This document shows, in pieces, positions 1 to 64,000 of a stretch of DNA of 64,000 nucleotides. The translations under genes and the position numbers were made by a program. The first letter of the stretch is position 1; every line of letters begins with the position of its first letter. A model generated the notes under the pieces. That model saw only the letters and a list, made by a program, of their open reading frames with translations. It ran no database searches and was not told the origin of the DNA. The stretch comes from Methylobacterium sp. (GTDB lineage: Bacteria; Pseudomonadota; Alphaproteobacteria; Rhizobiales; Beijerinckiaceae), in contig JADCBP010000010.1 in the NCBI GenBank assembly GCA_020253445.1, positions 1-64,000 on the forward strand. Reading direction: 5' to 3'.

Positions 1-2
1 TC

Positions 3-98
3 GACTACATCGAGAGGTTCTACAACGCCGTCCGCAGGCACTCGACCATCGGCTACGTCAGTCCGATTGAGTTCGAGCGGAAGGTGGGATTAGCTTAA
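3..98 (+). pseudogene. IS3-family transposase OrfB, C-terminal end (cut by window edge)
   Basis: The first 32 codons read into the typical tail of an IS3-family DDE transposase: a stretch beginning DYIERFYNAVRRHSTIGY followed by SPIEFE and a TAA stop at 96-98. This YN-x2-R-x-HS-x-IGY-x-SP-x-EFE signature is characteristic of the integrase-core end of these elements. About 25 bases after the stop look like the right terminal repeat of the element (around 100-127). The gene starts outside the window, so whether the copy is intact is unknown. It sits directly upstream of two toxin-antitoxin pairs. Confidence 0.85.
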
Positions 99-281
99 CC
101 GCGCGTCTACAAAACCGGCAGCAGGCCAAAACGGTACCTTATCAATACATAACAAACAATATATTGCATGATATAGAGACAGAGAGTGTCGGCGATAACG
201 TGGTCGAGGGATGTGGCACCCCTCTTTGAATTGTGATACATATTCGCTCACTTTCATCTTTTGATGGGTGTTTTAATATCA

Positions 282-899
282 ATGCCTGTGTCCAAATCCC
301 AACGCCAAATCGTTCATGACCACCTCGCACAGCACGGTATTGCGCGGATGGGGGAGATGCGTGCCAAGGGCGTTACCGGCGCGACGCTCAGCCGAATGGA
401 GTGCGCCGGCGAGATCCTTCGTCTAGCGCGTGGCATCTATCAGAAGGTCGACGCTGATCTCGTCGCAGAGCACAGTCTAGCCGCGGCCACTAAACGCGCA
501 CCGAAGGGCATCATCTGCCTCACCTCGGCCCTTGCGTTCCATGGCCTGACGGTTCAGATGCCGCGCTCCATCTGGATGGCATTCAGCAAGTCAGAATGGT
601 TCCCACGAAGTGGACATCCAGTCATTCGGGGAGTGCGGTTTGCCGATCCCTATCTGGATCACGGGTTCGAGACACATATGATTGAAGGCGTTCCGGTTCG
701 AGTCTTCGGAATCGCCAAGACCATTGCCGATTGCTTCCGCAACAAGCGGCTGGTCGGGAGCAGCGTCGCGATCGAAGGGCTTCAGGAAACACTGCGCCAA
801 CGTAAAGCGACACCTGCCGAGATCATGGCTGAAGCTGAACGGGGCAGGGCAGCGAAAACCATTCTCCCCTATGTCGAGGCACTGACCGCCAATGGCTAA
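282..899 (+). CDS. abiEi: AbiEi-type antitoxin of a type IV toxin-antitoxin system
   Basis: Predicted 205-aa antitoxin of the AbiE family. In this family the antitoxin is a transcriptional repressor with an N-terminal winged helix and neutralises the nucleotidyltransferase toxin without direct binding. The N-terminus (KSQRQIVHDHLAQHGIARM, then GVTGATLSRMECAGEILRLARGIYQ) is the usual winged-helix region and the C-terminal half is the AbiEi-type domain. I chose the ATG at 282 because the family usually begins a few residues before KSQRQ; in-frame starts also exist at 261 (TTG) and 264. It overlaps the toxin gene by 8 bases, so the two are probably translationally coupled. The 99-281 leader is AT-rich and presumably holds the autoregulated promoter, but I cannot point to a clear operator. 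Confidence 0.88.
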   Translation: MPVSKSQRQIVHDHLAQHGIARMGEMRAKGVTGATLSRMECAGEILRLARGIYQKVDADLVAEHSLAAATKRAPKGIICLTSALAFHGLTVQMPRSIWMAFSKSEWFPRSGHPVIRGVRFADPYLDHGFETHMIEGVPVRVFGIAKTIADCFRNKRLVGSSVAIEGLQETLRQRKATPAEIMAEAERGRAAKTILPYVEALTANG

Positions 900-1755
900 A
901 GAGGTCAAAAACATCGGTACCTCGGTCAGGGCAAAACTGCTCGCGCTTTCGAAATCCAACGGACAGACCTTCGATCTTGTCCTGACGCGTTTCGCGCTGG
1001 AGCGGCTTCTCTATCGTCTTGCGCAATCCGAATTTTCGGAGCGGTTCGTCCTGAAGGGCGCACTTCTCCTCATCACATGGCTTGAAAATCCGCACAGGCC
1101 GACCCGCGATCTTGATCTTCTCGGCTATGGCGATCCTGACCCACAGCGCATGCTGGAAGCGTTTCGCAAGATCCTCGCGACGGATCTCGATGACGGCATC
1201 ACCTTCGACATTGCAGGCCTGCGCATCGACCATATCCGGGAGGAGCTGGAATATGGCGGGGTGCGGCTGCGAACAACGGCAACAATCGCTGGCGCTCGCA
1301 TCGCGGTCACGATCGACATTGGCTTCGGTGATGCCACCGAGCCGGGCATCGAGGTACTCGACTATCCAACGCTGCTCGATCTGCCTAAACCGCGTCTCAA
1401 GGCCTATGCTCCCGAAACAGTCATCGCTGAGAAGTTCCAGGCTATGGTGATGCTGGGCCAAGCCAACAGCCGCATGAAGGATTTCTACGACATCTGGATT
1501 CTCTCGAGGTCTCTGACCTTCGATCCCGTCCGCATCTCAGCTGCGATCAAGGCAACGTTTGAACGACGCAAAACGCCAATCCCAACCGAAACGCCCTGGG
1601 CGCTTACGACCTCGTTTTCGGAAGACCTCCAGAAACAGCGGCAATGGCGTGCGTTCTGCCAAGATATCGGCCAAGAGCCTGGAACACTCTCGGATATCGT
1701 CGGCGATCTGCGGGCGTTCTTGATGCCGTACATTGAAGCCCGCGGGCAGCAGTAA
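892..1755 (+). CDS. abiEii: AbiEii-type nucleotidyltransferase toxin
   Basis: 287-aa nucleotidyl transferase of the AbiEii/AbiGii toxin family, partner of the overlapping upstream antitoxin. The nucleotidyltransferase signature is visible at about residues 65-80 (HRPTRDLDLLGYG, containing the metal-binding Asp pair), preceded by FVLKGALLLITWL, which is the usual G-rich substrate loop. A conserved lysine motif (AEKFQAMVMLG) lies near residue 180 and an FYDIW segment follows. AbiEii proteins transfer nucleotides to RNA targets and cause growth arrest, giving abortive phage defence or stabilising mobile DNA. Length matches the family. The gene starts inside the antitoxin gene with an 8-base overlap, the standard arrangement for the pair. 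Nothing looks broken. Confidence 0.9.
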   Translation: MAKEVKNIGTSVRAKLLALSKSNGQTFDLVLTRFALERLLYRLAQSEFSERFVLKGALLLITWLENPHRPTRDLDLLGYGDPDPQRMLEAFRKILATDLDDGITFDIAGLRIDHIREELEYGGVRLRTTATIAGARIAVTIDIGFGDATEPGIEVLDYPTLLDLPKPRLKAYAPETVIAEKFQAMVMLGQANSRMKDFYDIWILSRSLTFDPVRISAAIKATFERRKTPIPTETPWALTTSFSEDLQKQRQWRAFCQDIGQEPGTLSDIVGDLRAFLMPYIEARGQQ

Positions 1756-1891
1756 ACGGAGTTACCTTTCGATGGGTCGGGCAAATGGCGCGCGCAGAAG
1801 GTGCCACGATATAGCCTTGAACCTGATTCGCATAAGGATAGTTATGGAACTAAATTATTGAAATAATTAGGATTTTCGATTAGTATGCCGA

Positions 1892-2302
1892 TCAAGCCCA
1901 TGGATTGATGAGCCGGACGCCCGTCTTGTCAAAATCCACGACATTGCGGGTTACAATGGTCAGGCCGTGAATAAGCGCTGTGGCTGCGATCATAGCATCG
2001 CGTTCGGATCTCGGATCCGGAACATGCAAGCCCGCGCAACGCCGCGCGACATCGGAGTCGATCGGCAAGATCCGTCGGGAGAACTCCGGCATCACCTGAC
2101 CATCAAGCCAGGCGCGCAGTGCCATGCCTTGCTTGGGATCTCGACGTTCGACCAGCAAAACGCCTTGCTCGAGTTCGAGCACAGTGATTGCCGAGATGAA
2201 AAGCAAGCTGGCCTCAACGTTGTTCGCCCAGGCGACAACTCTCGAATCAGCCGTGCGGGCTTTGCGCAGCTCCGAGATGACATTCGTATCGAGCAGAAAC
2301 AT
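1892..2302 (-). CDS. PIN-domain ribonuclease toxin (VapC/FitB-like)
   Basis: 136-aa PIN-domain protein and presumed RNase toxin of a type II toxin-antitoxin pair. The acidic residues expected for metal binding are visible: Asp5 in LLDTNVISE, the Glu in TVLELEQG (about residue 44), and the Asp in ERDAMIAATALIHG (about residue 102), followed by IVTRNVVDF, the usual fourth motif. The start ATG shares one base with the stop of the upstream antitoxin gene (TGATG), so the toxin is translationally coupled. It is closest in appearance to FitB-like members, whose N-terminus reads LLDTNVISELRK. Target RNA cannot be inferred. Confidence 0.92.
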   Translation of the reverse strand: MFLLDTNVISELRKARTADSRVVAWANNVEASLLFISAITVLELEQGVLLVERRDPKQGMALRAWLDGQVMPEFSRRILPIDSDVARRCAGLHVPDPRSERDAMIAATALIHGLTIVTRNVVDFDKTGVRLINPWA

Positions 2303-2553
2303 CAGTCAAGATCGGCAGGGCGCGTCACAATGACAGCCTTGGGCGGATCAAATTCAATCGTTTCAGGTGCCGTCATCGCGAGCACATCGACGATGCGTCG
2401 CCCACCAACCAAACGCTGATATTCCTCGATGCTCAGCAGCACGTGCTGCGGCTGGCCGCGGTCCATGATGAACACCGGCCCGGCTTTCGCGGCGCGTTTG
2501 GCCCGGCTCGCATCCTGATTAAACTCGCGACTGCTCATTGTGGTCGGCATCAT
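2302..2553 (-). CDS. Phd/YefM-family antitoxin
   Basis: 83-aa antitoxin partner of the PIN toxin. The N-terminus (SSREFNQDASRAKRAAKAGPVFIMDRGQPQHVLLSIEEYQRL) is the Phd/YefM fold: a short DNA-binding part followed by the GP-V-I-x-x-RG-x-P-x-x-VL strand and an EEY helix. The C-terminal 35 residues (IDPPKAVIV type) would wrap the toxin. Two starts are possible, at 2553 and at Met6 (2538); the longer one is adjacent to a palindrome at 2559-2592 that would be the autorepression operator. It is coupled to the toxin by a TGATG overlap. Confidence 0.88.
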   Translation of the reverse strand: MMPTTMSSREFNQDASRAKRAAKAGPVFIMDRGQPQHVLLSIEEYQRLVGGRRIVDVLAMTAPETIEFDPPKAVIVTRPADLD

Positions 2554-2558
2554 GCCAC

Positions 2559-2592
2559 TCCATTGATGTAGGCACGTTACTACATTAATGGA
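2559..2592. promoter_or_regulatory. Palindromic operator upstream of the Phd/PIN operon
   Basis: An inverted repeat of 13-base arms, TCCATTGATGTAG and CTACATTAATGGA, separated by 8 bases, with a single mismatch between arms. It lies 6 bases upstream of the antitoxin start, where Phd-type antitoxins normally bind and repress their own operon. The function is inferred from position and symmetry. Confidence 0.6.
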
Positions 2593-2965
2593 ACGCCCTC
2601 AAGAGTCACCATGCACCCCCTACCCTTGCGGAACCAAAGTTGGCGCTATCGTCTTTCAGCGATCGGCCGCTTCGCGCCCCCAAAGCGGTCGTTCCTGTCG
2701 TTGCCAACCCACCTAATGGCGGGCCTTCCTGTTTTGGGACGTCTGATCACGTGCTTCTCTGGCCACGCGTGCGCGCTCCGGTGGGAGCCTCGCAGAAGAC
2801 ATCCCCCTGCGCTAAGGCAGGCCCCTTTTTCGAACCGTATGAAATGCCGTCCGCACCGCGATTATTTCGGAAAAAGGGGTGCGCACGCCACAACGTTCAT
2901 TGGGAAATTTCCGCTCGCGGGCAATATGTCGTCTGACTGTCATGATTCATTGCTAGAAGGTGCCT
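2593..2965. other. Gene-free stretch with a long inverted repeat
   Basis: No convincing gene is visible; the longest open frames here have no recognisable protein character. A small stem (CCTGC/GCAGG at 2806-2821) followed by CCCCTTTTT could be a terminator on the plus strand. The same CCCCTTTTT (2822-2830) is mirrored by AAAAAGGGG (2871-2879), and the similarity extends to CGAA/TTCG, making a larger imperfect hairpin of about 58 bases whose role is unknown. Confidence 0.4.
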
Positions 2966-2979
2966 TGTAAACGTTTACA
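2966..2979. promoter_or_regulatory. LacI-family operator
   Basis: Perfect 14-base palindrome TGTAAACGTTTACA with the central CG typical of LacI/GalR-family operators. It sits 36 bases upstream of the LacI-type regulator gene, so it probably mediates autoregulation and control of the whole downstream transport operon. No second copy was noticed in the window. Confidence 0.8.
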
Positions 2980-3014
2980 TCTCGTGCTTTTCTGCGCATC
3001 GGGAGGCGGTTGTC

Positions 3015-4088
3015 ATGGCGAATATCAAGGATGTTGCCGATCTTGCCCGATGTTCGATCGCGACCGTCAGCCGCTATGTGAACGGCGCGGCACCGATTTC
3101 TGTCGAGGCTCGCGCCCGGATCGAAGCTGCGATCTTCCAGACTGGATACCGTCCTTCCGAGATCGGAAGGAGCCTCAAGCGACAGGCCACGCGGACACTC
3201 GGAATCGTGGTGCCGAGCCTCACGAATCCGGTTTTCGCGCTGTCCGTCAGCGGCTTCCAACTCGCCGCGCGGCTAGCTGGCTATCACGTTCTAATCGCCA
3301 CGAGCGATTACGATCCGGCGATCGAGGCTGCAGCCGTCGAGACCTTCCTCGGACAATCCGTGGATGGTCTCGCGCTGACGGTGTGCGACAGTTTTTCCAG
3401 CCCCGCGCTCGCGACTATCGACGCGGCGGGCAAGCCGAATGTTCTGCTCTTCAATCCAGCGGATCAGCCCGATCGTCTGGCTGTGACGGTCGACAACATT
3501 GCAGCCGCGCGAGCGATGACAGAAACCATCCTGTCCAGAGGGCATCGGCGGGTTGCGTTTCTGGCCGGCCAGTTTGCGGCTTCCGATCGGTCCCGCCTGC
3601 GCTACCGCGGCTATGCGGCGGCTTTGGCTCAGGCCGGACTGAAGCCCCCCTTGCCGTTGGAACTCGATTTTCTTGACACAACGCCGGATGCCGCTCTGCT
3701 TCCCCTGCTTAGCGACGATAACCGGCCCACCGCCCTTTTCTGTTCCAATGACGTGCTCGCACTCGGCGTGATCGGCGCCTTGAAGCGCTTCGGAGCCCGT
3801 GTGCCGGATGACATGTCGGTCGTCGGCTTTGATGGCATTGATCTTGGCCAGATGGTCGAGCCGACCTTGTGCACCGTGGCGCAGCCGGCTCGAGCGATGG
3901 GGGAGCGGGCCTGTGAGCAGCTGCTTAACGCCATCAGGAACACTCCAGTTGATGACCCCGGTGCAGAGCATTTCCTCGATTTCGAGATTCACCACGGAGG
4001 AAGTCTCGGGCCGGCACCGCTGATTGTTGGCCCGATCCGACCAGTGAAACAGCTTCACCCATACAACAACAAACAGGAGACTGCGTGA
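3015..4088 (+). CDS. LacI-family transcriptional regulator
   Basis: 357-aa LacI/GalR-family regulator. Residues 2-24 (ANIKDVADLARCSIATVSRYVNG) form the helix-turn-helix, followed by the hinge helix around ARARIEAAIFQTGYRPSEIGRSLK, and the periplasmic-binding-protein-like effector domain from TRTLGIVVPSLTNPVFA onward, including FCSNDVLALGVIGAL and VPDDMSVVGFDGIDLG. It is the first gene of the transport cluster; its stop overlaps the start of the binding-protein gene (TGATG), so it is cotranscribed with its likely targets. The palindrome at 2966-2979 is the obvious operator. The effector is unknown but is probably the substrate of the transporter or its phosphodiesterase product. Confidence 0.93.
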   Translation: MANIKDVADLARCSIATVSRYVNGAAPISVEARARIEAAIFQTGYRPSEIGRSLKRQATRTLGIVVPSLTNPVFALSVSGFQLAARLAGYHVLIATSDYDPAIEAAAVETFLGQSVDGLALTVCDSFSSPALATIDAAGKPNVLLFNPADQPDRLAVTVDNIAAARAMTETILSRGHRRVAFLAGQFAASDRSRLRYRGYAAALAQAGLKPPLPLELDFLDTTPDAALLPLLSDDNRPTALFCSNDVLALGVIGALKRFGARVPDDMSVVGFDGIDLGQMVEPTLCTVAQPARAMGERACEQLLNAIRNTPVDDPGAEHFLDFEIHHGGSLGPAPLIVGPIRPVKQLHPYNNKQETA

Positions 4089-5095
4089 TGAGGAAGACCA
4101 TTTTTGCCGTCGCCACGGCTGCGGCCCTGATCAGTCCCATCGCCGAACCGGCAAGAGCGGCAGATGTGATCTGCTACAATTGCCCGCCGCAATGGGCGGA
4201 TTGGGCCTCCATGATCAAGGCGGTCAAGGACCGCTTGAACCTGACCATGCCGCATGACAACAAGAACTCGGGCCAGGCCCTGGCGCAGCTGATCGCTGAG
4301 CGCAGCAATCCTGTGGCCGATATCGCCTATTTCGGCGCGACCTTCGGCATCAAGGCGAAAGCGGAAGGCGTGCTCCAGCCCTACAAGCCGGCGCGGTGGG
4401 ATGAAGTTCCGGCCGGCCTAAAGGACGCGGATGGTCATTGGCACACCATCCATTCCGGCACGCTCGGCCTGTTCGTGAATGTCGAGGCCCTGGGTGGGAA
4501 GCCCATTCCCGCCTGCTGGCGTGACCTGGTAAAGCCCGATTATCGGGGCATGGTCGGCTATCTCAATCCGGCCTCGGCTGCCGTTGGTTATGTCGGAGCC
4601 GTTGCGGTCAATCTCGCTCTTGGTGGGACAGCGCAGAATTTCGACCCCGCGATCAATTTCTTCAAGGATTTGGCCAAGAACCAGCCGATCATCCCGCAAC
4701 AGACATCCTATGCGCGGGTCGTTTCTGGCGAAATTCCAATCCTGTTTGATTATGACTTCAATGCCTATCGCGCCAAATATACCGAGAAGGGCAAATTTGA
4801 ATTCGTGATCCCCTGCGAAGGCAGCGTCTCTTTCCCGTATGTCATCGGCATGGCAAAGGGCGCCAAGAACGAGGCCAATGCCAGAAAAGTTCTCGATTTC
4901 ATCCTGTCCGATGAAGGACAGGCGATCTGGACCAATGCCTATCTGCGCCCCGCGCGCCCGATCCAGATGAAACCGGATGTGGCCGCGCGCTTCTTGCCGG
5001 CATCGGAATATGCCCGCGCCCGCGATGTGGACTGGGGCCTCATGGAGACAATGCAGAAGGGTTTCTCCGATCGCTATGTGGCGGAAGTCCGTTGA
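4088..5095 (+). CDS. ABC transporter substrate-binding protein (extracellular solute-binding, PBP2 type)
   Basis: 335-aa periplasmic binding protein. The N-terminus MRKTIFAVATAAALISPIAEP with ARAADV is a clear Sec signal peptide cleaved near residue 25. The body resembles the iron/polyamine/phosphonate class-2 binding proteins (ADIAYFGATFGIKAKAEGVLQPY, then GKPIPACWRDLVKPDYRGMVGYLNP and GMAKGAKNEANARKVLDFILSDEGQ). I chose ATG 4088 rather than GTG 4085. It leads an operon of two permeases, an ATPase and a phosphodiesterase, all behind a LacI regulator. With a phosphodiesterase in the same operon, a phosphodiester or phosphonate-like substrate is a reasonable inference, not something the sequence proves. 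Confidence 0.88.
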   Translation: MRKTIFAVATAAALISPIAEPARAADVICYNCPPQWADWASMIKAVKDRLNLTMPHDNKNSGQALAQLIAERSNPVADIAYFGATFGIKAKAEGVLQPYKPARWDEVPAGLKDADGHWHTIHSGTLGLFVNVEALGGKPIPACWRDLVKPDYRGMVGYLNPASAAVGYVGAVAVNLALGGTAQNFDPAINFFKDLAKNQPIIPQQTSYARVVSGEIPILFDYDFNAYRAKYTEKGKFEFVIPCEGSVSFPYVIGMAKGAKNEANARKVLDFILSDEGQAIWTNAYLRPARPIQMKPDVAARFLPASEYARARDVDWGLMETMQKGFSDRYVAEVR

Positions 5096-5160
5096 TTGAG
5101 CCTTGCACCCTTGTATGCCAGCGGCCTTTCGTGGCCGCTGGTCATGCTGTGTGACACCCG

Positions 5161-5991
5161 ATGCGCTCACGAAAGCTCTTTGCAATCACCTGTCTTCTTC
5201 CGACCCTGCTGGTCGTAACGGCCTTTTTTGTCATTCCGGCCGTCATGCTGCTCTTCATCGGTGCGGCCCGGGGGAGCGACGGGGAGGCCGGGCTCTGGCG
5301 CTATCTTGCCGTGCTCACGACGGAACGCTATCGTTCTGCGATGATCTCGACCGTGCTCCTCTCTCTGGGGGTGACGGCGACAACCCTGGTCATCGGCGGC
5401 ATTTCCGGCGTGTTTCTGGCCCGCAATCGATTTCCCGGTCGCGGGTTTCTGGTGGCATGCCTGACCTTTCCGCTGGCCTTTCCCGGGGTGGTGGTCGGGT
5501 TCATGGTCATCATGCTCGCCGGCCGGCTGGGCGTTTTCGCGAGCATCAGCCTGGCCCTGGGCGGCGATCGGCTGGTCTTCGCCTATTCGATGGTCGGACT
5601 TTTCATGGGCTACCTTTATTTTTCGACTCCGCGCGTGCTGTTGACGGTGATGGGGGTCGCCGAGAAACTCGACGGCCGGCTGATCGAGGCTGCGCGCTCG
5701 CTGGGTGCGGGGCCGTGGGCGGTTCAGCGTGACATCGTGCTGCCGGCGCTCGCTCCGGCCTTTGTCGCGGCGGGCTCGATCTGCTTTGCAACCGCGATGG
5801 GGGCATTCGGAACAGCGTTCACGCTGGCCACCCGGATCGATGTGTTGCCGATGGTCATCTATCAGGAGTTCACCGAAAGCGCGAATATAGCGATGGCCGC
5901 CGCATTGTCGGTCATGCTCGGTTTGGTCGCCTGGGCGATTCTGGCGCTGGCTCGCCTCAATGGCGGCTCCAATGTTGCGGCGGCGGGGTAA
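5161..5991 (+). CDS. ABC transporter permease (first of pair)
   Basis: 276-aa inner-membrane permease with about six hydrophobic segments, the first at residues 8-30. The cytoplasmic EAA loop that contacts the ATPase is visible as LIEAARSLGAGPWAVQRDIVLPALAPAFVAAG near residues 175-205. Fold and spacing match the binding-protein-dependent permeases of iron, polyamine and 2-aminoethylphosphonate transporters. There is a 65-base gap after the binding-protein gene. Works with the next permease and the ATPase to move the substrate across the inner membrane. Confidence 0.88.
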   Translation: MRSRKLFAITCLLPTLLVVTAFFVIPAVMLLFIGAARGSDGEAGLWRYLAVLTTERYRSAMISTVLLSLGVTATTLVIGGISGVFLARNRFPGRGFLVACLTFPLAFPGVVVGFMVIMLAGRLGVFASISLALGGDRLVFAYSMVGLFMGYLYFSTPRVLLTVMGVAEKLDGRLIEAARSLGAGPWAVQRDIVLPALAPAFVAAGSICFATAMGAFGTAFTLATRIDVLPMVIYQEFTESANIAMAAALSVMLGLVAWAILALARLNGGSNVAAAG

Positions 5992-5995
5992 ATCC

Positions 5996-6793
5996 ATGCG
6001 TCACCGGCTGCCGTTTCTCCTCGCGCTTTCCCTCACATTGCTGACGGCCACGTTCCTGGTCGTTCCTGCTTTGATGTCGATGCTGGCCGGTGTCACCCGC
6101 GTCTATGCGCGCGGCGTGTCATCGGGGCTGACGACCGAATGGATCATCGAGGTCTGGCGGCTCTATTCGGACACGATCTGGCGTTCGATCCTGATCGCGT
6201 TGCTGACCCTGCTGGTCACTCTGCTGATCGGCGTGCCGACGGCCTATTCCTTTGTCGTGTATCCCTCGCGCTTCACGCGTATCCTCGACGAGATCATGAC
6301 GTTGCCGCTCGCCGTGCCCGGCCTCGCCGTCGCGCTGGCGATGTTGCAACTCTATGGCGGCTTCATGGAGTTCCGCCGGTCATCAATGTTCATTGTCGCC
6401 GGGCATGTGGTGTTCACGCTGCCATTCATGGTCAGGGCCGTGGCGGCCACGTTGTCGGCGGTCGACATCCGGACCCTGGAAGAAGGGGCGGGTTCCCTCG
6501 GTGCCCGGCCTCTGCGGCGCTTCATCGACATCGTTGTTCCGGCGGCCATGCCGGGCATCCTCGCGGGGGCGCTGATGGTGGTGACGCTGTCCATCGGCGA
6601 ATTCAACCTCACATGGATGCTGCATACGCCGCTCACCAAGACATTGCCCGTCGGGCTGGCTGATTCTTATGCCTCCATGCGTCTCGAGATTGCATCGGCT
6701 TACACGCTCGTCTTTTTCATCATGATCATGCCGCTGCTGATTGCCATGCAGATCGCGGCCCGTGCCAATGCCGGGAAGGAAGCCACGCCATGA
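5996..6793 (+). CDS. ABC transporter permease (second of pair)
   Basis: 265-aa permease, partner of the preceding gene. It has several transmembrane segments beginning at residue 5 and an EAA loop (TLEEGAGSLGARPLRRFIDIVVPAAMPGILAGA) at about residues 160-192. I preferred ATG 5996 over the in-frame ATG at 5960, since 5996 lies 4 bases after the stop of the previous gene and gives a normal hydrophobic N-terminus. Its stop overlaps the ATPase start by 4 bases. Together the two permeases form the membrane channel. Confidence 0.87.
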   Translation: MRHRLPFLLALSLTLLTATFLVVPALMSMLAGVTRVYARGVSSGLTTEWIIEVWRLYSDTIWRSILIALLTLLVTLLIGVPTAYSFVVYPSRFTRILDEIMTLPLAVPGLAVALAMLQLYGGFMEFRRSSMFIVAGHVVFTLPFMVRAVAATLSAVDIRTLEEGAGSLGARPLRRFIDIVVPAAMPGILAGALMVVTLSIGEFNLTWMLHTPLTKTLPVGLADSYASMRLEIASAYTLVFFIMIMPLLIAMQIAARANAGKEATP

Positions 6794-7854
6794 CTGCAGG
6801 GGTCAGCATCGAATTGCGGAGGATTGCAAAGACCTATCCCGGCGGGGTGCAGGCGCTCAAGCCAACCGACCTCACCGTCGCACGTGGCGAAACGCTGGTG
6901 TTTCTGGGTCCCTCCGGCTGCGGCAAGACCACATGCCTCCGCCTGATTGCCGGGCTCGAAATGCCCGATCCCGGTGGGAGCCTTCGCTTCGATGATGAGG
7001 ATGTGACACGAACCGAGATCGAGGATCGCAATGTGGGGATGGTCTTCCAGTCCTACGCGCTTTTCCCCAACATGAGTGTCGCCGACAACATCGGTTACGG
7101 GCTCAAGGTCCGGAAAGTGGCTCCGGCCGAACGCGCGAGGCGTGTGAGTGAAATGCTCGCGCTTTGCGGGATCGAAGCCTTGGCGGACCGCGCCATCGAC
7201 CAGCTCTCCGGCGGCCAGCGGCAACGGGTTGCCTTGGCCCGTGCCGTTGCCATTCGCCCGCGCGTGTTGCTCCTTGATGAGCCTCTGACCGCGCTGGATG
7301 CGGCCTTGCGCGAGCGATTGCGTGGTGAACTCGATCAGTTGCTCCGATCACTCGGGATCACGAGCATCTACGTGACTCACGATCAGGCGGAGGCCATGAC
7401 ACTCGGCGATCGCATCGTCGTCATGCGGCAGGGTGCGATCGCTCAGGTCGGGGCTCCGCGGGACATCTACTTCCGGCCGGCAAGCCGCTTCGTCGCCGAA
7501 TTTGTTGGCGCGGCCAATGTTCTGACCGGAACTGTTCAGGACGGTGGCTTGCAGATCGACGGGGGAACGCTGCCGCTAGAAGGGATGCATGATTATGGCC
7601 ATGATCCGCTGACCGTGATGCTTCGCCCCGAATCCATTCGCTTGACCACACCGCAAGGCGCTGGCTGGCGAGGCCGCGTCGATGCGGTTTCGTTCCTGGG
7701 TGATCGGCAGCGAGTGATCGTGACCGGTGCCGCAACCCAGCCGATCACGATCGAAGCCGGCAACGATCATCCCATCGCGATCGGCGAACTGGTTGGTCTT
7801 GAGCCCGCCGCCGGTGCGGTTGTCGTGATTCCCCCGGAGATCGGCGGACCATGA
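6790..7854 (+). CDS. ABC transporter ATP-binding protein (CUT1/POPT-like with TOBE domain)
   Basis: 354-aa ATPase that powers the transporter. All motifs are intact: Walker A GPSGCGKTT (about residues 38-46), Q-loop VFQSYALFPNM, signature LSGGQRQRVALARA, Walker B VLLLDEPLTALD, and switch histidine VTHDQAEAM. The last 110 residues are a TOBE-type regulatory domain (RPESIRLTTPQGAGW, then GDRQRVIV). It overlaps the upstream permease and downstream phosphodiesterase genes by 4 bases each (ATGA junctions), so the operon is tightly coupled. Confidence 0.92.
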   Translation: MTAGVSIELRRIAKTYPGGVQALKPTDLTVARGETLVFLGPSGCGKTTCLRLIAGLEMPDPGGSLRFDDEDVTRTEIEDRNVGMVFQSYALFPNMSVADNIGYGLKVRKVAPAERARRVSEMLALCGIEALADRAIDQLSGGQRQRVALARAVAIRPRVLLLDEPLTALDAALRERLRGELDQLLRSLGITSIYVTHDQAEAMTLGDRIVVMRQGAIAQVGAPRDIYFRPASRFVAEFVGAANVLTGTVQDGGLQIDGGTLPLEGMHDYGHDPLTVMLRPESIRLTTPQGAGWRGRVDAVSFLGDRQRVIVTGAATQPITIEAGNDHPIAIGELVGLEPAAGAVVVIPPEIGGP

Positions 7855-8684
7855 ACGAAACCAAGCCTGTCCTGATTGCACAGATCAGTGATCTTCACAT
7901 CAAGCCGCCCGGGGAACTCGCTTATGGCAAGGTCGATACGGCTGCGGCCCTGATCCGCCTGATCCAGACCCTGAATGCATTGCGGCCGCGCCCTGATCTC
8001 GTCGTCATCAGCGGCGATCTGGTCGATGGCGGAAGTGCTGCGGAATATGCGCACCTCAAGGAATTGCTTGTCGCTCTGGAATTGCCGTTTGCGCTCACGG
8101 CCGGCAATCACGATGATCGTCAAGCGGCGCGTGAAGCCTTTCCCGAGCAGGCTTTCGCGTCCGGCGAGGAATTGAACCATTTTCACGCTGTGGGTCCGCT
8201 CGATGTCCTGCTGCTCGACAGTTCTGTACCGGGAGAGCCTTTTGGGCATCTCAGCGCTTCAACCCTTGCTTGGCTTGAAGCGACGCTCACGCAAAACGCG
8301 GGGAGACCGGCGCTGCTGTTCTTGCACCACCCGCCGTTCCGATCCGGGATCTGGCATATGGATCGGCAGGGATTGCGGAACGCCGAGGCACTTCGCGCGA
8401 TTGTCCTGCGCCATCCGGATGTCTGTCTCGTGGCAGCCGGGCATGTTCACCGCGCGATCACGACCTGCTTTGCGAGTCGGATGACCAGCATCTGTCCGGC
8501 TCCCAACCATGCCGTGGCGCTCGATCTCGGCCAAGCCCTCGTGCCGTCCTTTATCATTGAACCACCGGCCTTCCACCTTCATGTCTGGCAACCCGGAGAT
8601 GCAGTGCTGACAACCCATCTCGTGCCTGTCGGCACTTTTGAAGGGCCTTATCCGTTCTTCGACGCCGAAGGGAGGCTGCTGTAG
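7851..8684 (+). CDS. Class III cyclic-nucleotide/glycerophosphodiester-type phosphodiesterase
   Basis: 277-aa calcineurin-like metallophosphoesterase, probably cytoplasmic (no signal peptide). The dimetal motifs are complete: QISDLHIK (DxH, residues 11-18), ISGDLVDGG (GD), LTAGNHDD (GNHD), FLHHPPF (H) and AAGHVHRAI (GHxH). The overall pattern is that of GpdQ, CpdA and Rv0805, a class that hydrolyses cyclic nucleotides and small phosphodiesters. Being the last gene of an ABC uptake operon with a 4-base overlap suggests it processes the imported compound, for instance a glycerophosphodiester. Physiological substrate is inference. Confidence 0.88.
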   Translation: MNETKPVLIAQISDLHIKPPGELAYGKVDTAAALIRLIQTLNALRPRPDLVVISGDLVDGGSAAEYAHLKELLVALELPFALTAGNHDDRQAAREAFPEQAFASGEELNHFHAVGPLDVLLLDSSVPGEPFGHLSASTLAWLEATLTQNAGRPALLFLHHPPFRSGIWHMDRQGLRNAEALRAIVLRHPDVCLVAAGHVHRAITTCFASRMTSICPAPNHAVALDLGQALVPSFIIEPPAFHLHVWQPGDAVLTTHLVPVGTFEGPYPFFDAEGRLL

Positions 8685-9015
8685 GCTTCCACGCTTTTAG
8701 CCTCTTTCCTTTCACAAACCCGATGTTGGCGGAATCGACGCCACCGTCGCGGCTGATCGAGCCGCGACCGGCTTGGTTGCTGCAGCTTTCACCGCCTTCG
8801 ATCCAAACGAGGCACCCGGCCTGTAACCCCAGCCATAAGGGCACGCATTCGGCCACGGAAGGTGCCACTGCGATCGGCGTCACCATTCGCCACGTCGCTA
8901 GGTGTTCAGTCCCGGCATGTGGTGGATCGGATCGAGCGTGAACCTGTGCGGATCAGAAGGCCGCTTTGTTTCGCACCTGTTCGTAGATGTGTCCAACCCG
9001 ACACTTCGGCCATTG
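8685..9015. other. Gene-free stretch left of the transposon
   Basis: No gene was recognised on either strand. In particular it does not contain the missing part of the VIT-type gene that is cut at the other end of the transposon, and no matching 5-base target duplication flanks the two transposon ends. Confidence 0.4.
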
Positions 9016-9050
9016 AGAGGGCATAGCGTTGGTTTCTCGCTAAACAACGC
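9016..9050 (+). repeat. Left terminal inverted repeat of the Tn3-family element
   Basis: Starts AGAGGGCATAGCGTTGG and ends CGCTAAACAACGC. It is the reverse complement of 14208-14242 with only two mismatches (T/C at 9033 and 9037). It lies 28 bases beyond the transposase stop, the usual place for a Tn3-family end. Confidence 0.88.
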
Positions 9051-9077
9051 GAGGGGTGAACGTGAGGGGAACATTGC

Positions 9078-12048
9078 TCAGGCGGCAGTGTAGGTGGCGG
9101 GCAGGATGAGAGCCTTGCGCGCCGTTGTCTGCGCCGCGCGATCCCAGAGGAAGTCGCCAGAGAAAGCGATATGCTCCCACCCGACCGGCGAGGTATGGGC
9201 GACCAGGTGGTTGGGCGCGGCTTGGCCGGTGGCGGCGAGATGGGCCAGAGCGTCGCTCATGTACGTGGCATTCCAGTAGACGATCGCCGCAATCACGAGA
9301 TTGAGGCCGGATGCCCGATAGAGCTGCGCCTCATGGCTGCGGTCGATGATCCGCCCCTGCCGGAATGTGCAGATGGCCTGGGTCAGGGCTTGGCGTTGCT
9401 CGCTCTTGTTCAACCCGGCCTGACAACGCCGACGCAATGAGGGATTCTCTAACCAGTCGAGCATGAACAAGGTGCGCTCGATCTTGCCGATTTCCTGAAG
9501 GGCGACGTCGATCTGGTTCTTTCTCTCGAAGGCCGCAAGTTTTCTGAGCATCGCGGAGGGCATGGCGTGGCCCGAGCGGAGCGAGGCAACGAGACGGAGG
9601 ATATCGTCCCAGTGCGTGGCGATGATATCGGCGCGGATGCGCTTGCCGAGCAGGGCTTGAAGACCGGGATAGGTCGAAGGGCTTTCCAGCGGTGCAAGAC
9701 GGCGGTCGGGGAAGTCGCGCAGGCGCGGGCAGAACCGGAACCCGAGCAGCGCGCAGAGCGCGAAGACATGATCGGTCGCACCGCCCGTGTCGGTGTAATG
9801 CTCGTGGATGGAAAGCGATGCCCCATGATGCAGAAGCCCGTCGAGCACATAGGGCGCTTCATGCGTGGCTGCCGAAAGCACGGTGACGTGGAACGGGGCA
9901 TGGCGATCGGAGACATGGGTATAGAAGGAGAAGCCGGGATCGACGCCATAACGGGCATTGATCTCGCCGCCTGGCGCCACGCGCTTGCCGCCCCGAAAGA
10001 ACTGTCCATCCGAACTCGAGGTGGTTCCCTCGCCCCACGCGGCCGCGATTGGCAATTTGTGGTGGGCGTCGATGAGGATCGCCAGAGCAGCGCGATAGGT
10101 TTCCTCGCGGATATAGGCATCCCGGGTCCAGATCAGCTGATCGCGCGTAACGCCCTGGCTTGAAGCCGCCATGCGGGAAAGGCCGAGATTGGTCGCATCG
10201 GCAAGGATCGCCGCCAGCAGCGCATTGTCACGGGGAGCGGAAGCGCCCGTGCGCAGATTGGTGAAGGCGGAGAGGAACCCGGTTTGCCGGGCGACTTCAT
10301 GCGGGAGTTCCGTGATGCGGATGCGCGGCATCATGGCGTCGAGCCGCTGGGCGAGGTGCTCCGCTTCCGGGATTGGCGTTGTTCGGATCGGGGAGATCGA
10401 CAGGCGCCCGTCTATCAGCGTGACGCCCTCGAGCTGCCCTCGTGCAAGACGCCGCGCGAAGCGCTTCAGCCGGTCGTCGAGTTCCTGACCACGTTCAGCC
10501 AGCCAGTGCTCCGGAGTGCCCGGTAAGCCGAGGCTTCCGGCGGTGGATGTCGCCGCCGCCGAGGAGGCCAGATAGGCGTCGAAGCGTCGGTATGATGCGG
10601 AACGCTCGACATAGACATCCCCCGAACGCAGCTTGTTGCGCAAATGCGCAAGGACTGCCGTTTCGTAAAGCCGGCGGCTGATCCGCCCATCGGGCTGGAC
10701 AACGATTTTGCGCCATTCCTTCCGGAAGGGCATCGGTGCATCCGCCGGCACCTCTCGACGCCCGGACCGGTAGAGCGTCCTCAGGGTCGCGATAGCCGCG
10801 AGGGTACGGGAATCGCCCTTGCCCGCCCTGAACTCCAGGGCCTCGATCAGAGCGGGCGCGAACTTGCGCAACGTCTGTTACCGATCCGCAGCGAGAACGA
10901 GAGGGTCTTCTCCCGTGGAAGCGGTGATGGCGACAATCTCGGGCCGGGCGCGCAAAAGGGTCGCCCATCCGATGCTGCTGTCGAGCGCAGTGATCGGATC
11001 GGCATCGGTTTCGACTGCACTTGCCAAAGCGTCAATCGTGCGTTGGAAGAGGCCCATCAGCCGGGCTACATCCCGGGCGGTTCCGGCATAGTTCCTTGCT
11101 TGTCGTGCCTTGGCACGCGTGAACAACCCGCCGATCAGCTTGTCTACCATCGCAAGAGCGGCGTCGATAAGCTGGGCCTCTGCGTCAGTGAGATAGGCGA
11201 CCAGCATCGCCCGCCGGCGCAGCGGCGTATAGCGCTCGATCAGATAGGCCGGCGACAGGCGGGCTTCCCGGGCGAACTGCCGTGCCCGATCGGGATGCAC
11301 CGTAGCGGCTCTTGCCGCTGGCAGATCGAGCTCCCGAACGAACGCCAGGCGCTCCAGCAACAGACCAATATGATCGGGTCTGGCGGCATCGGGCAGGGTC
11401 TTGAGCCAGGACAGGCGCGACATGCCGAGCGCCTTGTCCCTGACGATCAGGGCATCGAGGGCAGCAGATTGTGTTTCCGAGAGCGGTACGACGAGCGCTT
11501 GCATGGCGGCCTTAGCGCGCGCGGGCCCGGCCAGCAAGTCCCGCACGCTCGATCGTAGACAGGGATGGCATCAGGATATGGTTGGCGCGCAGGGAAGCAA
11601 TGATCCCGGTCGCGATCGGCAGCCCACGATCCGTGCCGCGCGCAGCTTCGGCTGCGGCGTTGATCATCATCGGGATATCGCCGCGACCAGCAAGCCGGAG
11701 CCCGAGGGTTTGTGCCAGATCGCGGGCATGGTCTGTCATGGTTTGCGCCCGCGCCGCGTAGTCGGAGAAGGCCAGTGCAGGAAGGTCGAGAACCTCGGCC
11801 AGGTGCGAGACCAGCTCGACCGGAACCGCAAACCCACCCTGAAGCCAGCCCGCGAGCGTCACACCGGGATGACGCAGCAGAGCGAGTTGCATAGCAACGC
11901 CAAGACGGTTGGCATCGTCACGCCGCTCCCCGATCAAGTCGAGATCGGAGGCCTCAACGGTATAAAGCCGGACCAGTTCGTCGCGGTCCTGCGGGATATG
12001 AACGAGCCTGCGGCGCTCGGCATCCGTCAGCAGTCGGTTCCTGTCCAT
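9078..12048 (-). pseudogene. tnpA: Tn3-family transposase TnpA, disrupted by one frameshift and one nonsense codon
   Basis: Together the pieces cover about 990 residues, the normal size of a Tn3 transposase. The N-terminal part (12048 to about 11512) begins MDRNRLLTDAERRRLVHIP with a good GGAGG ribosome site. It runs out of frame in the GC-alternating tract near 11515-11530, and the correct frame continues as AKAAMQALVVPLS. A second lesion is an in-frame TAA at 10878-10880, between LAADR and QTLRKFAPAL, where related transposases carry a tyrosine; a single base change explains it. The remaining 597-codon part keeps all three predicted catalytic acidic residues (SSDGQ, HYTDTGG, LNKSE). Transposition would need an intact transposase in trans unless the lesions are sequencing errors. 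Confidence 0.9.
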
Positions 12049-12194
12049 TCCGGCCTCCTCGCCTGTCCACAAAAGGGTGTTCTGCGCTATGGACGGCGAG
12101 GCATAAAGAGACGTGGTTTATGGACGGATTCGACAAGGCACGAACCACATGCGCTGCCATGTCCACGGAACGGCCGGTTGGGAGACAGCAAACG
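12049..12194. promoter_or_regulatory. Divergent tnpA/tnpR promoter region and presumed res site
   Basis: 146 bases separate the divergently transcribed transposase and resolvase genes. In Tn3-family elements of this layout the resolution site and both promoters lie here. I did not resolve individual resolvase-binding subsites. Confidence 0.5.
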
Positions 12195-12764
12195 ATGGGC
12201 GATATCCTGGGCTATGCGCGCGTCTCGACCGGAGATCAGGACATTGCTGGCCAGACCCTGCGCCTCGAACAGGCCGGCGCTATCCGGGTCTTCTCCGATA
12301 TCCGCTCCGGCAAGAGTATGGATCGGCCAGGGCTTACCGCGCTGCTCGACTTTGCCCGCAAGGGCGATACGCTCGCCATCGTCCGCCTCGACCGGCTGGG
12401 ACGTTCGCTCGCCGAACTCCTCTCCACCGTCGCCATGCTGAAAGAGCGGGGCATCGCCCTGCTCAGCCTCGAGGAAAAGATCGATACCTCGTCGGCCGCC
12501 GGCGAACTCGTCTTTCACGTCTTCGGCGCCATCGCGCATTTCGAGCGAAGGCTCATCTCCGAGCGGACGCGTGACGGCATCGCATCCGCAAGGGCAAAGG
12601 GAAAGCGCCCGGGCCGCCGGCCGCTCGATCAGGCCAAGGTGGATGCCGCCAAGACGCTCATTGCCGCCGGCACCTCCCCCTCGGAGGCCGCCCGACAGCT
12701 CGGTTTGGGCCGCTCGACCCTCTACCGGGAAATGCGAAGGCTAGGTATCTCACGGCCAGACTGA
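12195..12764 (+). CDS. tnpR: Tn3-family resolvase (serine recombinase)
   Basis: 189-aa serine site-specific recombinase that resolves transposition cointegrates. The catalytic serine is in GYARVSTGDQD (about residue 11); the arginine-rich active-site motif RLDRLGRS and the long E-helix region (HVFGAIAHFERRLISERTRDGIASARAKGK) follow. The C-terminal helix-turn-helix is TSPSEAARQLGLGRSTLYREM. I placed the start at ATG 12195 because GDILGYARVST is the standard N-terminus; upstream in-frame codons from 12120 would fall in the res region. It appears intact, unlike the transposase. Confidence 0.93.
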   Translation: MGDILGYARVSTGDQDIAGQTLRLEQAGAIRVFSDIRSGKSMDRPGLTALLDFARKGDTLAIVRLDRLGRSLAELLSTVAMLKERGIALLSLEEKIDTSSAAGELVFHVFGAIAHFERRLISERTRDGIASARAKGKRPGRRPLDQAKVDAAKTLIAAGTSPSEAARQLGLGRSTLYREMRRLGISRPD

Positions 12765-12800
12765 ACTCGTTACGGAACACAGGCAGAAACGGAAAACACC

Positions 12801-14168
12801 ATGCCGACAAGCCATGACCTCAAGGGTCTGATGAAATTCCTCGCCCGTGACGAATGGCGCCCATGCTTCCAGGAGGTCATGGCGGATCATTTCGGGCCGG
12901 TTCTCGATGCGGGAGAGCTGGAGTTCAACGACCTCGCCGGCATCATCGGCGAGGATTGGGCGATGACGCTCTGGGGCTGCGCCTTCGAGGATTTCCTGAC
13001 CCAGGAGTTCGAGGAGGTCGAAGGCGTCAACCTTGTTGACGAATATCTCAGGCGTCGGGGCTGGAAAGAAACCGCGCAATCCAGAGCTTACATGAAGGCG
13101 CTGCGCTCATCCGTCATGAGCCTCTACGAGGTCAGCGAGATTGTGCCGGGAAAATCGCTGAGGGCACGAGACCTCATTCGCGGTGGTGACCTCATTCCCG
13201 TCAGCGAGGGAACCGCCACCAGAACTTTGAAGCAATGGGACCGGATCGCGGCGCGGATCGTCCCCGTCCTCGGCAAGAACATCTTCGCAGGCGGTCTGCT
13301 GCCCTTCACACAAGAGGCCACCGACTCCTTGTTTGATGGCCTCAGACAGATGTTCGGCCGGAAGAATGCGAGGAAACTGCCGGTCATCAAGGACGAGGAG
13401 CTTCAGGTGGCGGCATCCCTGTTCACGCTCGCATGGCTGTTCGACACCCTCGAAAGGGCCGCAGGCACCGCGCTCCCTACGATCACGAACGCTGAAGGCG
13501 ATGAGATTGTCTTCCACGATACGCGCTTTCCGCTAACCGCCAGTGTGACACAGAAAGACATCGCCGCTCGCCTCAACACCATTCCCGGCATGCGCCAGGA
13601 GAATGCGAAATTCTGGAACTGGCTTGAAAACGAGCCCGGAGGACGTGCCAAAGTGAAGAACACCGCAGCCCAATCCTTCGACACGATGATGGATAACGGT
13701 CTGCGCGTTCTGGGCAATATCGAGTTGAAAGCGCGCACCCTGCATCTTTCAACCAATTCCGCAGCCCGCGCAGAGGAAGGCAAGGCCCTGCTCCAGCAGG
13801 CGCTGGGCACGCTTATTGGCGCGCCGCTCACGCAAATCCGAACCGTCGAGCAGATGATGGCAGAGGGACCGGTCAAACAGGCCACCCCATCAGCGACGCC
13901 TGACCTTCCTCCGGAAATTATGGCCAAACTCATTCACGACCACATGGACCGCCACTACCGCGAAACGCTCGATCAACCAGTCGGTATGTTCGGCAATAAA
14001 ACACCCCGACAGGCCGCCAGAACGCTCAAAGGCCGGGAAAAGACCGCAGAATGGCTCAAATATCTCGAAAACCAATCTGCTGTGCGGTCCGGCCCGGCCG
14101 ATCCCATGGGGAGTTATGATTTCTCATGGATGTGGAAAGAACTCGGCATCCTCAATCTCCGACGGTAG
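12801..14168 (+). CDS. Transposon passenger gene of unknown function (455 aa; C-terminal motif resembling a MbcA/ParS-type or SEC-C-associated segment)
   Basis: 455-aa soluble protein that I cannot assign to a known family with confidence. It lacks a signal peptide and membrane segments. The N-terminal half is acidic and helical (FEDFLTQEFEEVEGVNLVDE). A central part reads PVSEGTATRTLKQWDRIAARIVP. Near the C-terminus (about residues 385-430) PVGMFGNKTPRQAARTLKGREKTAEWLKYLEN matches the pattern gG-x-TPR-x-AART-x-x-GRE seen at the end of some SEC-C and MbcA/ParS-like proteins; I treat this as a weak resemblance. It lies 36 bases after tnpR in the same direction and inside the terminal repeats, so it travels with the transposon. 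Base composition is similar to the neighbouring transposon genes. Confidence 0.75.
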   Translation: MPTSHDLKGLMKFLARDEWRPCFQEVMADHFGPVLDAGELEFNDLAGIIGEDWAMTLWGCAFEDFLTQEFEEVEGVNLVDEYLRRRGWKETAQSRAYMKALRSSVMSLYEVSEIVPGKSLRARDLIRGGDLIPVSEGTATRTLKQWDRIAARIVPVLGKNIFAGGLLPFTQEATDSLFDGLRQMFGRKNARKLPVIKDEELQVAASLFTLAWLFDTLERAAGTALPTITNAEGDEIVFHDTRFPLTASVTQKDIAARLNTIPGMRQENAKFWNWLENEPGGRAKVKNTAAQSFDTMMDNGLRVLGNIELKARTLHLSTNSAARAEEGKALLQQALGTLIGAPLTQIRTVEQMMAEGPVKQATPSATPDLPPEIMAKLIHDHMDRHYRETLDQPVGMFGNKTPRQAARTLKGREKTAEWLKYLENQSAVRSGPADPMGSYDFSWMWKELGILNLRR

Positions 14169-14207
14169 CCATGTCGACGAGGAAAGTTGCTCTTCCGTTC
14201 TCAGCTG

Positions 14208-14242
14208 GCGTTGTTTAGCGGGAAGCCAACGCTATGCCCTCT
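14208..14242 (-). repeat. Right terminal inverted repeat of the Tn3-family element
   Basis: Reverse complement of the left repeat at 9016-9050 with two mismatches. On its outer side the sequence continues directly into the coding sequence of a VIT-type transporter gene, marking the insertion point. Confidence 0.88.
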
Positions 14243-14444
14243 ATTCGCCCGCCGCCATTGACATCGCCCCCGCGACGAGACCCGCGACCCCCGCAACGAG
14301 AATTTCGCTTGGAGATTTGGCTGCGGCAGCAACGCCGGCCACGAGGCTTGCGGTGGAAATGATGCCGTCATTGGCGCCGAGCACGGCTGCCCGCAACCAG
14401 CCGATCCGGGCCACCAAATGAGTCTCGCGATGAAGCGGGTGCAT
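14243..14444 (-). pseudogene. VIT/CCC1-type iron/manganese transporter, N-terminal fragment cut by the transposon
   Basis: Only about 67 residues remain. They read as the N-terminus of a VIT1/CCC1-family membrane transporter: HRETHLVARIGWLRAAVLGANDGIISTASLVAG, then AGVAGLVAGAMSMAAGE. The ANDGI-x-S-TA-x-L-x-x-G and AMSMAAGE motifs of the first two transmembrane helices are unmistakable. The next residues should be YVSVSSQ, but the reading frame runs into the terminal repeat of the transposon. The rest of the gene is not on the other side of the element, so this is a dead remnant. It was probably an intact neighbour of the PepSY/two-component module before insertion. Confidence 0.85.
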
Positions 14445-14495
14445 GGGTCTTCCCTTCCGTTCCTCAGGGGTAAGCGATCAAAGGCTGGGCAGAGA

Positions 14496-14771
14496 TCAGT
14501 CGTCGCGCGTCTTCTCGCGGATCAATGTCAGGGTGTCGGGCTCGAACGTTGCCTTGACGCGGACGCCATCGGCACGCAGGCCTTCCACCTTGTAGCATCC
14601 GTCATCCGTCTTGATGCGGCGGACGTTCCAGCCTTCGTTTCTGAGCTTTTCTTCAAGTGCCTCGCGCGGCTGCCAGTTTTCCAGCGGAGCTTTGCAGCGG
14701 GGACTGGCCGCCGCCGGGATGACCAGCCCGATGAGGCTAGCCATAAAAATCTTCGATCGGAACGCATGCAT
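14496..14771 (-). CDS. Periplasmic PepSY-domain protein
   Basis: 91-aa small exported protein. Residues 1-22 (MHAFRSKIFMASLIGLVIPAAA) are a signal peptide; the rest is a single PepSY-type domain (REALEEKLRNEGWNVRRIKTDDGCYKVEGLRADGVRVKATFEPDTLTLI) with two cysteines. Such proteins often accompany PepSY-linked two-component systems and periplasmic redox modules. It is divergent from the response regulator gene, with the paired operator at 14811-14859 between them, so it is probably a target of that regulator. Confidence 0.85.
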   Translation of the reverse strand: MHAFRSKIFMASLIGLVIPAAASPRCKAPLENWQPREALEEKLRNEGWNVRRIKTDDGCYKVEGLRADGVRVKATFEPDTLTLIREKTRDD

Positions 14772-14810
14772 TAGATGGCCCTCGTGTTGACGAGGCTATG
14801 CTTGCGGAAG

Positions 14811-14859
14811 CTGACACCCACCTGAATTCCACGAAGAATGGTATTCAGATTGAAGTCAG
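14811..14859. promoter_or_regulatory. Paired CTGAC-N6-CTGAA operator between the PepSY gene and the response regulator
   Basis: CTGACACCCACCTGAA at 14811-14826 and, on the opposite strand, CTGACTTCAATCTGAA at 14844-14859, with exactly 17 bases between. Each half is a direct repeat of CTGA with an 11-base period, the spacing OmpR/PhoB-type regulators use. The same architecture recurs at 16897-16945. The regulator encoded at 14900 is the obvious candidate to bind it. Confidence 0.7.
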
Positions 14860-14899
14860 CTTGGTGCATTACTCGCGGCGGGTGCTCGAAGGGGGCGTC

Positions 14900-15562
14900 A
14901 TGCGGGTTCTGCTGATAGAGGATGATGCCCTGCTTGGGGCCGCGGTGCGGGACCATGTGCTCGCCGAAGGGCATGCAGTGGACTGGGTGATGCGACTCGC
15001 CGAGGCCGAGGATTGCCGGGCGGTTGCCACCTACAATCTCATCCTGCTCGACCTTATGTTGCCCGATGGGCGCGGGCTCGATTTCCTGAAGCGTGTTCGA
15101 TCGGGTGGCGAAGCAACGCCCGTGATCATCCTCACGGCCCGCGACCAGCTTTCCGACCGGATTTCCGGGCTCAATGCCGGAGCAGACGATTATCTCGTCA
15201 AGCCCTTCGCGCTTGCCGAACTCACAGCCCGCATCGGCTCGGTCACGCGGCGAGCGAGTGGCCAACCTGCGACGGTGATTGTGCTGGGAGATGTCGAGAT
15301 CCATCTGGCCGAGCGCTCGGCAACCAGGAACGGTCGTGCCTTGCCGATTACCGCCCGCGAATGGGCGGTGCTCGATGCCTTGCTCAGCAGGCCGAGGGGC
15401 GTTGTCTCCAAGAATGACATCGAGGAGCGGCTTTATGCGCTCGATGCCGAGGTCGAGAGCAACACGATCGAGGTCTATGTCGCGCGGCTGCGCAAGAAGA
15501 TCGGGCATGATCGCATCCTGACCGAACGCGGCCTCGGCTATCGCCTGGTGCGGGAGGGGTAA
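14900..15562 (+). CDS. OmpR-family response regulator
   Basis: 220-aa response regulator. The receiver domain (residues 1-115) shows the acidic pair in LLIEDDALLG, the phospho-acceptor Asp near residue 51 in LILLDLMLPDGRG, the Thr in IILTARD, and the Lys in DYLVKPFALAEL. The winged-helix output domain (about 125-220) ends EVYVARLRKKIGHDRILTERGLGYRLV. Start at ATG 14900; an in-frame ATG at 14798 would overlap the operator. The kinase gene follows after 6 bases. Likely target sites are the paired CTGAC-N6-CTGAA elements at 14811-14859 and 16897-16945, which would give autoregulation. Confidence 0.94.
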   Translation: MRVLLIEDDALLGAAVRDHVLAEGHAVDWVMRLAEAEDCRAVATYNLILLDLMLPDGRGLDFLKRVRSGGEATPVIILTARDQLSDRISGLNAGADDYLVKPFALAELTARIGSVTRRASGQPATVIVLGDVEIHLAERSATRNGRALPITAREWAVLDALLSRPRGVVSKNDIEERLYALDAEVESNTIEVYVARLRKKIGHDRILTERGLGYRLVREG

Positions 15563-15568
15563 GCCCTC

Positions 15569-16900
15569 ATGCGCGCAACCCCATCCGTTGTCGGTTTCAG
15601 CCTCCAGACCCGCCTCCTGGTAGGTCTCGGGCTGGCGATTGCCGTTGGCTGGCTCATGGCTGTGGCCGGGGCAGGTCTCATCATCCGGCACGAGATCGAC
15701 GAGGTGTTCGACAGCGCCATGCAGGAAATGGTGCAGCGTGTGCTGCCGTTGGCTTACGCGGATATTCTCGCGCGGGAAGCAGATGACACGGTGGAACAGC
15801 GCCTGCCCGATGTTGGCAAGCACGAGGAATACATCACCTATGTCGTCCGTGATGGCTCCGGCCGCGTGCTTCTCCAGTCCCATGATGCGGATCCGGCGCT
15901 GTTTCCGCCCGATCTTGTGACTGGTTTCAGGAACTGGAACGGCGGCCGCTTCTACACGGCCAGCGCTGTCAGTGGGTCCATCCTCGTCAGCGCGATGGAG
16001 CGCCCGGGCCATCGTGCGAGCACGGTTCGGCAGAGTCTTGTCGCGCTGTCCCTGCCGCTGCTTCTGCTCCTGCCGGGCATGGTTGGCGCGACAATCTGGC
16101 TCGTGTCACGCAGCGTCCGTCCGATCGCAACCTTTGGGACAGTCATCGCTTCGCGCGGCGAGGGCAATCTGGCGCCAATTGAATCAGCCGGCTTGCCGAA
16201 CGAGATCCGGCCGGTCGAGCGGGCTGTCAATGTCCTGCTCGAGCGCCTCCGGCGTGCGCTGGAAACGGAGCGGAGCCTCACGGCCAATGCCGCGCATGAA
16301 TTGCGAACGCCCGTGGCCGGCGCGCTGGCGCAGACACAGCGGTTGATCGCCGATCTCGACCATCCCGCCCATCGGGCGCGCGCTGCCGATATCGAGGCGG
16401 CCTTGTTGCGGCTCGCGCGCCTCACGGAAAAACTGCTGCAACTGGCCAAAGCCGAAGGCGGCAACCTGAGAAGCAAGACGGAAACAGACCTTCGCACAAT
16501 TTTTCCGCTGGTTTTCGCTGATTCTCCCGACGCTGGGCGCATTGAACTCAACCTGCCGGAGCAGCCCATCCTCTCGGATGTCGATATTGATGTCTACGCG
16601 ATCGCCTTGCGCAATTTGGTCGAGAATGCCCTGAAGCATGGCCCGCCGGATGAGCCGATCCTTGTGGTGCTCGGCGAAGACGGCGCGCTTTCTGTCGCCA
16701 ATGGCGGGCCATCCATCGCGATCGAGGAATTCCAGCGGCTTTGCCAGCGTTTCGAGCGTGGCACCTCACTTGCCGAAGGTGCTGGCCTCGGCCTTGCTAT
16801 CGTCTCCGCGATTGCCATGGGGCTAGGCGGAACTTTGACCGCCGCAACACCGGCAAAGCGCAACGGAGTCGAGATCCGTCTCGCCTTCCCGCTTCGCTGA
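15569..16900 (+). CDS. Membrane sensor histidine kinase
   Basis: 443-aa two-component sensor. A first transmembrane helix is at about residues 12-36, a periplasmic loop of about 125 residues (GRVLLQSHDADPALFPP, then NGGRFYTASAVSGS) follows, and a second helix lies around 160-185. After a HAMP-like linker come the phosphorylation motif TANAAHELRTPVAGALAQTQ (His near residue 247) and the ATP-binding motifs LRNLVENALKHGPP (N box) and GAGLGLAIVSAIA (G box). The periplasmic part resembles the two-component sensor N-domain of QseC-like kinases. Works with the adjacent regulator. The stop codon overlaps the second paired operator. Confidence 0.93.
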   Translation: MRATPSVVGFSLQTRLLVGLGLAIAVGWLMAVAGAGLIIRHEIDEVFDSAMQEMVQRVLPLAYADILAREADDTVEQRLPDVGKHEEYITYVVRDGSGRVLLQSHDADPALFPPDLVTGFRNWNGGRFYTASAVSGSILVSAMERPGHRASTVRQSLVALSLPLLLLLPGMVGATIWLVSRSVRPIATFGTVIASRGEGNLAPIESAGLPNEIRPVERAVNVLLERLRRALETERSLTANAAHELRTPVAGALAQTQRLIADLDHPAHRARAADIEAALLRLARLTEKLLQLAKAEGGNLRSKTETDLRTIFPLVFADSPDAGRIELNLPEQPILSDVDIDVYAIALRNLVENALKHGPPDEPILVVLGEDGALSVANGGPSIAIEEFQRLCQRFERGTSLAEGAGLGLAIVSAIAMGLGGTLTAATPAKRNGVEIRLAFPLR

Positions 16901-16945
16901 CACGAAGCTGAACGAAAATCACGCGACGCTTCAGGTGCGTGTCAG
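16897..16945. promoter_or_regulatory. Paired CTGAC-N6-CTGAA operator upstream of the DUF2271 gene
   Basis: CTGACACGAAGCTGAA at 16897-16912 on the plus strand and CTGACACGCACCTGAA on the minus strand at 16930-16945, again with exactly 17 bases between halves. Architecture and spacing are identical to 14811-14859. It begins inside the kinase stop codon and ends 44 bases before the DUF2271 start, suggesting a separate, regulator-dependent promoter for the redox genes. Confidence 0.7.
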
Positions 16946-16989
16946 TCTCAAGCGAGAGTCTTCGGTTCATCACCGACCGGAGACCTCCC

Positions 16990-17451
16990 ATGAAAAAACC
17001 AACTCTCGCCTTGGCCCTCACCCTGCCGTTTCTGGCGCCCGTTCTTGCCGAAGCGCGCCCGGTACGCATCACCACAACGCTGAATGCCTATGGCGGTGAT
17101 GGGGCTTATCTCGCGATCTACGTGACGGACAAGGCCGGCAAACTCCAGCAGACCATCCATGTCGCGGGTGGAAAGGCGAAGTATCACAAGCATCTCTCCG
17201 GCTGGTTCCGCCAATCCGGCGGGCGCATCGACGGCACGACGGGTGCCAGCGTCGGTGCCGGCCGCAGCCTGACCGTCAGCGCCGAGATTGCCGATGCCCT
17301 GATCGATGCGGGCTTCGAAATCCGCGTCGACAGCGCGGTGGAGAAGGAAAGCGATGTCCCCGCCGATGCGCGGATCACGCTCGATAAAGCCAGCATCGGC
17401 AAGCCTGCATCCGGTCGCGGCTATGTGAAATCCATCGCAATCGAGATGTGA
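16990..17451 (+). CDS. DUF2271 periplasmic protein with predicted FMN-attachment motif
   Basis: 153-aa exported protein. Residues 1-22 are a signal peptide (MKKPTLALALTLPFLAPVLA). The body is a DUF2271-like domain (VRITTTLNAYGGDGAYLAIYVTDKAGKLQQTIHVAG, then YHKHLSGWFRQSG). At residues 81-87 the sequence DGTTGAS fits the ApbE flavin-transfer consensus (D-G-x-T/S-G/S-A-T/S), so Ser87 is a plausible covalent FMN site; an apbE gene lies two genes downstream. I chose the ATG at 16990 because it gives the signal peptide. Its stop overlaps or touches the next gene. Probable role: a periplasmic flavin electron carrier fed by the membrane reductase encoded next. That role is inference. Confidence 0.82.
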   Translation: MKKPTLALALTLPFLAPVLAEARPVRITTTLNAYGGDGAYLAIYVTDKAGKLQQTIHVAGGKAKYHKHLSGWFRQSGGRIDGTTGASVGAGRSLTVSAEIADALIDAGFEIRVDSAVEKESDVPADARITLDKASIGKPASGRGYVKSIAIEM

Positions 17452-17462
17452 CGGAGGCCGTG

Positions 17463-19673
17463 ATGCTGCGCCAATGGCATGCTCTTCCCGGCCTGTTTCT
17501 CGCGCTGGTGCTCGCCGTCACGGCCGGCACCGGCGCCATTATCGCAGGACAGGCCGCTCTCGATGCGGCCACGGCACCACGGGTTGCTGAAGCGACGATA
17601 TCGCTGGCGGCTCTCGCCGAGACGATCACCACGCAGATTCCCGGTGTCGAGAAGATCACCCGAACACCTTCAGGACGGGTGCGCGTGACGTATCTTGACC
17701 AAGGCCGCCCGCGCTCGGTTGTTGTGGACCCGAAGACCGGCATCCCGACTGCCACCGACACAGCCTCGCCAACCTTGCGCATGATCACGAACCTGCATCG
17801 CGCCTGGCTTTCGGGGGATGGTGGCCGGCTGGTTGCCGGTGGAGCCGCCTTCGTGATGTTGCTCCTCTGCCTGTCCGGGCTTCTCATGCTGAAGCGCATG
17901 TTCGGCGGCTGGTTGGCCCTGCTCCGACCTTTCCGTGGCGACGGCATCCGCCGCTGGCACCTTGAACTGGGGCGCTTCGCGGTTGCCGGCATGCTCCTCT
18001 CCTCGGTGACAGGCCTGCACATGTCGCTGGTCGGGTTTGAAATCCTGCCGGATGGCGCAACCGAGGATGTCTTTGTCACCGCGAGCGGAGAAGCGCCGCG
18101 TCCCCTCAGCGCAATGGATGGGCTGGAGACGCTCTCGCTCGCCAATCTGCGCGAGATCACTCTGCCTGATCCGGCGGATGCCAGTGACCCGATCATCATC
18201 CGTACGGATGCGGCCATCCGCTTCGTCGATGCCGCGACGGGGCAGGTCCTGCGAGAGGATCGCTATTCCCTCGCCTGGCATGTGCGGGATATCGCCTATC
18301 GCCTGCATACGGCGGAGGGCATGCTCTGGTTGGCCATTCTGCTGGCGATCAGTTCGGCCGGCGGACTCGTGCTTGCGCTGACCGGGTTGACAATCGGCCT
18401 GCGCCGGCGTCTGGCCTCGGGCCGCATTCGCGCCAATGCGGCTTCCGAAACGGCCGATATCCTGCTGCTTGTTGGCTCCGAGGGTGGTTCCACGATGCGC
18501 GTCGCGAAGGCGCTGCACCATGCGCTGGCGGCTTCTGGGCGCCGGGTCCACCTCGCGCAGATGAACGGCCTGCCCACCCGTTCTCCCGCTGGCCACATGA
18601 TCATTCTTACTGCAACGGCGGGCGATGGCGAGGCACCGGGTTCGGCCAGCGAGTTCCTCGAAAACCTTGCCCGATGGCAGGGTGCCCGGCCCGATGTGAT
18701 GATCGTCGGTTTCGGCGATCGGCAGTTTCCCCGGTTCTGCGGCTATGCCGACACGGTCGAGGCGGCTTGTCTGGCCCATGGATTCCAGCTCGCGATGCCC
18801 ACCGAACGGATCGACCGGCAATCGGCCGAAGCGGTCTCGCGATGGGTTGAACAGCTGGCCTTTCGCCTCGATCTGCCCTTGCAACTGACGCTCGACCAGG
18901 CGAGTCCCGCCAGCCAGGTCTATCGCTTGATCGACCGCGAGGATTACGGGGCTGAAGTGCAGGCTCCTACAGCCATTCTCCGTTTCGAGATCGTGCCGCG
19001 ATTCCGGTGGCTGCCCGCATCGCTCCAGCACATCCTTGGCTGGATGCCGCGCTTCGAGCCGGGCGACCTTGTGGCGATTTCTCCGCCCTCTGACCCCCGG
19101 CCGCGCTTCTATTCCATCGCGTCCACCTCGTGCAGTGGCATTCTGGAAATCTGCGTGCGGCATCAGCCAGGCGGGATCTGTTCAGGCTATCTCTGCGGCC
19201 TTTCGCCGGGCGAAGACATCACGGCCACAATCCGCCCAAACCCGGCTTTCCGGCCGGATGCGAAGGCCACGTCACTGATCCTGATCGGAGCCGGGGCCGG
19301 CATTGCTCCGCTTGTCGGCTTTGTGCGGAACGCCCGGCCGGGCCGTCCGGTTCGGCTTTATTGGGGTGGCCGCGATCCGAATTCGGATTTCCTGTTTCGT
19401 AAGGACCTCGAGAATGCGCATAAGACCGGCCGACTGACGCGCCTCAGCACGATCTTCTCGCGCATTCGCGGCGGTGGATATGTTCAGGATCTCATCACAA
19501 GTGACGCTGCCGAACTTCGTGCGGCCGTCGCTGCCGGCGGGCAGATCCTGATCTGCGGCGGGCGCAACATGGCCGAAGGCGTTCGCCTGGCACTGGCCGA
19601 GGCACTGGCCCCGATGGGCCTCGATCTTCCCACCTTGCGCCAAAACGGAAGGCTCCTTGAAGATGTCTACTAA
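17463..19673 (+). CDS. PepSY-type membrane flavoreductase (PepSY-TM, flavodoxin and FNR modules)
   Basis: 736-aa fusion protein. An N-terminal PepSY-TM part has membrane helices near residues 8-28, 120-145, 180-200 and 290-320, with PepSY-like periplasmic loops between. Then comes a flavodoxin-like domain (about 335-470, LLLVGSEGGSTMRVAKALHHAL), then an FAD/NAD(P)-binding reductase half: RFYSIAST (FAD), PGGICSGYLCGL, GAGAGIAPLVGFV (nucleotide), LYWGGRDP and ILICGGRNMAEGV. This is the sulfite-reductase-flavoprotein-like arrangement that carries electrons from cytoplasmic NAD(P)H across the inner membrane. ATG 17463 has a GGAGG site 5 bases upstream and is preferred over GTG 17448. It sits between the predicted flavoprotein carrier and apbE. 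Confidence 0.9.
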   Translation: MLRQWHALPGLFLALVLAVTAGTGAIIAGQAALDAATAPRVAEATISLAALAETITTQIPGVEKITRTPSGRVRVTYLDQGRPRSVVVDPKTGIPTATDTASPTLRMITNLHRAWLSGDGGRLVAGGAAFVMLLLCLSGLLMLKRMFGGWLALLRPFRGDGIRRWHLELGRFAVAGMLLSSVTGLHMSLVGFEILPDGATEDVFVTASGEAPRPLSAMDGLETLSLANLREITLPDPADASDPIIIRTDAAIRFVDAATGQVLREDRYSLAWHVRDIAYRLHTAEGMLWLAILLAISSAGGLVLALTGLTIGLRRRLASGRIRANAASETADILLLVGSEGGSTMRVAKALHHALAASGRRVHLAQMNGLPTRSPAGHMIILTATAGDGEAPGSASEFLENLARWQGARPDVMIVGFGDRQFPRFCGYADTVEAACLAHGFQLAMPTERIDRQSAEAVSRWVEQLAFRLDLPLQLTLDQASPASQVYRLIDREDYGAEVQAPTAILRFEIVPRFRWLPASLQHILGWMPRFEPGDLVAISPPSDPRPRFYSIASTSCSGILEICVRHQPGGICSGYLCGLSPGEDITATIRPNPAFRPDAKATSLILIGAGAGIAPLVGFVRNARPGRPVRLYWGGRDPNSDFLFRKDLENAHKTGRLTRLSTIFSRIRGGGYVQDLITSDAAELRAAVAAGGQILICGGRNMAEGVRLALAEALAPMGLDLPTLRQNGRLLEDVY

Positions 19674-20550
19674 ATCGCTTGTCCGTCTCACTCTGAATGG
19701 CCAGACAATGGGAACGCGCTATTCCGTCATCGCCTATGCAGAACCATCCATGGATGTGCAGGCGCTTGGTCGCGAGCTTCATGCGGCGGTGACGGATGTC
19801 GATGCCGTCATGTCCAACTGGAAGGCGGATTCGGATATCTCGCGGCTCAATCGGGCGCAGATCGATCAATGGGTTGAACTCCCGGAAAGCCTGATCCATG
19901 TGCTCGAAACCGCTCTGGCTATCGAAGCACAATCGATGGGTGCGTTCGATATCGGCGTTGGTGCGGCAGTCGGCGCATGGGGCTTCGGCCCACTTGCAGA
20001 AAAAATCGCTTCGGGAGGCGCTGGACCAAGGCCAGTCACCCGGGAGACCCTCGAACTGGACAGGACCCGGCATCGAGCGCTCAAGCATGGGCCCCTCAGC
20101 CTCGATCTATCGGGCATCGCGAAGGGGTATGGCGTCGATCAGTTGGGTGATGTGCTGAAAGCCGAAGGCCTCTCCCACTGGCTTGCCAGCATTGATGGCG
20201 AAGTCCGAGCCGGTGGCCCGAAGCCGGATGGCACACCGTGGACAATTGGCCTTGAGCGTCCCGTGATCGGAAAACGAGAGCTTTCCGGCGTCATCGAAAT
20301 AGGCGAGATGGCCGTGGCGACTTCTGGCAGTTACCGTCAATGTCGGGAAGTGGGCGGCCGGATGGTCTCGCACACGATCGACCCAGCAACTGGAACGCCT
20401 GTTGCCGGGAAACAGACTTCAGTCACCGTTCTTGCGCCGACCTGCATGGAAGCCGATGCCTGGGCCACGGCGATCTTGGTCGATGGTGTCTGGCCGCCAA
20501 GGGGTTTTCCTGCGCCATCGGGATGCGAAGCAATCGTCCTAAATGCATGA
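19663..20550 (+). CDS. apbE: FAD:protein FMN transferase (ApbE)
   Basis: 295-aa ApbE-family enzyme, which transfers FMN from FAD onto Thr or Ser of target proteins. Family motifs are clear: NGQTMGTRYSVIAY, GAFDIGVGAAVGAWGFG, SLDLSGIAKGYGVDQL, SIDGEVRAGGPKPDG, ATSGSYRQ, HTIDPATGTPV and ADAWATAILVDG (metal-binding Asp and Thr). It overlaps the end of the reductase gene by 11 bases. The likely client is the DUF2271 protein at 16990. Oddly, no signal peptide or lipobox is visible, although most ApbE proteins acting on exported clients have one; a slightly longer start at 19657 does not add one. Confidence 0.93.
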   Translation: MSTKSLVRLTLNGQTMGTRYSVIAYAEPSMDVQALGRELHAAVTDVDAVMSNWKADSDISRLNRAQIDQWVELPESLIHVLETALAIEAQSMGAFDIGVGAAVGAWGFGPLAEKIASGGAGPRPVTRETLELDRTRHRALKHGPLSLDLSGIAKGYGVDQLGDVLKAEGLSHWLASIDGEVRAGGPKPDGTPWTIGLERPVIGKRELSGVIEIGEMAVATSGSYRQCREVGGRMVSHTIDPATGTPVAGKQTSVTVLAPTCMEADAWATAILVDGVWPPRGFPAPSGCEAIVLNA

Positions 20551-20875
20551 AAATTGCGATCTTTCCCTTGAATAGACCTAGTCTTAGAGTAGGTCACGGC
20601 CCTTTAGCTTCTCGTCGCTTTCTCACAGGGTTGAATCCTGGCACATAACGGCCGCAACGACCCAAGATTTAAAATGGCTGCTTCGTTGCTGGTTCAAGCA
20701 TTGACTTGTCAGACCGCTTCCGGCCCCCTGATAGGCAGGATTGCGCCCCCGTTTTGGACACTCAAGGTGCTGTGTGTAGATGCCGAAAGCCGCCATTGAT
20801 GAGATCCTCTTCGCCTCAGGCAAGGCAGGGGCGGTTCAGTTCGGCGTCATATTTCTCCTACGAGTCATCCCACAG
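20551..20875. other. Gene-free stretch between apbE and the CRISPR array
   Basis: About 325 bases with no recognisable gene. A small inverted repeat GACCTA/TAGGTC (20575-20595) might end the apbE transcript. The stretch just before the first repeat could contain the array leader, but I see no clear leader signature. Confidence 0.4.
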
Positions 20876-21175
20876 GTTGCCGCTGGACCGCGATCTCTGA
20901 ACCGCTATTCTCATCGTTACCAACGCGCTGACGGCGGCGAAGTTGCCGCTGGACCGCGATCTCTGAACCGCTATTCTGCATGATCACATCGGAGCACTTG
21001 CCCGCGCGTTGCCGCTGGACCGCGATCTCTGAACCGCTATTCTCGTGGCGCTGCGCGCCCGGTCCGTGAAGGGGTTGCCGCTGGACCGCGATCTCTGAAC
21101 CGCTATTCTCCTTGCACAAGAGCTGGAGCGCGTGGCGATGTTGCCGCTGGACCGCGATCTCTGAACCGCTATTCT
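20876..21175 (+). CRISPR. CRISPR array, 5 repeats of 36 bases and 4 spacers of 30 bases (type II-C)
   Basis: Five identical 36-base repeats at 20876-20911, 20942-20977, 21008-21043, 21074-21109 and 21140-21175; all four spacers are exactly 30 bases. The repeat starts GTTGCCGCTGGACC and ends GAACCGCTATTCT, the 5' GTTG form also seen in Neisseria-type arrays. Transcription on the plus strand is inferred because the tracrRNA anti-repeat (26111 onward) is complementary to the first 26 bases of the repeat in this orientation. The repeat end contains a promoter-like TATTCT with TGGACC 16 bases upstream, so each repeat may start its own short crRNA, as known in Neisseria type II-C. Spacers match nothing I noticed in this window. 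Confidence 0.97.
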
Positions 21176-21179
21176 GGAT

Positions 21180-21218
21180 ACGCCTCTATCTCGTTGAACT
21201 GAAACGCGATAGAGGCGT
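21180..21218. other. Perfect hairpin at the cas-proximal end of the array
   Basis: Arms ACGCCTCTATC (21180-21190) and GATAGAGGCGT (21208-21218) pair perfectly over 11 bases with a 17-base loop. It begins 4 bases after the last repeat. There is no T-run after it on the plus strand, so it is not a classic terminator; it may stop array transcription or mark the array boundary. Confidence 0.45.
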
Positions 21219-21248
21219 TCCAGATAGCAAAAAAATCCATTGCTCTTG

Positions 21249-21587
21249 TCAAAACAAGGCAAGCTGATCCGGGTTTTTCTGAGGGCGTTTTCGTCGTTGG
21301 CCTGAGAATCGGATGATGTTTTCATACTGCTTGTCCGTAAATGTAAGGATGTGAACCTCGCCATCCGAAGGCAGGTTTCCTTCGATCCGGCGCAGATAGG
21401 CCTCAAACTGTTCCTTGCCATTGCAGAAGCGGGCGTAGACTGAAAACTGGCTCTTCTCGAAGCCCTCGTCCAGCAGAAACTCACGAAACTTGGTTGCGAC
21501 GCGGGACTCAGCCTTGCTCCCCACCGGCAGGTCAAACATCACAAAAATCCACATGAGCCGAAATCCACTGAGCCTTGTCGCTGTCAT
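21249..21587 (-). CDS. cas2: CRISPR-associated endoribonuclease-fold protein Cas2
   Basis: 112 aa from the ATG that overlaps the cas1 stop (ATGA), or 101 aa if Met12 (MWIFVMFDLPVGSK) is used, which is the usual Cas2 N-terminus. The ferredoxin-like beta strand with its conserved Asp is WIFVMFDLP; later VYARFCNGKEQFEAYLRRIEGNLPSDGEVHILTFTDKQYENII is typical of type II Cas2. Forms the adaptation complex with Cas1. Last gene of the cas9-cas1-cas2 operon, 73 bases from the array. Confidence 0.94.
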   Translation of the reverse strand: MTATRLSGFRLMWIFVMFDLPVGSKAESRVATKFREFLLDEGFEKSQFSVYARFCNGKEQFEAYLRRIEGNLPSDGEVHILTFTDKQYENIIRFSGQRRKRPQKNPDQLALF

Positions 21588-22507
21588 GGTATCAGAGCGT
21601 CCAGCCCCGCAAATTCGAGTGCTGACGGTGGCTTAGGCGGAGAAAGAGCGGAAGCTTGTCCGTTCTCGAAGCTGTCACATAGGCTGCGCGCAAATTGTAA
21701 GGCCGCACCGCTGACGGTGGTGGTGCCTTCCGACGACGGCAGGTCGAGGGCAATCAGGCGTGCGAAAGCTCGTTTGGCTTGTGGTGTCACGGTGTCCACG
21801 CCGGCGCCTTTCAGGCGAAGGGCGAGCGAATCCACAAGCGGGCGAAAGGGTTCGATCAGATCATCGGCCAATGCGAAGGCATTTCCGCGATTGGCGTGAT
21901 GGATACCAATGGAAGGATGCAGCCCGGCCCCAACGATAGCTCGGGCGCAAAGGGAACGCAGAACCGTGTAGCCATAGTTCAGAAGGGCGTTGATATCGTC
22001 CGCAGAGCGGTCCCGCCTGAAGGTATCCCCCATCAGCATCGGCCAATATCGACGCGCCGCCTGGGCCTCGATGTTTTCAGGGTCGCCTGAACCCACCGTG
22101 CGGGCCAGCAGGTCGAAGGCAGAAGGATCATGACCGTGCGCGGAGAGTGCGGCGGCTTGCCAGTGGATCTTGGCGATAACGATGCGACGCCAGAGCTGTT
22201 TCGTTAGAGGGCGGCCAGCTTCCCACTGGGCGCGCAAACGAGCGTTTTGCGCGTGGTGGCCCTCAAGCGGCAAGCACAGCGCGACCGGCGCATGATTTGC
22301 CGCGCAAAAAACAACGGGCGCGCCGCGCTCCGCCAGCGCGACAACCAGGTTAGCGGACCAGGTAACCCCGTGCGCGTTGATGATGACCGCGGCAATGTCA
22401 TCGAGCGGGATCCTGCCCACCTCCTGTCGATCCTCCGTGACAACTAGAAAACCGCGCAGAACCGAAAGGTGGCGACCGTCCGTGGCGATATCGACAATCC
22501 GCTCCAT
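21584..22507 (-). CDS. cas1: CRISPR-associated integrase Cas1 (type II)
   Basis: 307-aa spacer-acquisition integrase. The N-terminal beta domain (RIVDIATDGRHLSVLRGFLVV, then VGRIPLDDIAAVIINAHGVTWS) is followed by the helical catalytic domain with the predicted metal ligands: Glu in PENIEAQAARRYWPMLMG, His in SIGIHHANRGNAFALADDLIEPFRPLVD and the Asp of the same segment. Length and layout match type II Cas1. It starts 15 bases after the cas9 stop and overlaps cas2 by 4 bases, so the three are one operon. Nothing suggests inactivation. Confidence 0.95.
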   Translation of the reverse strand: MERIVDIATDGRHLSVLRGFLVVTEDRQEVGRIPLDDIAAVIINAHGVTWSANLVVALAERGAPVVFCAANHAPVALCLPLEGHHAQNARLRAQWEAGRPLTKQLWRRIVIAKIHWQAAALSAHGHDPSAFDLLARTVGSGDPENIEAQAARRYWPMLMGDTFRRDRSADDINALLNYGYTVLRSLCARAIVGAGLHPSIGIHHANRGNAFALADDLIEPFRPLVDSLALRLKGAGVDTVTPQAKRAFARLIALDLPSSEGTTTVSGAALQFARSLCDSFENGQASALSPPKPPSALEFAGLDALIP

Positions 22508-22522
22508 ATCGCCACTATCAAC

Positions 22523-25500
22523 TCAGGTCTGGCCCGTAATGGTCGTGCTTTTGGGCTTCCGGGGCGGAAAGCCAGGATCGAGCACTCGCCCAAGCTCATC
22601 AATGCGGACCTGACGCGCCTGCCACTTATTGAGGCCACTTGGCGAGGGATAGATGTATTTGAAGGGATCTTCCTTATCGGCGTCCCGCGCTTTGAGGCTG
22701 CCGCTCTCATGGGGATGCGCCACCGCGAGCTGACTCTCGGAGAACTTCACGACGCGCACAAGTTCGCGCTCGCCAGTGCGTTCAATGGCCAGCATATCGT
22801 TCTGCTGCAAGCTGAGCACCTTGCGTGCCGTAGGATACACCTTGCGGATGTCTGAGACCCAGCCGCTTTGATGTGCAGCAAACATGGAGACAACCTCAGC
22901 TTTCCATTTGCCGTCAGGCAGTTCCCAGACATCGTAACGGTAATTGGAGTCCCCCTTGTAGCCCTTGTAGGGCTTGCCGTTCCGATCCTGGATCTCGATG
23001 ACATTGAGGGGCTTGACCAAGCGGATGTGCCGGACACCGCGGAATTGCAATGGCCCCAGTTCAGGAAAGCGGTTGAGAGCCTGAAGGTATTCCTTGCCCT
23101 CCTTTCCTTGGGTGAAGTGGCGCAAGGCATCGCGCAAGTCCGGGTCGCGCACGACGACGCTCGAATCCGGGTCGAAATGTTCGGGCTTGAGTGAAGTCAG
23201 CGGCACCCGGTGCACGACAATCGCGTCGCCTTTGGCATCTTTCTCGCCGGTCAGACCATATGCGGTGTCATTGTGAAGCCGCGCGGCGGTCTGGTCGCGC
23301 CCGTTCGGCAAGCCAGACTTGGCAACAGTCCCGTGATCGACCCGGTGGCTCACTACAATCGCGTTCACGACCTTCCGCAACTCGTCGCGGAAGCCTTCCC
23401 AAGGCGGGGGAACATGGATGCGCTCGCGACCCTCCGCGCCATTCTTACCTGACGCAAACGCGATCCTTTGCAGAAGACCTCGGTCAACGATACCAATCAC
23501 AGCGGCATCAATTGCGTGGTGGCGATGGTCGAGCCGGTTCTTGGGCTGATCGGCACCGCCACTAAAATTATGGTCGGGCAACAGATCATTCAGACCCAGC
23601 TTGCGGCGCACCATCTCAGTCAGGCGACCTGGCGAGACCCAGACATGGCTAGAGCCCTCGCCTTCGCTGGGGTACAGCGTGGAGAGATATTCCCTCGCGC
23701 GCTTGGCTAGATACTGCGTGTCGACGAGATGTCGCGCCAGAAATCCGCCTTGGTCGTCAAAGCGCTTCATCGCATCCGGTTCGAAGCGCCAGCGCTTTTC
23801 CCGCGGCAGTCGGGCAGCGCGTGCCGCGATGTCCTCCCACTCCGCCGTATGGCCCCATGCTTCGTGGGGCGAACGCTTGCGTTTGAGTCGGTTGGCCTCG
23901 CGCAGACAGATAATCTTGTTGGCGTTGGAATCGTCCAGCGTGGCATCAAAGGGCAGGATGTGGTCGATCTCCACGGCAGATGAGAACAACATTTCGATGG
24001 AAATCTGCTGACCCGTATAAACGCAGCGACGATCCAGCGCATTCTCCGGGTTGAGTTCCTCCCACAGTTTCAGAAGGGCGCGATTGGCGCCGTTGTCCAC
24101 CTGTCCGAGTTCGCGCAGCTTTTCCGAACGCTTCTCCGCCTCGCGCCGGTTCTTCGTGTTGCGTCCGTTGACCTCCTTCTTCTCGTCCTCCGAGAGTTTC
24201 AACTCCCGCGCGAGTTCGAGGGCGATTTGTGCCGGCCTGCCATAGGCGCGGATCAGCGCATTGACGAGGCGGCGCAACTGGTTAAGCCCGATATGCACCG
24301 TGGGATTCGTAATGCGCCCGACGCGGCTGGCCTCGTCCTTGTCGTCGGGATCGGCGGTGCCGGGCGTAATGTGGCGTTCCAGCGCAACCCCATAATAAGG
24401 CAGTGCAGGATTGCCGCTGTCGTCCTCGAACACTTCGCCGGTGGGGAAGTCGGAGTGGTGGCCGAGCCCAGCAGCGATCACCGCCTTGTCATAGGTGATA
24501 ACATCCGCCTCCAGCGCCTCGATTAACCGTTGGGTAGCCTCGAGACCGAAGCGCCCGTAACCCTGCGGCAGGTGCGCTCCGAGGATGGCTCTCCCCCGCT
24601 CCTCCTCAAGCTCGAAGGTTGTCATTAGCCACCGGAGGCAAGCGGCTTCATCCTGCTCGCTCTCCACCGCGCGGAGGCGGGATATGATCTCCCATTGCTG
24701 CTGCCATGAGAAATGCGCCCAACGATTGGCAAAGCGGCCCTTCGCGCCCAGTTCGGCGGCGACCTCGTCGCCAGCGAGATCTTTCCGGTTTTCGCTTTCC
24801 TTGTTGAAGCGGGCCTGCCGTTCCAGTTTCAATTCCTTGCGCAGGGCGGTGAAAGCGGATTTGCGCTGGTCCTTGAGTTTGAGGAACAGAAGATCGCGCT
24901 GCTCCCTGGTGAGCGTTTCAGCCACTTGCCCGACACGAACAATCCGTAGGGCATTGATCTCCTCCAGCAGGCGACGCTTCTGGAACAAGGGATGAGCTTT
25001 AGGAAGGCGCGCTCCTTCGAGCAGTGTGCATTGGCCGACTCTCGGAGCCTTGAGCGGGCGTTGGTGGAACACCACCTCGAACAGTCGATTGTAGACTTCC
25101 GTTGTCATGATTTCCGGGTAGTGCGCGGCCTGCGCCTCCCAGATATCCGTGAATTCCTCCTCCAGCAGCGCGCGGGAAGGGTAGAAGTCATAACCATCCC
25201 CCTTGGCGACCTCACCATTCTCGGCTCGCAAACGCGTTCGCACCGGCGGAACGGCGCTCTGGGTCTCTGCACTCATACGACGCTTGTGCAGGAATTCGCC
25301 GAAGGTCCGCGCGCCGGTCTCCACGATGGCGGTGCGCAGGCGATCAATGCCGATGGCGATCTTGCCATCCTCGCCATCCTTATTGTCCGCCCTGCGGTTG
25401 GATTTAAATCCGCGCCGCTGGTTGAGATGGAAGAAGGCGCGACCGATTTCATGCAACCCCAGTTTCTCGTCGAGCGCGCGTGCGCGCAGGGCGAATGGAT

Positions 25501-25822
25501 CAAGGGATTGAAGCGCCTTGCGCTCGCTTTCGCTCTCGGGAAAAAATCCGGCTGCGGTGAGATGCTTGAGCAAGGCTGCTCGGCGGCGCAGAAAACGATC
25601 CCGCCGCCGACGCATGGCGCGGGCATCCCTGCGATCATTCGCGAGAGAAGCACCGGATTTGGGATCGCGCCCATCGCTGAAAATGCGCGAGCCCGCAGAA
25701 TGAATGCGAATAGGCTGGTTGTTCCTATCCAAAACAAGAACGCACCAACCCAATGAGTTTGTTCCCAGATCGAGACCAAGGCGATAGTGCAAGCGCAGCC
25801 TCGACATAGAAAACTCCATCAA
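22523..25822 (-). CDS. cas9: Cas9 endonuclease, type II-C (1099 aa)
   Basis: RNA-guided DNA endonuclease of the compact II-C class. RuvC-I holds Asp18 in LGLDLGTNSLGW. The arginine-rich bridge helix follows at about residues 60-85 (RDARAMRRRRDRFLRRRA). RuvC-II is IALELARELKLS near 535, the HNH domain VEIDHILPFDATLDDSNANKI near 615-640, and RuvC-III HHAIDAAVIGIVDRG near 768. The last 150 residues form the WED/PAM-interacting part. All nuclease residues are present, so it should cut both strands. Start at 25822; an internal Met6 (MSRLRLHYR) is also possible. It leads the cas9-cas1-cas2 operon. The tracrRNA gene lies 290 bases upstream on the opposite strand. The PAM cannot be read from this window. 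Confidence 0.97.
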   Translation of the reverse strand: MMEFSMSRLRLHYRLGLDLGTNSLGWCVLVLDRNNQPIRIHSAGSRIFSDGRDPKSGASLANDRRDARAMRRRRDRFLRRRAALLKHLTAAGFFPESESERKALQSLDPFALRARALDEKLGLHEIGRAFFHLNQRRGFKSNRRADNKDGEDGKIAIGIDRLRTAIVETGARTFGEFLHKRRMSAETQSAVPPVRTRLRAENGEVAKGDGYDFYPSRALLEEEFTDIWEAQAAHYPEIMTTEVYNRLFEVVFHQRPLKAPRVGQCTLLEGARLPKAHPLFQKRRLLEEINALRIVRVGQVAETLTREQRDLLFLKLKDQRKSAFTALRKELKLERQARFNKESENRKDLAGDEVAAELGAKGRFANRWAHFSWQQQWEIISRLRAVESEQDEAACLRWLMTTFELEEERGRAILGAHLPQGYGRFGLEATQRLIEALEADVITYDKAVIAAGLGHHSDFPTGEVFEDDSGNPALPYYGVALERHITPGTADPDDKDEASRVGRITNPTVHIGLNQLRRLVNALIRAYGRPAQIALELARELKLSEDEKKEVNGRNTKNRREAEKRSEKLRELGQVDNGANRALLKLWEELNPENALDRRCVYTGQQISIEMLFSSAVEIDHILPFDATLDDSNANKIICLREANRLKRKRSPHEAWGHTAEWEDIAARAARLPREKRWRFEPDAMKRFDDQGGFLARHLVDTQYLAKRAREYLSTLYPSEGEGSSHVWVSPGRLTEMVRRKLGLNDLLPDHNFSGGADQPKNRLDHRHHAIDAAVIGIVDRGLLQRIAFASGKNGAEGRERIHVPPPWEGFRDELRKVVNAIVVSHRVDHGTVAKSGLPNGRDQTAARLHNDTAYGLTGEKDAKGDAIVVHRVPLTSLKPEHFDPDSSVVVRDPDLRDALRHFTQGKEGKEYLQALNRFPELGPLQFRGVRHIRLVKPLNVIEIQDRNGKPYKGYKGDSNYRYDVWELPDGKWKAEVVSMFAAHQSGWVSDIRKVYPTARKVLSLQQNDMLAIERTGERELVRVVKFSESQLAVAHPHESGSLKARDADKEDPFKYIYPSPSGLNKWQARQVRIDELGRVLDPGFPPRKPKSTTITGQT

Positions 25823-26004
25823 AAAAAGTCATTGAAAGGTTGTAAGCGTCTTAAAAACGCACGTCTCAGTTGATGCGTCAAGAATAAATTTTTACGATAG
25901 TTGGGGCATGACTTTCTCTGGGCCGATCTTGAAAAGGGTCTCGCCTCACACAACTAAAATGGATAGAAAAACAGTACAGTATAGATTTCCCTGAGCGATA
26001 GTTG

Positions 26005-26106
26005 GTTGCCTCCGGGCCACGATCTCTGAAAGGCCTCGCGCTCTTCGCAATCGGCGCAGTGCCGCTCCGTTCTGCCTCTTGACCGCGATCCATGAACCGC
26101 TAACAT
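26005..26106 (+). CRISPR. Decayed two-repeat CRISPR array beside the tracrRNA gene
   Basis: Two diverged copies of the 36-base repeat, at 26005-26040 and 26071-26106, separated by exactly 30 bases. The first keeps GTTGCC, GGGCC, CGATCTCTGAA; the second keeps GACCGCGATC and TGAACCGCTA. Register and orientation equal those of the active array (36/30, plus strand). Ancestral relationship is inferred from this register; the divergence shows it is no longer an updating array. Confidence 0.8.
26079..26106 (+). promoter_or_regulatory. tracrRNA promoter derived from a degenerate CRISPR repeat
   Basis: TTGACC (26079-26084), 16 bases, then TAACAT (26101-26106): a plausible -35/-10 pair formed by the second degenerate repeat. 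In the active repeats the same positions read TGGACC-N16-TATTCT. Predicted start of transcription is about 26112, just before the anti-repeat. Confidence 0.6.
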
Positions 26107-26110
26107 ATGG

Positions 26111-26190
26111 GTTTCAGAGATCGTGGTCTGGCGGTTAACAAGCAGCCAGTCTGCACCAGATAAGGGCGGCGCTCCGGCGTCGCCTTTTTT
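26111..26190 (+). ncRNA. tracrRNA
   Basis: About 80 nt. The anti-repeat (from TTTCAGAGATCG to GGCGGTTAAC, 26112-26139) pairs with the first 26 bases of the CRISPR repeat almost without interruption: four G-U pairs and one bulged U by my hand alignment. A short stem follows (GCAG/CTGC, 26142-26154), then a terminator hairpin GGCGGCGC-TCCG-GCGTCGCC with one G-U pair and a run of six T (26185-26190). Order and structure match type II-C tracrRNAs. It is transcribed away from cas9. Confidence 0.9.
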
Positions 26191-26447
26191 GTTGGGGTAC
26201 AATGTCGGCTTCTTGCCGAATGTTGCCGAGACCGGTCAGTTGGTAAACGGCCCCAAAGGTGTCGTTTCACACATGGCCAATCAAATGCAGCTTTCGCGCA
26301 TCCATTGACCGAGAACCGCCAGTCAGCATTCGGGCCGCTTTCCGACCTTCAATCTCCCGCCTCATGCCCCCGCTGGTGGTCCTTTGACTGCTCTCGCTGT
26401 TGTGCAAGCCGTTCAAGCATTTCGATCTGTTGCCGACCCCAAAACTG

Positions 26448-27743
26448 TCATAGCGGTATCCCCTTCACGCCCTTCATCGCCTTCAGCTTGGTGCCGATCA
26501 GCGCCATGAGGATGGGCCCGACGGAGAACTGCCCCTCGCGCTTCTTCTCGGTGAGCGCGCGGAGATAGCCGCCGGGAAAGCGCACCTCGTCGCCCTTCTG
26601 CAGGATCGCCGCGACGACGATCGAGGCATCGGCCTGCCCCATGGTTTCCACCGCATCGCGCCAGGCATCGGGCGAAATCCCGAGCATGGCCCGCACCAGT
26701 TCCGCGGCCTTCAGGAACTCGGACCAGCTGGGCGGTGAAGCCCCCTGCCCTTCCCGGCGGGGGATGTAATCGCGGATATCCGGGCAGGCCTCCAGCACCA
26801 TCGGCAGCGGCGTGCCGAGATTTACACGGGTGGCCGCATTTACGGTCAGATCCTCTTCACTCCCCTGCCCCGCTTGAGCCGAACCATGGGTCTCAGGATC
26901 AGCCTCGCGCTCGTCGCTCCTGTCTTTTTCGAAAGCAGGTTCAGATTCGTGAAGGTCTGGTTTTGAATTCTGTTTGTGGCGCCCGGAATGGGATTCATTG
27001 GCGCTTGAATTTGGGGAATTTGTGAAGAGTTCCAGATGCTTCAGGATCCCGGCGGAAAAGCCTTCGAGATCGGCCGCAATCGCCCCCAGATCGGCGAGGC
27101 TGGCGGAGCGCCTGAGACGGCCGACGAGCGCCAGATATTGCCCGTGGAGGCCCTGCCAGTCGCCCGGAAGCGCCTCCTCCATGCCGAGCAGGATCATCTT
27201 GGTGATGTCGCGGCGCGCGAGCGTGATGCGTTCGCGGGCGAGCCTCAGCGCGCGGCGCTCGGCCTGCACTTCGGCCGCGAGCGCCTCGAATTCCTCGGCG
27301 CGGGCGATGAGCGGTGTGAGCTCGAACCCGAAAGCGAGGCTCACCTCGCCATCCATGCCGCGCCGCGCATAGCGCTTGCCGTTGGGGCTGTCGCGTCGGA
27401 TCACGATGCCGGCTTCCACGAGCGCCGCAAGATGCCGCCGCAGTGTCGCCGGCGCGATGCCATGGGCGCGAGCACAGAGCTTCTCGTTCGAGGGGAAGAC
27501 GATCGGCGTCTCGCCCGCGACCAGCATCGTCTCCTGGTGGAACGAGAGCAGCGCGGAAAGCACGGCAATCGCGCGATCCGGCAGGCCGAGCCTGTCCTTG
27601 GCTTCGGTGATGGCCTGGAAGATCTTCCATTTATGGACGGTCTTCTCGGGTTCCACCGCCCTCGCCTGCTGCTGCGTGGCGATCAGGCCAAGCGACAGCG
27701 TTCGCCGCCCGAAGGGCGTCGTCACCAATCCCTGTTGTGTCAT
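26448..27743 (-). CDS. repC: RepC replication initiator of a repABC replicon
   Basis: 431-aa plasmid replication initiator, the essential protein of repABC replicons, acting at an origin inside its own gene. The N-terminus VTTPFGRRTLSLGLIATQQQ and the following KWKIFQAITEAKDRLGLPDRAIAVLSALLSFHQET, then IVFPSNEKLCARAHGIAPATLRRHLAALVEAGIVIRRDSPNGKRYARR are the conserved helix-turn-helix region. The middle (about residues 235-290) is polar and low-complexity, encoded by AT-rich DNA. The C-terminal part PRREGQGASPPSWSEFLKAAELVRAMLGISPDAW is typical. It lies 169 bases after repB, with the ctRNA gene between. Confidence 0.95.
   Translation of the reverse strand: MTQQGLVTTPFGRRTLSLGLIATQQQARAVEPEKTVHKWKIFQAITEAKDRLGLPDRAIAVLSALLSFHQETMLVAGETPIVFPSNEKLCARAHGIAPATLRRHLAALVEAGIVIRRDSPNGKRYARRGMDGEVSLAFGFELTPLIARAEEFEALAAEVQAERRALRLARERITLARRDITKMILLGMEEALPGDWQGLHGQYLALVGRLRRSASLADLGAIAADLEGFSAGILKHLELFTNSPNSSANESHSGRHKQNSKPDLHESEPAFEKDRSDEREADPETHGSAQAGQGSEEDLTVNAATRVNLGTPLPMVLEACPDIRDYIPRREGQGASPPSWSEFLKAAELVRAMLGISPDAWRDAVETMGQADASIVVAAILQKGDEVRFPGGYLRALTEKKREGQFSVGPILMALIGTKLKAMKGVKGIPL
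26925..27035. other. AT-rich segment inside repC, presumed oriV
   Basis: This segment is clearly richer in A and T than its surroundings and encodes the polar linker of RepC. In studied repABC plasmids the replication origin is in the AT-rich middle of repC. Function here is by analogy; exact borders are approximate. Confidence 0.5.
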
Positions 27744-27808
27744 GGTCCTTGCCTCAATCAGGCAAAAGAAACGCGCCCACCGAAATGGCAGTTGTCCGCC
27801 AGGGACTC

Positions 27809-27895
27809 TTGACAGCGATTCACGGAAGTGGGATTCTCAACCTGCTACAGATGAGGAAGGCTTCCGGTGGAAACGTCGGGGGCCTTTTTCTTTTT
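27809..27895 (+). ncRNA. ctRNA (antisense incompatibility RNA) with its promoter, between repB and repC
   Basis: On the strand opposite repABC: TTGACA (27809-27814), 17 bases, GATTCT (27832-27837), predicted start near 27844. The RNA of about 50 nt ends in a hairpin with arms AGGCTTCCG (27858-27866) and CGGGGGCCT (27877-27885), pairing over nine positions including G-U pairs, followed by TTTTTCTTTTT. Every studied repABC cassette has such an antisense RNA here, which limits RepC synthesis and sets incompatibility. Confidence 0.78.
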
Positions 27896-27912
27896 CGCGC
27901 CTGCTCCCTCGG

Positions 27913-28911
27913 TTAGCGGTTGCGGAATTCGCGATAGAGATCGCCGAGGCGGGCGCGCAGAAAGGCGCGAAATTCGCCATCCTCGATCTCCAGGGCCTTG
28001 CCGCGCTCGCGCGCGACCTGCGGCACGATCCATTCGGCCGGCTTCGGCTCCGGCGCCTGCGAGAGCCGCAGGAAGAGCCGCTGAAAGCGCTCATCCGATG
28101 GCGTTTCCGCCTCGGCAAGGCTGGCGAGAAGGCCGCGCGCGCGCTCATGATCGCTTTCGTTCTGCAGGCGATCCGCCAGTTGCAGCCAGCGGTCGCGGCC
28201 CGCTTTCGGCGCCGGGCCGATCGCCTCGATGATATCCACGGGCACGCGCCGGGCCACCCCGATGAGCTTGGAGAGCGCGGTCTTGTCGATGGCGAGCGCA
28301 GCCATGATCACCGGCCGATCGAAGCCCGCATCCTCGAGGCGCGTGGCGAAAAGCGAGCGCTCGATGAAGGAGAGATCCGTGCGAGCCGAATTTTCCTGCC
28401 CCTGGGCAACCACGAGTTCGGCATCGCTCAGCGGGCGGATCACCGCCCGCACCGGCCGCCCCAGGGCCCGCGCGGCGAGCACGCGGCGGTGGCCATAGGC
28501 GACCTGATAGCGATCCGACCCATCGGGATGCGGGCGGAGCAGCACCGGCACCTGCTGGCCGCTCTCGCGGATGGATTCCACCAGCGCCCGCAGGCTTTCC
28601 CCACCCTGCGCGAGGCGGTCCGCGATCATCGAGGCGACGATGCGCGAGGGCTCGACCTCCACCACGGCCTGCCCGGCCTCCATCTGCTGGCGCAGCATGC
28701 GCGCTTCCTGCGCCTCGTTCTTCAAGGCCTCGATGGACCGCGTGACCGAGCCAATGGCCCCGGATTGCGAAAGCGGCGGCGGAGAAGGGGAGGGGGCGGG
28801 CCCCGGAGGAACGGCCCCGCCGGAAAAGTTGCCGGCCGGCAACTTTTCGCCCTGCCGCTCATCGGCCGGCGTGCCCAGCAACCCTTCGAGCAGATTTTTC
28901 CGTGCCATCAA
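27913..28911 (-). CDS. repB: RepB partition protein (ParB-like)
   Basis: 332-aa centromere-binding protein of the repABC partition system. The N-terminus MARKNLLEGLLGTPADERQ is typical of RepB. The ParB domain includes VEVEPSRIVASMIADRL, LVESIRESGQQVPVLLRPHPDG, RYQVAYGHRRVLAARALGRPVRAVIR and the ELVVAQGQENSARTDLSFIER motif. A helix-turn-helix region follows (ALAIDKTALSKLIGVARRVP). It overlaps repA by 4 bases and is cotranscribed with it. It binds parS and stimulates the RepA ATPase. I did not find a convincing parS palindrome. Confidence 0.94.
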   Translation of the reverse strand: MMARKNLLEGLLGTPADERQGEKLPAGNFSGGAVPPGPAPSPSPPPLSQSGAIGSVTRSIEALKNEAQEARMLRQQMEAGQAVVEVEPSRIVASMIADRLAQGGESLRALVESIRESGQQVPVLLRPHPDGSDRYQVAYGHRRVLAARALGRPVRAVIRPLSDAELVVAQGQENSARTDLSFIERSLFATRLEDAGFDRPVIMAALAIDKTALSKLIGVARRVPVDIIEAIGPAPKAGRDRWLQLADRLQNESDHERARGLLASLAEAETPSDERFQRLFLRLSQAPEPKPAEWIVPQVARERGKALEIEDGEFRAFLRARLGDLYREFRNR

Positions 28912-30080
28912 TCACGCCTCCAGGTCGAGCGGATCAGCCCCTCGATCTCGCCATTCACCTGGTCGAGGGCTTCGATCGCGCGGTCATAGGTCTGCCGCGT
29001 GAATTGCTCGCGCGACACCTCGTAGAGCGTCTGCTTGGTGATGCCGGCATCGGCGATGGCCGTGCTCTTCAGCATGGGATAGTTCAGCACATATTCGCCG
29101 AACATCGAGCGCATGAAGGAGACCATCTGGTTCTGCGGCCCGTCGCCGGGCTCGTAGCGCGTCACGAGATACCGCATCCAGTCATAGCTCATCCTGGCGC
29201 CGGCATCCGCGAGGGCGGACATCAGCTGGCTGGTCATGAGCAGGAACTGGCACATCGACATCACATCAAGCATCTGCGGATGGACGGTCACCAGCACGCT
29301 GGTGGCCGCGCAGAGCGCCGACAGCGTGAGATAGCCGAGCTGGGGCGGGCAATCGATCACCACCACATCGTAGCGGCTCTCGACCGTCGCCAGCGCCTCG
29401 GCGATGCGGGTGAAGAAGAAGCCTTCGCCCTTCTTCCGGGCCAGCATCGCGCGCGGCGTTTCATGCTCATATTCCATCAACTCGATATTGCCGGGGATAA
29501 GATCGAGACCGGGAAAATAGGTGGGGCGGATCACCTCCTCGAGCGGGCGGCGCTCCGCGTCATAGCGCAGGGCGCCGAACAGGGTCTGGTTCTCGCCGAT
29601 GTCGAATTCCGGCTGGTAGCCATGCAGGGCCGAGAGCGAGGCCTGCGGATCGAGATCCACCGCCAGCACGCGATAGCCGTGCAGCGCGAGATATTGCGCA
29701 AGATGCGCGGCGGTCGTCGTCTTGCCCGAGCCGCCCTTGAAATTCGCGACCGCGATGACCTGCAGCGGCTCGCCCGGCCGGCGCGTGGGCATGTACTTGC
29801 CCGAGCCGCCATCGAGGAAGGCCCGCAAGGCGCGCACATCCTCGATCGAATAGAGCCGCCGGCCCGAAGGCGTCACCTCGGGAGAGGGGCCCTTGCCATC
29901 GAGCGAGAGGTGGCGAAGATAGCCATCATTCACGCCGATGAGCCGGGCGACCTCGCCGGAGGTGAATTTGCGAAGGGTTTTCGTGGCGGAGGGCGGAAAC
30001 AGCTTCATGCGATGCGCGTGAAGGCGCTCGCTGAGATCGCGGGCGTGGCCTGCGATCAGGGTATGGATGGCTTCGCCCAC
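28908..30080 (-). CDS. repA: RepA partition ATPase (ParA-like)
   Basis: 390-aa Walker-type ATPase that segregates the replicon and represses the repABC promoter. The N-terminal DNA-binding part is FPPSATKTLRKFTSGEVARLIGVNDGYLRHLS. The deviant Walker A is NFKGGSGKTTTAAHLAQYLAL, followed by VLAVDLDPQASLSALHGYQPE and the Walker B VVVIDCPPQLGYLTLSAL. I start it at the GTG at 30078-30080 (VGEAIHTLIAGHARDLSERLHAHRMKLFPP), which matches the usual length of about 400 aa; the open frame continues upstream to 30374 but that part has no RepA character. First gene of the operon. Confidence 0.93.
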   Translation of the reverse strand: MGEAIHTLIAGHARDLSERLHAHRMKLFPPSATKTLRKFTSGEVARLIGVNDGYLRHLSLDGKGPSPEVTPSGRRLYSIEDVRALRAFLDGGSGKYMPTRRPGEPLQVIAVANFKGGSGKTTTAAHLAQYLALHGYRVLAVDLDPQASLSALHGYQPEFDIGENQTLFGALRYDAERRPLEEVIRPTYFPGLDLIPGNIELMEYEHETPRAMLARKKGEGFFFTRIAEALATVESRYDVVVIDCPPQLGYLTLSALCAATSVLVTVHPQMLDVMSMCQFLLMTSQLMSALADAGARMSYDWMRYLVTRYEPGDGPQNQMVSFMRSMFGEYVLNYPMLKSTAIADAGITKQTLYEVSREQFTRQTYDRAIEALDQVNGEIEGLIRSTWRRD

Positions 30081-30244
30081 GGAAGTCTTCCTCAGGACAC
30101 GGAAAAAAGCAGAAGTCGCGCTTTCAAGCGTAACCAGGATTGCCCGATTCTGGGCCGATCGCAAGGAATTTAGGTTTAACAAGGAATTAACGCGGGGGAA
30201 CCCGCGCGAGCGCCGCGTGCGGCCGGAAGAGCAGGGCCCTGGCG

Positions 30245-30300
30245 CCACAGGCGGCAGACCACAGGCGGCAGACCACGGGCGGCAGACCACAGGCGGCAGA
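30245..30300. repeat. Four tandem 14-base repeats between repA and the photolyase-like gene
   Basis: Unit CCACAGGCGGCAGA repeated four times without gaps; the third copy has one change (CCACGGGCGGCAGA). It lies about 165 bases upstream of the repA start and 37 bases upstream of the divergent photolyase-like gene. It might be a binding array for a plasmid protein or simple expansion of a short repeat; nothing in the sequence decides. Confidence 0.85.
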
Positions 30301-30336
30301 CATGGTCCGATGCCGCGCGCCTTGCGTAGGCAGCGC

Positions 30337-31629
30337 ATGAGCAAACCTCCTTCTTCCCGCATTTTCCCGCCCATGCGCGCCGCGGGGCTGGCACGCCTCG
30401 CGGAATTCCTCCCGGCCGCGGCGCGCGCCTATGCCAATCGCCGCAACACCGATCACGGGCCGGATGACCGGGGGAATGTCTCCATCCTCTCGCCCTATCT
30501 GCGCCATCGCCTCGTGACCGAGCGTGAGGTGCTCGACCGGGTGCTGGGACGCCACAGCCTCGAGGCGGCCGAGAAATTCGTGCAGGAGGTGTTCTGGCGC
30601 GGCTATTTCAAGGGCCATCTCGAAACCCGCCCCGAAATCTGGAGCCGGTATCAGGCGGCGCTTTCCGGCCAGCAGGCGGCTGTCGGGGAGGGGGGCGGCT
30701 TCGCCCGCGCCTATCGCAAGGCGGTGGAGGGCCGCACGGGCATCGATTGCTTCGATGCCTGGGTGGAGGAATTGCGCGAGACCGGCTATCTCCACAACCA
30801 TACGCGCATGTGGCTGGCCTCGATCTGGATCTTCACGCTGCGCCTGCCCTGGGAACTCGGCGCGGATTTCACCTTCCGGCATTTCATCGATGGCGACCCT
30901 GCCTCCAATACCCTCTCCTGGCGCTGGGTCGGCGGGCTGCATACCCGCGGCAAGACCTATCTCGCGCGGCCCGACAACATCGCCGAGCATACGGGCGGGC
31001 GCTTCCGCCCCAAGGGCCTCGCGCGCGAGGCCATCGCGCTCGACGAGCCGCCGCTGCCCACCGCGAAACCCGCGCGCCCGGCGGATGATGCCGCGCCCGC
31101 CGGCCCCGCCCTGCTGCTGCTGACCGAGGAAGACCTCCACCCCGAGAGCCTGCCGCTCGCTTCGGCCGAGATCCGTGGCATCTTCGCCTGCCATGCGACC
31201 GCCGCGCGATCGGCTTTCGCGGTTTCGGATCTGGCCCTGGCCTTCGCGGAAGGCGCGATGGCCGATGCCGCGACCCGCGCCAGCACGCATTTCGGCGTGG
31301 AGGCGGAGCCCTTGCAGGCGCTGCAGGCGGATGATCTCGCCCGGCGCTGCCGCGTGCTGGGGGCGGAGCGCATCCTCACCGCCTATGCGCCGGTGGGGCC
31401 GATGGGCGAGGAATTCGCGCGCCTGCGCCCGGCTCTGGCCCGATCGGGCATCGCGCTCACCGAAATCCGCCGCGGCGAGGACAGCCTTGTCTGGCCGCAT
31501 GCCACGAAGGGCTTTTTCGGCCTGCGCGAACGCATCCCCGATCTCGTGGCGAAGATGGGGATCGGCGCGGAAGCGATGCAGCCCGATCTCTTCGCGCGCG
31601 AAACGCGCCGCGCGGCGGCGCACCGATGA
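30337..31629 (+). CDS. Photolyase/cryptochrome-like protein with swapped domain order
   Basis: 430 aa. The N-terminal part (about residues 20-230) is the FAD-binding helical domain of photolyases: NVSILSPYLRHRLVTEREVLDRVL, FVQEVFWRGYFKGHLETRPE, the substrate-site pattern TGYLHNHTRMWLASIWIFTLRLPWELGADFTFRHFIDGD, and NTLSWRWVGGLHTRGKTYLAR. The remaining 170 residues look like the alpha/beta domain that normally comes first (LLLLTEEDLHPESLPLASAEIRGIFA, RCRVLGAERILTAYAPVGP, ALARSGIALTEIRRG). So the two domains appear in reverse order. ATG 30337 is chosen because upstream in-frame sequence is made of the tandem repeat. The downstream DUF393 gene overlaps by 4 bases. Activity on UV lesions is possible but unproven. 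Confidence 0.8.
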   Translation: MSKPPSSRIFPPMRAAGLARLAEFLPAAARAYANRRNTDHGPDDRGNVSILSPYLRHRLVTEREVLDRVLGRHSLEAAEKFVQEVFWRGYFKGHLETRPEIWSRYQAALSGQQAAVGEGGGFARAYRKAVEGRTGIDCFDAWVEELRETGYLHNHTRMWLASIWIFTLRLPWELGADFTFRHFIDGDPASNTLSWRWVGGLHTRGKTYLARPDNIAEHTGGRFRPKGLAREAIALDEPPLPTAKPARPADDAAPAGPALLLLTEEDLHPESLPLASAEIRGIFACHATAARSAFAVSDLALAFAEGAMADAATRASTHFGVEAEPLQALQADDLARRCRVLGAERILTAYAPVGPMGEEFARLRPALARSGIALTEIRRGEDSLVWPHATKGFFGLRERIPDLVAKMGIGAEAMQPDLFARETRRAAAHR

Positions 31630-31985
31630 GCGCGCGGCCCGTCACGGTCTGGTTCGATTCGGCCTGCCCGATCTGCGCGCGGGAAATCCGGGTGATGCGC
31701 GCGCTGGATTGGCGCGGAAACATCGCCTTCATCGATCTTCACGCGCCGGATGCCGCCTGCCCGATCGACCCCGCCCTGCTGCTCGCCCGCTTCCATGCGC
31801 GGGATGCCGGGGGGCAATTGCATTCGGGTGCCGCGGCCTTCGCGCTGATGTGGCGGCACGTGCCGCTTTTCTGGCCGCTGGGGCAGTTCGCCCGCATTCC
31901 CCTCGTGCTCGCTCTGCTGGAACGCGCCTATCTGCGGTTTCTCGTCTGGCGGCAGGCGAAACCCGCGCGCAAGGCCGCGGCCTGA
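31626..31985 (+). CDS. DUF393 (DCC-type thiol-disulfide oxidoreductase-like) protein
   Basis: 119-aa protein with the DUF393 hallmark near the N-terminus, VTVWFDSACPICAREIRVMRALD, where the CxxC pair (CPIC) resembles a thioredoxin-like active site. The middle IDLHAPDAACPIDPALLLARFHARDAGGQLHSGAAAFALMWRHVPLFWPLG and the end YLRFLVWRQ are family-typical. Its start overlaps the photolyase-like gene by 4 bases, a pairing often seen in alphaproteobacteria. Biochemical role is not established. Confidence 0.87.
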   Translation: MSARPVTVWFDSACPICAREIRVMRALDWRGNIAFIDLHAPDAACPIDPALLLARFHARDAGGQLHSGAAAFALMWRHVPLFWPLGQFARIPLVLALLERAYLRFLVWRQAKPARKAAA

Positions 31986-32210
31986 GCTCGGCCCGGCCTG
32001 AAGAATCTGCTCATCAATTGTGCAACGGCATGATGCGGCAGGCAGGCCCCGCCAAATTCTATGCAACGCGGCGGAACCCCTTCCGCCGCCCGCGCCGCCC
32101 GCCCGCAGCGTGATCATGGCTGCCGCCGGGTTTGACGGCGGATGGCACAACCGTTGCTTCGCTTGACGGGCAAGCCAGCCGCTGGCGCTGGCGATCTGTT
32201 CCAGAGGGCC

Positions 32211-33329
32211 ATGGCCATGCCGTTCGATACCTTTTCCCGCCGCTCATTCCTGCAAGGCGCCGCCGCGGGCACGGCCGCCGCCGCGTTTGGTTTTCCCGGC
32301 CTCGCGCGGGCCCAATCGGGCGTGACGATCGGCGTCGTCTATGTCGGCCCGAAGGATGATTTCGGCTGGAACCAGGCGCATGCGGTCTCCATCGGCGTGC
32401 TCAAGGCCACGCCCGGTGTGAAGATCATCGAGGAAGAGAACGTGCCGGAAACGGCCGCCGTGGCGAAATCCATGGAATCCATGATCAATCTCGAAGGCGC
32501 GAACCTGATTCTCGCGACCTCCTTCGGCTATTTCAACCCCTTCATGGTGGATGTGGCGAAGAAGCATCCGAAGGTCACCCTGCGCCATGCCGCCCCGCTC
32601 TGGGAGAAGGGCAAGCACCCGGACAATGCCGGCAGCTATTTCGGCTATCTCGATCAGGCGCATTACGTGAACGGTGTCGCGGCGGGCCTCTCCACCCGGA
32701 CGAACAGAATCGGCTTCGTGGCCGCCAAGCCCATTTCCAGCGTGCTGCGCAACATCAATTCCGTGCTCTGGGGCGCGCGCTCGGTGAACCCGAACGCTAC
32801 GCTGCAGGTGATCTTCACCGGGGATTGGGCCCTGCCCGTGCGCGAGGCGGAAGCCGCGAATGCGCTGATCGGGGCGGGCTGCGACATCCTCACCTGCCAT
32901 GTCGACAGCCCGAAGGTCGTGATCGAGACCGCCGAGCGCCGGGGCATCAAGTCTCTGGGCCATAATGCGAGCCAGGCGCCGCTGGCGCCGAAGGGCTTCA
33001 TCACCGGCGCGGAATACAAGTGGGAGACGATCTACAGGATCTTCGCCGATGCCATCGCCAGGGGCCAGCCGGTGCCGAACATGGTGTTCGGCGGCTATGA
33101 CAAGGACATGGTGCGCAACACCGCCTTCGGGGCCGGCGCCGAGGAGCCGGCGCGCAAGGCAGCCGAGGCGGCGATCGCCGATCTCAAGGCCAACAAGCCG
33201 ATCATCAAGGGCCCGGTGAAGGACAACAAGGGCAATGTGGTGCTGCCCAATGCGAGCTACGACAATTTCGATCGCGTGCTCGACGGCATGAACTTCCTCG
33301 CGGAAGGCGTGGTCGGCTCGATCACCTGA
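32211..33329 (+). CDS. BMP-family ABC transporter substrate-binding protein (Tat-exported)
   Basis: 372-aa periplasmic binding protein of the BMP/PnrA type, a class that usually binds nucleosides or related heterocycles. A twin-arginine signal, SRRSFLQGAAAGTAAAAFGF followed by PGLARAQ, is at residues 9-34. The body begins VTIGVVYVGPKDDFGWNQAHA and includes NLILATSFGYFNP, VNGVAAGLSTRTNRIGFVAA and NMVFGGYDKDMVRN. I chose ATG 32211 so that the Tat motif is near the N-terminus. It heads an operon with two permeases, an ATPase, two isochorismatase-like hydrolases and a cyclo-ligase-like gene; the hydrolase content suggests a ureide such as biuret as ligand (inference). Confidence 0.9.
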   Translation: MAMPFDTFSRRSFLQGAAAGTAAAAFGFPGLARAQSGVTIGVVYVGPKDDFGWNQAHAVSIGVLKATPGVKIIEEENVPETAAVAKSMESMINLEGANLILATSFGYFNPFMVDVAKKHPKVTLRHAAPLWEKGKHPDNAGSYFGYLDQAHYVNGVAAGLSTRTNRIGFVAAKPISSVLRNINSVLWGARSVNPNATLQVIFTGDWALPVREAEAANALIGAGCDILTCHVDSPKVVIETAERRGIKSLGHNASQAPLAPKGFITGAEYKWETIYRIFADAIARGQPVPNMVFGGYDKDMVRNTAFGAGAEEPARKAAEAAIADLKANKPIIKGPVKDNKGNVVLPNASYDNFDRVLDGMNFLAEGVVGSIT

Positions 33330-33368
33330 GCGAGGCGCAGGACCGCGCCCGCTCCGGGTTCGATCGCC

Positions 33369-34493
33369 ATGAACCAGCCCGTTTCCATCCCCGCCGGTTC
33401 CGAAATCGCGCGCCAACCGGGCCGCGAGCGCCTCGCGCGCTGGCTCGGCGGGGCGGAGGCCGTGGCGATACCGCTGCTGGCACTGGTGATCTCGGCCGGC
33501 CTGTTCTCGATCTTCCTGCTGATCCTCGGGAAATCGCCGGTCCAGTTCTACAGCCTCATCTGGCTCGGCGGGTTCGGCACGCCGTTCTCGTGGTCGAACA
33601 CGCTGCTGCGCGCCGCCCCGCTGATGCTGATGGCCCTGGCGGTGGCGATCCCCGCGCGGCTCGGCCTCACGATGATCGGCGGGGAGGGGGCGCTCGTGCT
33701 CGGCGGCTTCGCGGCGGCCGCCATCGCCGTGCCGCTGATCGGCACCACGAATCCGGTGCTGATGCATGCGCTGATGCTGATTGCCGCGATGGCCATCGGT
33801 GCGATCTGGATCGGGATCGCGGGCGGCCTGCGCCATCATCGCGGCGTGAACGAGACGATCTCGAGCCTGCTGCTTTCCTATATCGCCATCGCGATCATGA
33901 ATTTCTTCGTGGAAGGCGCGCTGCGCGACCCCGCCGACCCGAACAAGCCCTCGACCAAAGCCATCGGCAGCGAGGCGATGATCGGCAAGATGCCGGGCAT
34001 CGACGTGCATTGGGGCCTCGCGGTGGCGGTGCTCGCCTGCATCCTGCTTTACGTGCTGATGCAGCGGACGACCTACGGCTTTGCCTGCCGCATTGCCGGG
34101 GGCAATGCGCGCGCGGCTCTGGCGCAGGGGCTGCCGGTGGGAAGGCTGATCGTCAGCGCCTCGATGATCGCCGGCCTCTGCGCGGGCCTCGCGGGCTATT
34201 TCGAGGTGGCCGCGGTGCATGGCAAGGCGAATGCCTCGCTTGCCGCCGGCTATGGCTTCACGGGCATTCTCGTGGCGTTTCTCGCGCGGCATAACCCGCT
34301 GGCGATCATTCCGGTGGCGATATTGTTCGGCGGCATCGCGGCGGCGGGCGGCATCATCCAGCGCCGCATGGGCCTGCCGGATGCGAGCGTGCTGCTTCTG
34401 CAGGGCATGACCTTCCTCGTGCTGCTCGCGAGCGAAACGCTCTATGGCCGCTTCCGCCTCTTCAACCCCGCGGCCCGGACGGAGCGCACCTGA
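33369..34493 (+). CDS. ABC transporter permease (BMP/nucleoside type, first)
   Basis: 374-aa integral membrane protein of the branched-chain/nucleoside permease class, with about nine hydrophobic segments (first at residues 34-58). Characteristic stretches are [58 protein letters not shown], and [30 protein letters not shown]. It follows the binding-protein gene by 39 bases and its stop overlaps the start of the second permease gene by one base. Confidence 0.9.
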
Positions 34494-35416
34494 TGGATGG
34501 CTCCTCGGCCCTGGTGACGGTTCTCGCGGCGATGGTCGGCGGCGCGATCCGCGTCTCGACGCCCTTCCTGTTCGTCGCGCTCGGCGAGATGCTGACGGAG
34601 CGTTCGGGCCGCATCAATCTTGGCCTCGAAGGCACGCTCGTGCTCGGCGCGATGAGCGGCTATGCGATCTCCTACCATACGGGCTCGCCCTGGCTGGGCC
34701 TGCTCGTGGCGGGCTTGGCGGGGATGATGATGGGCACGCTGCATGCGCTGATCTGCCGGCTGCCCAAGGTGAACGACATCGCCGTGGGCATCGCGCTGAT
34801 GCTCTTCGGCCTCGGCATCGCGTTCTTTCTCGGCAAGGCCTATATCCAGCCCACCGCGCCGCGCCTGTCCTCGATTCCGCTCGGTTTCTGGAGCAGCAAC
34901 CCGCAGATCGAGCAGGCCTTGCAGATCAACCCGCTCTTCCTCATCGGCATCGCGCTCGCGTTCTTCCTCGCCTGGGCGCTGAGGAACACGCGGCCCGGCC
35001 TCATCCTGCGCGTCACGGGCGACAGCGAGGCGGCCGCGCGCGCGCTCGGCCATCCGGTGATGCTGATCCGCCTGATGGCGACCGCCGCCGGCGGCTTCCT
35101 CGCGGGCATCGGCGGGGCGTTCCTCTCGCTCTACTACCCCGGAAGCTGGAACGAGGGCCTCTCCTCCGGGCAGGGGCTGATGGCCGTGGCCCTGGTGATC
35201 TTCGCGCGCTGGGACCCCATCCGCTGCCTTTACGCCGCGATGCTCTTCGGCGCGGCGGGGGCGCTCGGCCCCTCCTTGCAGGCCATCGGCATCACGCAGG
35301 GCTATTATTTCTTCAACGCCGCCCCCTACATCCTCACGCTTTTCCTGATGATCGGCTCGGCCGGCTCGAAGAAGGCGCTGCGGGATGCGCCGGGCGAACT
35401 GGCACTCACGCGGTGA
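34493..35416 (+). CDS. ABC transporter permease (BMP/nucleoside type, second)
   Basis: 307-aa permease partner. Family pattern is clear: [35 protein letters not shown] near the start, [60 protein letters not shown], and [28 protein letters not shown]. With the preceding permease it forms the channel of a BMP-type importer; both are shorter than sugar permeases and have the Gly-rich loop rather than a classical EAA motif. Confidence 0.9.
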
Positions 35417-35427
35417 GGACAGACGCC

Positions 35428-36105
35428 ATGCCCACGATTCCCGCCAACCCCTATCCCTGGCCGTATGACGGAGCCCTCGGCCCCGCCAACACCGCGCTGA
35501 TCGTGATCGACATGCAGACCGATTTCTGCGGCAAGGGCGGCTATGTCGATGCCATGGGCTATGACCTTTCGCTCACCCGCGCGCCCATCGCGCCCATCCG
35601 CCGCGTGCTCGAAGCCATGCGCGCCAGGGGCTACCGGATCATCCATACCCGCGAGGGGCACCGGCCCGATCTTTCCGATTTGCCGGCAAACAAGCGCTGG
35701 CGCTCGCAGCGCATCGGCGCCGGCATCGGCGATCCCGGCCCGTGCGGAAAGATCCTCGTGCGCGGCGAACCGGGCTGGGAGATCATCGAGGAACTGGCGC
35801 CGCTGCCGGGCGAGACCATCATCGACAAGCCCGGCAAGGGCTCTTTCTGCGCGACCGACCTTGAAATGATCCTGCGCCAGAGCGGCATCCAGAACATCAT
35901 CCTCACCGGCATCACCACCGATGTCTGCGTGCACACGACCATGCGCGAGGCGAATGATCGCGGCTTCGAATGCCTGCTTCTGGAAGATTGCTGCGGCGCG
36001 ACCGACAAGGGCAACCACGAGGCCGCCATCAAGATGGTGACGATGCAGGGCGGCGTGTTCGGCGCGGTCGCGAATTCCGCCATGCTGATCGCGGGCCTGC
36101 CATGA
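35428..36105 (+). CDS. biuH: Isochorismatase-like cysteine hydrolase, probable biuret amidohydrolase
   Basis: 225-aa cysteine hydrolase. The catalytic triad of the family is visible: Asp in [17 protein letters not shown], Lys in [16 protein letters not shown], and Cys in [20 protein letters not shown]. The whole protein, including [10 protein letters not shown] at the N-terminus, [21 protein letters not shown] and [22 protein letters not shown], closely follows what I remember of Rhizobium biuret hydrolase BiuH, which converts biuret to allophanate and ammonia. That recognition is from memory, not a search; ureidoacrylate hydrolase RutB is the main alternative. It sits inside the BMP transporter operon, with a 4-base overlap to the ATPase gene. 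Confidence 0.82.
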
Positions 36106-37634
36106 TCGCCGAGCCCGCCCGCCGCGCCATCGGCCTCGAAGCCATCGCCATGCGCAAGGTGTTCGGCGCGCTGGTGGCGCTGGATGATGTGTCGCTGAAG
36201 GTGCCGGCGGGCTCCTTCCATGCGCTGCTCGGCGAAAATGGCGCAGGCAAATCCACGCTCGTCAAATGCATCATGGGTTTCTACCAGCCCGATTCCGGGC
36301 AGGTGCTGGTGGATGGCAGGGAACGCGCCATCCGCAACCCGAAGGAAGCCGCCGAGGCAGGGATAGGCATGGTCTACCAGCATTTCACGCTGGTGCCGTC
36401 GCTCACAGGCGCGGAAAACCTCGTTGTCTCGCGCCCGCATGGCCGGACCATCATCCACTGGGCGGAAGAGAATCGCGCGCTCGAAGCCTTTCTCGATCGC
36501 ATGCCGTTCCGCGCGCCGCTCGACCGGCCGGTCTCGCTGCTCTCGGCGGGCGAGAAGCAGAAGCTCGAAATCCTGAAGCAGCTCTATCTCGACCAGCGTT
36601 TCATCATCCTCGACGAGCCGACCTCCGTGCTGACGCCTGGCGAGGCGGACGAGGTGCTCGGCCTCCTGCGCGACATGACCCGGCGCGGCGAGGTGACCGT
36701 GCTGATGATCACCCACAAGTTCCGCGAGGTCACGGCCTTCGCCGATGATCTGACGGTTCTGCGCAAGGGCGCCTTCGCCGGCCGGGGCGTGGTGAAGGAC
36801 ACCCCGGTGGAGAGCATGGCCGCGATGATGATCGGCGACACGCCCATCCGCGAGCGCGCCGACCGCGTGGCGCATGAGAAAAAGCCCGTGGCGCTCGACA
36901 TTGCCGGGGTTTTCGCGGATGCCGATGACGGCCGCCCGGCCATCGAGGCGATCAACCTGAAGATCCGCGCCGGCGAGATCGTGGGCATCGCCGGCGTTTC
37001 GGGCAATGGCCAGAGCGCGCTGGTGGAGGTGCTCTCGGGCCAGCGCCCCATGCGGCTGGGCCAGCTCGCCATCCATGGCGAGGATTACCTGCCGAACCGC
37101 GCGGGCATGGCGCGGCTGAAGGTGTTCGGGCTGCCGGAGGAACCGCTGAAGAACGCCACGGTGCCGAAAATGTCGGTGGCGGAGAACATGGCCTTCCGCT
37201 CGTTTGATCGCCCGCCCATCGCGTCGCTGAAATGGTGGCTTTCGCCCGCGCCGATGCGCCGCCAGGCCGAGGAACTGATCGCGAAATACCGCGTGAAGAC
37301 GCCTTCCCCCGATGCGCCCATCGCGGCGCTCTCGGGCGGCAACGTCCAGCGCAGCGTGCTCGCGCGGGAACTCTCGGGCGATGTCGAGGTGCTGATCGTG
37401 GCAAATCCCTGCTTCGGGCTCGATTTCGCCTCAGCCGCGGAAATCCGGGCGCAGATCATGGATCAGCGCAACCGGGGTGCCGCGGTTCTGCTCGTCTCGG
37501 AGGATCTCGACGAAATCCTCTCGCTCTCGGATCGCGTGGCGGTGATGTCCGGCGGGCAGATCACCTATGTCGAGGAGATCGGGAAGACCGACCGCGCCAC
37601 CATCGGCGCGCATATGGCCGGGGGAGGGCATTGA
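36102..37634 (+). CDS. ABC transporter ATP-binding protein with two ATPase domains (BMP-type)
   Basis: 510-aa ATPase built from two nucleotide-binding halves, as in nucleoside and sugar importers. The first half has Walker [30 protein letters not shown] and Walker [17 protein letters not shown] with VLMITHKF. The second half has a degenerate Walker A ([14 protein letters not shown]), the signature [15 protein letters not shown], and an altered Walker B region [13 protein letters not shown], with [12 protein letters not shown]. Such asymmetry is usual in the family. Start ATG 36102 overlaps the biuH stop; its own stop overlaps the next hydrolase gene (TGATG). Confidence 0.92.
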
Positions 37635-38302
37635 TGGACGCGATCACCGTTCCAGCCCGGCCCGGCCCGTTCACCCTGCCGCCGGCACGCACCGCCTTGA
37701 TCGTGATCGACATGCAGCGCGATTTCCTCGAACCCGGCGGCTTCGGCGAGGCGCTCGGCAACGACGTCTCGACCCTGCGCCCGGCGATCGCGCCGGTCGC
37801 GCGGCTGCTCGCCCTGTTCCGCGCGAGGGGCTGGCCGGTGATCCATACCCGGGAATCGCACCGGCCCGACCTTTCGGATTGCCCGCCGGCGAAACGGTCA
37901 CGCGGCGCGCCGGGGCTGCGGATCGGCGATCGGGGCCCGATGGGTCGCATTCTCGTGCGGGGCGAGGCGGGCAACGCCATCCTGCCGGAATGCGCGCCCA
38001 TTCCCGGCGAGATCGAGATCGACAAGCCGGGGAAAGGCGCCTTCCACCGCACGGATCTGCAGGCCATGCTCGAAGCGCGGGGCATCTCGCATCTCGTCTT
38101 CGCAGGGGTCACCACCGAGGTCTGCGTGCAGACCTCGATGCGCGAGGCCAATGATCGGGGCTATGAATGCCTGCTGATCGAGGAGGCGACCGAGAGCTAT
38201 TTTCCCGCCTTCAAGGCCGCGACTCTCGAGATGATCCCGGCGCAGGGCGGCATCGTCGGCTGGACGGCGAAACTCGCGGATTTGGAGGCGGCCCTCGCAT
38301 GA
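37634..38302 (+). CDS. Second isochorismatase-like cysteine hydrolase
   Basis: 222-aa paralog of the biuH product in the same operon. The triad is again complete: [17 protein letters not shown] (Asp), [17 protein letters not shown] (Lys) and [25 protein letters not shown] (Cys). It lacks the DCCGATD segment of the first enzyme and reads [19 protein letters not shown] instead, so its amide substrate is probably different, perhaps a related ureide or a degradation intermediate. It overlaps the ATPase gene and the next gene by four bases or fewer, so all are translated together. Confidence 0.88.
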
Positions 38303-39072
38303 CGGATGATCGCAAGGGCCGCTGGGCGGGGCGCAACGAAACCAAGGATCGCGTGCGCGAAGAGGTGTGGCAGGGGCTGGAGCGGAGCGGGTTCGGCATC
38401 GGCCCGGTCTGGAGCGCCATCCCGAATTTCGTCGGCGCGGATCTCGCGGCCTGGCGTCTCGCCCAGACGCCGGAATGGCAGGTCGCGCGGAGGGTGAAAT
38501 GCAACCCCGATCCGCCGCAGATCCCCGTGCGGCTGCGCGCGCTGCTCGATGGCAAGGTGCTCTACGCCCCCGTGCCCTATCTCACGGAAGGTTTTCCGTA
38601 TCTGCGGATCGACCCTGCAAGGCTGCGCGAGAAGGGCGTGAGCTTCGAGCTCGCGGCCACCTCCGAAGGCTACATGATGCATGGCGAGCGCATCGATTTC
38701 GAGGCGGTGGAGCCGCTCGATTTCTGCGTGGTCGGGTCGGTCGCGGTCACGCGCCCGGGCGGGCGGACGGGGAAGGGCGCGGGCTTCGCGGACCTTGAAA
38801 CCGGCATCTTCCGCGAATTGGGTATCATCCGCCCCGGCACGCCCATGGCCACGACCATCCATTCGAGCCAGCTCGTCGCCGAGCCGCGCGTGGTGATGCA
38901 GGCGCATGACAGCCCGCTCGATTTCATCGCGACCGAAAGCGAGCTCATCCGCACCGGCAACGAGGCCCCGCGCCCGGCGGGGGTGGATTGGGATTCCGTA
39001 CAGCCCGACCAGTTCGAGACCATCCCCTTCCTGCGCGACCTTCACGCGCGGATGCGGGCGAGGAAGGTTTAG
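38299..39072 (+). CDS. 5-formyltetrahydrofolate cyclo-ligase-like protein
   Basis: 257-aa member of the cyclo-ligase family (COG0212-like). Recognisable parts are [15 protein letters not shown] at the N-terminus, [54 protein letters not shown] (the nucleotide-binding Gly-rich motif) and [10 protein letters not shown]. Divergent members of this family occur outside folate synthesis with unclear roles. Being the last gene of the biuret-type operon, coupled by an ATGA overlap, it probably serves the same pathway, but I cannot say what it acts on. Confidence 0.85.
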
Positions 39073-39143
39073 AGCGCAAACCGATCTGATTGAATCAGCT
39101 CCGGCGCTCTTTCTTCTTGTTGTTTTCGCATCCGCTCTTTCCG

Positions 39144-39199
39144 CCAACCGGTATCCACCTGGCGGGCGGATGCTCGAGCGATCACCATCGGGGCCGGCG
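39144..39199 (+). repeat. Dispersed intergenic repeat, copy 1
   Basis: 56 bases beginning CCAACCGGTATCCACC and ending GATCACCATCGGGGCCGGCG. The same-length copy at 44353-44408 shares most positions, and a shorter copy of the core is at 47741-47772 on the minus strand. Located after the cyclo-ligase-like gene, between convergent genes. Confidence 0.75.
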
Positions 39200-39241
39200 G
39201 TCATCAAGCCGCGTCAACAGGCCGGAAACAGGACCGGGCCT

Positions 39242-40372
39242 CTACCCTTGCGCTGTCAGCATCGCGCGGAAGCGCGCCAGAGCCAGCGTCAGAAAGAGCC
39301 CTCCTGTCGCCGCGACGGCCAGGAACTGGCCGATGACGGCCTCGAGCCCGGCCGCACGATAGAGAATGGCCTGGGAAGCGGCGATGAACTGCGTGGTGGG
39401 CGAGAACTGCATGATCCGCACAAGCCCCTCGGGCATGCTGTCCAAGGGGGTCGTCGCGCCCGAGAGAAGGTTCAGCGCGATGAAGAGCGGAATGGCGAGC
39501 AATCCGAATTGCGGCATCGAACGCGCGATCGTCGCCAGCAGGATGCCAAGCGAAGTCGCCGCGAAGAGGTAGATCGCCGTGCCCAGAAGAAAGAGCGCCA
39601 CCGACCCCTCCACCGGCACCGCGAGCAACCGGCGGATCACCACCTCGAGCGACAGCCAGACGGCCAGGAGGATCACAAACCCGTTCGCCCAGATTTTCGC
39701 CAGCACGATATCCGTGGGCCGGACCGGCATCACCAGCAGATGCTCGATGGTGCCATGCTCGCGCTCGCGGATCACCGCCGCGCCAACGAGGATGATGGCG
39801 AGAACCGTGATGTTCTGCAGGATCTCCATGATCGCGACCGTGCGGACGCCTTCGAGATTGGGGTTGAACATCACGCGCGCCACGGCGCTGACCCTCTCGC
39901 CCGCAAGGGTTACCCCACGCGCCGCCAGATAGGCTGCCACCTCCTGTTGGACGATGATCTGGATATCCATGGTGCCGATCCCGGCGATGTTCATCGCGGT
40001 CGCATCGACACTGAGCTGGATCTGCGGCCGGCGCCCCCTCAGCAGGTCGGCCTCGAAACCTGGCGGAATCTCAACGATGAAAGTGAAGCGGCCGGTATCG
40101 AAGGCGGCCTGAACCTCTTCCGCCGCCAGGTCTGCGGGCGGTTGGAACAGAGGCGGCTGCAGGGCATCGCGCAGCCGGTGCGACAAGGCCGAGCGGTCGG
40201 CGTCGACGATGCCGACCGCGGCATTCACCACATCCGTATTGAGGCCGGTCGCCACCGAATAGACCGAGCCGCTGAAGGCCCAGACGATCAGCAGCACGAG
40301 AACGATATCCCGCCGAAGGCTCGCCAGTTCCTTGAGGCCGAGAGCCCAGATGGCGACAAGCGAGCGGCGCAT
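39242..40372 (-). CDS. ABC-2 type exporter permease (YhhJ-like)
   Basis: 376-aa inner-membrane protein of the ABC-2 class. One N-terminal helix (residues 22-42) is followed by a long periplasmic domain (VVNAAVGIVDADRSALSHRLRDALQPP, then FEADLLRGRRPQIQLSVDATAMN) and about five C-terminal helices, with VIREREHGTIEHLLVMPVRPTDIVLAKIWANGF between them, a signature of the family. Third gene of a HlyD-RbbA-YhhJ set on the minus strand; it starts 4 bases after the ATPase/permease stop. Probably part of a drug, dye or lipid-like compound exporter. Confidence 0.88.
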   Translation of the reverse strand: MRRSLVAIWALGLKELASLRRDIVLVLLIVWAFSGSVYSVATGLNTDVVNAAVGIVDADRSALSHRLRDALQPPLFQPPADLAAEEVQAAFDTGRFTFIVEIPPGFEADLLRGRRPQIQLSVDATAMNIAGIGTMDIQIIVQQEVAAYLAARGVTLAGERVSAVARVMFNPNLEGVRTVAIMEILQNITVLAIILVGAAVIREREHGTIEHLLVMPVRPTDIVLAKIWANGFVILLAVWLSLEVVIRRLLAVPVEGSVALFLLGTAIYLFAATSLGILLATIARSMPQFGLLAIPLFIALNLLSGATTPLDSMPEGLVRIMQFSPTTQFIAASQAILYRAAGLEAVIGQFLAVAATGGLFLTLALARFRAMLTAQG

Positions 40373-40376
40373 CGGA

Positions 40377-43187
40377 TCAGCGCTCCTGCTTGCGAAGAAA
40401 AAGCCCGGCTGCCGCCAGGAAAAGAAGGCCGAAGGCGCCGAGCACCAGATAGGGCAAGGTGAAGGCGGAAAAGCCCAGACCCTTCGTGATCGTCCCGAGG
40501 CTGATCATCTGGAACCAGGCCGCCGGGAAGGCATGGGCCATCATCCGGCCGGACTCGGTCAGCGCGGAAAGCGGGTAGAGATAGCCGGAGAAATTCAGCG
40601 CGAGCGTGGTGGTGATGATGGCGCTGGCGAAGATGGCGGCGACCTGGCTGCGCACAAAGGCCGAGATCAAGAGCCCGAAGGCCGTCATCGCGAAGACATA
40701 GAGCAGCGCGCCCAGCGCGAAAGCCGACAGCGAGCCCTGGATCGGCACCCCGAATTGCCCGACCATCAGCGTGACCAGCATCATGGCGCTGACACAGCCG
40801 AGAAACAGATAGGGGATCTGCTTGCCGAGCAGAAATTCCCCCACCGATGCCGGCGAGACCGAAAGGTTGATGATCGAGCCGATCTCGCGCTCGCGCACCA
40901 CACCAAGCGCCGTCATCATCGCCGGGATCATCGCCAGCAGCATCATGATCACGCCCGGCGCGATGGCGACCACAGAGCGGAAGCTCTGATTATAGCGGAA
41001 GCGCGGCACGACATCGATGATCGGCTCAGGCAGCGGCGAACCTTCCTGCCGGGCGAGGCGGCGAAGGAAAGTGTCGATCACGCCGCTCGCATAGCCACGG
41101 GCAGTCTCGGCGCTGAAGGTCACGGCCCCGTCGATGAAAATCCCCAGTTCGGGCGCGCGACCCTGGCGAAGATCGTGGCCGAAGCCGGGCGGAATGTCGA
41201 TCGCCAGCCCCAGCCGGCCGGCGCCGAGCCGCGCCTCCGCCTCGCGATCACCCCCCAGAGGCTCTGCCGCCCGGAAATAGCGCGAGCTTTCAAAGGCCTG
41301 CGTCAGCGTGGCGCTCTCGACGCTGCGATCGCGGTCCAGAACAGCGAAGGCGATGCGCTCGACATCGAAGGAAATGCCGTAACCCAGCGTGATCAGAAGG
41401 AACAGCGGCCCGAGCAGGCCGAAGGCGAGCCGCACCGGATCGCGCAGCAATTCGATCGTCTCGCGCCGGGCAAAGGCCAGGATGCGCCCGAAGGATGCCG
41501 CGAGCGGGCTTCGCGCGAGCAGGCTTCGCGCGGGCGGCGAGCGTGGGGGCGATGCGGCCTCGGCGGCGGGTTTGGCGTCGAGGGCTTTGGCGTCGGGGGC
41601 TTTGGCGTCGGGGGCGGCCGGCGTGCCATCCGCCACCTGCAGACAAGCAATGAAGGCCTCCTCCAGCGAGCCCCCGCCCCGCTCCGCCGCCAGCTTTTCG
41701 GGCGTGCCGACGGCCAGCACCCGCCCGGCATGCATCAGCGAAATGCGGTCGCAGCGCTCCGCCTCGTTCATGAAATGCGTGGTGACGAAAACCGTCACGC
41801 CCTCCCGCCGGGAAAGATCGACGATCAGGCGCCAGAACAACTCGCGCGCGGCCGGATCGACCCCCGAGGTCGGCTCGTCCAGGATCAGCACTTCCGGCCG
41901 GTGCAGGCAGGCCGTCGCGAGCTGCAGGCGCTGGCGGATGCCGAGCGGCAGGCTGTTCGGGCGGGCCTCCGCCACATCCGACAGGTCGAAGCGCCCCAGG
42001 GTCGTGGCGATGCGGGCCGATGCCTCGTCCGGCTTCAGGCCATAGAGTCGGGCGTGCAGCCGCAGGTTCTCGACCACGCTCAGTTCTTCATAGAGCGAGA
42101 AGCTCTGCGACATGTAGCCGATCCGCCGCCGGGTCTCGATGTCGCGCACATTGACGGGCTTGCCGAACATTTCGGCGCGCCCCGAGGTGGCCGGAAGCAG
42201 GCCCGTCAGCATCTTCATCGTCGTCGATTTGCCGCAGCCATTCGAACCAAGGAAGCCGAAAATCTCGCCCCGCTCAATGCGGAAAGAAACATGGTCGACC
42301 GCCACGAAATCGCCGAAGCGTTGGGTCAGATCCTCAGCCATGATCGCCGGCGGGCCGCCATCCTCCTGGCGCGGCGGGATGACAAGCGGCTCGGTCGAAC
42401 CGCGCCGCTCCGGCCGCTGCAGCGCAACGAATGCCTGTTCGAGATTGGCCGTGCCGCTGCTCGCCAGAATGGCCGCCGTGGTATCGGCCGCCAGAATGCG
42501 CCCCTCATCCATCGCCACAAGCCGCTCGAACCGCGCCGCCTCCTCCATATAGGCGGTGGCGACGATCACGGTCATTTCCGGCCTTTCGGCGCGCAGCGCG
42601 TCGATCAGCGCCCAGAACTGCCGCCGGGAGAGCGGGTCGACGCCGGTTGTCGGCTCATCAAGGATCAGCAGATCGGGTTCATGGACCAGAGCGCAGCAGA
42701 GCGAGAGTTTCTGCTTCATGCCACCCGAAAGCTTGCCTGCGGGCCGATGGGGGAAGGGCGCAAGCCCGGTGGCGGCGAGCAGCCGCTCGATCCGAGCCCG
42801 GCGCTCCGTGGCACTCTGGGCGAAGAGTCGACCGAAGAAATCGATATTCTCGACCACCGAAAGCGTCGGGTAGAGGTTCTTGCCGAGTCCCTGCGGCATG
42901 AAGGCGATGCGCGGGGCGATGCCATCCCGCGCCTGCGCCTGGCGCATATCCGCCCCCAGCACGCGGATTTCGCCGCTGACCAGGCGGCGCGAGCCGGCGA
43001 TCAGCGACAGAAGCGTCGATTTCCCGGCCCCGTCCGGCCCGACCAGGGCCGTCATCGACCCCGAGGGAAAAGTCACGCTCGCCTCGGCGAGCACGGTCTT
43101 CGCGCCGTAGCGATGCGAGACGGCCTCGACGCTGACGGCCACCCCCGCCGCGGCCATTCCCCGGGTCGCGCTCGCCTCAGCGGGCAT
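40377..43187 (-). CDS. ABC exporter with two ATPase domains fused to an ABC-2 permease (RbbA/YhiH-like)
   Basis: 936 aa. First ATPase domain: Walker A VGPDGAGKST near residue 50, LSGGMKQKLSLCCALVHEPDLLILDEPTTGVDP. Second: LGSNGCGKSTTMKMLTG near residue 315, LPLGIRQRLQLATACLHRPEVLILDEPTSGVDP. Then a Pro/Ala/Asp-rich linker made partly of APDAK repeats (residues 523-545 region) and a C-terminal ABC-2 permease (about 575-936, with MIPAMMTALGVVREREIGSIINLSVSPASVGEFLLGKQIPYL). It overlaps the upstream HlyD-type gene by 11 bases. The architecture is that of RbbA/YhiH proteins paired with HlyD-type and YhhJ-type partners. Confidence 0.9.
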   Translation of the reverse strand: MPAEASATRGMAAAGVAVSVEAVSHRYGAKTVLAEASVTFPSGSMTALVGPDGAGKSTLLSLIAGSRRLVSGEIRVLGADMRQAQARDGIAPRIAFMPQGLGKNLYPTLSVVENIDFFGRLFAQSATERRARIERLLAATGLAPFPHRPAGKLSGGMKQKLSLCCALVHEPDLLILDEPTTGVDPLSRRQFWALIDALRAERPEMTVIVATAYMEEAARFERLVAMDEGRILAADTTAAILASSGTANLEQAFVALQRPERRGSTEPLVIPPRQEDGGPPAIMAEDLTQRFGDFVAVDHVSFRIERGEIFGFLGSNGCGKSTTMKMLTGLLPATSGRAEMFGKPVNVRDIETRRRIGYMSQSFSLYEELSVVENLRLHARLYGLKPDEASARIATTLGRFDLSDVAEARPNSLPLGIRQRLQLATACLHRPEVLILDEPTSGVDPAARELFWRLIVDLSRREGVTVFVTTHFMNEAERCDRISLMHAGRVLAVGTPEKLAAERGGGSLEEAFIACLQVADGTPAAPDAKAPDAKALDAKPAAEAASPPRSPPARSLLARSPLAASFGRILAFARRETIELLRDPVRLAFGLLGPLFLLITLGYGISFDVERIAFAVLDRDRSVESATLTQAFESSRYFRAAEPLGGDREAEARLGAGRLGLAIDIPPGFGHDLRQGRAPELGIFIDGAVTFSAETARGYASGVIDTFLRRLARQEGSPLPEPIIDVVPRFRYNQSFRSVVAIAPGVIMMLLAMIPAMMTALGVVREREIGSIINLSVSPASVGEFLLGKQIPYLFLGCVSAMMLVTLMVGQFGVPIQGSLSAFALGALLYVFAMTAFGLLISAFVRSQVAAIFASAIITTTLALNFSGYLYPLSALTESGRMMAHAFPAAWFQMISLGTITKGLGFSAFTLPYLVLGAFGLLFLAAAGLFLRKQER
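41571..41615. repeat. Three tandem 15-base units within the RbbA-like gene
   Basis: Unit TTTGGCGTCGGGGGC repeated three times (first copy with one change). On the coding strand each unit encodes five residues of the A-P/L-D-A-K type in the linker between the second ATPase and the permease. Copy number changes here would keep the frame. Confidence 0.85.
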
Positions 43188-44166
43188 CCGGCAGCCGGGG
43201 CTTCAGGCGATCGGGCCAGGCGGCCTCAGGCTGGACGCGCACATACCCGTTACCGGTGAGCCCGGCCTTCACATAATCGCGATAGGTCTCGAGCAGCTTC
43301 GGATCAATGGCGAGCTTGACCCGATACATCAGCTTGTCGCGCTCGCTGGTGGTCTCGACGAATTTCGGCGTGAACTGCGCCTCCGCCGCGATGAAGGAAA
43401 CGCGCGCCGGGATGGTGAATTCGGGCGCGGCATCGAGCACGATCCGCGCCTCATCGCCGAGGCCGATGCGTCCGACATCCCGTGTCGGCAGGAAGATCGT
43501 CATGAAGACATCCGAGAGGTCGAGCAAGGTGACGATCCGTCCGCCCGAGCCGAGCACAGCGCCGGGCTGTGAGAGCTTGTATTCGACACGGCCGGCAACA
43601 GGCGCGGCGATCTCGGTCTCGCTGAGCTGCGCTTCGATCTGCGCCACCTGCGCCTTCGCCACCGCGAGCGCGGCTCGCGCGTCGCCCACCGCCGCCCGCG
43701 CCCCCTGCACGGCCGCCTTCGCCACGTCGCGCTGTGCCCGGCGCTGGTCGACGGTTGAACTGGGAGCGACGGCGCGCTGGAGCAATTCCTCCGCCCGCTT
43801 CATTTCGATCTCGGCGAGGGTGAGGCTCGCCTCCTGGCTGGCAACCTCCGCTTCGGCCCGCAAAATGCCCTGCTCCGCACGCAGGACTGCCGCTTTCGCT
43901 GCGGCGTGCTGGGCGCTGAGCTCAGTGGCGTCGAGCCGCACGACGAGGCTTCCCGCCGGCACGAAATCGCCCTCGCGCACACGGATTTCGGCGATGCGGC
44001 CGGGGATCTTGGTCGAGACATCGACCCGTTCGACCTCGATGCGGCCATTGGCGCGCGCAAGGCCTTCGGGCACGCGCGCCTTGGCGAGCGCCGCCCATTG
44101 CAGATAGCCCAGGGTGCCGCCCACCGCCGCGACCCCCAGAATTCCGAGAAGGGTCGTCGCTCTCAT
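43177..44166 (-). CDS. HlyD-type periplasmic adaptor (YhiI-like)
   Basis: 329-aa membrane-fusion protein. An N-terminal anchor helix (residues 2-22, MRATTLLGILGVAAVGGTLGYL) is followed by GRIEVERVDVSTKIPGRIAEIRVREGDFVPAGSLVVRLD (lipoyl half), a coiled-coil hairpin of about 110 residues rich in Ala and Glu, and LSETEIAAPVAGRVEYKLSQPGAVLGSGGRIVTLLDLSDV (second half). I chose ATG 44166 to keep the anchor at the N-terminus. First gene of the three-gene exporter operon. Confidence 0.9.
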   Translation of the reverse strand: MRATTLLGILGVAAVGGTLGYLQWAALAKARVPEGLARANGRIEVERVDVSTKIPGRIAEIRVREGDFVPAGSLVVRLDATELSAQHAAAKAAVLRAEQGILRAEAEVASQEASLTLAEIEMKRAEELLQRAVAPSSTVDQRRAQRDVAKAAVQGARAAVGDARAALAVAKAQVAQIEAQLSETEIAAPVAGRVEYKLSQPGAVLGSGGRIVTLLDLSDVFMTIFLPTRDVGRIGLGDEARIVLDAAPEFTIPARVSFIAAEAQFTPKFVETTSERDKLMYRVKLAIDPKLLETYRDYVKAGLTGNGYVRVQPEAAWPDRLKPRLPDAR

Positions 44167-44352
44167 GCTCCCTCCTCGACCGCGAGAGCCGGCTGCATTC
44201 ATCGTCACGGGCCTGTTCAGGACGCGATCGAAAGTTGGCAGGGTTCTCGAAACACGTCAACCGGAGCAAGAGGACGGGCTGGAGCGGAGTCCGAGCGGAT
44301 GGAAAGAGGCCATCCGCTCTCATTCCTGATTGTTTGATCGCATTTTCTTCGA

Positions 44353-44408
44353 CCAACCGGTATCCACCGGGTCGGAAAATGCTCTGGCGATCACCATCGG
44401 GGCCGGCG
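44353..44408 (+). repeat. Dispersed intergenic repeat, copy 2
   Basis: Same 56-base element as 39144-39199, beginning CCAACCGGTATCCACC and ending GATCACCATCGGGGCCGGCG, with differences concentrated in the middle. It abuts the 3' end of the LysR relic. Confidence 0.75.
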
Positions 44409-44410
44409 CT

Positions 44411-44641
44411 GGCCGCGATCCAGCGGGACAGGCCATCGGCAAGGCCATCGAACAGGGCGCGGATCGCGCTCGCATCCTTCTGGTGCTCATGGACGGCGAG
44501 CCAGCATTCGAGATCGATCGCCGCGCGATCCGCGAGGACCGGCACGAGATCGGGCTCGGCGCGCGCCGCCGCCGAGAGCGAGCCGCACCGCAGCACGGCG
44601 ACGAAAGAGCGCAGCAGGGTCCGCTCCGTCAACCCGATCAT
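44411..44641 (-). pseudogene. LysR-type regulator reduced to its two ends by an internal deletion
   Basis: About 77 codons remain. The first 28 (IGLTERTLLRSFVAVLRCGSLSAAARA) are the start of a LysR helix-turn-helix; the next residues (EPDLVPVLADRAAIDLECWLAVHEHQKDASAIRALFDGLADGL) are the C-terminal end of a LysR effector domain (cf. the common ending WLAVHEDLKRAPRVRAVFD). The roughly 220 residues between are gone without a frame change. It is divergent from the epimerase/NmrA-like gene at 44754, the usual place for a LysR regulator of such a gene. The rest of 44167-44753 holds only the dispersed repeat and promoter DNA. Confidence 0.75.
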
Positions 44642-44753
44642 CAATTTTCTTATATCTGATCGACAGACTCTGACAATTTTCGTTTGATTACGGCCGCGGT
44701 ATCTCTTCCGGCATGTCAGAAGATTTCCCGGAAGAATACCCAGGAGAAGACTC

Positions 44754-45740
44754 ATGTCGCCCACCGATCCCGTTTCACCCCCGCTTCCCTCGCCGCCCGT
44801 GGCGCTCATCCTCGGCATCACCGGGGGCCTCGGGCGGGCCATCGCGGTCGCCCTCGCGCAGCGGGGCTGGGCGATACGCGCATTGAGCCGCCGCCCCGCC
44901 GATCGCCGTCCTCTCCTGCCTTACCCCGTGGAATGGCAGATGGGCGATGCGCTCGATGCGGCTTCCGTGCGGCAAGCGGCGGAAGGCGCGACGCTGATCC
45001 TGCATGGCGTCAATCCGCCGGACTACCAGCGCTGGCGCGAGGATGGCCTGCCGATGCTGGCCCATACGATCGCCGCGGCGAAGGAATCGGGCGCGACCAT
45101 TCTCTTCCCCGCGAATGTCTATGTCTTTTCGAGCGCATCCCCGCCCCGGTTGGATGAGAACGCCGCGCGCGAGCCGAAATCGCGCAAGGGGCAGGTGCGC
45201 CTGGAGATGGAGCAGATGCTGGAACAGGCCGCGAAGGAGCATGGCATCCGGGTGATCGCCCTGCGCGCCGGCGATTTCTTCGGGCCGGGCGTCACGAATT
45301 CCTGGTTCGCGCAGGCCATGGCGAAAGGCGGGTTTTCCGCGAAGGTGCTCCAGACCCTGACTCCGCCCGGCATCGCCCATGCCTGGGCCTATGTGCCCGA
45401 CCTCGCCGAAGCCTTCGCGCGGCTGGTGGAGCGACGGCAAACCTTGCCCCCCTTCACGCTCGTGCATTTCGCCGGCCATGCCGACATGACCGGCCGCGAC
45501 ATGGCCGAGGCCGTGGCCCGGGCGATCGGCCGGAAGAACCTACCCATCCGGCCCTTCCCGTGGTTCATGCTCTGGCTCGGCGCGCCTTTCGTGCCCTTCC
45601 TGCGCGAGGCGCTGGAAATGCGCTGGCTGTGGAAAACCAGCCTCACGCTCGAGAACGGCCAACTCCGCCGCCTCATCGGCGAGGAGCCGCATACCCCCCT
45701 CGATGACGCGGTGAGAGCCGCGCTCGCCACCGCCCCCTGA
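44754..45740 (+). CDS. NAD-dependent epimerase/NmrA-like protein
   Basis: 328-aa Rossmann-fold protein of the extended SDR class. The nucleotide-binding motif is ALILGITGGLGRAIAVALAQRGW (residues 17-39), followed by ALSRRPADR, GATLILHGVNPPDY, ILFPANVYVFSSASPP and VIALRAGDFFGPGVTNSWF. The tyrosine-lysine pair of classical SDRs is not obvious, as in many NmrA-like members. A clear AGGAGA site precedes the ATG. The divergent LysR relic was probably its regulator. The following DUF4386 gene starts 24 bases downstream, so the two may form one operon. Substrate unknown. Confidence 0.85.
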   Translation: MSPTDPVSPPLPSPPVALILGITGGLGRAIAVALAQRGWAIRALSRRPADRRPLLPYPVEWQMGDALDAASVRQAAEGATLILHGVNPPDYQRWREDGLPMLAHTIAAAKESGATILFPANVYVFSSASPPRLDENAAREPKSRKGQVRLEMEQMLEQAAKEHGIRVIALRAGDFFGPGVTNSWFAQAMAKGGFSAKVLQTLTPPGIAHAWAYVPDLAEAFARLVERRQTLPPFTLVHFAGHADMTGRDMAEAVARAIGRKNLPIRPFPWFMLWLGAPFVPFLREALEMRWLWKTSLTLENGQLRRLIGEEPHTPLDDAVRAALATAP

Positions 45741-45763
45741 ACCCTCCCGAAAGGACCCTGCCC

Positions 45764-46486
45764 ATGTCCATCGCATCCCTGTCCATCGCATCCCTGGCGG
45801 CGCCGATCTCGCGCGCTGAGAAATCCGCGCTCATCCTCCTCACGCTCTCGCAGATCGTGCTGTTCCTCGTGCCGATCACGGTGCTCGGGCAGGCGATCGG
45901 CTGGCCGGCGAGCCTGCGCCTCCCGGCCGCGGAGGCGCTGCCGCTCATCGCCCGCAACGCCATGGCGCTGCAGGTGGGCTATTGGGGCTATCTGCTCACG
46001 GCCGTGGCCATGGTGCCCTTCGTCATCGCGCTCCGGCGCCATGCGCTGGCCCATGGCGCGGGCGGGCTCCTGGTGGATGCGATGGCCGCATTCGGCATCG
46101 CGGCCGCGGTGCTGAAGACGCTGGGCATCGTGCGCTGGCTCATCGCCATGCCGACGCTCGCGAGCCTCCATGCCGGCACGACCGACCCCGCTTTGCGGCT
46201 GATCATCGAGGTGAACTACACGGCGCTGAACGGCTATGCCGGCAGCGTGGGCGAATTGCTCGGCGTGCAGCTCTTCTCCGGCTTCTGGCTGGTGCTGCTG
46301 GGCGTGAGCCTTTCGCGCATGGGCTGGCGGCTGAACGGGCTCGCGAGCCTCGCGCTGGGCATCGGCTTCGTGCTCAACAGCCTGCGCACGCTCGCGCCCG
46401 AACTGGGCCTTCTCAGCGCCATCCTGCCGCCGCTCGGCCTCGCCTGGCTGCTGATGCTGGCCGGCACGATCTGGCGGAAGGGTTGA
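45764..46486 (+). CDS. DUF4386-type integral membrane protein
   Basis: 240-aa protein with about six hydrophobic helices and the DUF4386-like pattern (SALILLTLSQIVLFLVPITVLGQAIGWPASL, then LQVGYWGYLLTAVAMVPFVIAL and the C-terminal LGLLSAILPPLGLAWLLMLAG). Function unknown. The first codons contain a 15-base direct duplication (TCCATCGCATCCCTG twice), giving MSIASLSIASL, so the exact start and length of the N-terminus may vary between strains. It lies 24 bases behind the epimerase-like gene. Confidence 0.78.
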   Translation: MSIASLSIASLAAPISRAEKSALILLTLSQIVLFLVPITVLGQAIGWPASLRLPAAEALPLIARNAMALQVGYWGYLLTAVAMVPFVIALRRHALAHGAGGLLVDAMAAFGIAAAVLKTLGIVRWLIAMPTLASLHAGTTDPALRLIIEVNYTALNGYAGSVGELLGVQLFSGFWLVLLGVSLSRMGWRLNGLASLALGIGFVLNSLRTLAPELGLLSAILPPLGLAWLLMLAGTIWRKG

Positions 46487-46496
46487 ACCCTGCTCC

Positions 46497-46538
46497 AGCC
46501 CGCAAGAAAGGCGGCCGCGTGGCGCCTTCTTTCGGGCT
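46497..46538. terminator. Bidirectional hairpin between convergent genes
   Basis: Outer arms AGCCCG/CGGGCT and inner arms around AAGGCG/CGCCTT form a strong GC-rich stem between the convergent DUF4386 and usp genes. No long T-run follows on either strand, so termination is inferred from the stem and its position. Confidence 0.5.
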
Positions 46539-46623
46539 GATCGGCGTTCCGGGCAAGGCGGGGCGAGCCCGGCCCGGAGGCTTCCGGCTCCTCGCTCCGC
46601 CAAACCTTCAGCAAGCCAGATCT

Positions 46624-47478
46624 TCAATACGCCATCAGGAGCGGCCGGCAGGCGGATTGCGTGAGATCGACGGTGACGCCGCCGAACAGGAATTCCCGCA
46701 GGCGGGAATGACCGAAACCGCCCATCACGATGAGATCCGCCCCGGTATTCGCGGCATGCTGATCGAGCACGCGGCCGACCGGCTGGCCACCCGCTTGGGC
46801 CTCGACGATACGCGCCTCGATGCCCTTGCGCGCGAGATGATGCGCCAGTTCGGCACCCGGAAGGATCTTGTCCAGCGGCTTCTCGCCGAGCACGATCACG
46901 ATATCGGCATGGGTGATGCCGGGGAACAGGCCGACCGCATCCGAAACCGCGCGAGCCGCGTGCTGGGACCCGTCCCACGCGATCATGATCCGCTCGAAGC
47001 TCGTCGCCGGCTTGCATTTGGGCGAGGCAACCAGCACGGGATGTCCCGAGCGGAACAAGGCCTCCTCGAGGACGAGCCCCTTGAGATCGAGCGTCGCGTT
47101 CGGCTGATCCACCACGATCAGATCGCTGGCACGCGCGCTGCGAACCGCCCGGGCGGCGGCTTCATCCACCAGCGCCTGATCCACGACGACATGCCCGGCC
47201 AGACCCAGCGACTTGATCTTCTGGTTGGCCTCGGCGGCGACGGTCTCCGCGACGGACAAGGTGCGCTTGTTGATGTCGGTGATCATCGGCGCGACATAGG
47301 AAGACCCCATCAGCGAGAAGGGGACATGGGCCTTCGGCGCGATGACCGTCACGCCCAGATAGGCTCCGGATGCTTCGGCGAGACCGGCTGCAAGCGGCAG
47401 GGCGGCCGATTGGGCCTCCTCCGAAACCTGGATCAGGCAACTGACGGAAGACAAGGGGCGCTTTTGCGCGGACATCAT
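46624..47478 (-). CDS. Universal stress protein, tandem UspA domains
   Basis: 284-aa cytoplasmic protein with two UspA-like halves. The first (residues 8-150) contains VSCLIQVSEEAQSAALPLAAGLAEASGAYL and LVDEAAARAVRSARASDLIVVDQPN; the second has FERIMIAWDGSQHAARAVSDAVGLF near residue 160 and the nucleotide-binding motif DLIVMGGFGHSRLREFLFGGVTVDLTQSA at the end. A candidate FNR-type box lies 53 bases upstream (47531-47544), as is usual for Usp proteins of low-oxygen regulons. Part of the stress/PHA island. Confidence 0.92.
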   Translation of the reverse strand: MMSAQKRPLSSVSCLIQVSEEAQSAALPLAAGLAEASGAYLGVTVIAPKAHVPFSLMGSSYVAPMITDINKRTLSVAETVAAEANQKIKSLGLAGHVVVDQALVDEAAARAVRSARASDLIVVDQPNATLDLKGLVLEEALFRSGHPVLVASPKCKPATSFERIMIAWDGSQHAARAVSDAVGLFPGITHADIVIVLGEKPLDKILPGAELAHHLARKGIEARIVEAQAGGQPVGRVLDQHAANTGADLIVMGGFGHSRLREFLFGGVTVDLTQSACRPLLMAY

Positions 47479-47530
47479 TCAAACTCCTGCGTTGACCGGA
47501 TAACGGTGCGAGACAACCCGTTACCGGGCC

Positions 47531-47544
47531 ATGATCTGTATCAA
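47531..47544 (-). promoter_or_regulatory. Candidate FNR/FixK-type box upstream of usp
   Basis: On the minus strand it reads TTGATACAGATCAT, one base from the TTGAT-N4-ATCAA consensus. It ends 53 bases before the usp start codon, compatible with an activator position near -40. Confidence 0.7.
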
Positions 47545-47740
47545 GGGTGGCACCGTTGAAAAAAACACGGCGCGCCCGGATGAAGCATGGCCTTGCGACC
47601 CGCCCCCGCCTGTCTGATGGATGCAGAAAATGGCCCGATCGAGGCAGATGGCCCGGTGAATGACGAAGACGGCACGCTTTTCGCCTTTTTCCCGCCATTG
47701 CATCCATCGCGATCCTGCCATGATGACCCATGCCATGGGC

Positions 47741-47772
47741 TGGAGCATCCGCCCCCAAGTGGATACCGGTTG
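47741..47772 (-). repeat. Dispersed intergenic repeat, partial copy 3
   Basis: On the minus strand it carries CAACCGGTATCCAC followed by GCGGATGCTC, the core of the elements at 39144 and 44353. It lies between usp and phaC, just 14 bases beyond the phaC stop. Confidence 0.6.
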
Positions 47773-47785
47773 ATCGGAAAAGGCT

Positions 47786-49603
47786 CTAGCCCCGCACATA
47801 TGATCCCGGTGCGTCAAGGATCGCGGGATAACCGGCTGACGGGCATCCGAGCGGCGGAGGCTCCGTCCTTCCGCCGGATTTCGCTTCCAGCCATTTGAAC
47901 CATGCCGGCCACCACGAGCCCGCAACACATTCGGCCCTGGCGAGCCATTCCTCGGGCCCGACATGCGATGTCAGATGCTCGACGGTCGCCAGCCGATAAT
48001 GCCGATCGGCCGAAAGCGGCGGGGCAATGATGCCGTGATTATGTCCCCGGCTCGCGAGGACAAACGTGACATCCGAACTCGTCAGCCGGTGGACCTTGAA
48101 AACCGATTTCCAGGGAGCAACGAAATCTCCCTCCGTTCCGACCGCGAAGAGCGGCGTATCCACATCCTGAAGGTCGATCGTGCGACCGCCTGCCTCGATC
48201 CGTCCTTCGGCAAGATCGTTGTCGAGGTAGAAGGATCGCAGGTATTCCTGATGCATGCGGAAAGGCATCCGCGTTGCGTCCGTTGACCACGCCGCCAGAT
48301 CGTCGAGCGGTTCCGCGACGCCCAGCAGATACCGCCGGATCATCCTGGACCAGATCAGATCATTGGATCGGAGGAGGTGAAACGTTCCGGCCATCTGCGA
48401 GGCTTCCAGCACCCCTTTCTCGGCCATCATGTCATCCAGGATCGCGAGCTGGCTTTCGTCGACGAAGGTCCGCAACTCGCCGGCCTCCCGGAAATCGGTC
48501 TGGGCGGCCAGGAGCGTCAGGGTCTTGAGGCGATCATCGCCGTCGCGCGCCATCGCCGCCGCGGCGACCGCGAGCAACGTGCCGCCGATGCAATAGCCCA
48601 CGGCATGGACCTTGCCGGCGCCCGTCACCGCCGTCGCCGCGTCGATCGCGGCCATCGCCCCGAGCTGCCGGTAATGATCGAAACCCAGATCGCGATCATC
48701 CGGCCCCGGATTTTTCCACGAGATCATGAAAACCGTGAAACCCGCATCGACAAGATGCCTGACCAGGGAGTTTTCCGGCGACAGATCGAGAATGTAGTAT
48801 TTCATGATCCAGGCAGGCACGATGACAACCGGCTCGCGGTGGGTGGTCGGCGTCGAAGGCGCATACTGGATGATTTCCACCAGCCGGTTGCGAAAGACGA
48901 CGCGCCCCGGAGTCAGTGCCACGCCCTCGCCCGGGCGGTATCCCTGGGCCTCGCCGGGCCGCTGATTGCGCAGCGCGCGGACCGCATCATCCAGCGCGAG
49001 GCCCGCCCCCTGCAGGAGGTTGGCTCCCCGTGTCTTGATCGTCGCATCCAGCACCTCAGGATTGCTCCAGGGAAAATTGGACGGCGAAAGCGTGTCCAGA
49101 AACTGCCTTCCGACGAAATTGAGCAGCGTCAGGTGATGCGACGTCACGCCATGGATCCCGCGCGTCGCTTCATCCCACCAGCGCTCCCACGCCAGGAAAC
49201 CGGATGCATGGAACGCGAATGGCCATTGGCTCCAGCGCTCATCCCTGAAACGCCTGTCATGGGGCAATGCGCGGAGGCAGGGCTCGCAAACGCCCCGGTT
49301 GCTCACGGCTGAGGCCAGAATGCCCCCCAGGTAAGCGGCCTCCTTCATCCCGCTGGCTACGAGCGATGTCATCCGCCCCGGAGAAACCGCCAGATGAACC
49401 GCCCAATCCGTCCAGGCCTCGAACAGGCCCATGGGCGAGAAGCCGCCGGCCATCCTGCCGATGGCCGCATGCATCTTGCGATCGAGCGTGCCTTCACCCG
49501 CGCCAGGTTCCCGCTCAACCGGGACCAGCGGTTTCGCCGCTTCCGGGGGCGGATGCGGAATGACGGGCCGACCGGATCGAATCCCGGGATTTCGCTTGGC
49601 CAT
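47786..49603 (-). CDS. phaC: Poly(3-hydroxyalkanoate) synthase, class I
   Basis: 605-aa PHA polymerase that joins hydroxyacyl-CoA into storage polyester. The N-terminal domain has FVGRQFLDTLSPSNFPWSNPEVL, typical of PhaC. The lipase-like box is VGYCIGGTLLAVA (catalytic Cys near residue 322), the Asp is in STDATRMPFRMHQEYLRSFYLDNDLAEG, and the His in SRGHNHGIIAPP. VPAWIMKYYILDLSPENSLVRHLVDAGFTVFMISWKNPG is also a family signature. Third gene of the phasin / host-attachment / phaC series on the minus strand. Probably driven from the FNR-like box at 50615. Confidence 0.95.
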   Translation of the reverse strand: MAKRNPGIRSGRPVIPHPPPEAAKPLVPVEREPGAGEGTLDRKMHAAIGRMAGGFSPMGLFEAWTDWAVHLAVSPGRMTSLVASGMKEAAYLGGILASAVSNRGVCEPCLRALPHDRRFRDERWSQWPFAFHASGFLAWERWWDEATRGIHGVTSHHLTLLNFVGRQFLDTLSPSNFPWSNPEVLDATIKTRGANLLQGAGLALDDAVRALRNQRPGEAQGYRPGEGVALTPGRVVFRNRLVEIIQYAPSTPTTHREPVVIVPAWIMKYYILDLSPENSLVRHLVDAGFTVFMISWKNPGPDDRDLGFDHYRQLGAMAAIDAATAVTGAGKVHAVGYCIGGTLLAVAAAAMARDGDDRLKTLTLLAAQTDFREAGELRTFVDESQLAILDDMMAEKGVLEASQMAGTFHLLRSNDLIWSRMIRRYLLGVAEPLDDLAAWSTDATRMPFRMHQEYLRSFYLDNDLAEGRIEAGGRTIDLQDVDTPLFAVGTEGDFVAPWKSVFKVHRLTSSDVTFVLASRGHNHGIIAPPLSADRHYRLATVEHLTSHVGPEEWLARAECVAGSWWPAWFKWLEAKSGGRTEPPPLGCPSAGYPAILDAPGSYVRG

Positions 49604-49636
49604 GGGTGCATTTCCTCGGGCGATCGCTTCGTGCCA

Positions 49637-50086
49637 TCAGGTGGCGAGCATGGCCTCGATCTCGGGGAGGGGATGCTTGGTGAGGTCTTTCGGAATCTCG
49701 GCCAGGATGTGATTTCCCGTCTGCCCCAGCTCATCCCTCAGGACAGCCAGGGCTTTCGGCGGTGCGATGATCACCAGCCCCTTGCCAGGGATTTCCCTTT
49801 CCCCGCGCATGAACTCGCGCGCCACATGCCGCAGAAAGGAAGTCTCGGCCATCTCGTGACGGTCTGGCATCTCGCCGGCCGTACGGCGGCCGGAGCCTTT
49901 CTGAAATCGGCCCGGCCGTTCCCCGCCATGCTCCCGGTCGGGAGGGTTCGGATCGGCCTGGAGCGTCATGATCACGCCCAGATCGGGGGTCCGGGAGCTG
50001 CCCTCGTTCCGGGCAAGAATGGCCTTGGCCCCATCCGCGATGAGAACCAGGGCCCCTTTCGGCAAGACAAGATCCAGATGCTTCAC
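49637..50086 (-). CDS. Host-attachment-type protein (PF10116-like)
   Basis: 149-aa protein of the family annotated as required for attachment to host cells. Core pattern: LVLIADGAKAILARNEG near the start, SFLRHVAREFMRGEREIPGKGLVIIAPPKALAVLRDEL in the middle and HILAEIPKDLTKHPLPEIEAML at the end. Many soil and free-living bacteria have it beside PHA and Usp genes, so the name need not reflect function. It is 33 bases upstream of phaC, in one transcription unit. Confidence 0.85.
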   Translation of the reverse strand: MKHLDLVLPKGALVLIADGAKAILARNEGSSRTPDLGVIMTLQADPNPPDREHGGERPGRFQKGSGRRTAGEMPDRHEMAETSFLRHVAREFMRGEREIPGKGLVIIAPPKALAVLRDELGQTGNHILAEIPKDLTKHPLPEIEAMLAT

Positions 50087-50172
50087 GATAAAAATCCGCG
50101 ATGGCCGCGGCCTCCCTGCTGCCCGAACCGCCGCGGCAACCGGAAGGCCGCGCGGACAGGCCGTTGATGCGC

Positions 50173-50559
50173 TTACGAGAGCTGACGAAGCCCCGGTCCG
50201 ATGCCGGGGCTTCCTTGTGCCAACCGAACCAGGGTATTCAGGTTCCTGTTGGCGATCTCACTGATTTCCTTTGCCTCTTCGGTCCAGTCGCGAGAGATGT
50301 TCTCGACGAGATTCCGCTGAAGCTGGGCGAGATTGGCGACGCTCGAAACCTGCCCCAGTTCACCGAGGAACGCGGCCTGCGCCTTCACGCGGCGGCTCAT
50401 GAAATTCATGCCTTCCGCGAGGATTTCAATCTGCGCCTGCATCAGCCGCTGCGGCATGACCATCAACCCGGCGAGATGCTGCTCCAGCGCCGCTGTCACC
50501 TGACGCGTCACCGCTTCGGGGGATGCTCCTTCCCGCTTCCGATTTCCGCCATTGCTCAT
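50173..50559 (-). CDS. Phasin-like granule-associated protein
   Basis: 128-aa, largely helical protein without cysteines or a signal peptide. The region VTRQVTAALEQHLAGLMVMPQRLMQAQIEILAEGMNFMSRRVKAQAAFLGELGQVSSVANLAQLQRNLVENISRDW resembles the phasin/poly-3-hydroxybutyrate granule protein family. I place the start at ATG 50559 (MSNGGNRKREG). It begins the phasin / attachment protein / phaC unit. Phasins coat polyester granules and control their size. Family assignment rests on context plus helical pattern. Confidence 0.8.
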   Translation of the reverse strand: MSNGGNRKREGASPEAVTRQVTAALEQHLAGLMVMPQRLMQAQIEILAEGMNFMSRRVKAQAAFLGELGQVSSVANLAQLQRNLVENISRDWTEEAKEISEIANRNLNTLVRLAQGSPGIGPGLRQLS

Positions 50560-50614
50560 GGTGACTTCCCTCGTTGATCTTTCACGCATGATACCAGAAC
50601 GGGCGACCAGAACT

Positions 50615-50628
50615 CTGATTCATGTCAA
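50615..50628 (-). promoter_or_regulatory. Candidate FNR/FixK-type box upstream of the phasin-phaC unit
   Basis: On the minus strand it reads TTGACATGAATCAG (TTGAY-N4-RTCAA-like, one deviation at the last base). It ends 56 bases before the phasin start, nearly the same distance as the box upstream of usp. Confidence 0.55.
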
Positions 50629-50689
50629 TTCAGGGCCGACACCGCATCGCGGCCGTCGGACGAGCGGCCCCGGAGGCACGATCCCGGTT

Positions 50690-51895
50690 TCATCGGCGCA
50701 CCGTGATGCGGGCGCCATCCGCGAGCCGATCGCTGGGGTGGAGCACGATTTGCTGGCCTGCGCCGAGGCCGGAGAGAACCTGCGCCTCGCGCAGGTTCCT
50801 TTCGCCGATCTCGAGGGGATGAAGCCTGGCGCGCCCTTGCTCCACCACATAGGTTGCCCAACGGTCCCCGTGCCGGAACAGGGCGCCAAGGGGGATGGAG
50901 ACGACATCTTCCCCATGCCAGACAGAAATGCGGACAATCACACGAAATCCATGCCCCAGGCGCCGGAAGCGATCCCGCGGCTCGAGCAGATCAAGAACGA
51001 CCCTGACCCTCTGCTCCTCGATCCCCAGGGCGGAAACCTTCGTGAAGCCGGATGGTTCGATCCGGGCCACACGGGCTGCCAGCGCACCCTCTCCGCCCCA
51101 GTTCTCGATGCGCGCATTCCCGCCTTCCGCCACCCGCAGCGCATCGCGGGAGACAAGGTCCACCGCGATCTCCAGATCGGCGGTATCGCCGATCTCGAGC
51201 AGCAACTGGCCGGGCTGGACGACCTGCGCGCTTTCGACCGCAAGACGCAGCACGCGACCGCTCTCGGGCGCCCGGATCTCGATGCAGCAGGGAGTGCGGC
51301 CAGGGGCGTCCTCCCCGGGCTGAAGCCGCAGGGCCTGCGCCTGGTCGAATTCGTGGCGGCGCAAATCCAGCGTGGCCGAGGTGCTTGCGAGCGCGGCTTC
51401 CGCCGTGTCGACCGCGAGAAGGGCCTGCTGATGCGCCCGTTCGGTCACGGCCTGGCGGGCGAGAAGGGTCTGCGAGCGCTGCAATTCCGCCCGCGCGAAT
51501 TCCAGCTGCGCCCTTGCCTGCCGCATCTGGGCAGCCGCCAGTTCCACGGCGGCTCGCGCGGCTTCGACCGCGGCCTCCTGGACCTGAAGCGACCGGAAAT
51601 CGAGCAGCGAGGGATCGACCGGCTCGATGCGGGCGACAATGGTCTCGTCCCTGATCACCGCGTCCCCGGTTCTCAGTTGCGAGCGGCGGACCTTGCCGAG
51701 CAGGGGCGCCGAGATGGTATAGACATTCCGCACGCGCGAGATGCCCTCATCCTCGACCGTCACCTCCATCGGGCCGCGCGTGACGACATGCATGTCCACC
51801 GGCACGGGCTGGGGCCAGAGCGCCCACATGCCCGCCGCCGCGAGAGCCAGTCCGATCGCGACGACGGGCAGCGCGCGTGTCCAGTTCGGGGCCAT
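50690..51895 (-). CDS. HlyD/MacA-type periplasmic adaptor
   Basis: 401-aa membrane-fusion protein. Residues 7-30 form an anchor (VVAIGLALAAAGMWALWPQ). Then VDMHVVTRGPMEVTVEDEGISRVRNVYTISAPLLGKVRRSQLRTGDAV, a long coiled-coil hairpin, IRAPESGRVLRLAVESAQVVQPGQLLLEIGDTADLEIAVDLVSRDAL, and a C-terminal part with VLSGLGAGQQIVLHPSDRLADGARITVRR. Third gene of an ATPase-permease-adaptor operon starting near 55000; 4 bases after the permease stop. Exported compound unknown. Confidence 0.9.
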   Translation of the reverse strand: MAPNWTRALPVVAIGLALAAAGMWALWPQPVPVDMHVVTRGPMEVTVEDEGISRVRNVYTISAPLLGKVRRSQLRTGDAVIRDETIVARIEPVDPSLLDFRSLQVQEAAVEAARAAVELAAAQMRQARAQLEFARAELQRSQTLLARQAVTERAHQQALLAVDTAEAALASTSATLDLRRHEFDQAQALRLQPGEDAPGRTPCCIEIRAPESGRVLRLAVESAQVVQPGQLLLEIGDTADLEIAVDLVSRDALRVAEGGNARIENWGGEGALAARVARIEPSGFTKVSALGIEEQRVRVVLDLLEPRDRFRRLGHGFRVIVRISVWHGEDVVSIPLGALFRHGDRWATYVVEQGRARLHPLEIGERNLREAQVLSGLGAGQQIVLHPSDRLADGARITVRR

Positions 51896-51898
51896 GCC

Positions 51899-54259
51899 TC
51901 ACTCCCGCGTTTTCAGCACTGCGACAAGGTCCAGCCTGTCGATCCGCCGCCGCACCAGCAGCGCCGACAGAAGCGCTGCGGCGATCACCACAAGGCTCGC
52001 AAACCCATAGGCTTCGCGCCCGACCACCAGCGGCACGCGATAAAGCTCGCTGGAAAACCCGAGCGCCATGCCGGCGGCAAAACCATGGCCGATCGCCCAG
52101 CCCAGAGGCTGCGCCACCAGGACGATGATCGCGATCTCGCCGATGAGCAGGCCGGAAACCTCCCCCCGCGTGAAGCCCAGCACACGCAGGCTCGCCATTT
52201 CATGCCCCTGCTCGGAAAGGGTGATGCGCGCGACATTGTAGACAACGCCAAAGGCGATCGTCGCGGCCAGGCTCACATAGATCGTGACCATGGTCAGAAG
52301 GTTCTGCGCCAGGGTGTCCCGGAATTGCCGGAGGGAGACGCGCTGGAGTGCGATGAAGCTCGCCTTGGGCAAGTGCTTGAGCCTTTCGAACAGTTCGGAC
52401 TGGCCGGCGGCATCATAGCGCACATGAACGCCGCTGATGAGATCGGGCTCGCGCATGATCCGGTTCAGCGCATCGAGGTTCATGAAGGCCGTGAGGCCCA
52501 GATAGCCCTGGATCACGGTCGTGACAGGCACGAGAACCACGCGACGATCCCTTTCGAGAAGCTCCACCTCGACCACGTCGCCCGGCCTCGCGCGCAGGAT
52601 GCCGGCCAGGGCATCGGAGAGGGCAATTCCGGGCCCATCGAGCGCGGCAACCCGGAACTCCTGATCCAGCACGCGGCTCAGTTGCGCATCGGGCGGCTTG
52701 CCGGCAAGCGCGACGCGCCGATGCAGCGGACCATGGCGCAATTCGACGGGCACGATGCGATAGGGCTCCGCCGCGAGGATCGCGGGCAGCCGCGCGACAT
52801 CCTGCAGGGACCGCCGGGGCTGCTCCTCGGCGAAACTGATGGTCGCATCCTGGCGCTCGGACCGCTGAAAGGTTGCGTCGATCATGAATTCGCTTGCCCC
52901 GAAAACCCACAGCGTCCCGGTCAGGATCGCGGTGGAAAGGGCGATCCCGATGATGGCAGAAGCGGTTCGCAACGGCCAGCGCAGCAGGTGCCGAAGCACC
53001 ATGCGAAGGCTGCCGGGGAGCCGGACCGCAAAGCGGAAACCGGAAAACATGCGGTGATAGGCTGGCGGCTCCGGTGGCGACATCGCCACTGCCGGAGGAA
53101 GGCGCATGGCCTCGAGCAATACCCGGACGGCGCCGGCCAGACCGGAAACCAGCCCCGCCGCGGCGCCGATCAGGTAGGTCTGCGGGTCCATCCGGAAGAT
53201 CAGGAACGGGAAGTGGAAGAAATCCGCATAGAGGCGGGCCGCCCCACGCCCGAGCCAGGTTCCGACAATCGCGCCGATGAGGATGCCGGACACCGCGATG
53301 ACCGCGACAAACTTGAGGTAATGCGAAAGAATGGCGACGCCGGAATATCCAACCGCCTTCAACAGGCCGATCTGCTGGCGCTCGAGCGCGATCAGGCGGG
53401 CGAGGGTCATGTTCACCAGCAGGGCCGCGGCAATCAGGAAGATCGGCGGCGTGATGCGGCTCATCGCGCGCAGTTGCAGCAACTCGGCATCGAGGAAGGC
53501 ATGCGAGGTCTGGTCCTTGCGTCCATAAGCACCCCGGCCGCCATGGCGGGCGAGCATGGCGTCGATCCGTTCGATGACATTCGCCTGCGAGGCACCGGGT
53601 CCCAGTTTCAGGTGCAGGCTCGAAAAGGCGCCCTCGAGATCATAGGCTGCCGCCAAGACGCGCTCGCGCATCCAGATGATGCCGAAGCGCCTGTCATCCG
53701 GCATCAGGTCCCAGGGGCCGACGGCGTAGATGAACTCCGGCGAGAGGGCGACCCCCACCACGAGAAGCGACCGCTTCCGGCCGTTCAGGATCGCCTCGAA
53801 GCTGGAGCCGGGACCGAAGCCATGCGCCCGGGCGAAGGGCTCGCTGATGACCACTTCCCCATCCGCGCCGGGCTGGGGCTCCCGGCCCTGGCGGATGGTG
53901 AGCAGATTGAGCCGCTGTTCGGCGAGATCGGGCAGCGAGACAAAGAGCCCGGAAGCCGGGGCCTCCATTCCGGGTATGGAGAGCAGGGCGATCTTCTCGA
54001 TGCGGGGTTCGACAGCCTGAATGCCGGGAATGCCGGCGATCTCCTCCGCCAGGGCGCGCGGCGCGCGCGTCACCTGCGCGAAGATATCGGCAAAGCGGTT
54101 GCGCTCGTAATAGGCATTCCGGGTTTCGTTCAGGGAGGCATAGGTCCCCACGCCAAGCACCAGGGTCGCAACCCCGGAAGCCATCACGAAGGCAATGGCC
54201 AGAACCTGCGGCCAGAGCCTCAGGATATCGCGCAGGAGCTTGCGGTCGAGGACGGACAC
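51899..54259 (-). CDS. FtsX-type ABC transporter permease (two MacB-like halves)
   Basis: 786-aa inner-membrane protein. The N-terminal helix (residues 14-38) is followed by a periplasmic domain ([39 protein letters not shown]). The first FtsX-type helix bundle is near residues 265-400, with [30 protein letters not shown] second set lies near 425-450 and 650-780, with [28 protein letters not shown]. This double arrangement is typical of permeases acting with LolD/MacB-like ATPases. The start is 3 bases after the ATPase stop. It completes an efflux or lipid/substrate export complex. Confidence 0.9.
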
Positions 54260-54262
54260 GCT

Positions 54263-54985
54263 TCACCAGCTGACTTCCGAGGCCGCTCGCCGGCGCTCGT
54301 TGCGGATGCTCGATGCGATCCGGCCATCGGCAAAGCGAACCACGCGATCGGCAATGTCCTGGATCGCGGCATTATGGGTGATGACGATCGTCGTCGTGCC
54401 CAGTTCGGCATTCGAGGCCGTGAGCGCCTCGAGGACACGAATGCCGGTGCGGGAATCAAGCGCGCCGGTCGGCTCGTCGCAGAGCAGCACATCCGGCCGC
54501 TTGGCAATCGCCCGCGCGATGGCGACACGCTGCTGCTCTCCGCCGGAGAGCTCGGCGGGGAAATGATCCAGCCGATTGCCAAGGTCGACGAGGCCGAGCG
54601 CATCCTCCGGGCGCATCGGGTTCCGCGCAATCTCCGTCACGAGCTGCACATTCTCCCGGGCGGTCAGGCTGGGCACGAGATTGTAGAACTGGAAGACGAA
54701 GCCGACATGGTCACGACGGTAGAGCGTAAGCTCGCGCTCGCTCATGCGCGTGAGGTCGTGATCCTTGAACCAGGCCTCGCCGGAGGTCGGCGTGTCAAGC
54801 CCGCCAATGATGTTGAGGAAGGTGGATTTGCCGGAGCCCGAAGGCCCGAGGATCACCACGAACTCGCCCGCGCGCGCTTCGAAATCGACGCCGCGCAGGG
54901 CGTGAACCTCGACATCGCCGGACCGATAGACCTTCGCGAGGCCCGCGATCCGGAAAACCGGTTGCTGGTTTGCTTCTGCCGCCAT
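54263..54985 (-). CDS. ABC transporter ATP-binding protein (MacB/LolD-type)
   Basis: 240 aa from ATG 54985, which has a GGAG site just upstream; in-frame starts at 55042 and 55099 would give 259 or 278 aa, the last one running into the FNR-like box. All motifs are complete: [18 protein letters not shown] (Walker A), [20 protein letters not shown] (Q-loop), [32 protein letters not shown] (signature and Walker B) and IVITHNAAI (switch His). First gene of the operon with the FtsX-type permease and HlyD-type adaptor, divergent from the P-type ATPase. Confidence 0.93.
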
Positions 54986-55085
54986 CGGCTCCAACGCTTC
55001 TCTCTCGGATGGAGCCTCTCCGCATGCTGCCGGCATGGCCATTCCGCCCGATGCTTCAGAAGGCCACCGGGGCCGCCCTTGCGCC

Positions 55086-55099
55086 TTGACAGGCATCAA
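55086..55099. promoter_or_regulatory. Candidate FNR/FixK-type box in a divergent promoter
   Basis: TTGACAGGCATCAA, a near-perfect TTGAY-N4-RTCAA palindrome, between the leftward exporter operon (start 54985) and the rightward P-type ATPase (start 55192). It is roughly 100 and 92 bases from the two starts, so it could serve either or both. Confidence 0.7.
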
Positions 55100-55191
55100 G
55101 GAGCCTCGCGCCTTTGCGGGTGAATGATAAACTGAAACCTCGGGTTTGCGAATTCGCGGCCCGTTCCTCGGATCGGAGTGGAACTTTCGCG

Positions 55192-57744
55192 ATGGAAAGG
55201 CCGTCGGGTCTGAGTTCGGAGGAGGCGCGCCGGCAGCTTGCCCTCGATGGCTTCAACGAATTGCCGAAGACCGGCGCCCGGAGCTTCTGGCGTGTCTGCA
55301 TCGAAGTCCTGCATGAGCCGATGCTGGGGCTGCTGCTCGCCGGGGGGCTCGTCTATCTGGCGCTCGGCGATCGCGCCGAGGCGTTGATCCTGCTCTGCTT
55401 CGCGATGCTCTCCATCTCCATCACCGTGGTGCAGGAAATGCGGACGGAGCGCGTTCTGGAGGCGCTGCGGGATCTCACCAGCCCCCGCGCGCTGGTCATT
55501 CGGGACGGGCAGCGCCAGCGCATCCCGGGCCGGGAGGTTGTGCGCGGCGACCTCATCCTGCTGGCCGAGGGTGATCGTGTTCCCGCCGATGCCGATCTGG
55601 TCGAGGTGACGCATCTCGAACTGGACGAATCCCTGCTGACCGGAGAATCGGTGCCCGTCCGCAAGCGCGTGGCCGGCAGCGGAGCGGAGCCCCTGCCGCG
55701 ACCGCCCGGCGAAAGCGAGCATGCGAGGGTCTATTCCGGTTCTCTCGTGGTCCGCGGATCGGGGCTGGCGATGGTGCATGCAACCGGCCCGAAGAGCGAG
55801 ATCGGCCGGATTGGCGCCTCGCTCGCGAAGCTCGAGGGCGAGGCCCCGCGCCTTCGGGCGGAAACGCGCCGCCTGGTGAGGGTCGCGGCCTTCCTTGGCA
55901 TCATGGTCAGCCTTGTCGTCGTTCTTCTGTATGGCCTCACGCGCGCGGACTGGCTGGCCGCGCTCCTTGCCGGCATCGCGCTCGGAATGGCGATGCTGCC
56001 GGAGGAATTCCCGGTCGTGCTGACGGTTTTCCTCGCCATGGGAGCCTGGCGGATCTCGAAGGCGCGCGTGCTCACCCGTCGCAGCGCCGCGATCGAGACC
56101 CTGGGTGCCACGACCGTGCTGTGCACCGACAAGACCGGCACCCTGACCGAAAACCGCATGTCGATCGTCGAGTTGTGGAAGGCGGGCGGAGCATCGCGTC
56201 GCCTGGGCCGGGACGAGACCGTCGGGACGCTCGAGCCCGAATATGCGAGCATCATCCGGATCGGGCGCCTGGCAAGCGCTCCCGTGCCCTTCGATCCCAT
56301 GGAACGGGCGTTCCTCGCCTGTGCCGGGCCTGCGGCCGAAGGCGAAAATCGCCTCGTGCACGGCTTCGGGCTCACGCCGCATTTGCTCGCGATGACCCAG
56401 ATATGGGAGCGGGAAGATCGTCGCACGAAACTCGCGGCGGCCAAGGGCGCGCCCGAGGCGATCATGCAGCTTTGCGCGATGGACGAGGGTCGGAAAGCCG
56501 AGATTTCGGCCGCGGTGGATGCCATGGCCGCGCGGGGCTTGCGTGTTCTCGGCGTCGCAGGGGGGGAATGGGAGGGGCCGGAACTCCCTCATGCCCAGAC
56601 CGGGATTCCATTCGCCTTCCTCGGCCTGGTCGGCCTCGCCGATCCCTTGCGGGCCAGCGTGCCGGATGCCATTCGGGATTGCCGGCGGGCGGGCATCCAC
56701 GTCGTCATGATCACGGGCGACCATCCCGTAACCGCGCGCGAGATCGCGCGCCAGGCAGGGCTGGAGCATGGCATGGTCGTGACCGGTGCCGAACTCGACC
56801 GCCTCGACGATGCCGCATTGCGGCGCATCATGAGCGAGACTGCGGTTTTCGCGCGCATCTCGCCCGAACAGAAGCTCCGCATCGTCGAGGCCTTCAAGGC
56901 GCGGGGCGAAATCGTCGCCATGACCGGGGACGGGGTGAACGACGCGCCCTCGCTGAAGGCGGCGCATATCGGCGTCGCGATGGGTGGGCGAGGCACGGAT
57001 GTCGCACGCGAGGCCTCGTCGATCGTTCTGCTGGACGATGATTTCGGTTCGATCGTCGAGGCAATCCGGCTTGGCCGGCGCATCTATGACAATCTGCGCA
57101 AGGCGATGGGGTTCATCATCGCCGTGCATGTTCCCATTGCCGGGATGGCGTTGCTCCCTCTCGTTCTGGGAATGCCGATCCTTTTCACGCCCATTCACAT
57201 CGCATTCCTGGAAATGGTCATTGATCCGGTCAGTTCGCTGGCTTTCGAAGCCGAGGAGGAGGAGGCGGACATCATGGCCCGGCCGCCTCGCAAGCCGGAG
57301 GAACGGCTTGTCTCGGTTTCCCTGATCGGCTGGGCCGGTCTGTGCGGAACGGTCGCCTTCCTGCCCGTGGCCGCATTCGCCTGGCTTGGCGCCCGAAATG
57401 GCATGGCCACGGATGAATTGCGCGCGCTGGTTTTCGTGACGCTCGTGCTGAATGTCATCAGCCTGATCTTCGTCTTTCGGGCATTTGGGGCCTCGCTGCG
57501 CGGGGCATTCCTGCGTCCGAACCGCACGCTCTTCATCGTGCTGGCGGCCATTGCCGGCCTGCTCGCGCTGTCCCTGCTATGGCCGCAAACCCGCGCGGTG
57601 TTTCGCTTCGTACCCCTGCAGGCCGAAGATCTGCTGCTCGTGGCATGGAGCGCGCTCGCCGTGCTCGTTGGCCTCGAAGCGGTGAAAAAGCTGAAAAACC
57701 CGGTAATCGGGCAAACCCGCGCCGCCACGAAAAGACTGACATAG
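55192..57744 (+). CDS. Cation-transporting P-type ATPase (P2-like)
   Basis: 850-aa ion pump. The N-terminus [24 protein letters not shown] is the usual cytoplasmic start, and about ten membrane helices are present. Functional motifs are intact: LLTGESVPV (actuator), [11 protein letters not shown] with the phosphorylated Asp, [15 protein letters not shown], and [34 protein letters not shown]. The membrane motif in helix 4 reads PEEFPVV, unlike the PEGLP of typical calcium pumps, so ion specificity is uncertain. I start at ATG 55192; the frame is open from 55114. A hairpin AGCCCGG-CAGG-CCGGGCT follows the stop at 57755-57772. Likely controlled by the box at 55086. Confidence 0.93.
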
Positions 57745-57754
57745 CGCAATGCCC

Positions 57755-57772
57755 AGCCCGGCAGGCCGGGCT
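57755..57772. terminator. Hairpin after the P-type ATPase gene
   Basis: Seven-base perfect stem AGCCCGG/CCGGGCT with a CAGG loop, 10 bases after the stop codon. There is no T-run, so it may be a Rho-assisted terminator or simply a stabilising 3' end. Confidence 0.4.
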
Positions 57773-57806
57773 AGCAAGGCTTGATCCGTTGCAGGGAGCA
57801 TCCCCC

Positions 57807-57937
57807 ATGAAGAAGATGACAGCCGCCGTCTTCGTGGAGCCCGGTCGCATCGTTTCTCGCTGGACGAGATCGAGAAGGCCTGTGAGCTCTTCTCCCATCA
57901 GCGCGACGGGGTCATCAAGATCGCCATCACACCCTGA
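57807..57937 (+). pseudogene. Zinc alcohol dehydrogenase reduced to its two ends
   Basis: The start reads MKKMTAAVFVEPGRI, the beginning of a medium-chain alcohol dehydrogenase. About 45 bases in, after a frame change, the sequence reads SLDEIEKACELFSHQRDGVIKIAITP and stops at 57935-57937: the exact end of such an enzyme. Some 300 internal residues are deleted. A ribosome site and ATG remain, so a short peptide could be made, but no enzyme. Alcohol dehydrogenases often sit in FNR-controlled PHA/Usp islands, so this is probably the relic of one. Confidence 0.78.
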
Positions 57938-57971
57938 TCCGACCTGAACCGCCATTCGCCGGCATGGAAGC

Positions 57972-59123
57972 ATGATGAACCCCTGGGAGATCTGGTTCTG
58001 GCCATGGTTCGCGCATTCCGGCGGTGCGGCGAGCGAGGAGCGCGCGAAACCCGCGGATGCGGTGGATGGGGCGCGCTTCGTGCCCGAAGACGAGTGGACG
58101 ACACGCGGGCGCGTCGCGCTCGAACTGCATGAACTTCGCCTGCGAGATTTCTCGCGATCCCGAACGGGGCGAGCCGCGATTCTGGTCACGCCCTTCGCGC
58201 TTCACGATGCGATCCTTGCGGATCTCGCCCCCGGACACAGCCTGGTTCAGACATTGCTTGACCATGGCTGCAAGCGCCTGTTCCTGGTCGAATGGGCATC
58301 GGCGACCAGGGAGAGCCGCTACCAGACGATCGACAGCCAATTGGCCGCGCTCCATGTCGCGATCGATGAGATCGGCGGTCCGGTGGATCTCATCGGGCTT
58401 TGCCAGGGCGGCTGGCTGTCGCTGATCTACGCCGCACGATTTCCCGGAAAGATCGGTCGCCTCGTGCTTGCCGGCGCACCCGTCGACTTTGCCGCTTCCG
58501 CATTGTCGGGGGCCACGGGGGCCACGGCGGCCTTTCTGCTCGAGGCCGTGAAACGGGGCGGAGATGGCGTGATCCGGGGGGCCGACCTGCTCGCCCTCTG
58601 GGCCGGACCCGCGGACCGCATGGCCATTGCGATGCAGGCCTTGCAGATCACCGACCCGGACCGGGAAGAAAGGGGGCAACGGGCGCTGCGGAACTTCCTG
58701 CGCTGGCATGAGCGGACGCTGGACTTGCCGGAGGCCTATTTCACGCAGGTTCTCACCCTGCTCTACCAGGAAAACAGGCTGGCGCGCGGTCAGATGACCG
58801 CGCTGGGCAGGACCATCGCGCCCGACATGGTCGATTGTCCTGTTGCGCTCCTGGCGGGGGATAGCGACATGGTCGCACCCCCTGACCAGGTCTTCGCGGC
58901 CGCCAGACTTGTGGGGGGAGGAGCGTCGAGGTTCCTGTTGCGCGAGGCCCGATCCGCGCATCTCGCTCTCTTCATGGGGAGAGACACCCTGGCCATGGAA
59001 TGGCCCGCGATCGCGGGCTGGCTGCTGGCAGGCCGCGGCGAGGCACGGAAAGGGCGCGCGCCGGGGACACAGATCATCGTTCCGCAAGATGGTCCCAAGA
59101 GCGGCAAGGGAAGCCGAGCCTGA
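57972..59123 (+). CDS. Alpha/beta hydrolase related to PHA synthase
   Basis: 383-aa protein with an alpha/beta-hydrolase core. The nucleophile box GPVDLIGLCQGGWLSLIYAARFPGKIG holds a Cys (G-x-C-x-G), as PhaC proteins do rather than the Ser of lipases. The upstream LDHGCKRLFLVEWASATRESRYQTIDSQLAALHVAIDEIG resembles the PhaC strand order. The Asp is probably in ALLAGDSDMVAPPDQVF and the His in REARSAHLALFMG. It lacks the PhaC N-terminal domain, so it may be a PHA-related hydrolase, transferase or diverged synthase. It follows the alcohol dehydrogenase relic in the stress/PHA island. Confidence 0.8.
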   Translation: MMNPWEIWFWPWFAHSGGAASEERAKPADAVDGARFVPEDEWTTRGRVALELHELRLRDFSRSRTGRAAILVTPFALHDAILADLAPGHSLVQTLLDHGCKRLFLVEWASATRESRYQTIDSQLAALHVAIDEIGGPVDLIGLCQGGWLSLIYAARFPGKIGRLVLAGAPVDFAASALSGATGATAAFLLEAVKRGGDGVIRGADLLALWAGPADRMAIAMQALQITDPDREERGQRALRNFLRWHERTLDLPEAYFTQVLTLLYQENRLARGQMTALGRTIAPDMVDCPVALLAGDSDMVAPPDQVFAAARLVGGGASRFLLREARSAHLALFMGRDTLAMEWPAIAGWLLAGRGEARKGRAPGTQIIVPQDGPKSGKGSRA

Positions 59124-59354
59124 TCATCGCGGATGTCTTTGATCATCATGGATGTTTTTGCCGAACTCCGCCGCCTGGCGCAGCGAGCACCTGTTCGGAC
59201 AGGGCCCGCAGCGCTGCAATGCCAGCCGCATCTTCCTTGATGCGGAAAGGATGGGGGCCGGATCGCCCCGGAGGCAATGTGCTTCCCGTCTGTTCCCGCC
59301 GCGCCTGACGCCGATTTTCTCCCGCGGCGCGGGCCCGCGCCGGAGCATGGCAGA
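59124..59354. other. Short gene-free stretch
   Basis: 231 bases between convergent genes. I see no gene I can defend. Around 59136 there is a TTGATCATCATGGA that only half resembles an FNR-type box. Confidence 0.3.
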
Positions 59355-60221
59355 TCAATGCGACAGGAACAGCGGGACGGTCGGCCGGTGAAGGATTTCG
59401 CGCGTCACGCCGCCCAGAAGCCACTCGCCGGTCCTGGAATGACCGTAACCACCCATCACGAGCAGTTCCGCGCCCTGGAAGCGCGCCTCGTCGAGCAGAA
59501 TTTCCGCGACGGGTTTTCCGTCCGTCGCAACATGCTTTACCTCGACCTTGACATCATGGCGGGCGAGGTGCCGGGCCATGTCGTCACCGGGATTTTGTTC
59601 GCGCTCGGACCAGTCGTCAGCCACGACAACGACCCGGACGAACTCTGCGCCCGCGAGAAGCGGCAGCGCATCGTGAACCGCCCGGCTGGCCTCGCGGGTT
59701 GCGCTCCACGCGATCGTGATCGAGCGCGGGCTTCCCCGGAGAGAGCATTTCTCCGGGACAATCAAGGCGGGACGCCCGGAATGGAAAAGAACGCCCTCGA
59801 ATTCGTTCACAGGCCTTTCGGCCTGGGCGTGAGGCCAGCCGAAGATCGCGCCATCCACATAGCGCGTCTGTCCTGCAATCACGCGCCCGTCATCATCGGC
59901 CATCGCCTTCGCCCGGCGCAATTCGGCCCGTGACCCCTTGCGCTGCAGAATCGCCTTCAGGGCGCTCTCCGTTTCCTGAGCCTCCCGCTCAGCCTGCTCC
60001 TGCGCCATGGCCCAGGCATCGCCGCTGACATCGCCGGCGAAGAATGTCGGCATGATGCTCACCTGAAGCGCCGTGATGTTCCCCTCCGGCGCCAGCTCCT
60101 CCGCGTAGGAAAGCGCATTTTGCGCAGCCGGGGTGCCATCAAAAAAGACGAGCATGTCCTCGAACGCCACCTTGGCGAATCTGGAATGACGCATCGCGCC
60201 GGCCCTGCTCCCGTTCGGCAT
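59355..60221 (-). CDS. Universal stress protein, tandem UspA domains (second copy)
   Basis: 288-aa Usp protein with two halves. The first starts AFEDMLVFFDGTPAAQNALSYAEELAPEGNITALQV. The second contains PRSITIAWSATREASRAVHDALPLL and ends with the nucleotide-binding pattern ELLVMGGYGHSRTGEWLLGGVTREILHRPTVPLFLSH. I chose ATG 60221 because a strong AAGGAGG site lies 6 bases upstream. It is divergent from the SDH_sah gene, with a weak FNR-like box in between (60282-60295). It is not a close copy of the usp at 46624. Confidence 0.92.
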   Translation of the reverse strand: MPNGSRAGAMRHSRFAKVAFEDMLVFFDGTPAAQNALSYAEELAPEGNITALQVSIMPTFFAGDVSGDAWAMAQEQAEREAQETESALKAILQRKGSRAELRRAKAMADDDGRVIAGQTRYVDGAIFGWPHAQAERPVNEFEGVLFHSGRPALIVPEKCSLRGSPRSITIAWSATREASRAVHDALPLLAGAEFVRVVVVADDWSEREQNPGDDMARHLARHDVKVEVKHVATDGKPVAEILLDEARFQGAELLVMGGYGHSRTGEWLLGGVTREILHRPTVPLFLSH

Positions 60222-60281
60222 GCAACCCTCCTTCCAACAGAGCTTATCGTTGCATTCTGGGCCGGAAACGTGCGAATTTCC

Positions 60282-60295
60282 CTGCGCCAGGTCAA
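60282..60295 (-). promoter_or_regulatory. Weak FNR-type box between usp and SDH_sah genes
   Basis: On the minus strand TTGACCTGGCGCAG; the left half (TTGAC) is good, the right half is poor. It ends 61 bases before the usp start, similar to the other boxes of this island. Taken alone it would not be convincing. Confidence 0.4.
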
Positions 60296-60417
60296 GGAGA
60301 GGGATTTCCGCTTCTGCTCGACTGTGCGGCAGATGCGGGAAAGGCGACGCCCGCCGGTGGTTTGCGCGCTGCGCCGCCCGGATGGGCATTCCCTGCCCTT
60401 CCGGCGAGGGAGGGCCC

Positions 60418-61248
60418 ATGAGCTGGAGCGATGCAATCTGGGTTTTCCTGGCGATCTCCTTGCTCCAGCCGCTGCTGTTGCAGCGCTATCTCGATACACG
60501 CCGGCGTTTTCTGATCGCGCGGCTTGAAAAACGCCGCGGGTCCCGCGTCATCCTGCTGGTTCACCGGCAGGAGACGATGCGCCTGCTCGGCTTTCCGCTG
60601 CTGCGCTACATCGACGTCAACGATTCCGAAGAGGTGCTGCGTGCCATCCAGCTGACCGATCCGGACGTGCCCCTCGATCTGATCCTGCAGACGCCGGGCG
60701 GATTGGCGCTTGCGGCTCTGCAGATCGCGCGTGCCCTGAAGGCGCGCAACGCGCCGGTCACCGTCTTCGTGCCGCATTATGCCATGTCCGGCGGAACGCT
60801 CATCGCACTCGCGGCATCCGGGATCGTGCTGTCTCCCCATGCCGTGCTGGGGCCGATCGATCCGCAGATCGGGGAATATCCCGCCGCCACCTTCCTGAAG
60901 GTCGTTCAGCAGAAGGAGCCGGCCGATCTGGATGACGAAACCCTGATCAAGGCGGATATTGCCAGCAAGGCCCTGCGCCAGATCCGCGATGCGGTGGCCG
61001 GATTGCTTGCCGGGCGGCACGACGAGGAGCGGTGTTTCGAGATCGCAACGGCCCTGACCGAGGGGCGATGGACCCATGATTTCCCGATTTTCTCCGAATT
61101 CGCCGCGGAACTGGGCCTCAACGTCTCCACCGCGATGCCGGCTGAAATCCTGCAACTGATGTTGCTTTATCCGCAGCCGGTGCGCGGCGGTGGCGGAGGG
61201 GTCGAATACCTGCCGGGCCATCGTCACAAGCCGGTTGCCAGGCCCTGA
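60418..61248 (+). CDS. Membrane-anchored ClpP-like serine protease (SDH_sah family)
   Basis: 276-aa protein with one N-terminal membrane helix (residues 5-22, AIWVFLAISLLQPLLLQRY) and a ClpP/crotonase-like domain. The nucleophile is probably the Ser in VPHYAMSGGTLIALAASGIVLSPHAVLGPIDPQIGEYP, preceded by DLILQTPGGLALAALQIARAL, the oxyanion-hole glycines. This is the serine dehydrogenase proteinase (SDH_sah) pattern. Such proteases are probably involved in membrane protein quality control, but the substrate is not known. Start ATG 60418. It is divergent from usp and convergent with marC. Confidence 0.88.
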   Translation: MSWSDAIWVFLAISLLQPLLLQRYLDTRRRFLIARLEKRRGSRVILLVHRQETMRLLGFPLLRYIDVNDSEEVLRAIQLTDPDVPLDLILQTPGGLALAALQIARALKARNAPVTVFVPHYAMSGGTLIALAASGIVLSPHAVLGPIDPQIGEYPAATFLKVVQQKEPADLDDETLIKADIASKALRQIRDAVAGLLAGRHDEERCFEIATALTEGRWTHDFPIFSEFAAELGLNVSTAMPAEILQLMLLYPQPVRGGGGGVEYLPGHRHKPVARP

Positions 61249-61299
61249 CCGCGCCGGCTTCACCTCGACCCGGCACGGGCCGGGGCATGAATCACGCCG

Positions 61300-61923
61300 T
61301 CAGGAATGCCCGAAAAGGCGCGACATGCCGAGGCCCGAAACGATCATCTCCACGCCCATCGCGGCCTGAAGCACGCCGAAGATCGCGCCAAGCACGATCA
61401 ACGGGGTTGGGCCGATAACGCGCATGAACCAATGTGCCGAGAGCATCGCCAGCAGGTTCGCCAGCATGATGCCGGTGACAACGGCGAGAATGGCCAGCCG
61501 GTCGACCATTTCAGGAAAGTAGCTTGCAAACAGGATGAGAATGGCGACGCCCATCGGCGTGACAATTCCGGGGATGGCGACAGGTGTCAGGGCGAGGACC
61601 ATGCCGGGTGGTTCGGCGGGGGTTGATGGAGGCGCGCTGGCGCCAAAGATGTTCCTCAACGCGGTCAGCATCAGGATCATGCCGGAGGCCATGATCAGGG
61701 AGGAACGCGACGTGCCGGCCGATTGCATGATCGCCGCGCCAACGAAGACCGCAACAGCCAAGGCCAGAATGGCGAAAATCGCCGCGCGGACAGCGATTTT
61801 CCTCCGGAGGCCCGCATCGGCCCCACCCGTGGCTTTCGCGAAAAGCGGCAGCAGCGCGATGGGCCCCATCATGCTGAAGAGAAGCGTGGCCAGAAGCGGC
61901 AAAGGCACATTCATGTCGCCCAT
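61300..61923 (-). CDS. MarC/UPF0056-family membrane protein
   Basis: 207-aa inner-membrane protein with six hydrophobic segments and the MarC pattern: LLFSMMGPIALLPLFAKATGGADAGLRRKIAVRAAIFA near the N-terminus, IMASGMILMLTALRNIF, then LTPVAIPGIVTPMGVAILILFAS and a C-terminal IGPTPLIVLGAIFGVLQAAMGVEMIVSGL. Function of the family is not known; despite the name no link to antibiotic resistance is proven. Located 12 bases after the outer-membrane barrel gene, likely in one transcript. Confidence 0.9.
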   Translation of the reverse strand: MGDMNVPLPLLATLLFSMMGPIALLPLFAKATGGADAGLRRKIAVRAAIFAILALAVAVFVGAAIMQSAGTSRSSLIMASGMILMLTALRNIFGASAPPSTPAEPPGMVLALTPVAIPGIVTPMGVAILILFASYFPEMVDRLAILAVVTGIMLANLLAMLSAHWFMRVIGPTPLIVLGAIFGVLQAAMGVEMIVSGLGMSRLFGHS

Positions 61924-61935
61924 GGGGAATTCCTC

Positions 61936-63666
61936 TCACAAGGACCAGTAGAGGCTGGCTTGCAACGTGGTCCAGTTCCGGGTGGCGCCGACATTGCGGA
62001 GCGCCTTGCCCGGAACAGCGATGGAGCCGATCGTCTGCAGGAAGAGATTGCGGTTGATGGCCCAGCGGCCGGTGAGGGTGAATTCCTGGCCGATATCGCT
62101 GGAGGTCAGGGTCGAAAGCGCCGGGTTCGCGCCGAGATTGTTCCGCTCCGGCGCGCGCAGAATGTGCCAGTCGAAGGTCACGTTGAGCGTCGGCATCGGC
62201 ACGAGATTGAATTGCAGGCGATGCACCGAGAGGTTGGAATTCGAGGTGAGCTTGCCGAAGCTGATGCCCTGCAGCCAGTTGCCGAGGCCGGTGGAAAGCA
62301 GCGGATCGAACCGGTTGTAGCTTGTGGAATTCGGATTATCGCCGCTGGCATGGGACAGGCGATAGGAGAGGCTCGGCGACCACGGCAGATACGCCGCCTG
62401 ATAGCCGATGAGCCCATAGGCCGCGTAAGCCGACATCCGGAAGCGCTCATGGTCCTGATAGGCGAATTCGCTCGCGAGCCAGAAGCCATCCGCGCCGAAA
62501 GGCCGCTCCCAGCGGAAATGCCCGGCATAGGTCCTGAGCCCCTCGCGCGGCAGGCGCACGCCACCAGGAGCGATCAGCGAGCCGGTGGATCGCGCCACGG
62601 TGATGTAGGTCGCATCCACGGAGAGGCCGGACCGGAACGTGTAGCGCAGGTTCGCGCCGAGATAGCTCGCGCGGGAATCGATATCTGGCAACTCGTCCGG
62701 GTCGATCCAGAAGGCCTTTGCACTCCAGGGCCCGAACCGGGCATCGGCGACGACGGAGAAATCATTCGCGTTGCGCGGGCCGAGATAGGTGCCTGCGCGC
62801 TTGCCGATATTGGCGTTGCCGCGCACGAAATGCACGAGCCAGCCATCGTTCAGCGTCACGTTCTGCCGCCCGGCGCTGATATTGAAGCTGCTGCCGGTTT
62901 CAGGATCGACATAGAGCAGCCCGGCATGGGCGCGTTCGAGATCGGTCCAGGTGCGCGTATCGTTGCGATAGATGTCCTGCCCGATGGACCAGGAGGTCAG
63001 CACCGTCAGCGCGCCATGGGCATAGAAGGGTGTATCCCCGATCTGGGCCGCGCCCGCGAAGCCGAGATCGGTATAGCCCTCGGTCCAGGCCGGCGCGCGC
63101 CCCGGGCGCTTCCGCGCAATCGGGCTGCCGGCCGTGAAGAGCGCGGGATTGCCGAACCACGGATGGAGATCCGAATAGGCCCCCAGACCGCCGCTGATGA
63201 TCGCGGTGAAGAAGGCCCGGTCGCTGCGATAGAGCACGGGGAAGGATCGCGCGTCACCCGCCAGAAGCCCCTGCGCGCCCATGGCGGTCGCCGGCATCGC
63301 GGTTTCCAGCTCGATCACGACCGCGAGGCTTCCCGGCGAGCGGCCCGGCACGAGGCGATGGCTGATCTGCCCCACGCCCAGCCGGCCGCGCGGCGTGGCA
63401 AGCTGGCGCTCGATGAAGGCACGCGAATAGCCTCGCCCGACCAGAGCCTGCATGTTTTCCCGAAGCCGGGCCAGGGCCGCCTGATCCCGCGCCGGGTTGT
63501 CCGAGCCCCGCACGAGAACGACATCCACGCGCTCGATCGGCGCGCCTTCCGCCTGCGCGGCCAGGGGAACGGCGCCGCCAGCCTCCTGCGCATTCCCGCC
63601 ACCGGCCAAAGCCAGCAGGGCCAGCGCCGCGCAGGTTCCGATGGATGCCGGGCGGAAACAGCGCAT
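61936..63666 (-). CDS. Outer-membrane beta-barrel protein
   Basis: 576-aa protein. Residues 1-26 are a signal peptide (MRCFRPASIGTCAALALLAL then AGGGNAQ). The first 120 residues are a periplasmic-type domain (VDVVLVRGSDNPARDQAALARLRENMQALVGRGYSRAFIERQLATPRG). The rest has alternating aromatic/polar strands typical of a large barrel (TPFYAHGALTVLTSWSIGQ, SFNISAGRQNVTLNDGWLVHF, LNVTFDWHILRAPERNNLG) and ends TTLQASLYWSL with a terminal aromatic-hydrophobic pattern. It looks like the alginate-export-type barrels, but the substrate is unknown. Start ATG 63666. The region upstream and the partial SDR gene are on the same strand. Confidence 0.82.
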   Translation of the reverse strand: MRCFRPASIGTCAALALLALAGGGNAQEAGGAVPLAAQAEGAPIERVDVVLVRGSDNPARDQAALARLRENMQALVGRGYSRAFIERQLATPRGRLGVGQISHRLVPGRSPGSLAVVIELETAMPATAMGAQGLLAGDARSFPVLYRSDRAFFTAIISGGLGAYSDLHPWFGNPALFTAGSPIARKRPGRAPAWTEGYTDLGFAGAAQIGDTPFYAHGALTVLTSWSIGQDIYRNDTRTWTDLERAHAGLLYVDPETGSSFNISAGRQNVTLNDGWLVHFVRGNANIGKRAGTYLGPRNANDFSVVADARFGPWSAKAFWIDPDELPDIDSRASYLGANLRYTFRSGLSVDATYITVARSTGSLIAPGGVRLPREGLRTYAGHFRWERPFGADGFWLASEFAYQDHERFRMSAYAAYGLIGYQAAYLPWSPSLSYRLSHASGDNPNSTSYNRFDPLLSTGLGNWLQGISFGKLTSNSNLSVHRLQFNLVPMPTLNVTFDWHILRAPERNNLGANPALSTLTSSDIGQEFTLTGRWAINRNLFLQTIGSIAVPGKALRNVGATRNWTTLQASLYWSL

Positions 63667-63674
63667 GCCGGCCC

Positions 63675-64000
63675 TCAAGACCCGAAGAGGCGCACCACGC
63701 CGCCGCCGCCATGGACATTGATGGTCTGCCCGCTGACCCAGCCGGCGGCCGGCGAACACAGCCAGAGGAAGGCATTCGCCACATCCTGCGGCGAACCGGG
63801 CCGCCCGGTGAGATTGTCCGGGTTGCGCAGCTTTTCCTGCATGGCAGGGTCGATGCCGGCATCGGCATAGCCCGGCGTCATCACCGTGCCGATCAGGATG
63901 GAATTGACGCGCACCTTCTTCGCGAGCAGATGCGCGATCGAGACCATCATCTGGTTCAGGGCCGCCTTGGCCGTGCCATAGGCGAGGATGTCGTAGGCGG
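63675..64000 (-). CDS. Short-chain dehydrogenase/reductase, C-terminal part (cut by window edge)
   Basis: About 108 codons are visible; the gene begins beyond 64000. The active-site motif is AYGTAKAALNQMMVSIAHLLAKKVRVNSILIGTVMTPG, with the catalytic Tyr and Lys 4 residues apart (YGTAK). It ends GRPGSPQDVANAFLWLCSPAAGWVSGQTINVHGGGGVVRLFGS, the standard SDR ending. The final GGGG stretch is followed by an 8-base gap to the barrel gene, so they may be cotranscribed. Substrate cannot be told from this part. Confidence 0.92.
   Translation of the reverse strand, partial: AYDILAYGTAKAALNQMMVSIAHLLAKKVRVNSILIGTVMTPGYADAGIDPAMQEKLRNPDNLTGRPGSPQDVANAFLWLCSPAAGWVSGQTINVHGGGGVVRLFGS

What the first reader, a model, noticed from the sequence alone, without database searches (positions are those of the whole stretch)
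14811..14859. Two identical-architecture paired operators define a candidate regulon of the two-component system
Two promoter regions carry the same composite site: CTGAC-N6-CTGAA, exactly 17 bases, then the same motif on the opposite strand. Copies are at 14811-14859 (between the PepSY gene and the response regulator) and 16897-16945 (upstream of the DUF2271/reductase/apbE genes). In each half, CTGA recurs with an 11-base period, which suits an OmpR/PhoB-type dimer, and the encoded regulator is of that type. Shared half-site sequence, spacing and orientation make chance unlikely. A facing pair of dimer sites is an unusual arrangement.
Basis: partly seen in the sequence, partly recalled or inferred. 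Interest (0 to 1): 0.75.

Follow-up and report, generated by a model that had tools for sequence, protein, structure and literature searches.

The report
Conserved face-to-face regulator binding sites
Two short control sequences in this bacterium, each made of two near-identical regulator landing sites facing each other at a fixed distance, recur in front of the same genes in many related bacteria and very probably let one sensor system switch on genes that move electrons across the cell membrane.

Summary
CTGAC-N6-CTGAA-N17-TTCAG-N6-GTCAG lies at 14811-14859 and 16897-16945 and nowhere else in the genome, even with 3 mismatches. The composite recurs upstream of orthologous PepSY, response-regulator (RR) and DUF2271 genes. 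In three overlapping genome samples, near-exact sites lay only in genomes carrying a close RR: 14 of 14, 7 of 7 and 11 of 11. It is very likely the operator of this PepSY/kinase/RR system. The gene-side dimer ends 10 bp before a -10 box with a near-invariant A, as in pho-box class II activation. New here: promoters that appear to serve one direction keep the reversed upstream dimer at exactly 33 bp (29 of 30 pairs), although a mirror -10 signal is seen in only 3 of the 29. That dimer matches the motif better than the gene-side one (18 of 23), and an off-centre A/T triplet lies between the dimers (29 of 29). Sites beside the RR are looser (39 of 56 at 33 bp). I propose activation by two facing dimers, possibly holding the polymerase alpha C-terminal domain between them. 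Binding was not tested. Verdict: new variant of a known kind.

The parts
14811..14859 (.). Site A: composite operator (two facing tandem-dimer sites, 33 bp start to start) between divergent PepSY_2 and RR genes
   Evidence: conserved upstream of orthologous RRs
14811..14826 (+). Site A dimer next to PepSY_2 (CTGAC-N6-CTGAA)
14844..14859 (-). Site A dimer next to the RR gene (reads TTCAG-N6-GTCAG on +)
14837..14839 (.). Off-centre A/T triplet AAT of site A (positions 20-22 as seen from PepSY_2)
14870..14875 (+). Predicted -10 box toward the RR (TACTCG; conserved A at 14871)
   Evidence: conserved offset; position; start site not mapped
14795..14800 (-). Predicted -10 box toward PepSY_2 (CATAGC; conserved A opposite T14799)
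   Evidence: start site not mapped
16897..16945 (.). Site B: composite operator upstream of DUF2271, reductase and apbE; starts inside the kinase stop codon
16897..16912 (+). Site B distal, reversed dimer (CTGACACGAAGCTGAA)
   Evidence: class of site
16930..16945 (-). Site B gene-side dimer (reads TTCAG-N6-GTCAG on +)
16917..16919 (.). Off-centre A/T triplet AAT of site B (positions 20-22, about -51 to -49)
16956..16961 (+). Predicted -10 box toward DUF2271 (GAGTCT; conserved A at 16957)
   Evidence: start site not mapped; weak match on its own
14496..14771 (-). Small PepSY_2 protein, 91 aa, N-terminus looks like a signal peptide (by eye)
   Evidence: Pfam PF13670
14900..15562 (+). Response regulator: receiver plus Trans_reg_C
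15569..16900 (+). Sensor histidine kinase
   Evidence: HisKA, HATPase_c; HAMP just under its cut-off
16990..17451 (+). DUF2271 protein with TGAS at residue 84 (candidate FMN attachment site)
   Evidence: PF10029; motif
17463..19673 (+). PepSY_TM + flavodoxin + NAD-binding reductase fusion
19657..20550 (+). ApbE (FAD:protein FMN transferase)
   Evidence: PF02424

Best explanation
Both sites are operators of the encoded PepSY/kinase/RR system. Phosphorylated RR binds each CTGAC-N6-CTGAA half as a tandem dimer. The dimer nearest a gene lies in the -35 region, ending 10 bp before the -10 box, and activates in class II fashion, as at a pho box (recalled). At site A this works in both directions, for PepSY_2 and for the RR/kinase operon itself. 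At site B, and at similar promoters in relatives, a second and better-matching dimer site lies 33 bp (about three helical turns) further upstream on the same face but reversed. It is kept although a mirror promoter signal is mostly absent. I propose that it loads first and helps to fill the weaker gene-side dimer, directly or by holding the polymerase alpha C-terminal domain on the A/T triplet at about -50. The output is a periplasmic PepSY protein plus a flavin-based electron-export unit (reductase, DUF2271, ApbE). Shown by comparison: site identity, conservation, co-occurrence with the RR, geometry. Inferred: binding, activation, cooperativity, the alpha-CTD role and the physiological role.
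For: Only two composites in the genome, both at this cluster. Near-exact sites only in genomes with a close RR: 14 of 14 among 100 relatives (16 RR-bearing), 7 of 7 at up to 1 mismatch among 385 of the class (19 RR-bearing), 11 of 11 among 398 of the phylum (23 RR-bearing); the samples overlap. Facing pair upstream of 56 of 72 RR homologues, 39 at 33 bp. Pairs before DUF2271 or other PepSY genes: 29 of 30 at 33 bp; conserved A on the gene side in 28 of 29, mirror signal in 3 of 29, at least two A/T of three at positions 20-22 in 29 of 29. Five such sites not used to find the rules: A 5 of 5 on the gene side, 0 of 5 on the other, triplet kept in 5 of 5 (same sites). Distal dimer scores higher than the gene-side one in 18 of 23 (p 2.5e-4); at sites beside the RR 17 of 27 (p 0.44). 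Spacing 33 occurs in several deep branches of the RR tree.
Against: No binding, footprint or expression data. The -10 boxes are weak apart from one base. One genus (L135, L139, L141) has site A at 21 bp and a lone dimer at a second place, and L020, L104 and L106 have only one dimer at site A, so two dimers are not needed everywhere. Nine of 72 RR homologues have no site. In hold-out divergent sites the A/T triplet was on the expected side in only 4 of 8 (read by eye). One DUF2271 homologue (L107, 45% identity) has no site and no RR in its 10 kb. L108 (cytochrome b561) has the conserved A on the other side. Counts include related genomes.
Confidence: 0.72

Rival explanations
1. The facing pair is simply a back-to-back divergent operator. 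One-directional copies descend from it and their reversed dimer is a relic without function.
For: At site A each dimer has its own -10 signal (24 of 26 on each side). Spacing beside the RR is loose (39 of 56 at 33). Lone dimers exist.
Against: In one-directional sites the mirror -10 signal is mostly gone (3 of 29), yet the distal dimer is kept, scores higher than the gene-side dimer (18 of 23) and keeps exactly 33 bp in 29 of 30, also in six genomes whose own site A is single or at another spacing (L020, L024, L026, L104, L106, L129).
Confidence: 0.15
2. The RR represses rather than activates from these sites, or acts both ways.
For: The gene-side dimer overlaps the promoter (about -38 to -23), which could block polymerase.
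Against: The 10-bp distance from dimer to -10 matches the pho-box activator layout (recalled), and the similar 5-6-5 BqsR operator, with its downstream pentamer over -35, activates (PMC4682146, section 7). No clear -35 hexamer was looked for or found.
Confidence: 0.1
3. Another, unlinked regulator that reads palindromes binds here, not the encoded RR.
For: A symmetric 49-bp site could suit another factor; binding was not shown.
Against: Sites follow the RR gene: 84 of 84 relatives without it lack the site, and G010 and G016 have RR and site but no DUF2271 match (G010 is 78% complete). Direct repeats at 11-bp period are the OmpR/PhoB pattern.
Confidence: 0.03

Closest known systems
BqsR operator of Pseudomonas aeruginosa, TTAAG-N6-TTAAG (PMC4682146; passages and section 7 seen)
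   Same: Pentamer pair with a 6-bp spacer, OmpR-type RR, downstream pentamer over the -35 region, activation, several operators can share a promoter; BqsS belongs to a PepSY-linked system (PMC12714742, passages)
   Different: Other pentamer sequence. Extra operators there were additive, and repeats that share a pentamer run at the same 6-bp spacing; the passages describe no fixed reversed second operator 33 bp away
DbfQRS modules, Vibrio cholerae (PMC12714742; abstract and passages seen)
   Same: Small secreted PepSY protein beside a histidine kinase and an RR; opposite-strand layouts are also reported there
   Different: No DUF2271 and no operator motif in the passages searched (0 hits for DUF2271, 1 for 'motif', not about DNA); signal and outputs differ
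PepSY-like flavinylation clusters (PMC8238504; passages seen)
   Same: PepSY_TM reductase with NAD-binding domain, DUF2271 with [S/T]GA[S/T], ApbE
   Different: Regulation named in the passages is Fur repression; 'histidine kinase' and 'response regulator' do not occur in that main text. Here a two-component system is linked to the cluster by shared operators
PhoB pho box and PmrA box (recalled; PmrA/BasR-DNA chains 4s04, 4s05, 8jo2 are the nearest solved relatives)
   Same: Tandem half-sites at 11-bp period; dimer ending about 10 bp before the -10 box
   Different: Other half-site letters; a conserved facing second dimer with an off-centre A/T triplet is not part of those descriptions as I recall them

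Membership tests
OmpR/PhoB-family response regulator | Receiver domain plus winged-helix Trans_reg_C | tested here: met
   PF00072 3.1e-22 and PF00486 3.4e-18
OmpR/PhoB-family response regulator | Tandem half-sites at about 11-bp period near the promoter of its own gene | tested here: met
   for the window; 56 of 72 homologues have a facing pair of such dimers
PmrA or QseB proper | Curated equivalog score | tested here: not met
   207.7 against 330 bits (PmrA) and 187.4 against 345 (QseB)
DbfQRS-like PepSY/kinase/RR module | Small PepSY protein gene beside kinase and RR genes | tested here: met
DbfQRS-like PepSY/kinase/RR module | PepSY protein binds the kinase sensor domain | not tested
   no interaction prediction or assay was run
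BqsR-type operator | Pentamer pair with 6-bp spacer | tested here: met
   against PMC4682146
BqsR-type operator | Pentamer TTAAG | tested here: not met
   CTGAC/CTGAA here
Class II (pho-box-like) activator site | Dimer site ending about 10 bp before a -10 box | tested here: inconclusive
   A conserved A 12 bases beyond the site in 28 of 29 fits the -10 box, but no start site is mapped
PepSY-like flavinylation system | PepSY_TM protein, ApbE and a DUF2271 substrate with [S/T]GA[S/T] | tested here: met
   definition from PMC8238504
PepSY-like flavinylation system | Covalent FMN on DUF2271 | not testable with these tools
   needs the protein

The most novel reading that the evidence does not exclude
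A new operator architecture for OmpR/PhoB regulators: two tandem dimers face each other three turns apart and hold the polymerase alpha C-terminal domain between them on an off-centre A/T triplet. The triplet, not the symmetric operator, sets the direction of strong transcription, and the reversed distal dimer is a required co-activator site at one-directional promoters.
Probability: 0.3. Interest if true: 0.72.

Novelty: new variant of a known kind. Interest (0 to 1): 0.56.

Why it matters
It gives a concrete recognition code, conserved across Alphaproteobacteria and seen beyond them, for a PepSY-linked two-component system and ties that system to flavin-based electron export. The same 49-bp design serves divergent and apparently one-directional promoters, with only the -10 box and the A/T triplet changing sides. 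That makes it a clean natural experiment on how winged-helix regulators cooperate at a distance and how a symmetric operator is given a direction.

Tried and rejected
Chance or repeat artefact: rejected. Recent duplication of one operator: rejected, since the spacer letters differ while the length is fixed.

A feature of PmrA/QseB-like regulators in general: not supported. A sequence-free search for facing tandem repeats (20-45 bp apart) upstream of at most 64 loci, L033-L095 and L122 (short or N-bearing upstream stretches skipped; 30 best printed), gave a perfect case only at L122, a 39%-identical RR beside a MipA gene. That search could not see wider spacings such as L043 (58) or L064 (49, another RR at 41%).

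Strict helical phasing at every site: rejected. Sites beside the RR also show 25, 30, 51, 53, 54 and 58 bp.

A/T triplet as part of the half-site or a wing contact: not excluded; it lies to one side, which fits a polymerase contact better.

Cytochrome b561 as a further target (L108, G006): left open. The gene starts 75 nt after a perfect site and the triplet fits, but the conserved A is on the other side.

Two-mismatch sites without a close RR in the class sample (G308, G318, G455): G308 is the L122 paralogue; G318 and G455 I take as chance. The 7-of-7 figure counts sites with at most 1 mismatch; with 2 mismatches it is 9 of 12.

Limits of the counts. The three samples share genomes: G000 is in all three, G027 and G364 in two, so 28 distinct site-bearing genomes in all. 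One search (pairs of at least 16 of 20) listed 26 pairs not beside the RR, 24 at 33; the others are a 16-of-20 match before ApbE in the window, read as chance, and L103, where 22 and 33 tie. One search (at least 17 of 20, ties broken toward 33) gave 29 of 30 and counts L103 as 33; L018's second site (16 of 20) falls below that cut. Sites were called one-directional from position and the missing mirror signal; gene layout was checked by eye for some, not each. In one search the A was 22 of 23; after L108 was turned it was 21 of 23. Kinship was not corrected for in p values.

Literature: 10 searches, all of an open-licence library. The written motif in six spellings: 0 papers. Five terms on opposite-orientation repeats: 0. 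DUF2271/PepSY/ApbE: 9 papers, 7 listed. Flavinylation/PepSY/DUF2271/two-component: 28 papers, 10 listed. Other searches. Opened in part: PMC8238504, PMC12714742, PMC4682146, PMC8963506, PMC12004947. No paper on the PmrA-polymerase structure came up.

Full report
What was checked. The four exact CTGAC-N6-CTGAA matches of the window form the two claimed facing pairs, at 14811-14859 and 16897-16945, gap 17. They are the only composites in the 3.28 Mb genome, even with 3 mismatches. Shuffled windows hold 0.12 single dimers on average (largest 3) and no composite in 200 trials, against 4 and 2 observed.

Surroundings. The genes are a small PepSY_2 protein (14496-14771, minus), an OmpR/PhoB-type RR (14900-15562), a histidine kinase (15569-16900), DUF2271 (16990-17451), a PepSY_TM/flavodoxin/NAD-binding fusion (17463-19673) and ApbE (19657-20550). 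DUF2271 carries TGAS at residue 84, matching the [S/T]GA[S/T] site shown to be flavinylated by ApbE (PMC8238504, passages). The RR scores best against PmrA and QseB models but far below their cut-offs; its nearest solved chains are BasR/PmrA 8jo2 and 4s04. PepSY/kinase/RR modules are a recognised, widespread kind, with DbfQRS as the studied case (PMC12714742, abstract and passages).

Co-occurrence. Among 100 relatives (own genome included) the site with up to 2 mismatches is in 14 genomes, all within the 16 that carry a close RR; the backwards control pattern hit 1 of 100. All 12 genomes with a DUF2271 match are among the 14. Among 385 genomes of the class the site with up to 2 mismatches is in 12, of which 9 are among the 19 RR-bearing ones; with up to 1 mismatch it is 7 of 7. 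Among 398 of the phylum the site with up to 1 mismatch is in 11, all among 23 RR-bearing genomes. The backwards control gave 0 in the last two. Fisher tests give 3e-15, 2e-10 and 2e-15, without correction for kinship; the samples overlap (28 distinct site-bearing genomes).

Sites beside the RR. Of 72 distinct RR homologues of at least 50% identity, 56 have a facing pair within 300 bp upstream: 39 at 33 bp, the rest at 21, 25, 30, 32, 34, 42, 44, 51, 53, 54 or 58. Seven have a single dimer, nine none. The pair goes with a divergent PepSY match: 49 of 54 with, 7 of 18 without. In the RR tree the 33-bp form appears in several deep branches and at least 17 changes among 33, other spacing, single and none are needed (71 RR rows), so other arrangements arose repeatedly. 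Within the pairs of 46 loci, facing arrangements (63, 46 of them at 33) far outnumber back-to-back (1) and same-direction (9) ones.

Sites away from the RR. Thirty pairs precede DUF2271 or further PepSY genes without being next to this RR: 29 at exactly 33 bp; the other (49 bp, L064) belongs to a different RR. Ten of the 29 lie 420-510 nt before DUF2271, probably with a gene between. Six genomes whose site A is single or at another spacing still have such a pair at 33 (L020, L024, L026, L104, L106, L129). Against this, one genus (L135, L139, L141) has site A at 21 bp and a lone dimer at a second place, and a second DUF2271 cluster (L107) has no site and no RR nearby.

Promoter signal. Twelve bases beyond the gene-side end of the composite there is an A in 24 of 26 sites beside the RR, with the mirror T also in 24 of 26. 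In 23 sites away from the RR it is 21 on the gene side and 4 on the far side; in the larger set 28 of 29 and 3 of 29. I read it as the second base (-11) of the -10 box. That puts the gene-side dimer at about -38 to -23 and the distal one at -71 to -56. Five sites away from the RR not used in finding the rule gave 5 of 5 and 0 of 5; ten new sites beside the RR had it on both sides in 7 and on one side in 3. So the sites away from the RR appear to drive one promoter yet keep both dimers.

Asymmetry inside the palindrome. The 17-bp spacer is variable apart from an A/T triplet at positions 20-22 in sites away from the RR (A/T in 87, 96 and 96% of 23, flanks 41%; at least two of three in 29 of 29). 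In sites beside the RR, turned toward the RR, the rise is at 26-28 (81, 73 and 62% of 26), which is 20-22 as seen from PepSY. In eight new sites with an adjacent PepSY match it held in four (by eye). Both window sites have AAT there. The distal dimer of sites away from the RR matches the common profile better than the gene-side one in 18 of 23 (p 2.5e-4); beside the RR there is no clear difference (17 of 27, p 0.44).

Mechanism. Shown by comparison: one operator class tied to one RR, with fixed geometry. Inferred: phospho-RR fills the four half-sites; the gene-side dimer acts as at a pho box (recalled), and as BqsR does from a pentamer over -35 (PMC4682146, section 7); the reversed distal dimer loads first and supports it. 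The triplet at about -50 would suit the alpha C-terminal domain of the polymerase (UP-element position recalled). Output is probably reduction outside the cytoplasm, iron among the candidates: PepSY-like clusters are linked to iron reduction and to Fur control elsewhere (PMC8238504; PMC12004947, passages). The signal is unknown; the V. cholerae relative did not respond to added iron in its reporter although BqsS was reported iron-responsive (PMC12714742).

What is new. I found no paper with this written motif or linking such an operator to DUF2271 clusters, within an open-licence library only. The parts are of known kinds; the fixed facing pair at promoters that appear one-directional, with its off-centre triplet, is to my knowledge a new variant.

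Noticed in passing
L122 (G308) 1501-1549; RR 1596-2255, MipA 622-1446: A different RR (39% identity) beside a MipA gene has its own facing composite, CTGAA-N6-CTGAA-N17-TTCAG-N6-TTCAG, at the same 33-bp spacing.
   Followed up: partly
L064 (Bradyrhizobium), upstream of a PepSY_2 gene: Another RR (41% identity) with PepSY has a perfect facing pair, CTGACGAAAGCCTGAC and its mirror, 49 bp apart.
   Followed up: no
L108 (G006:C21) 5327-5375: A perfect composite lies 75 nt before a cytochrome b561 gene in a relative, but the conserved -10 base is on the opposite side.
   Followed up: partly
L023, L025, L027, L151, L156: One branch of the RR tree has neither the site nor a PepSY match beside the RR, as if both were lost together.
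   Followed up: partly
window 20870-22507: CRISPR repeats (5 copies, 66-nt spacing) beside cas2 and cas1 genes directly downstream of apbE.
   Followed up: no
window 9081-14165: Tn3-family transposase and a resolvase upstream of the cluster, then a 455-aa ORF (12801-14165) without a Pfam match; the cluster may lie beside a mobile element.
   Followed up: no
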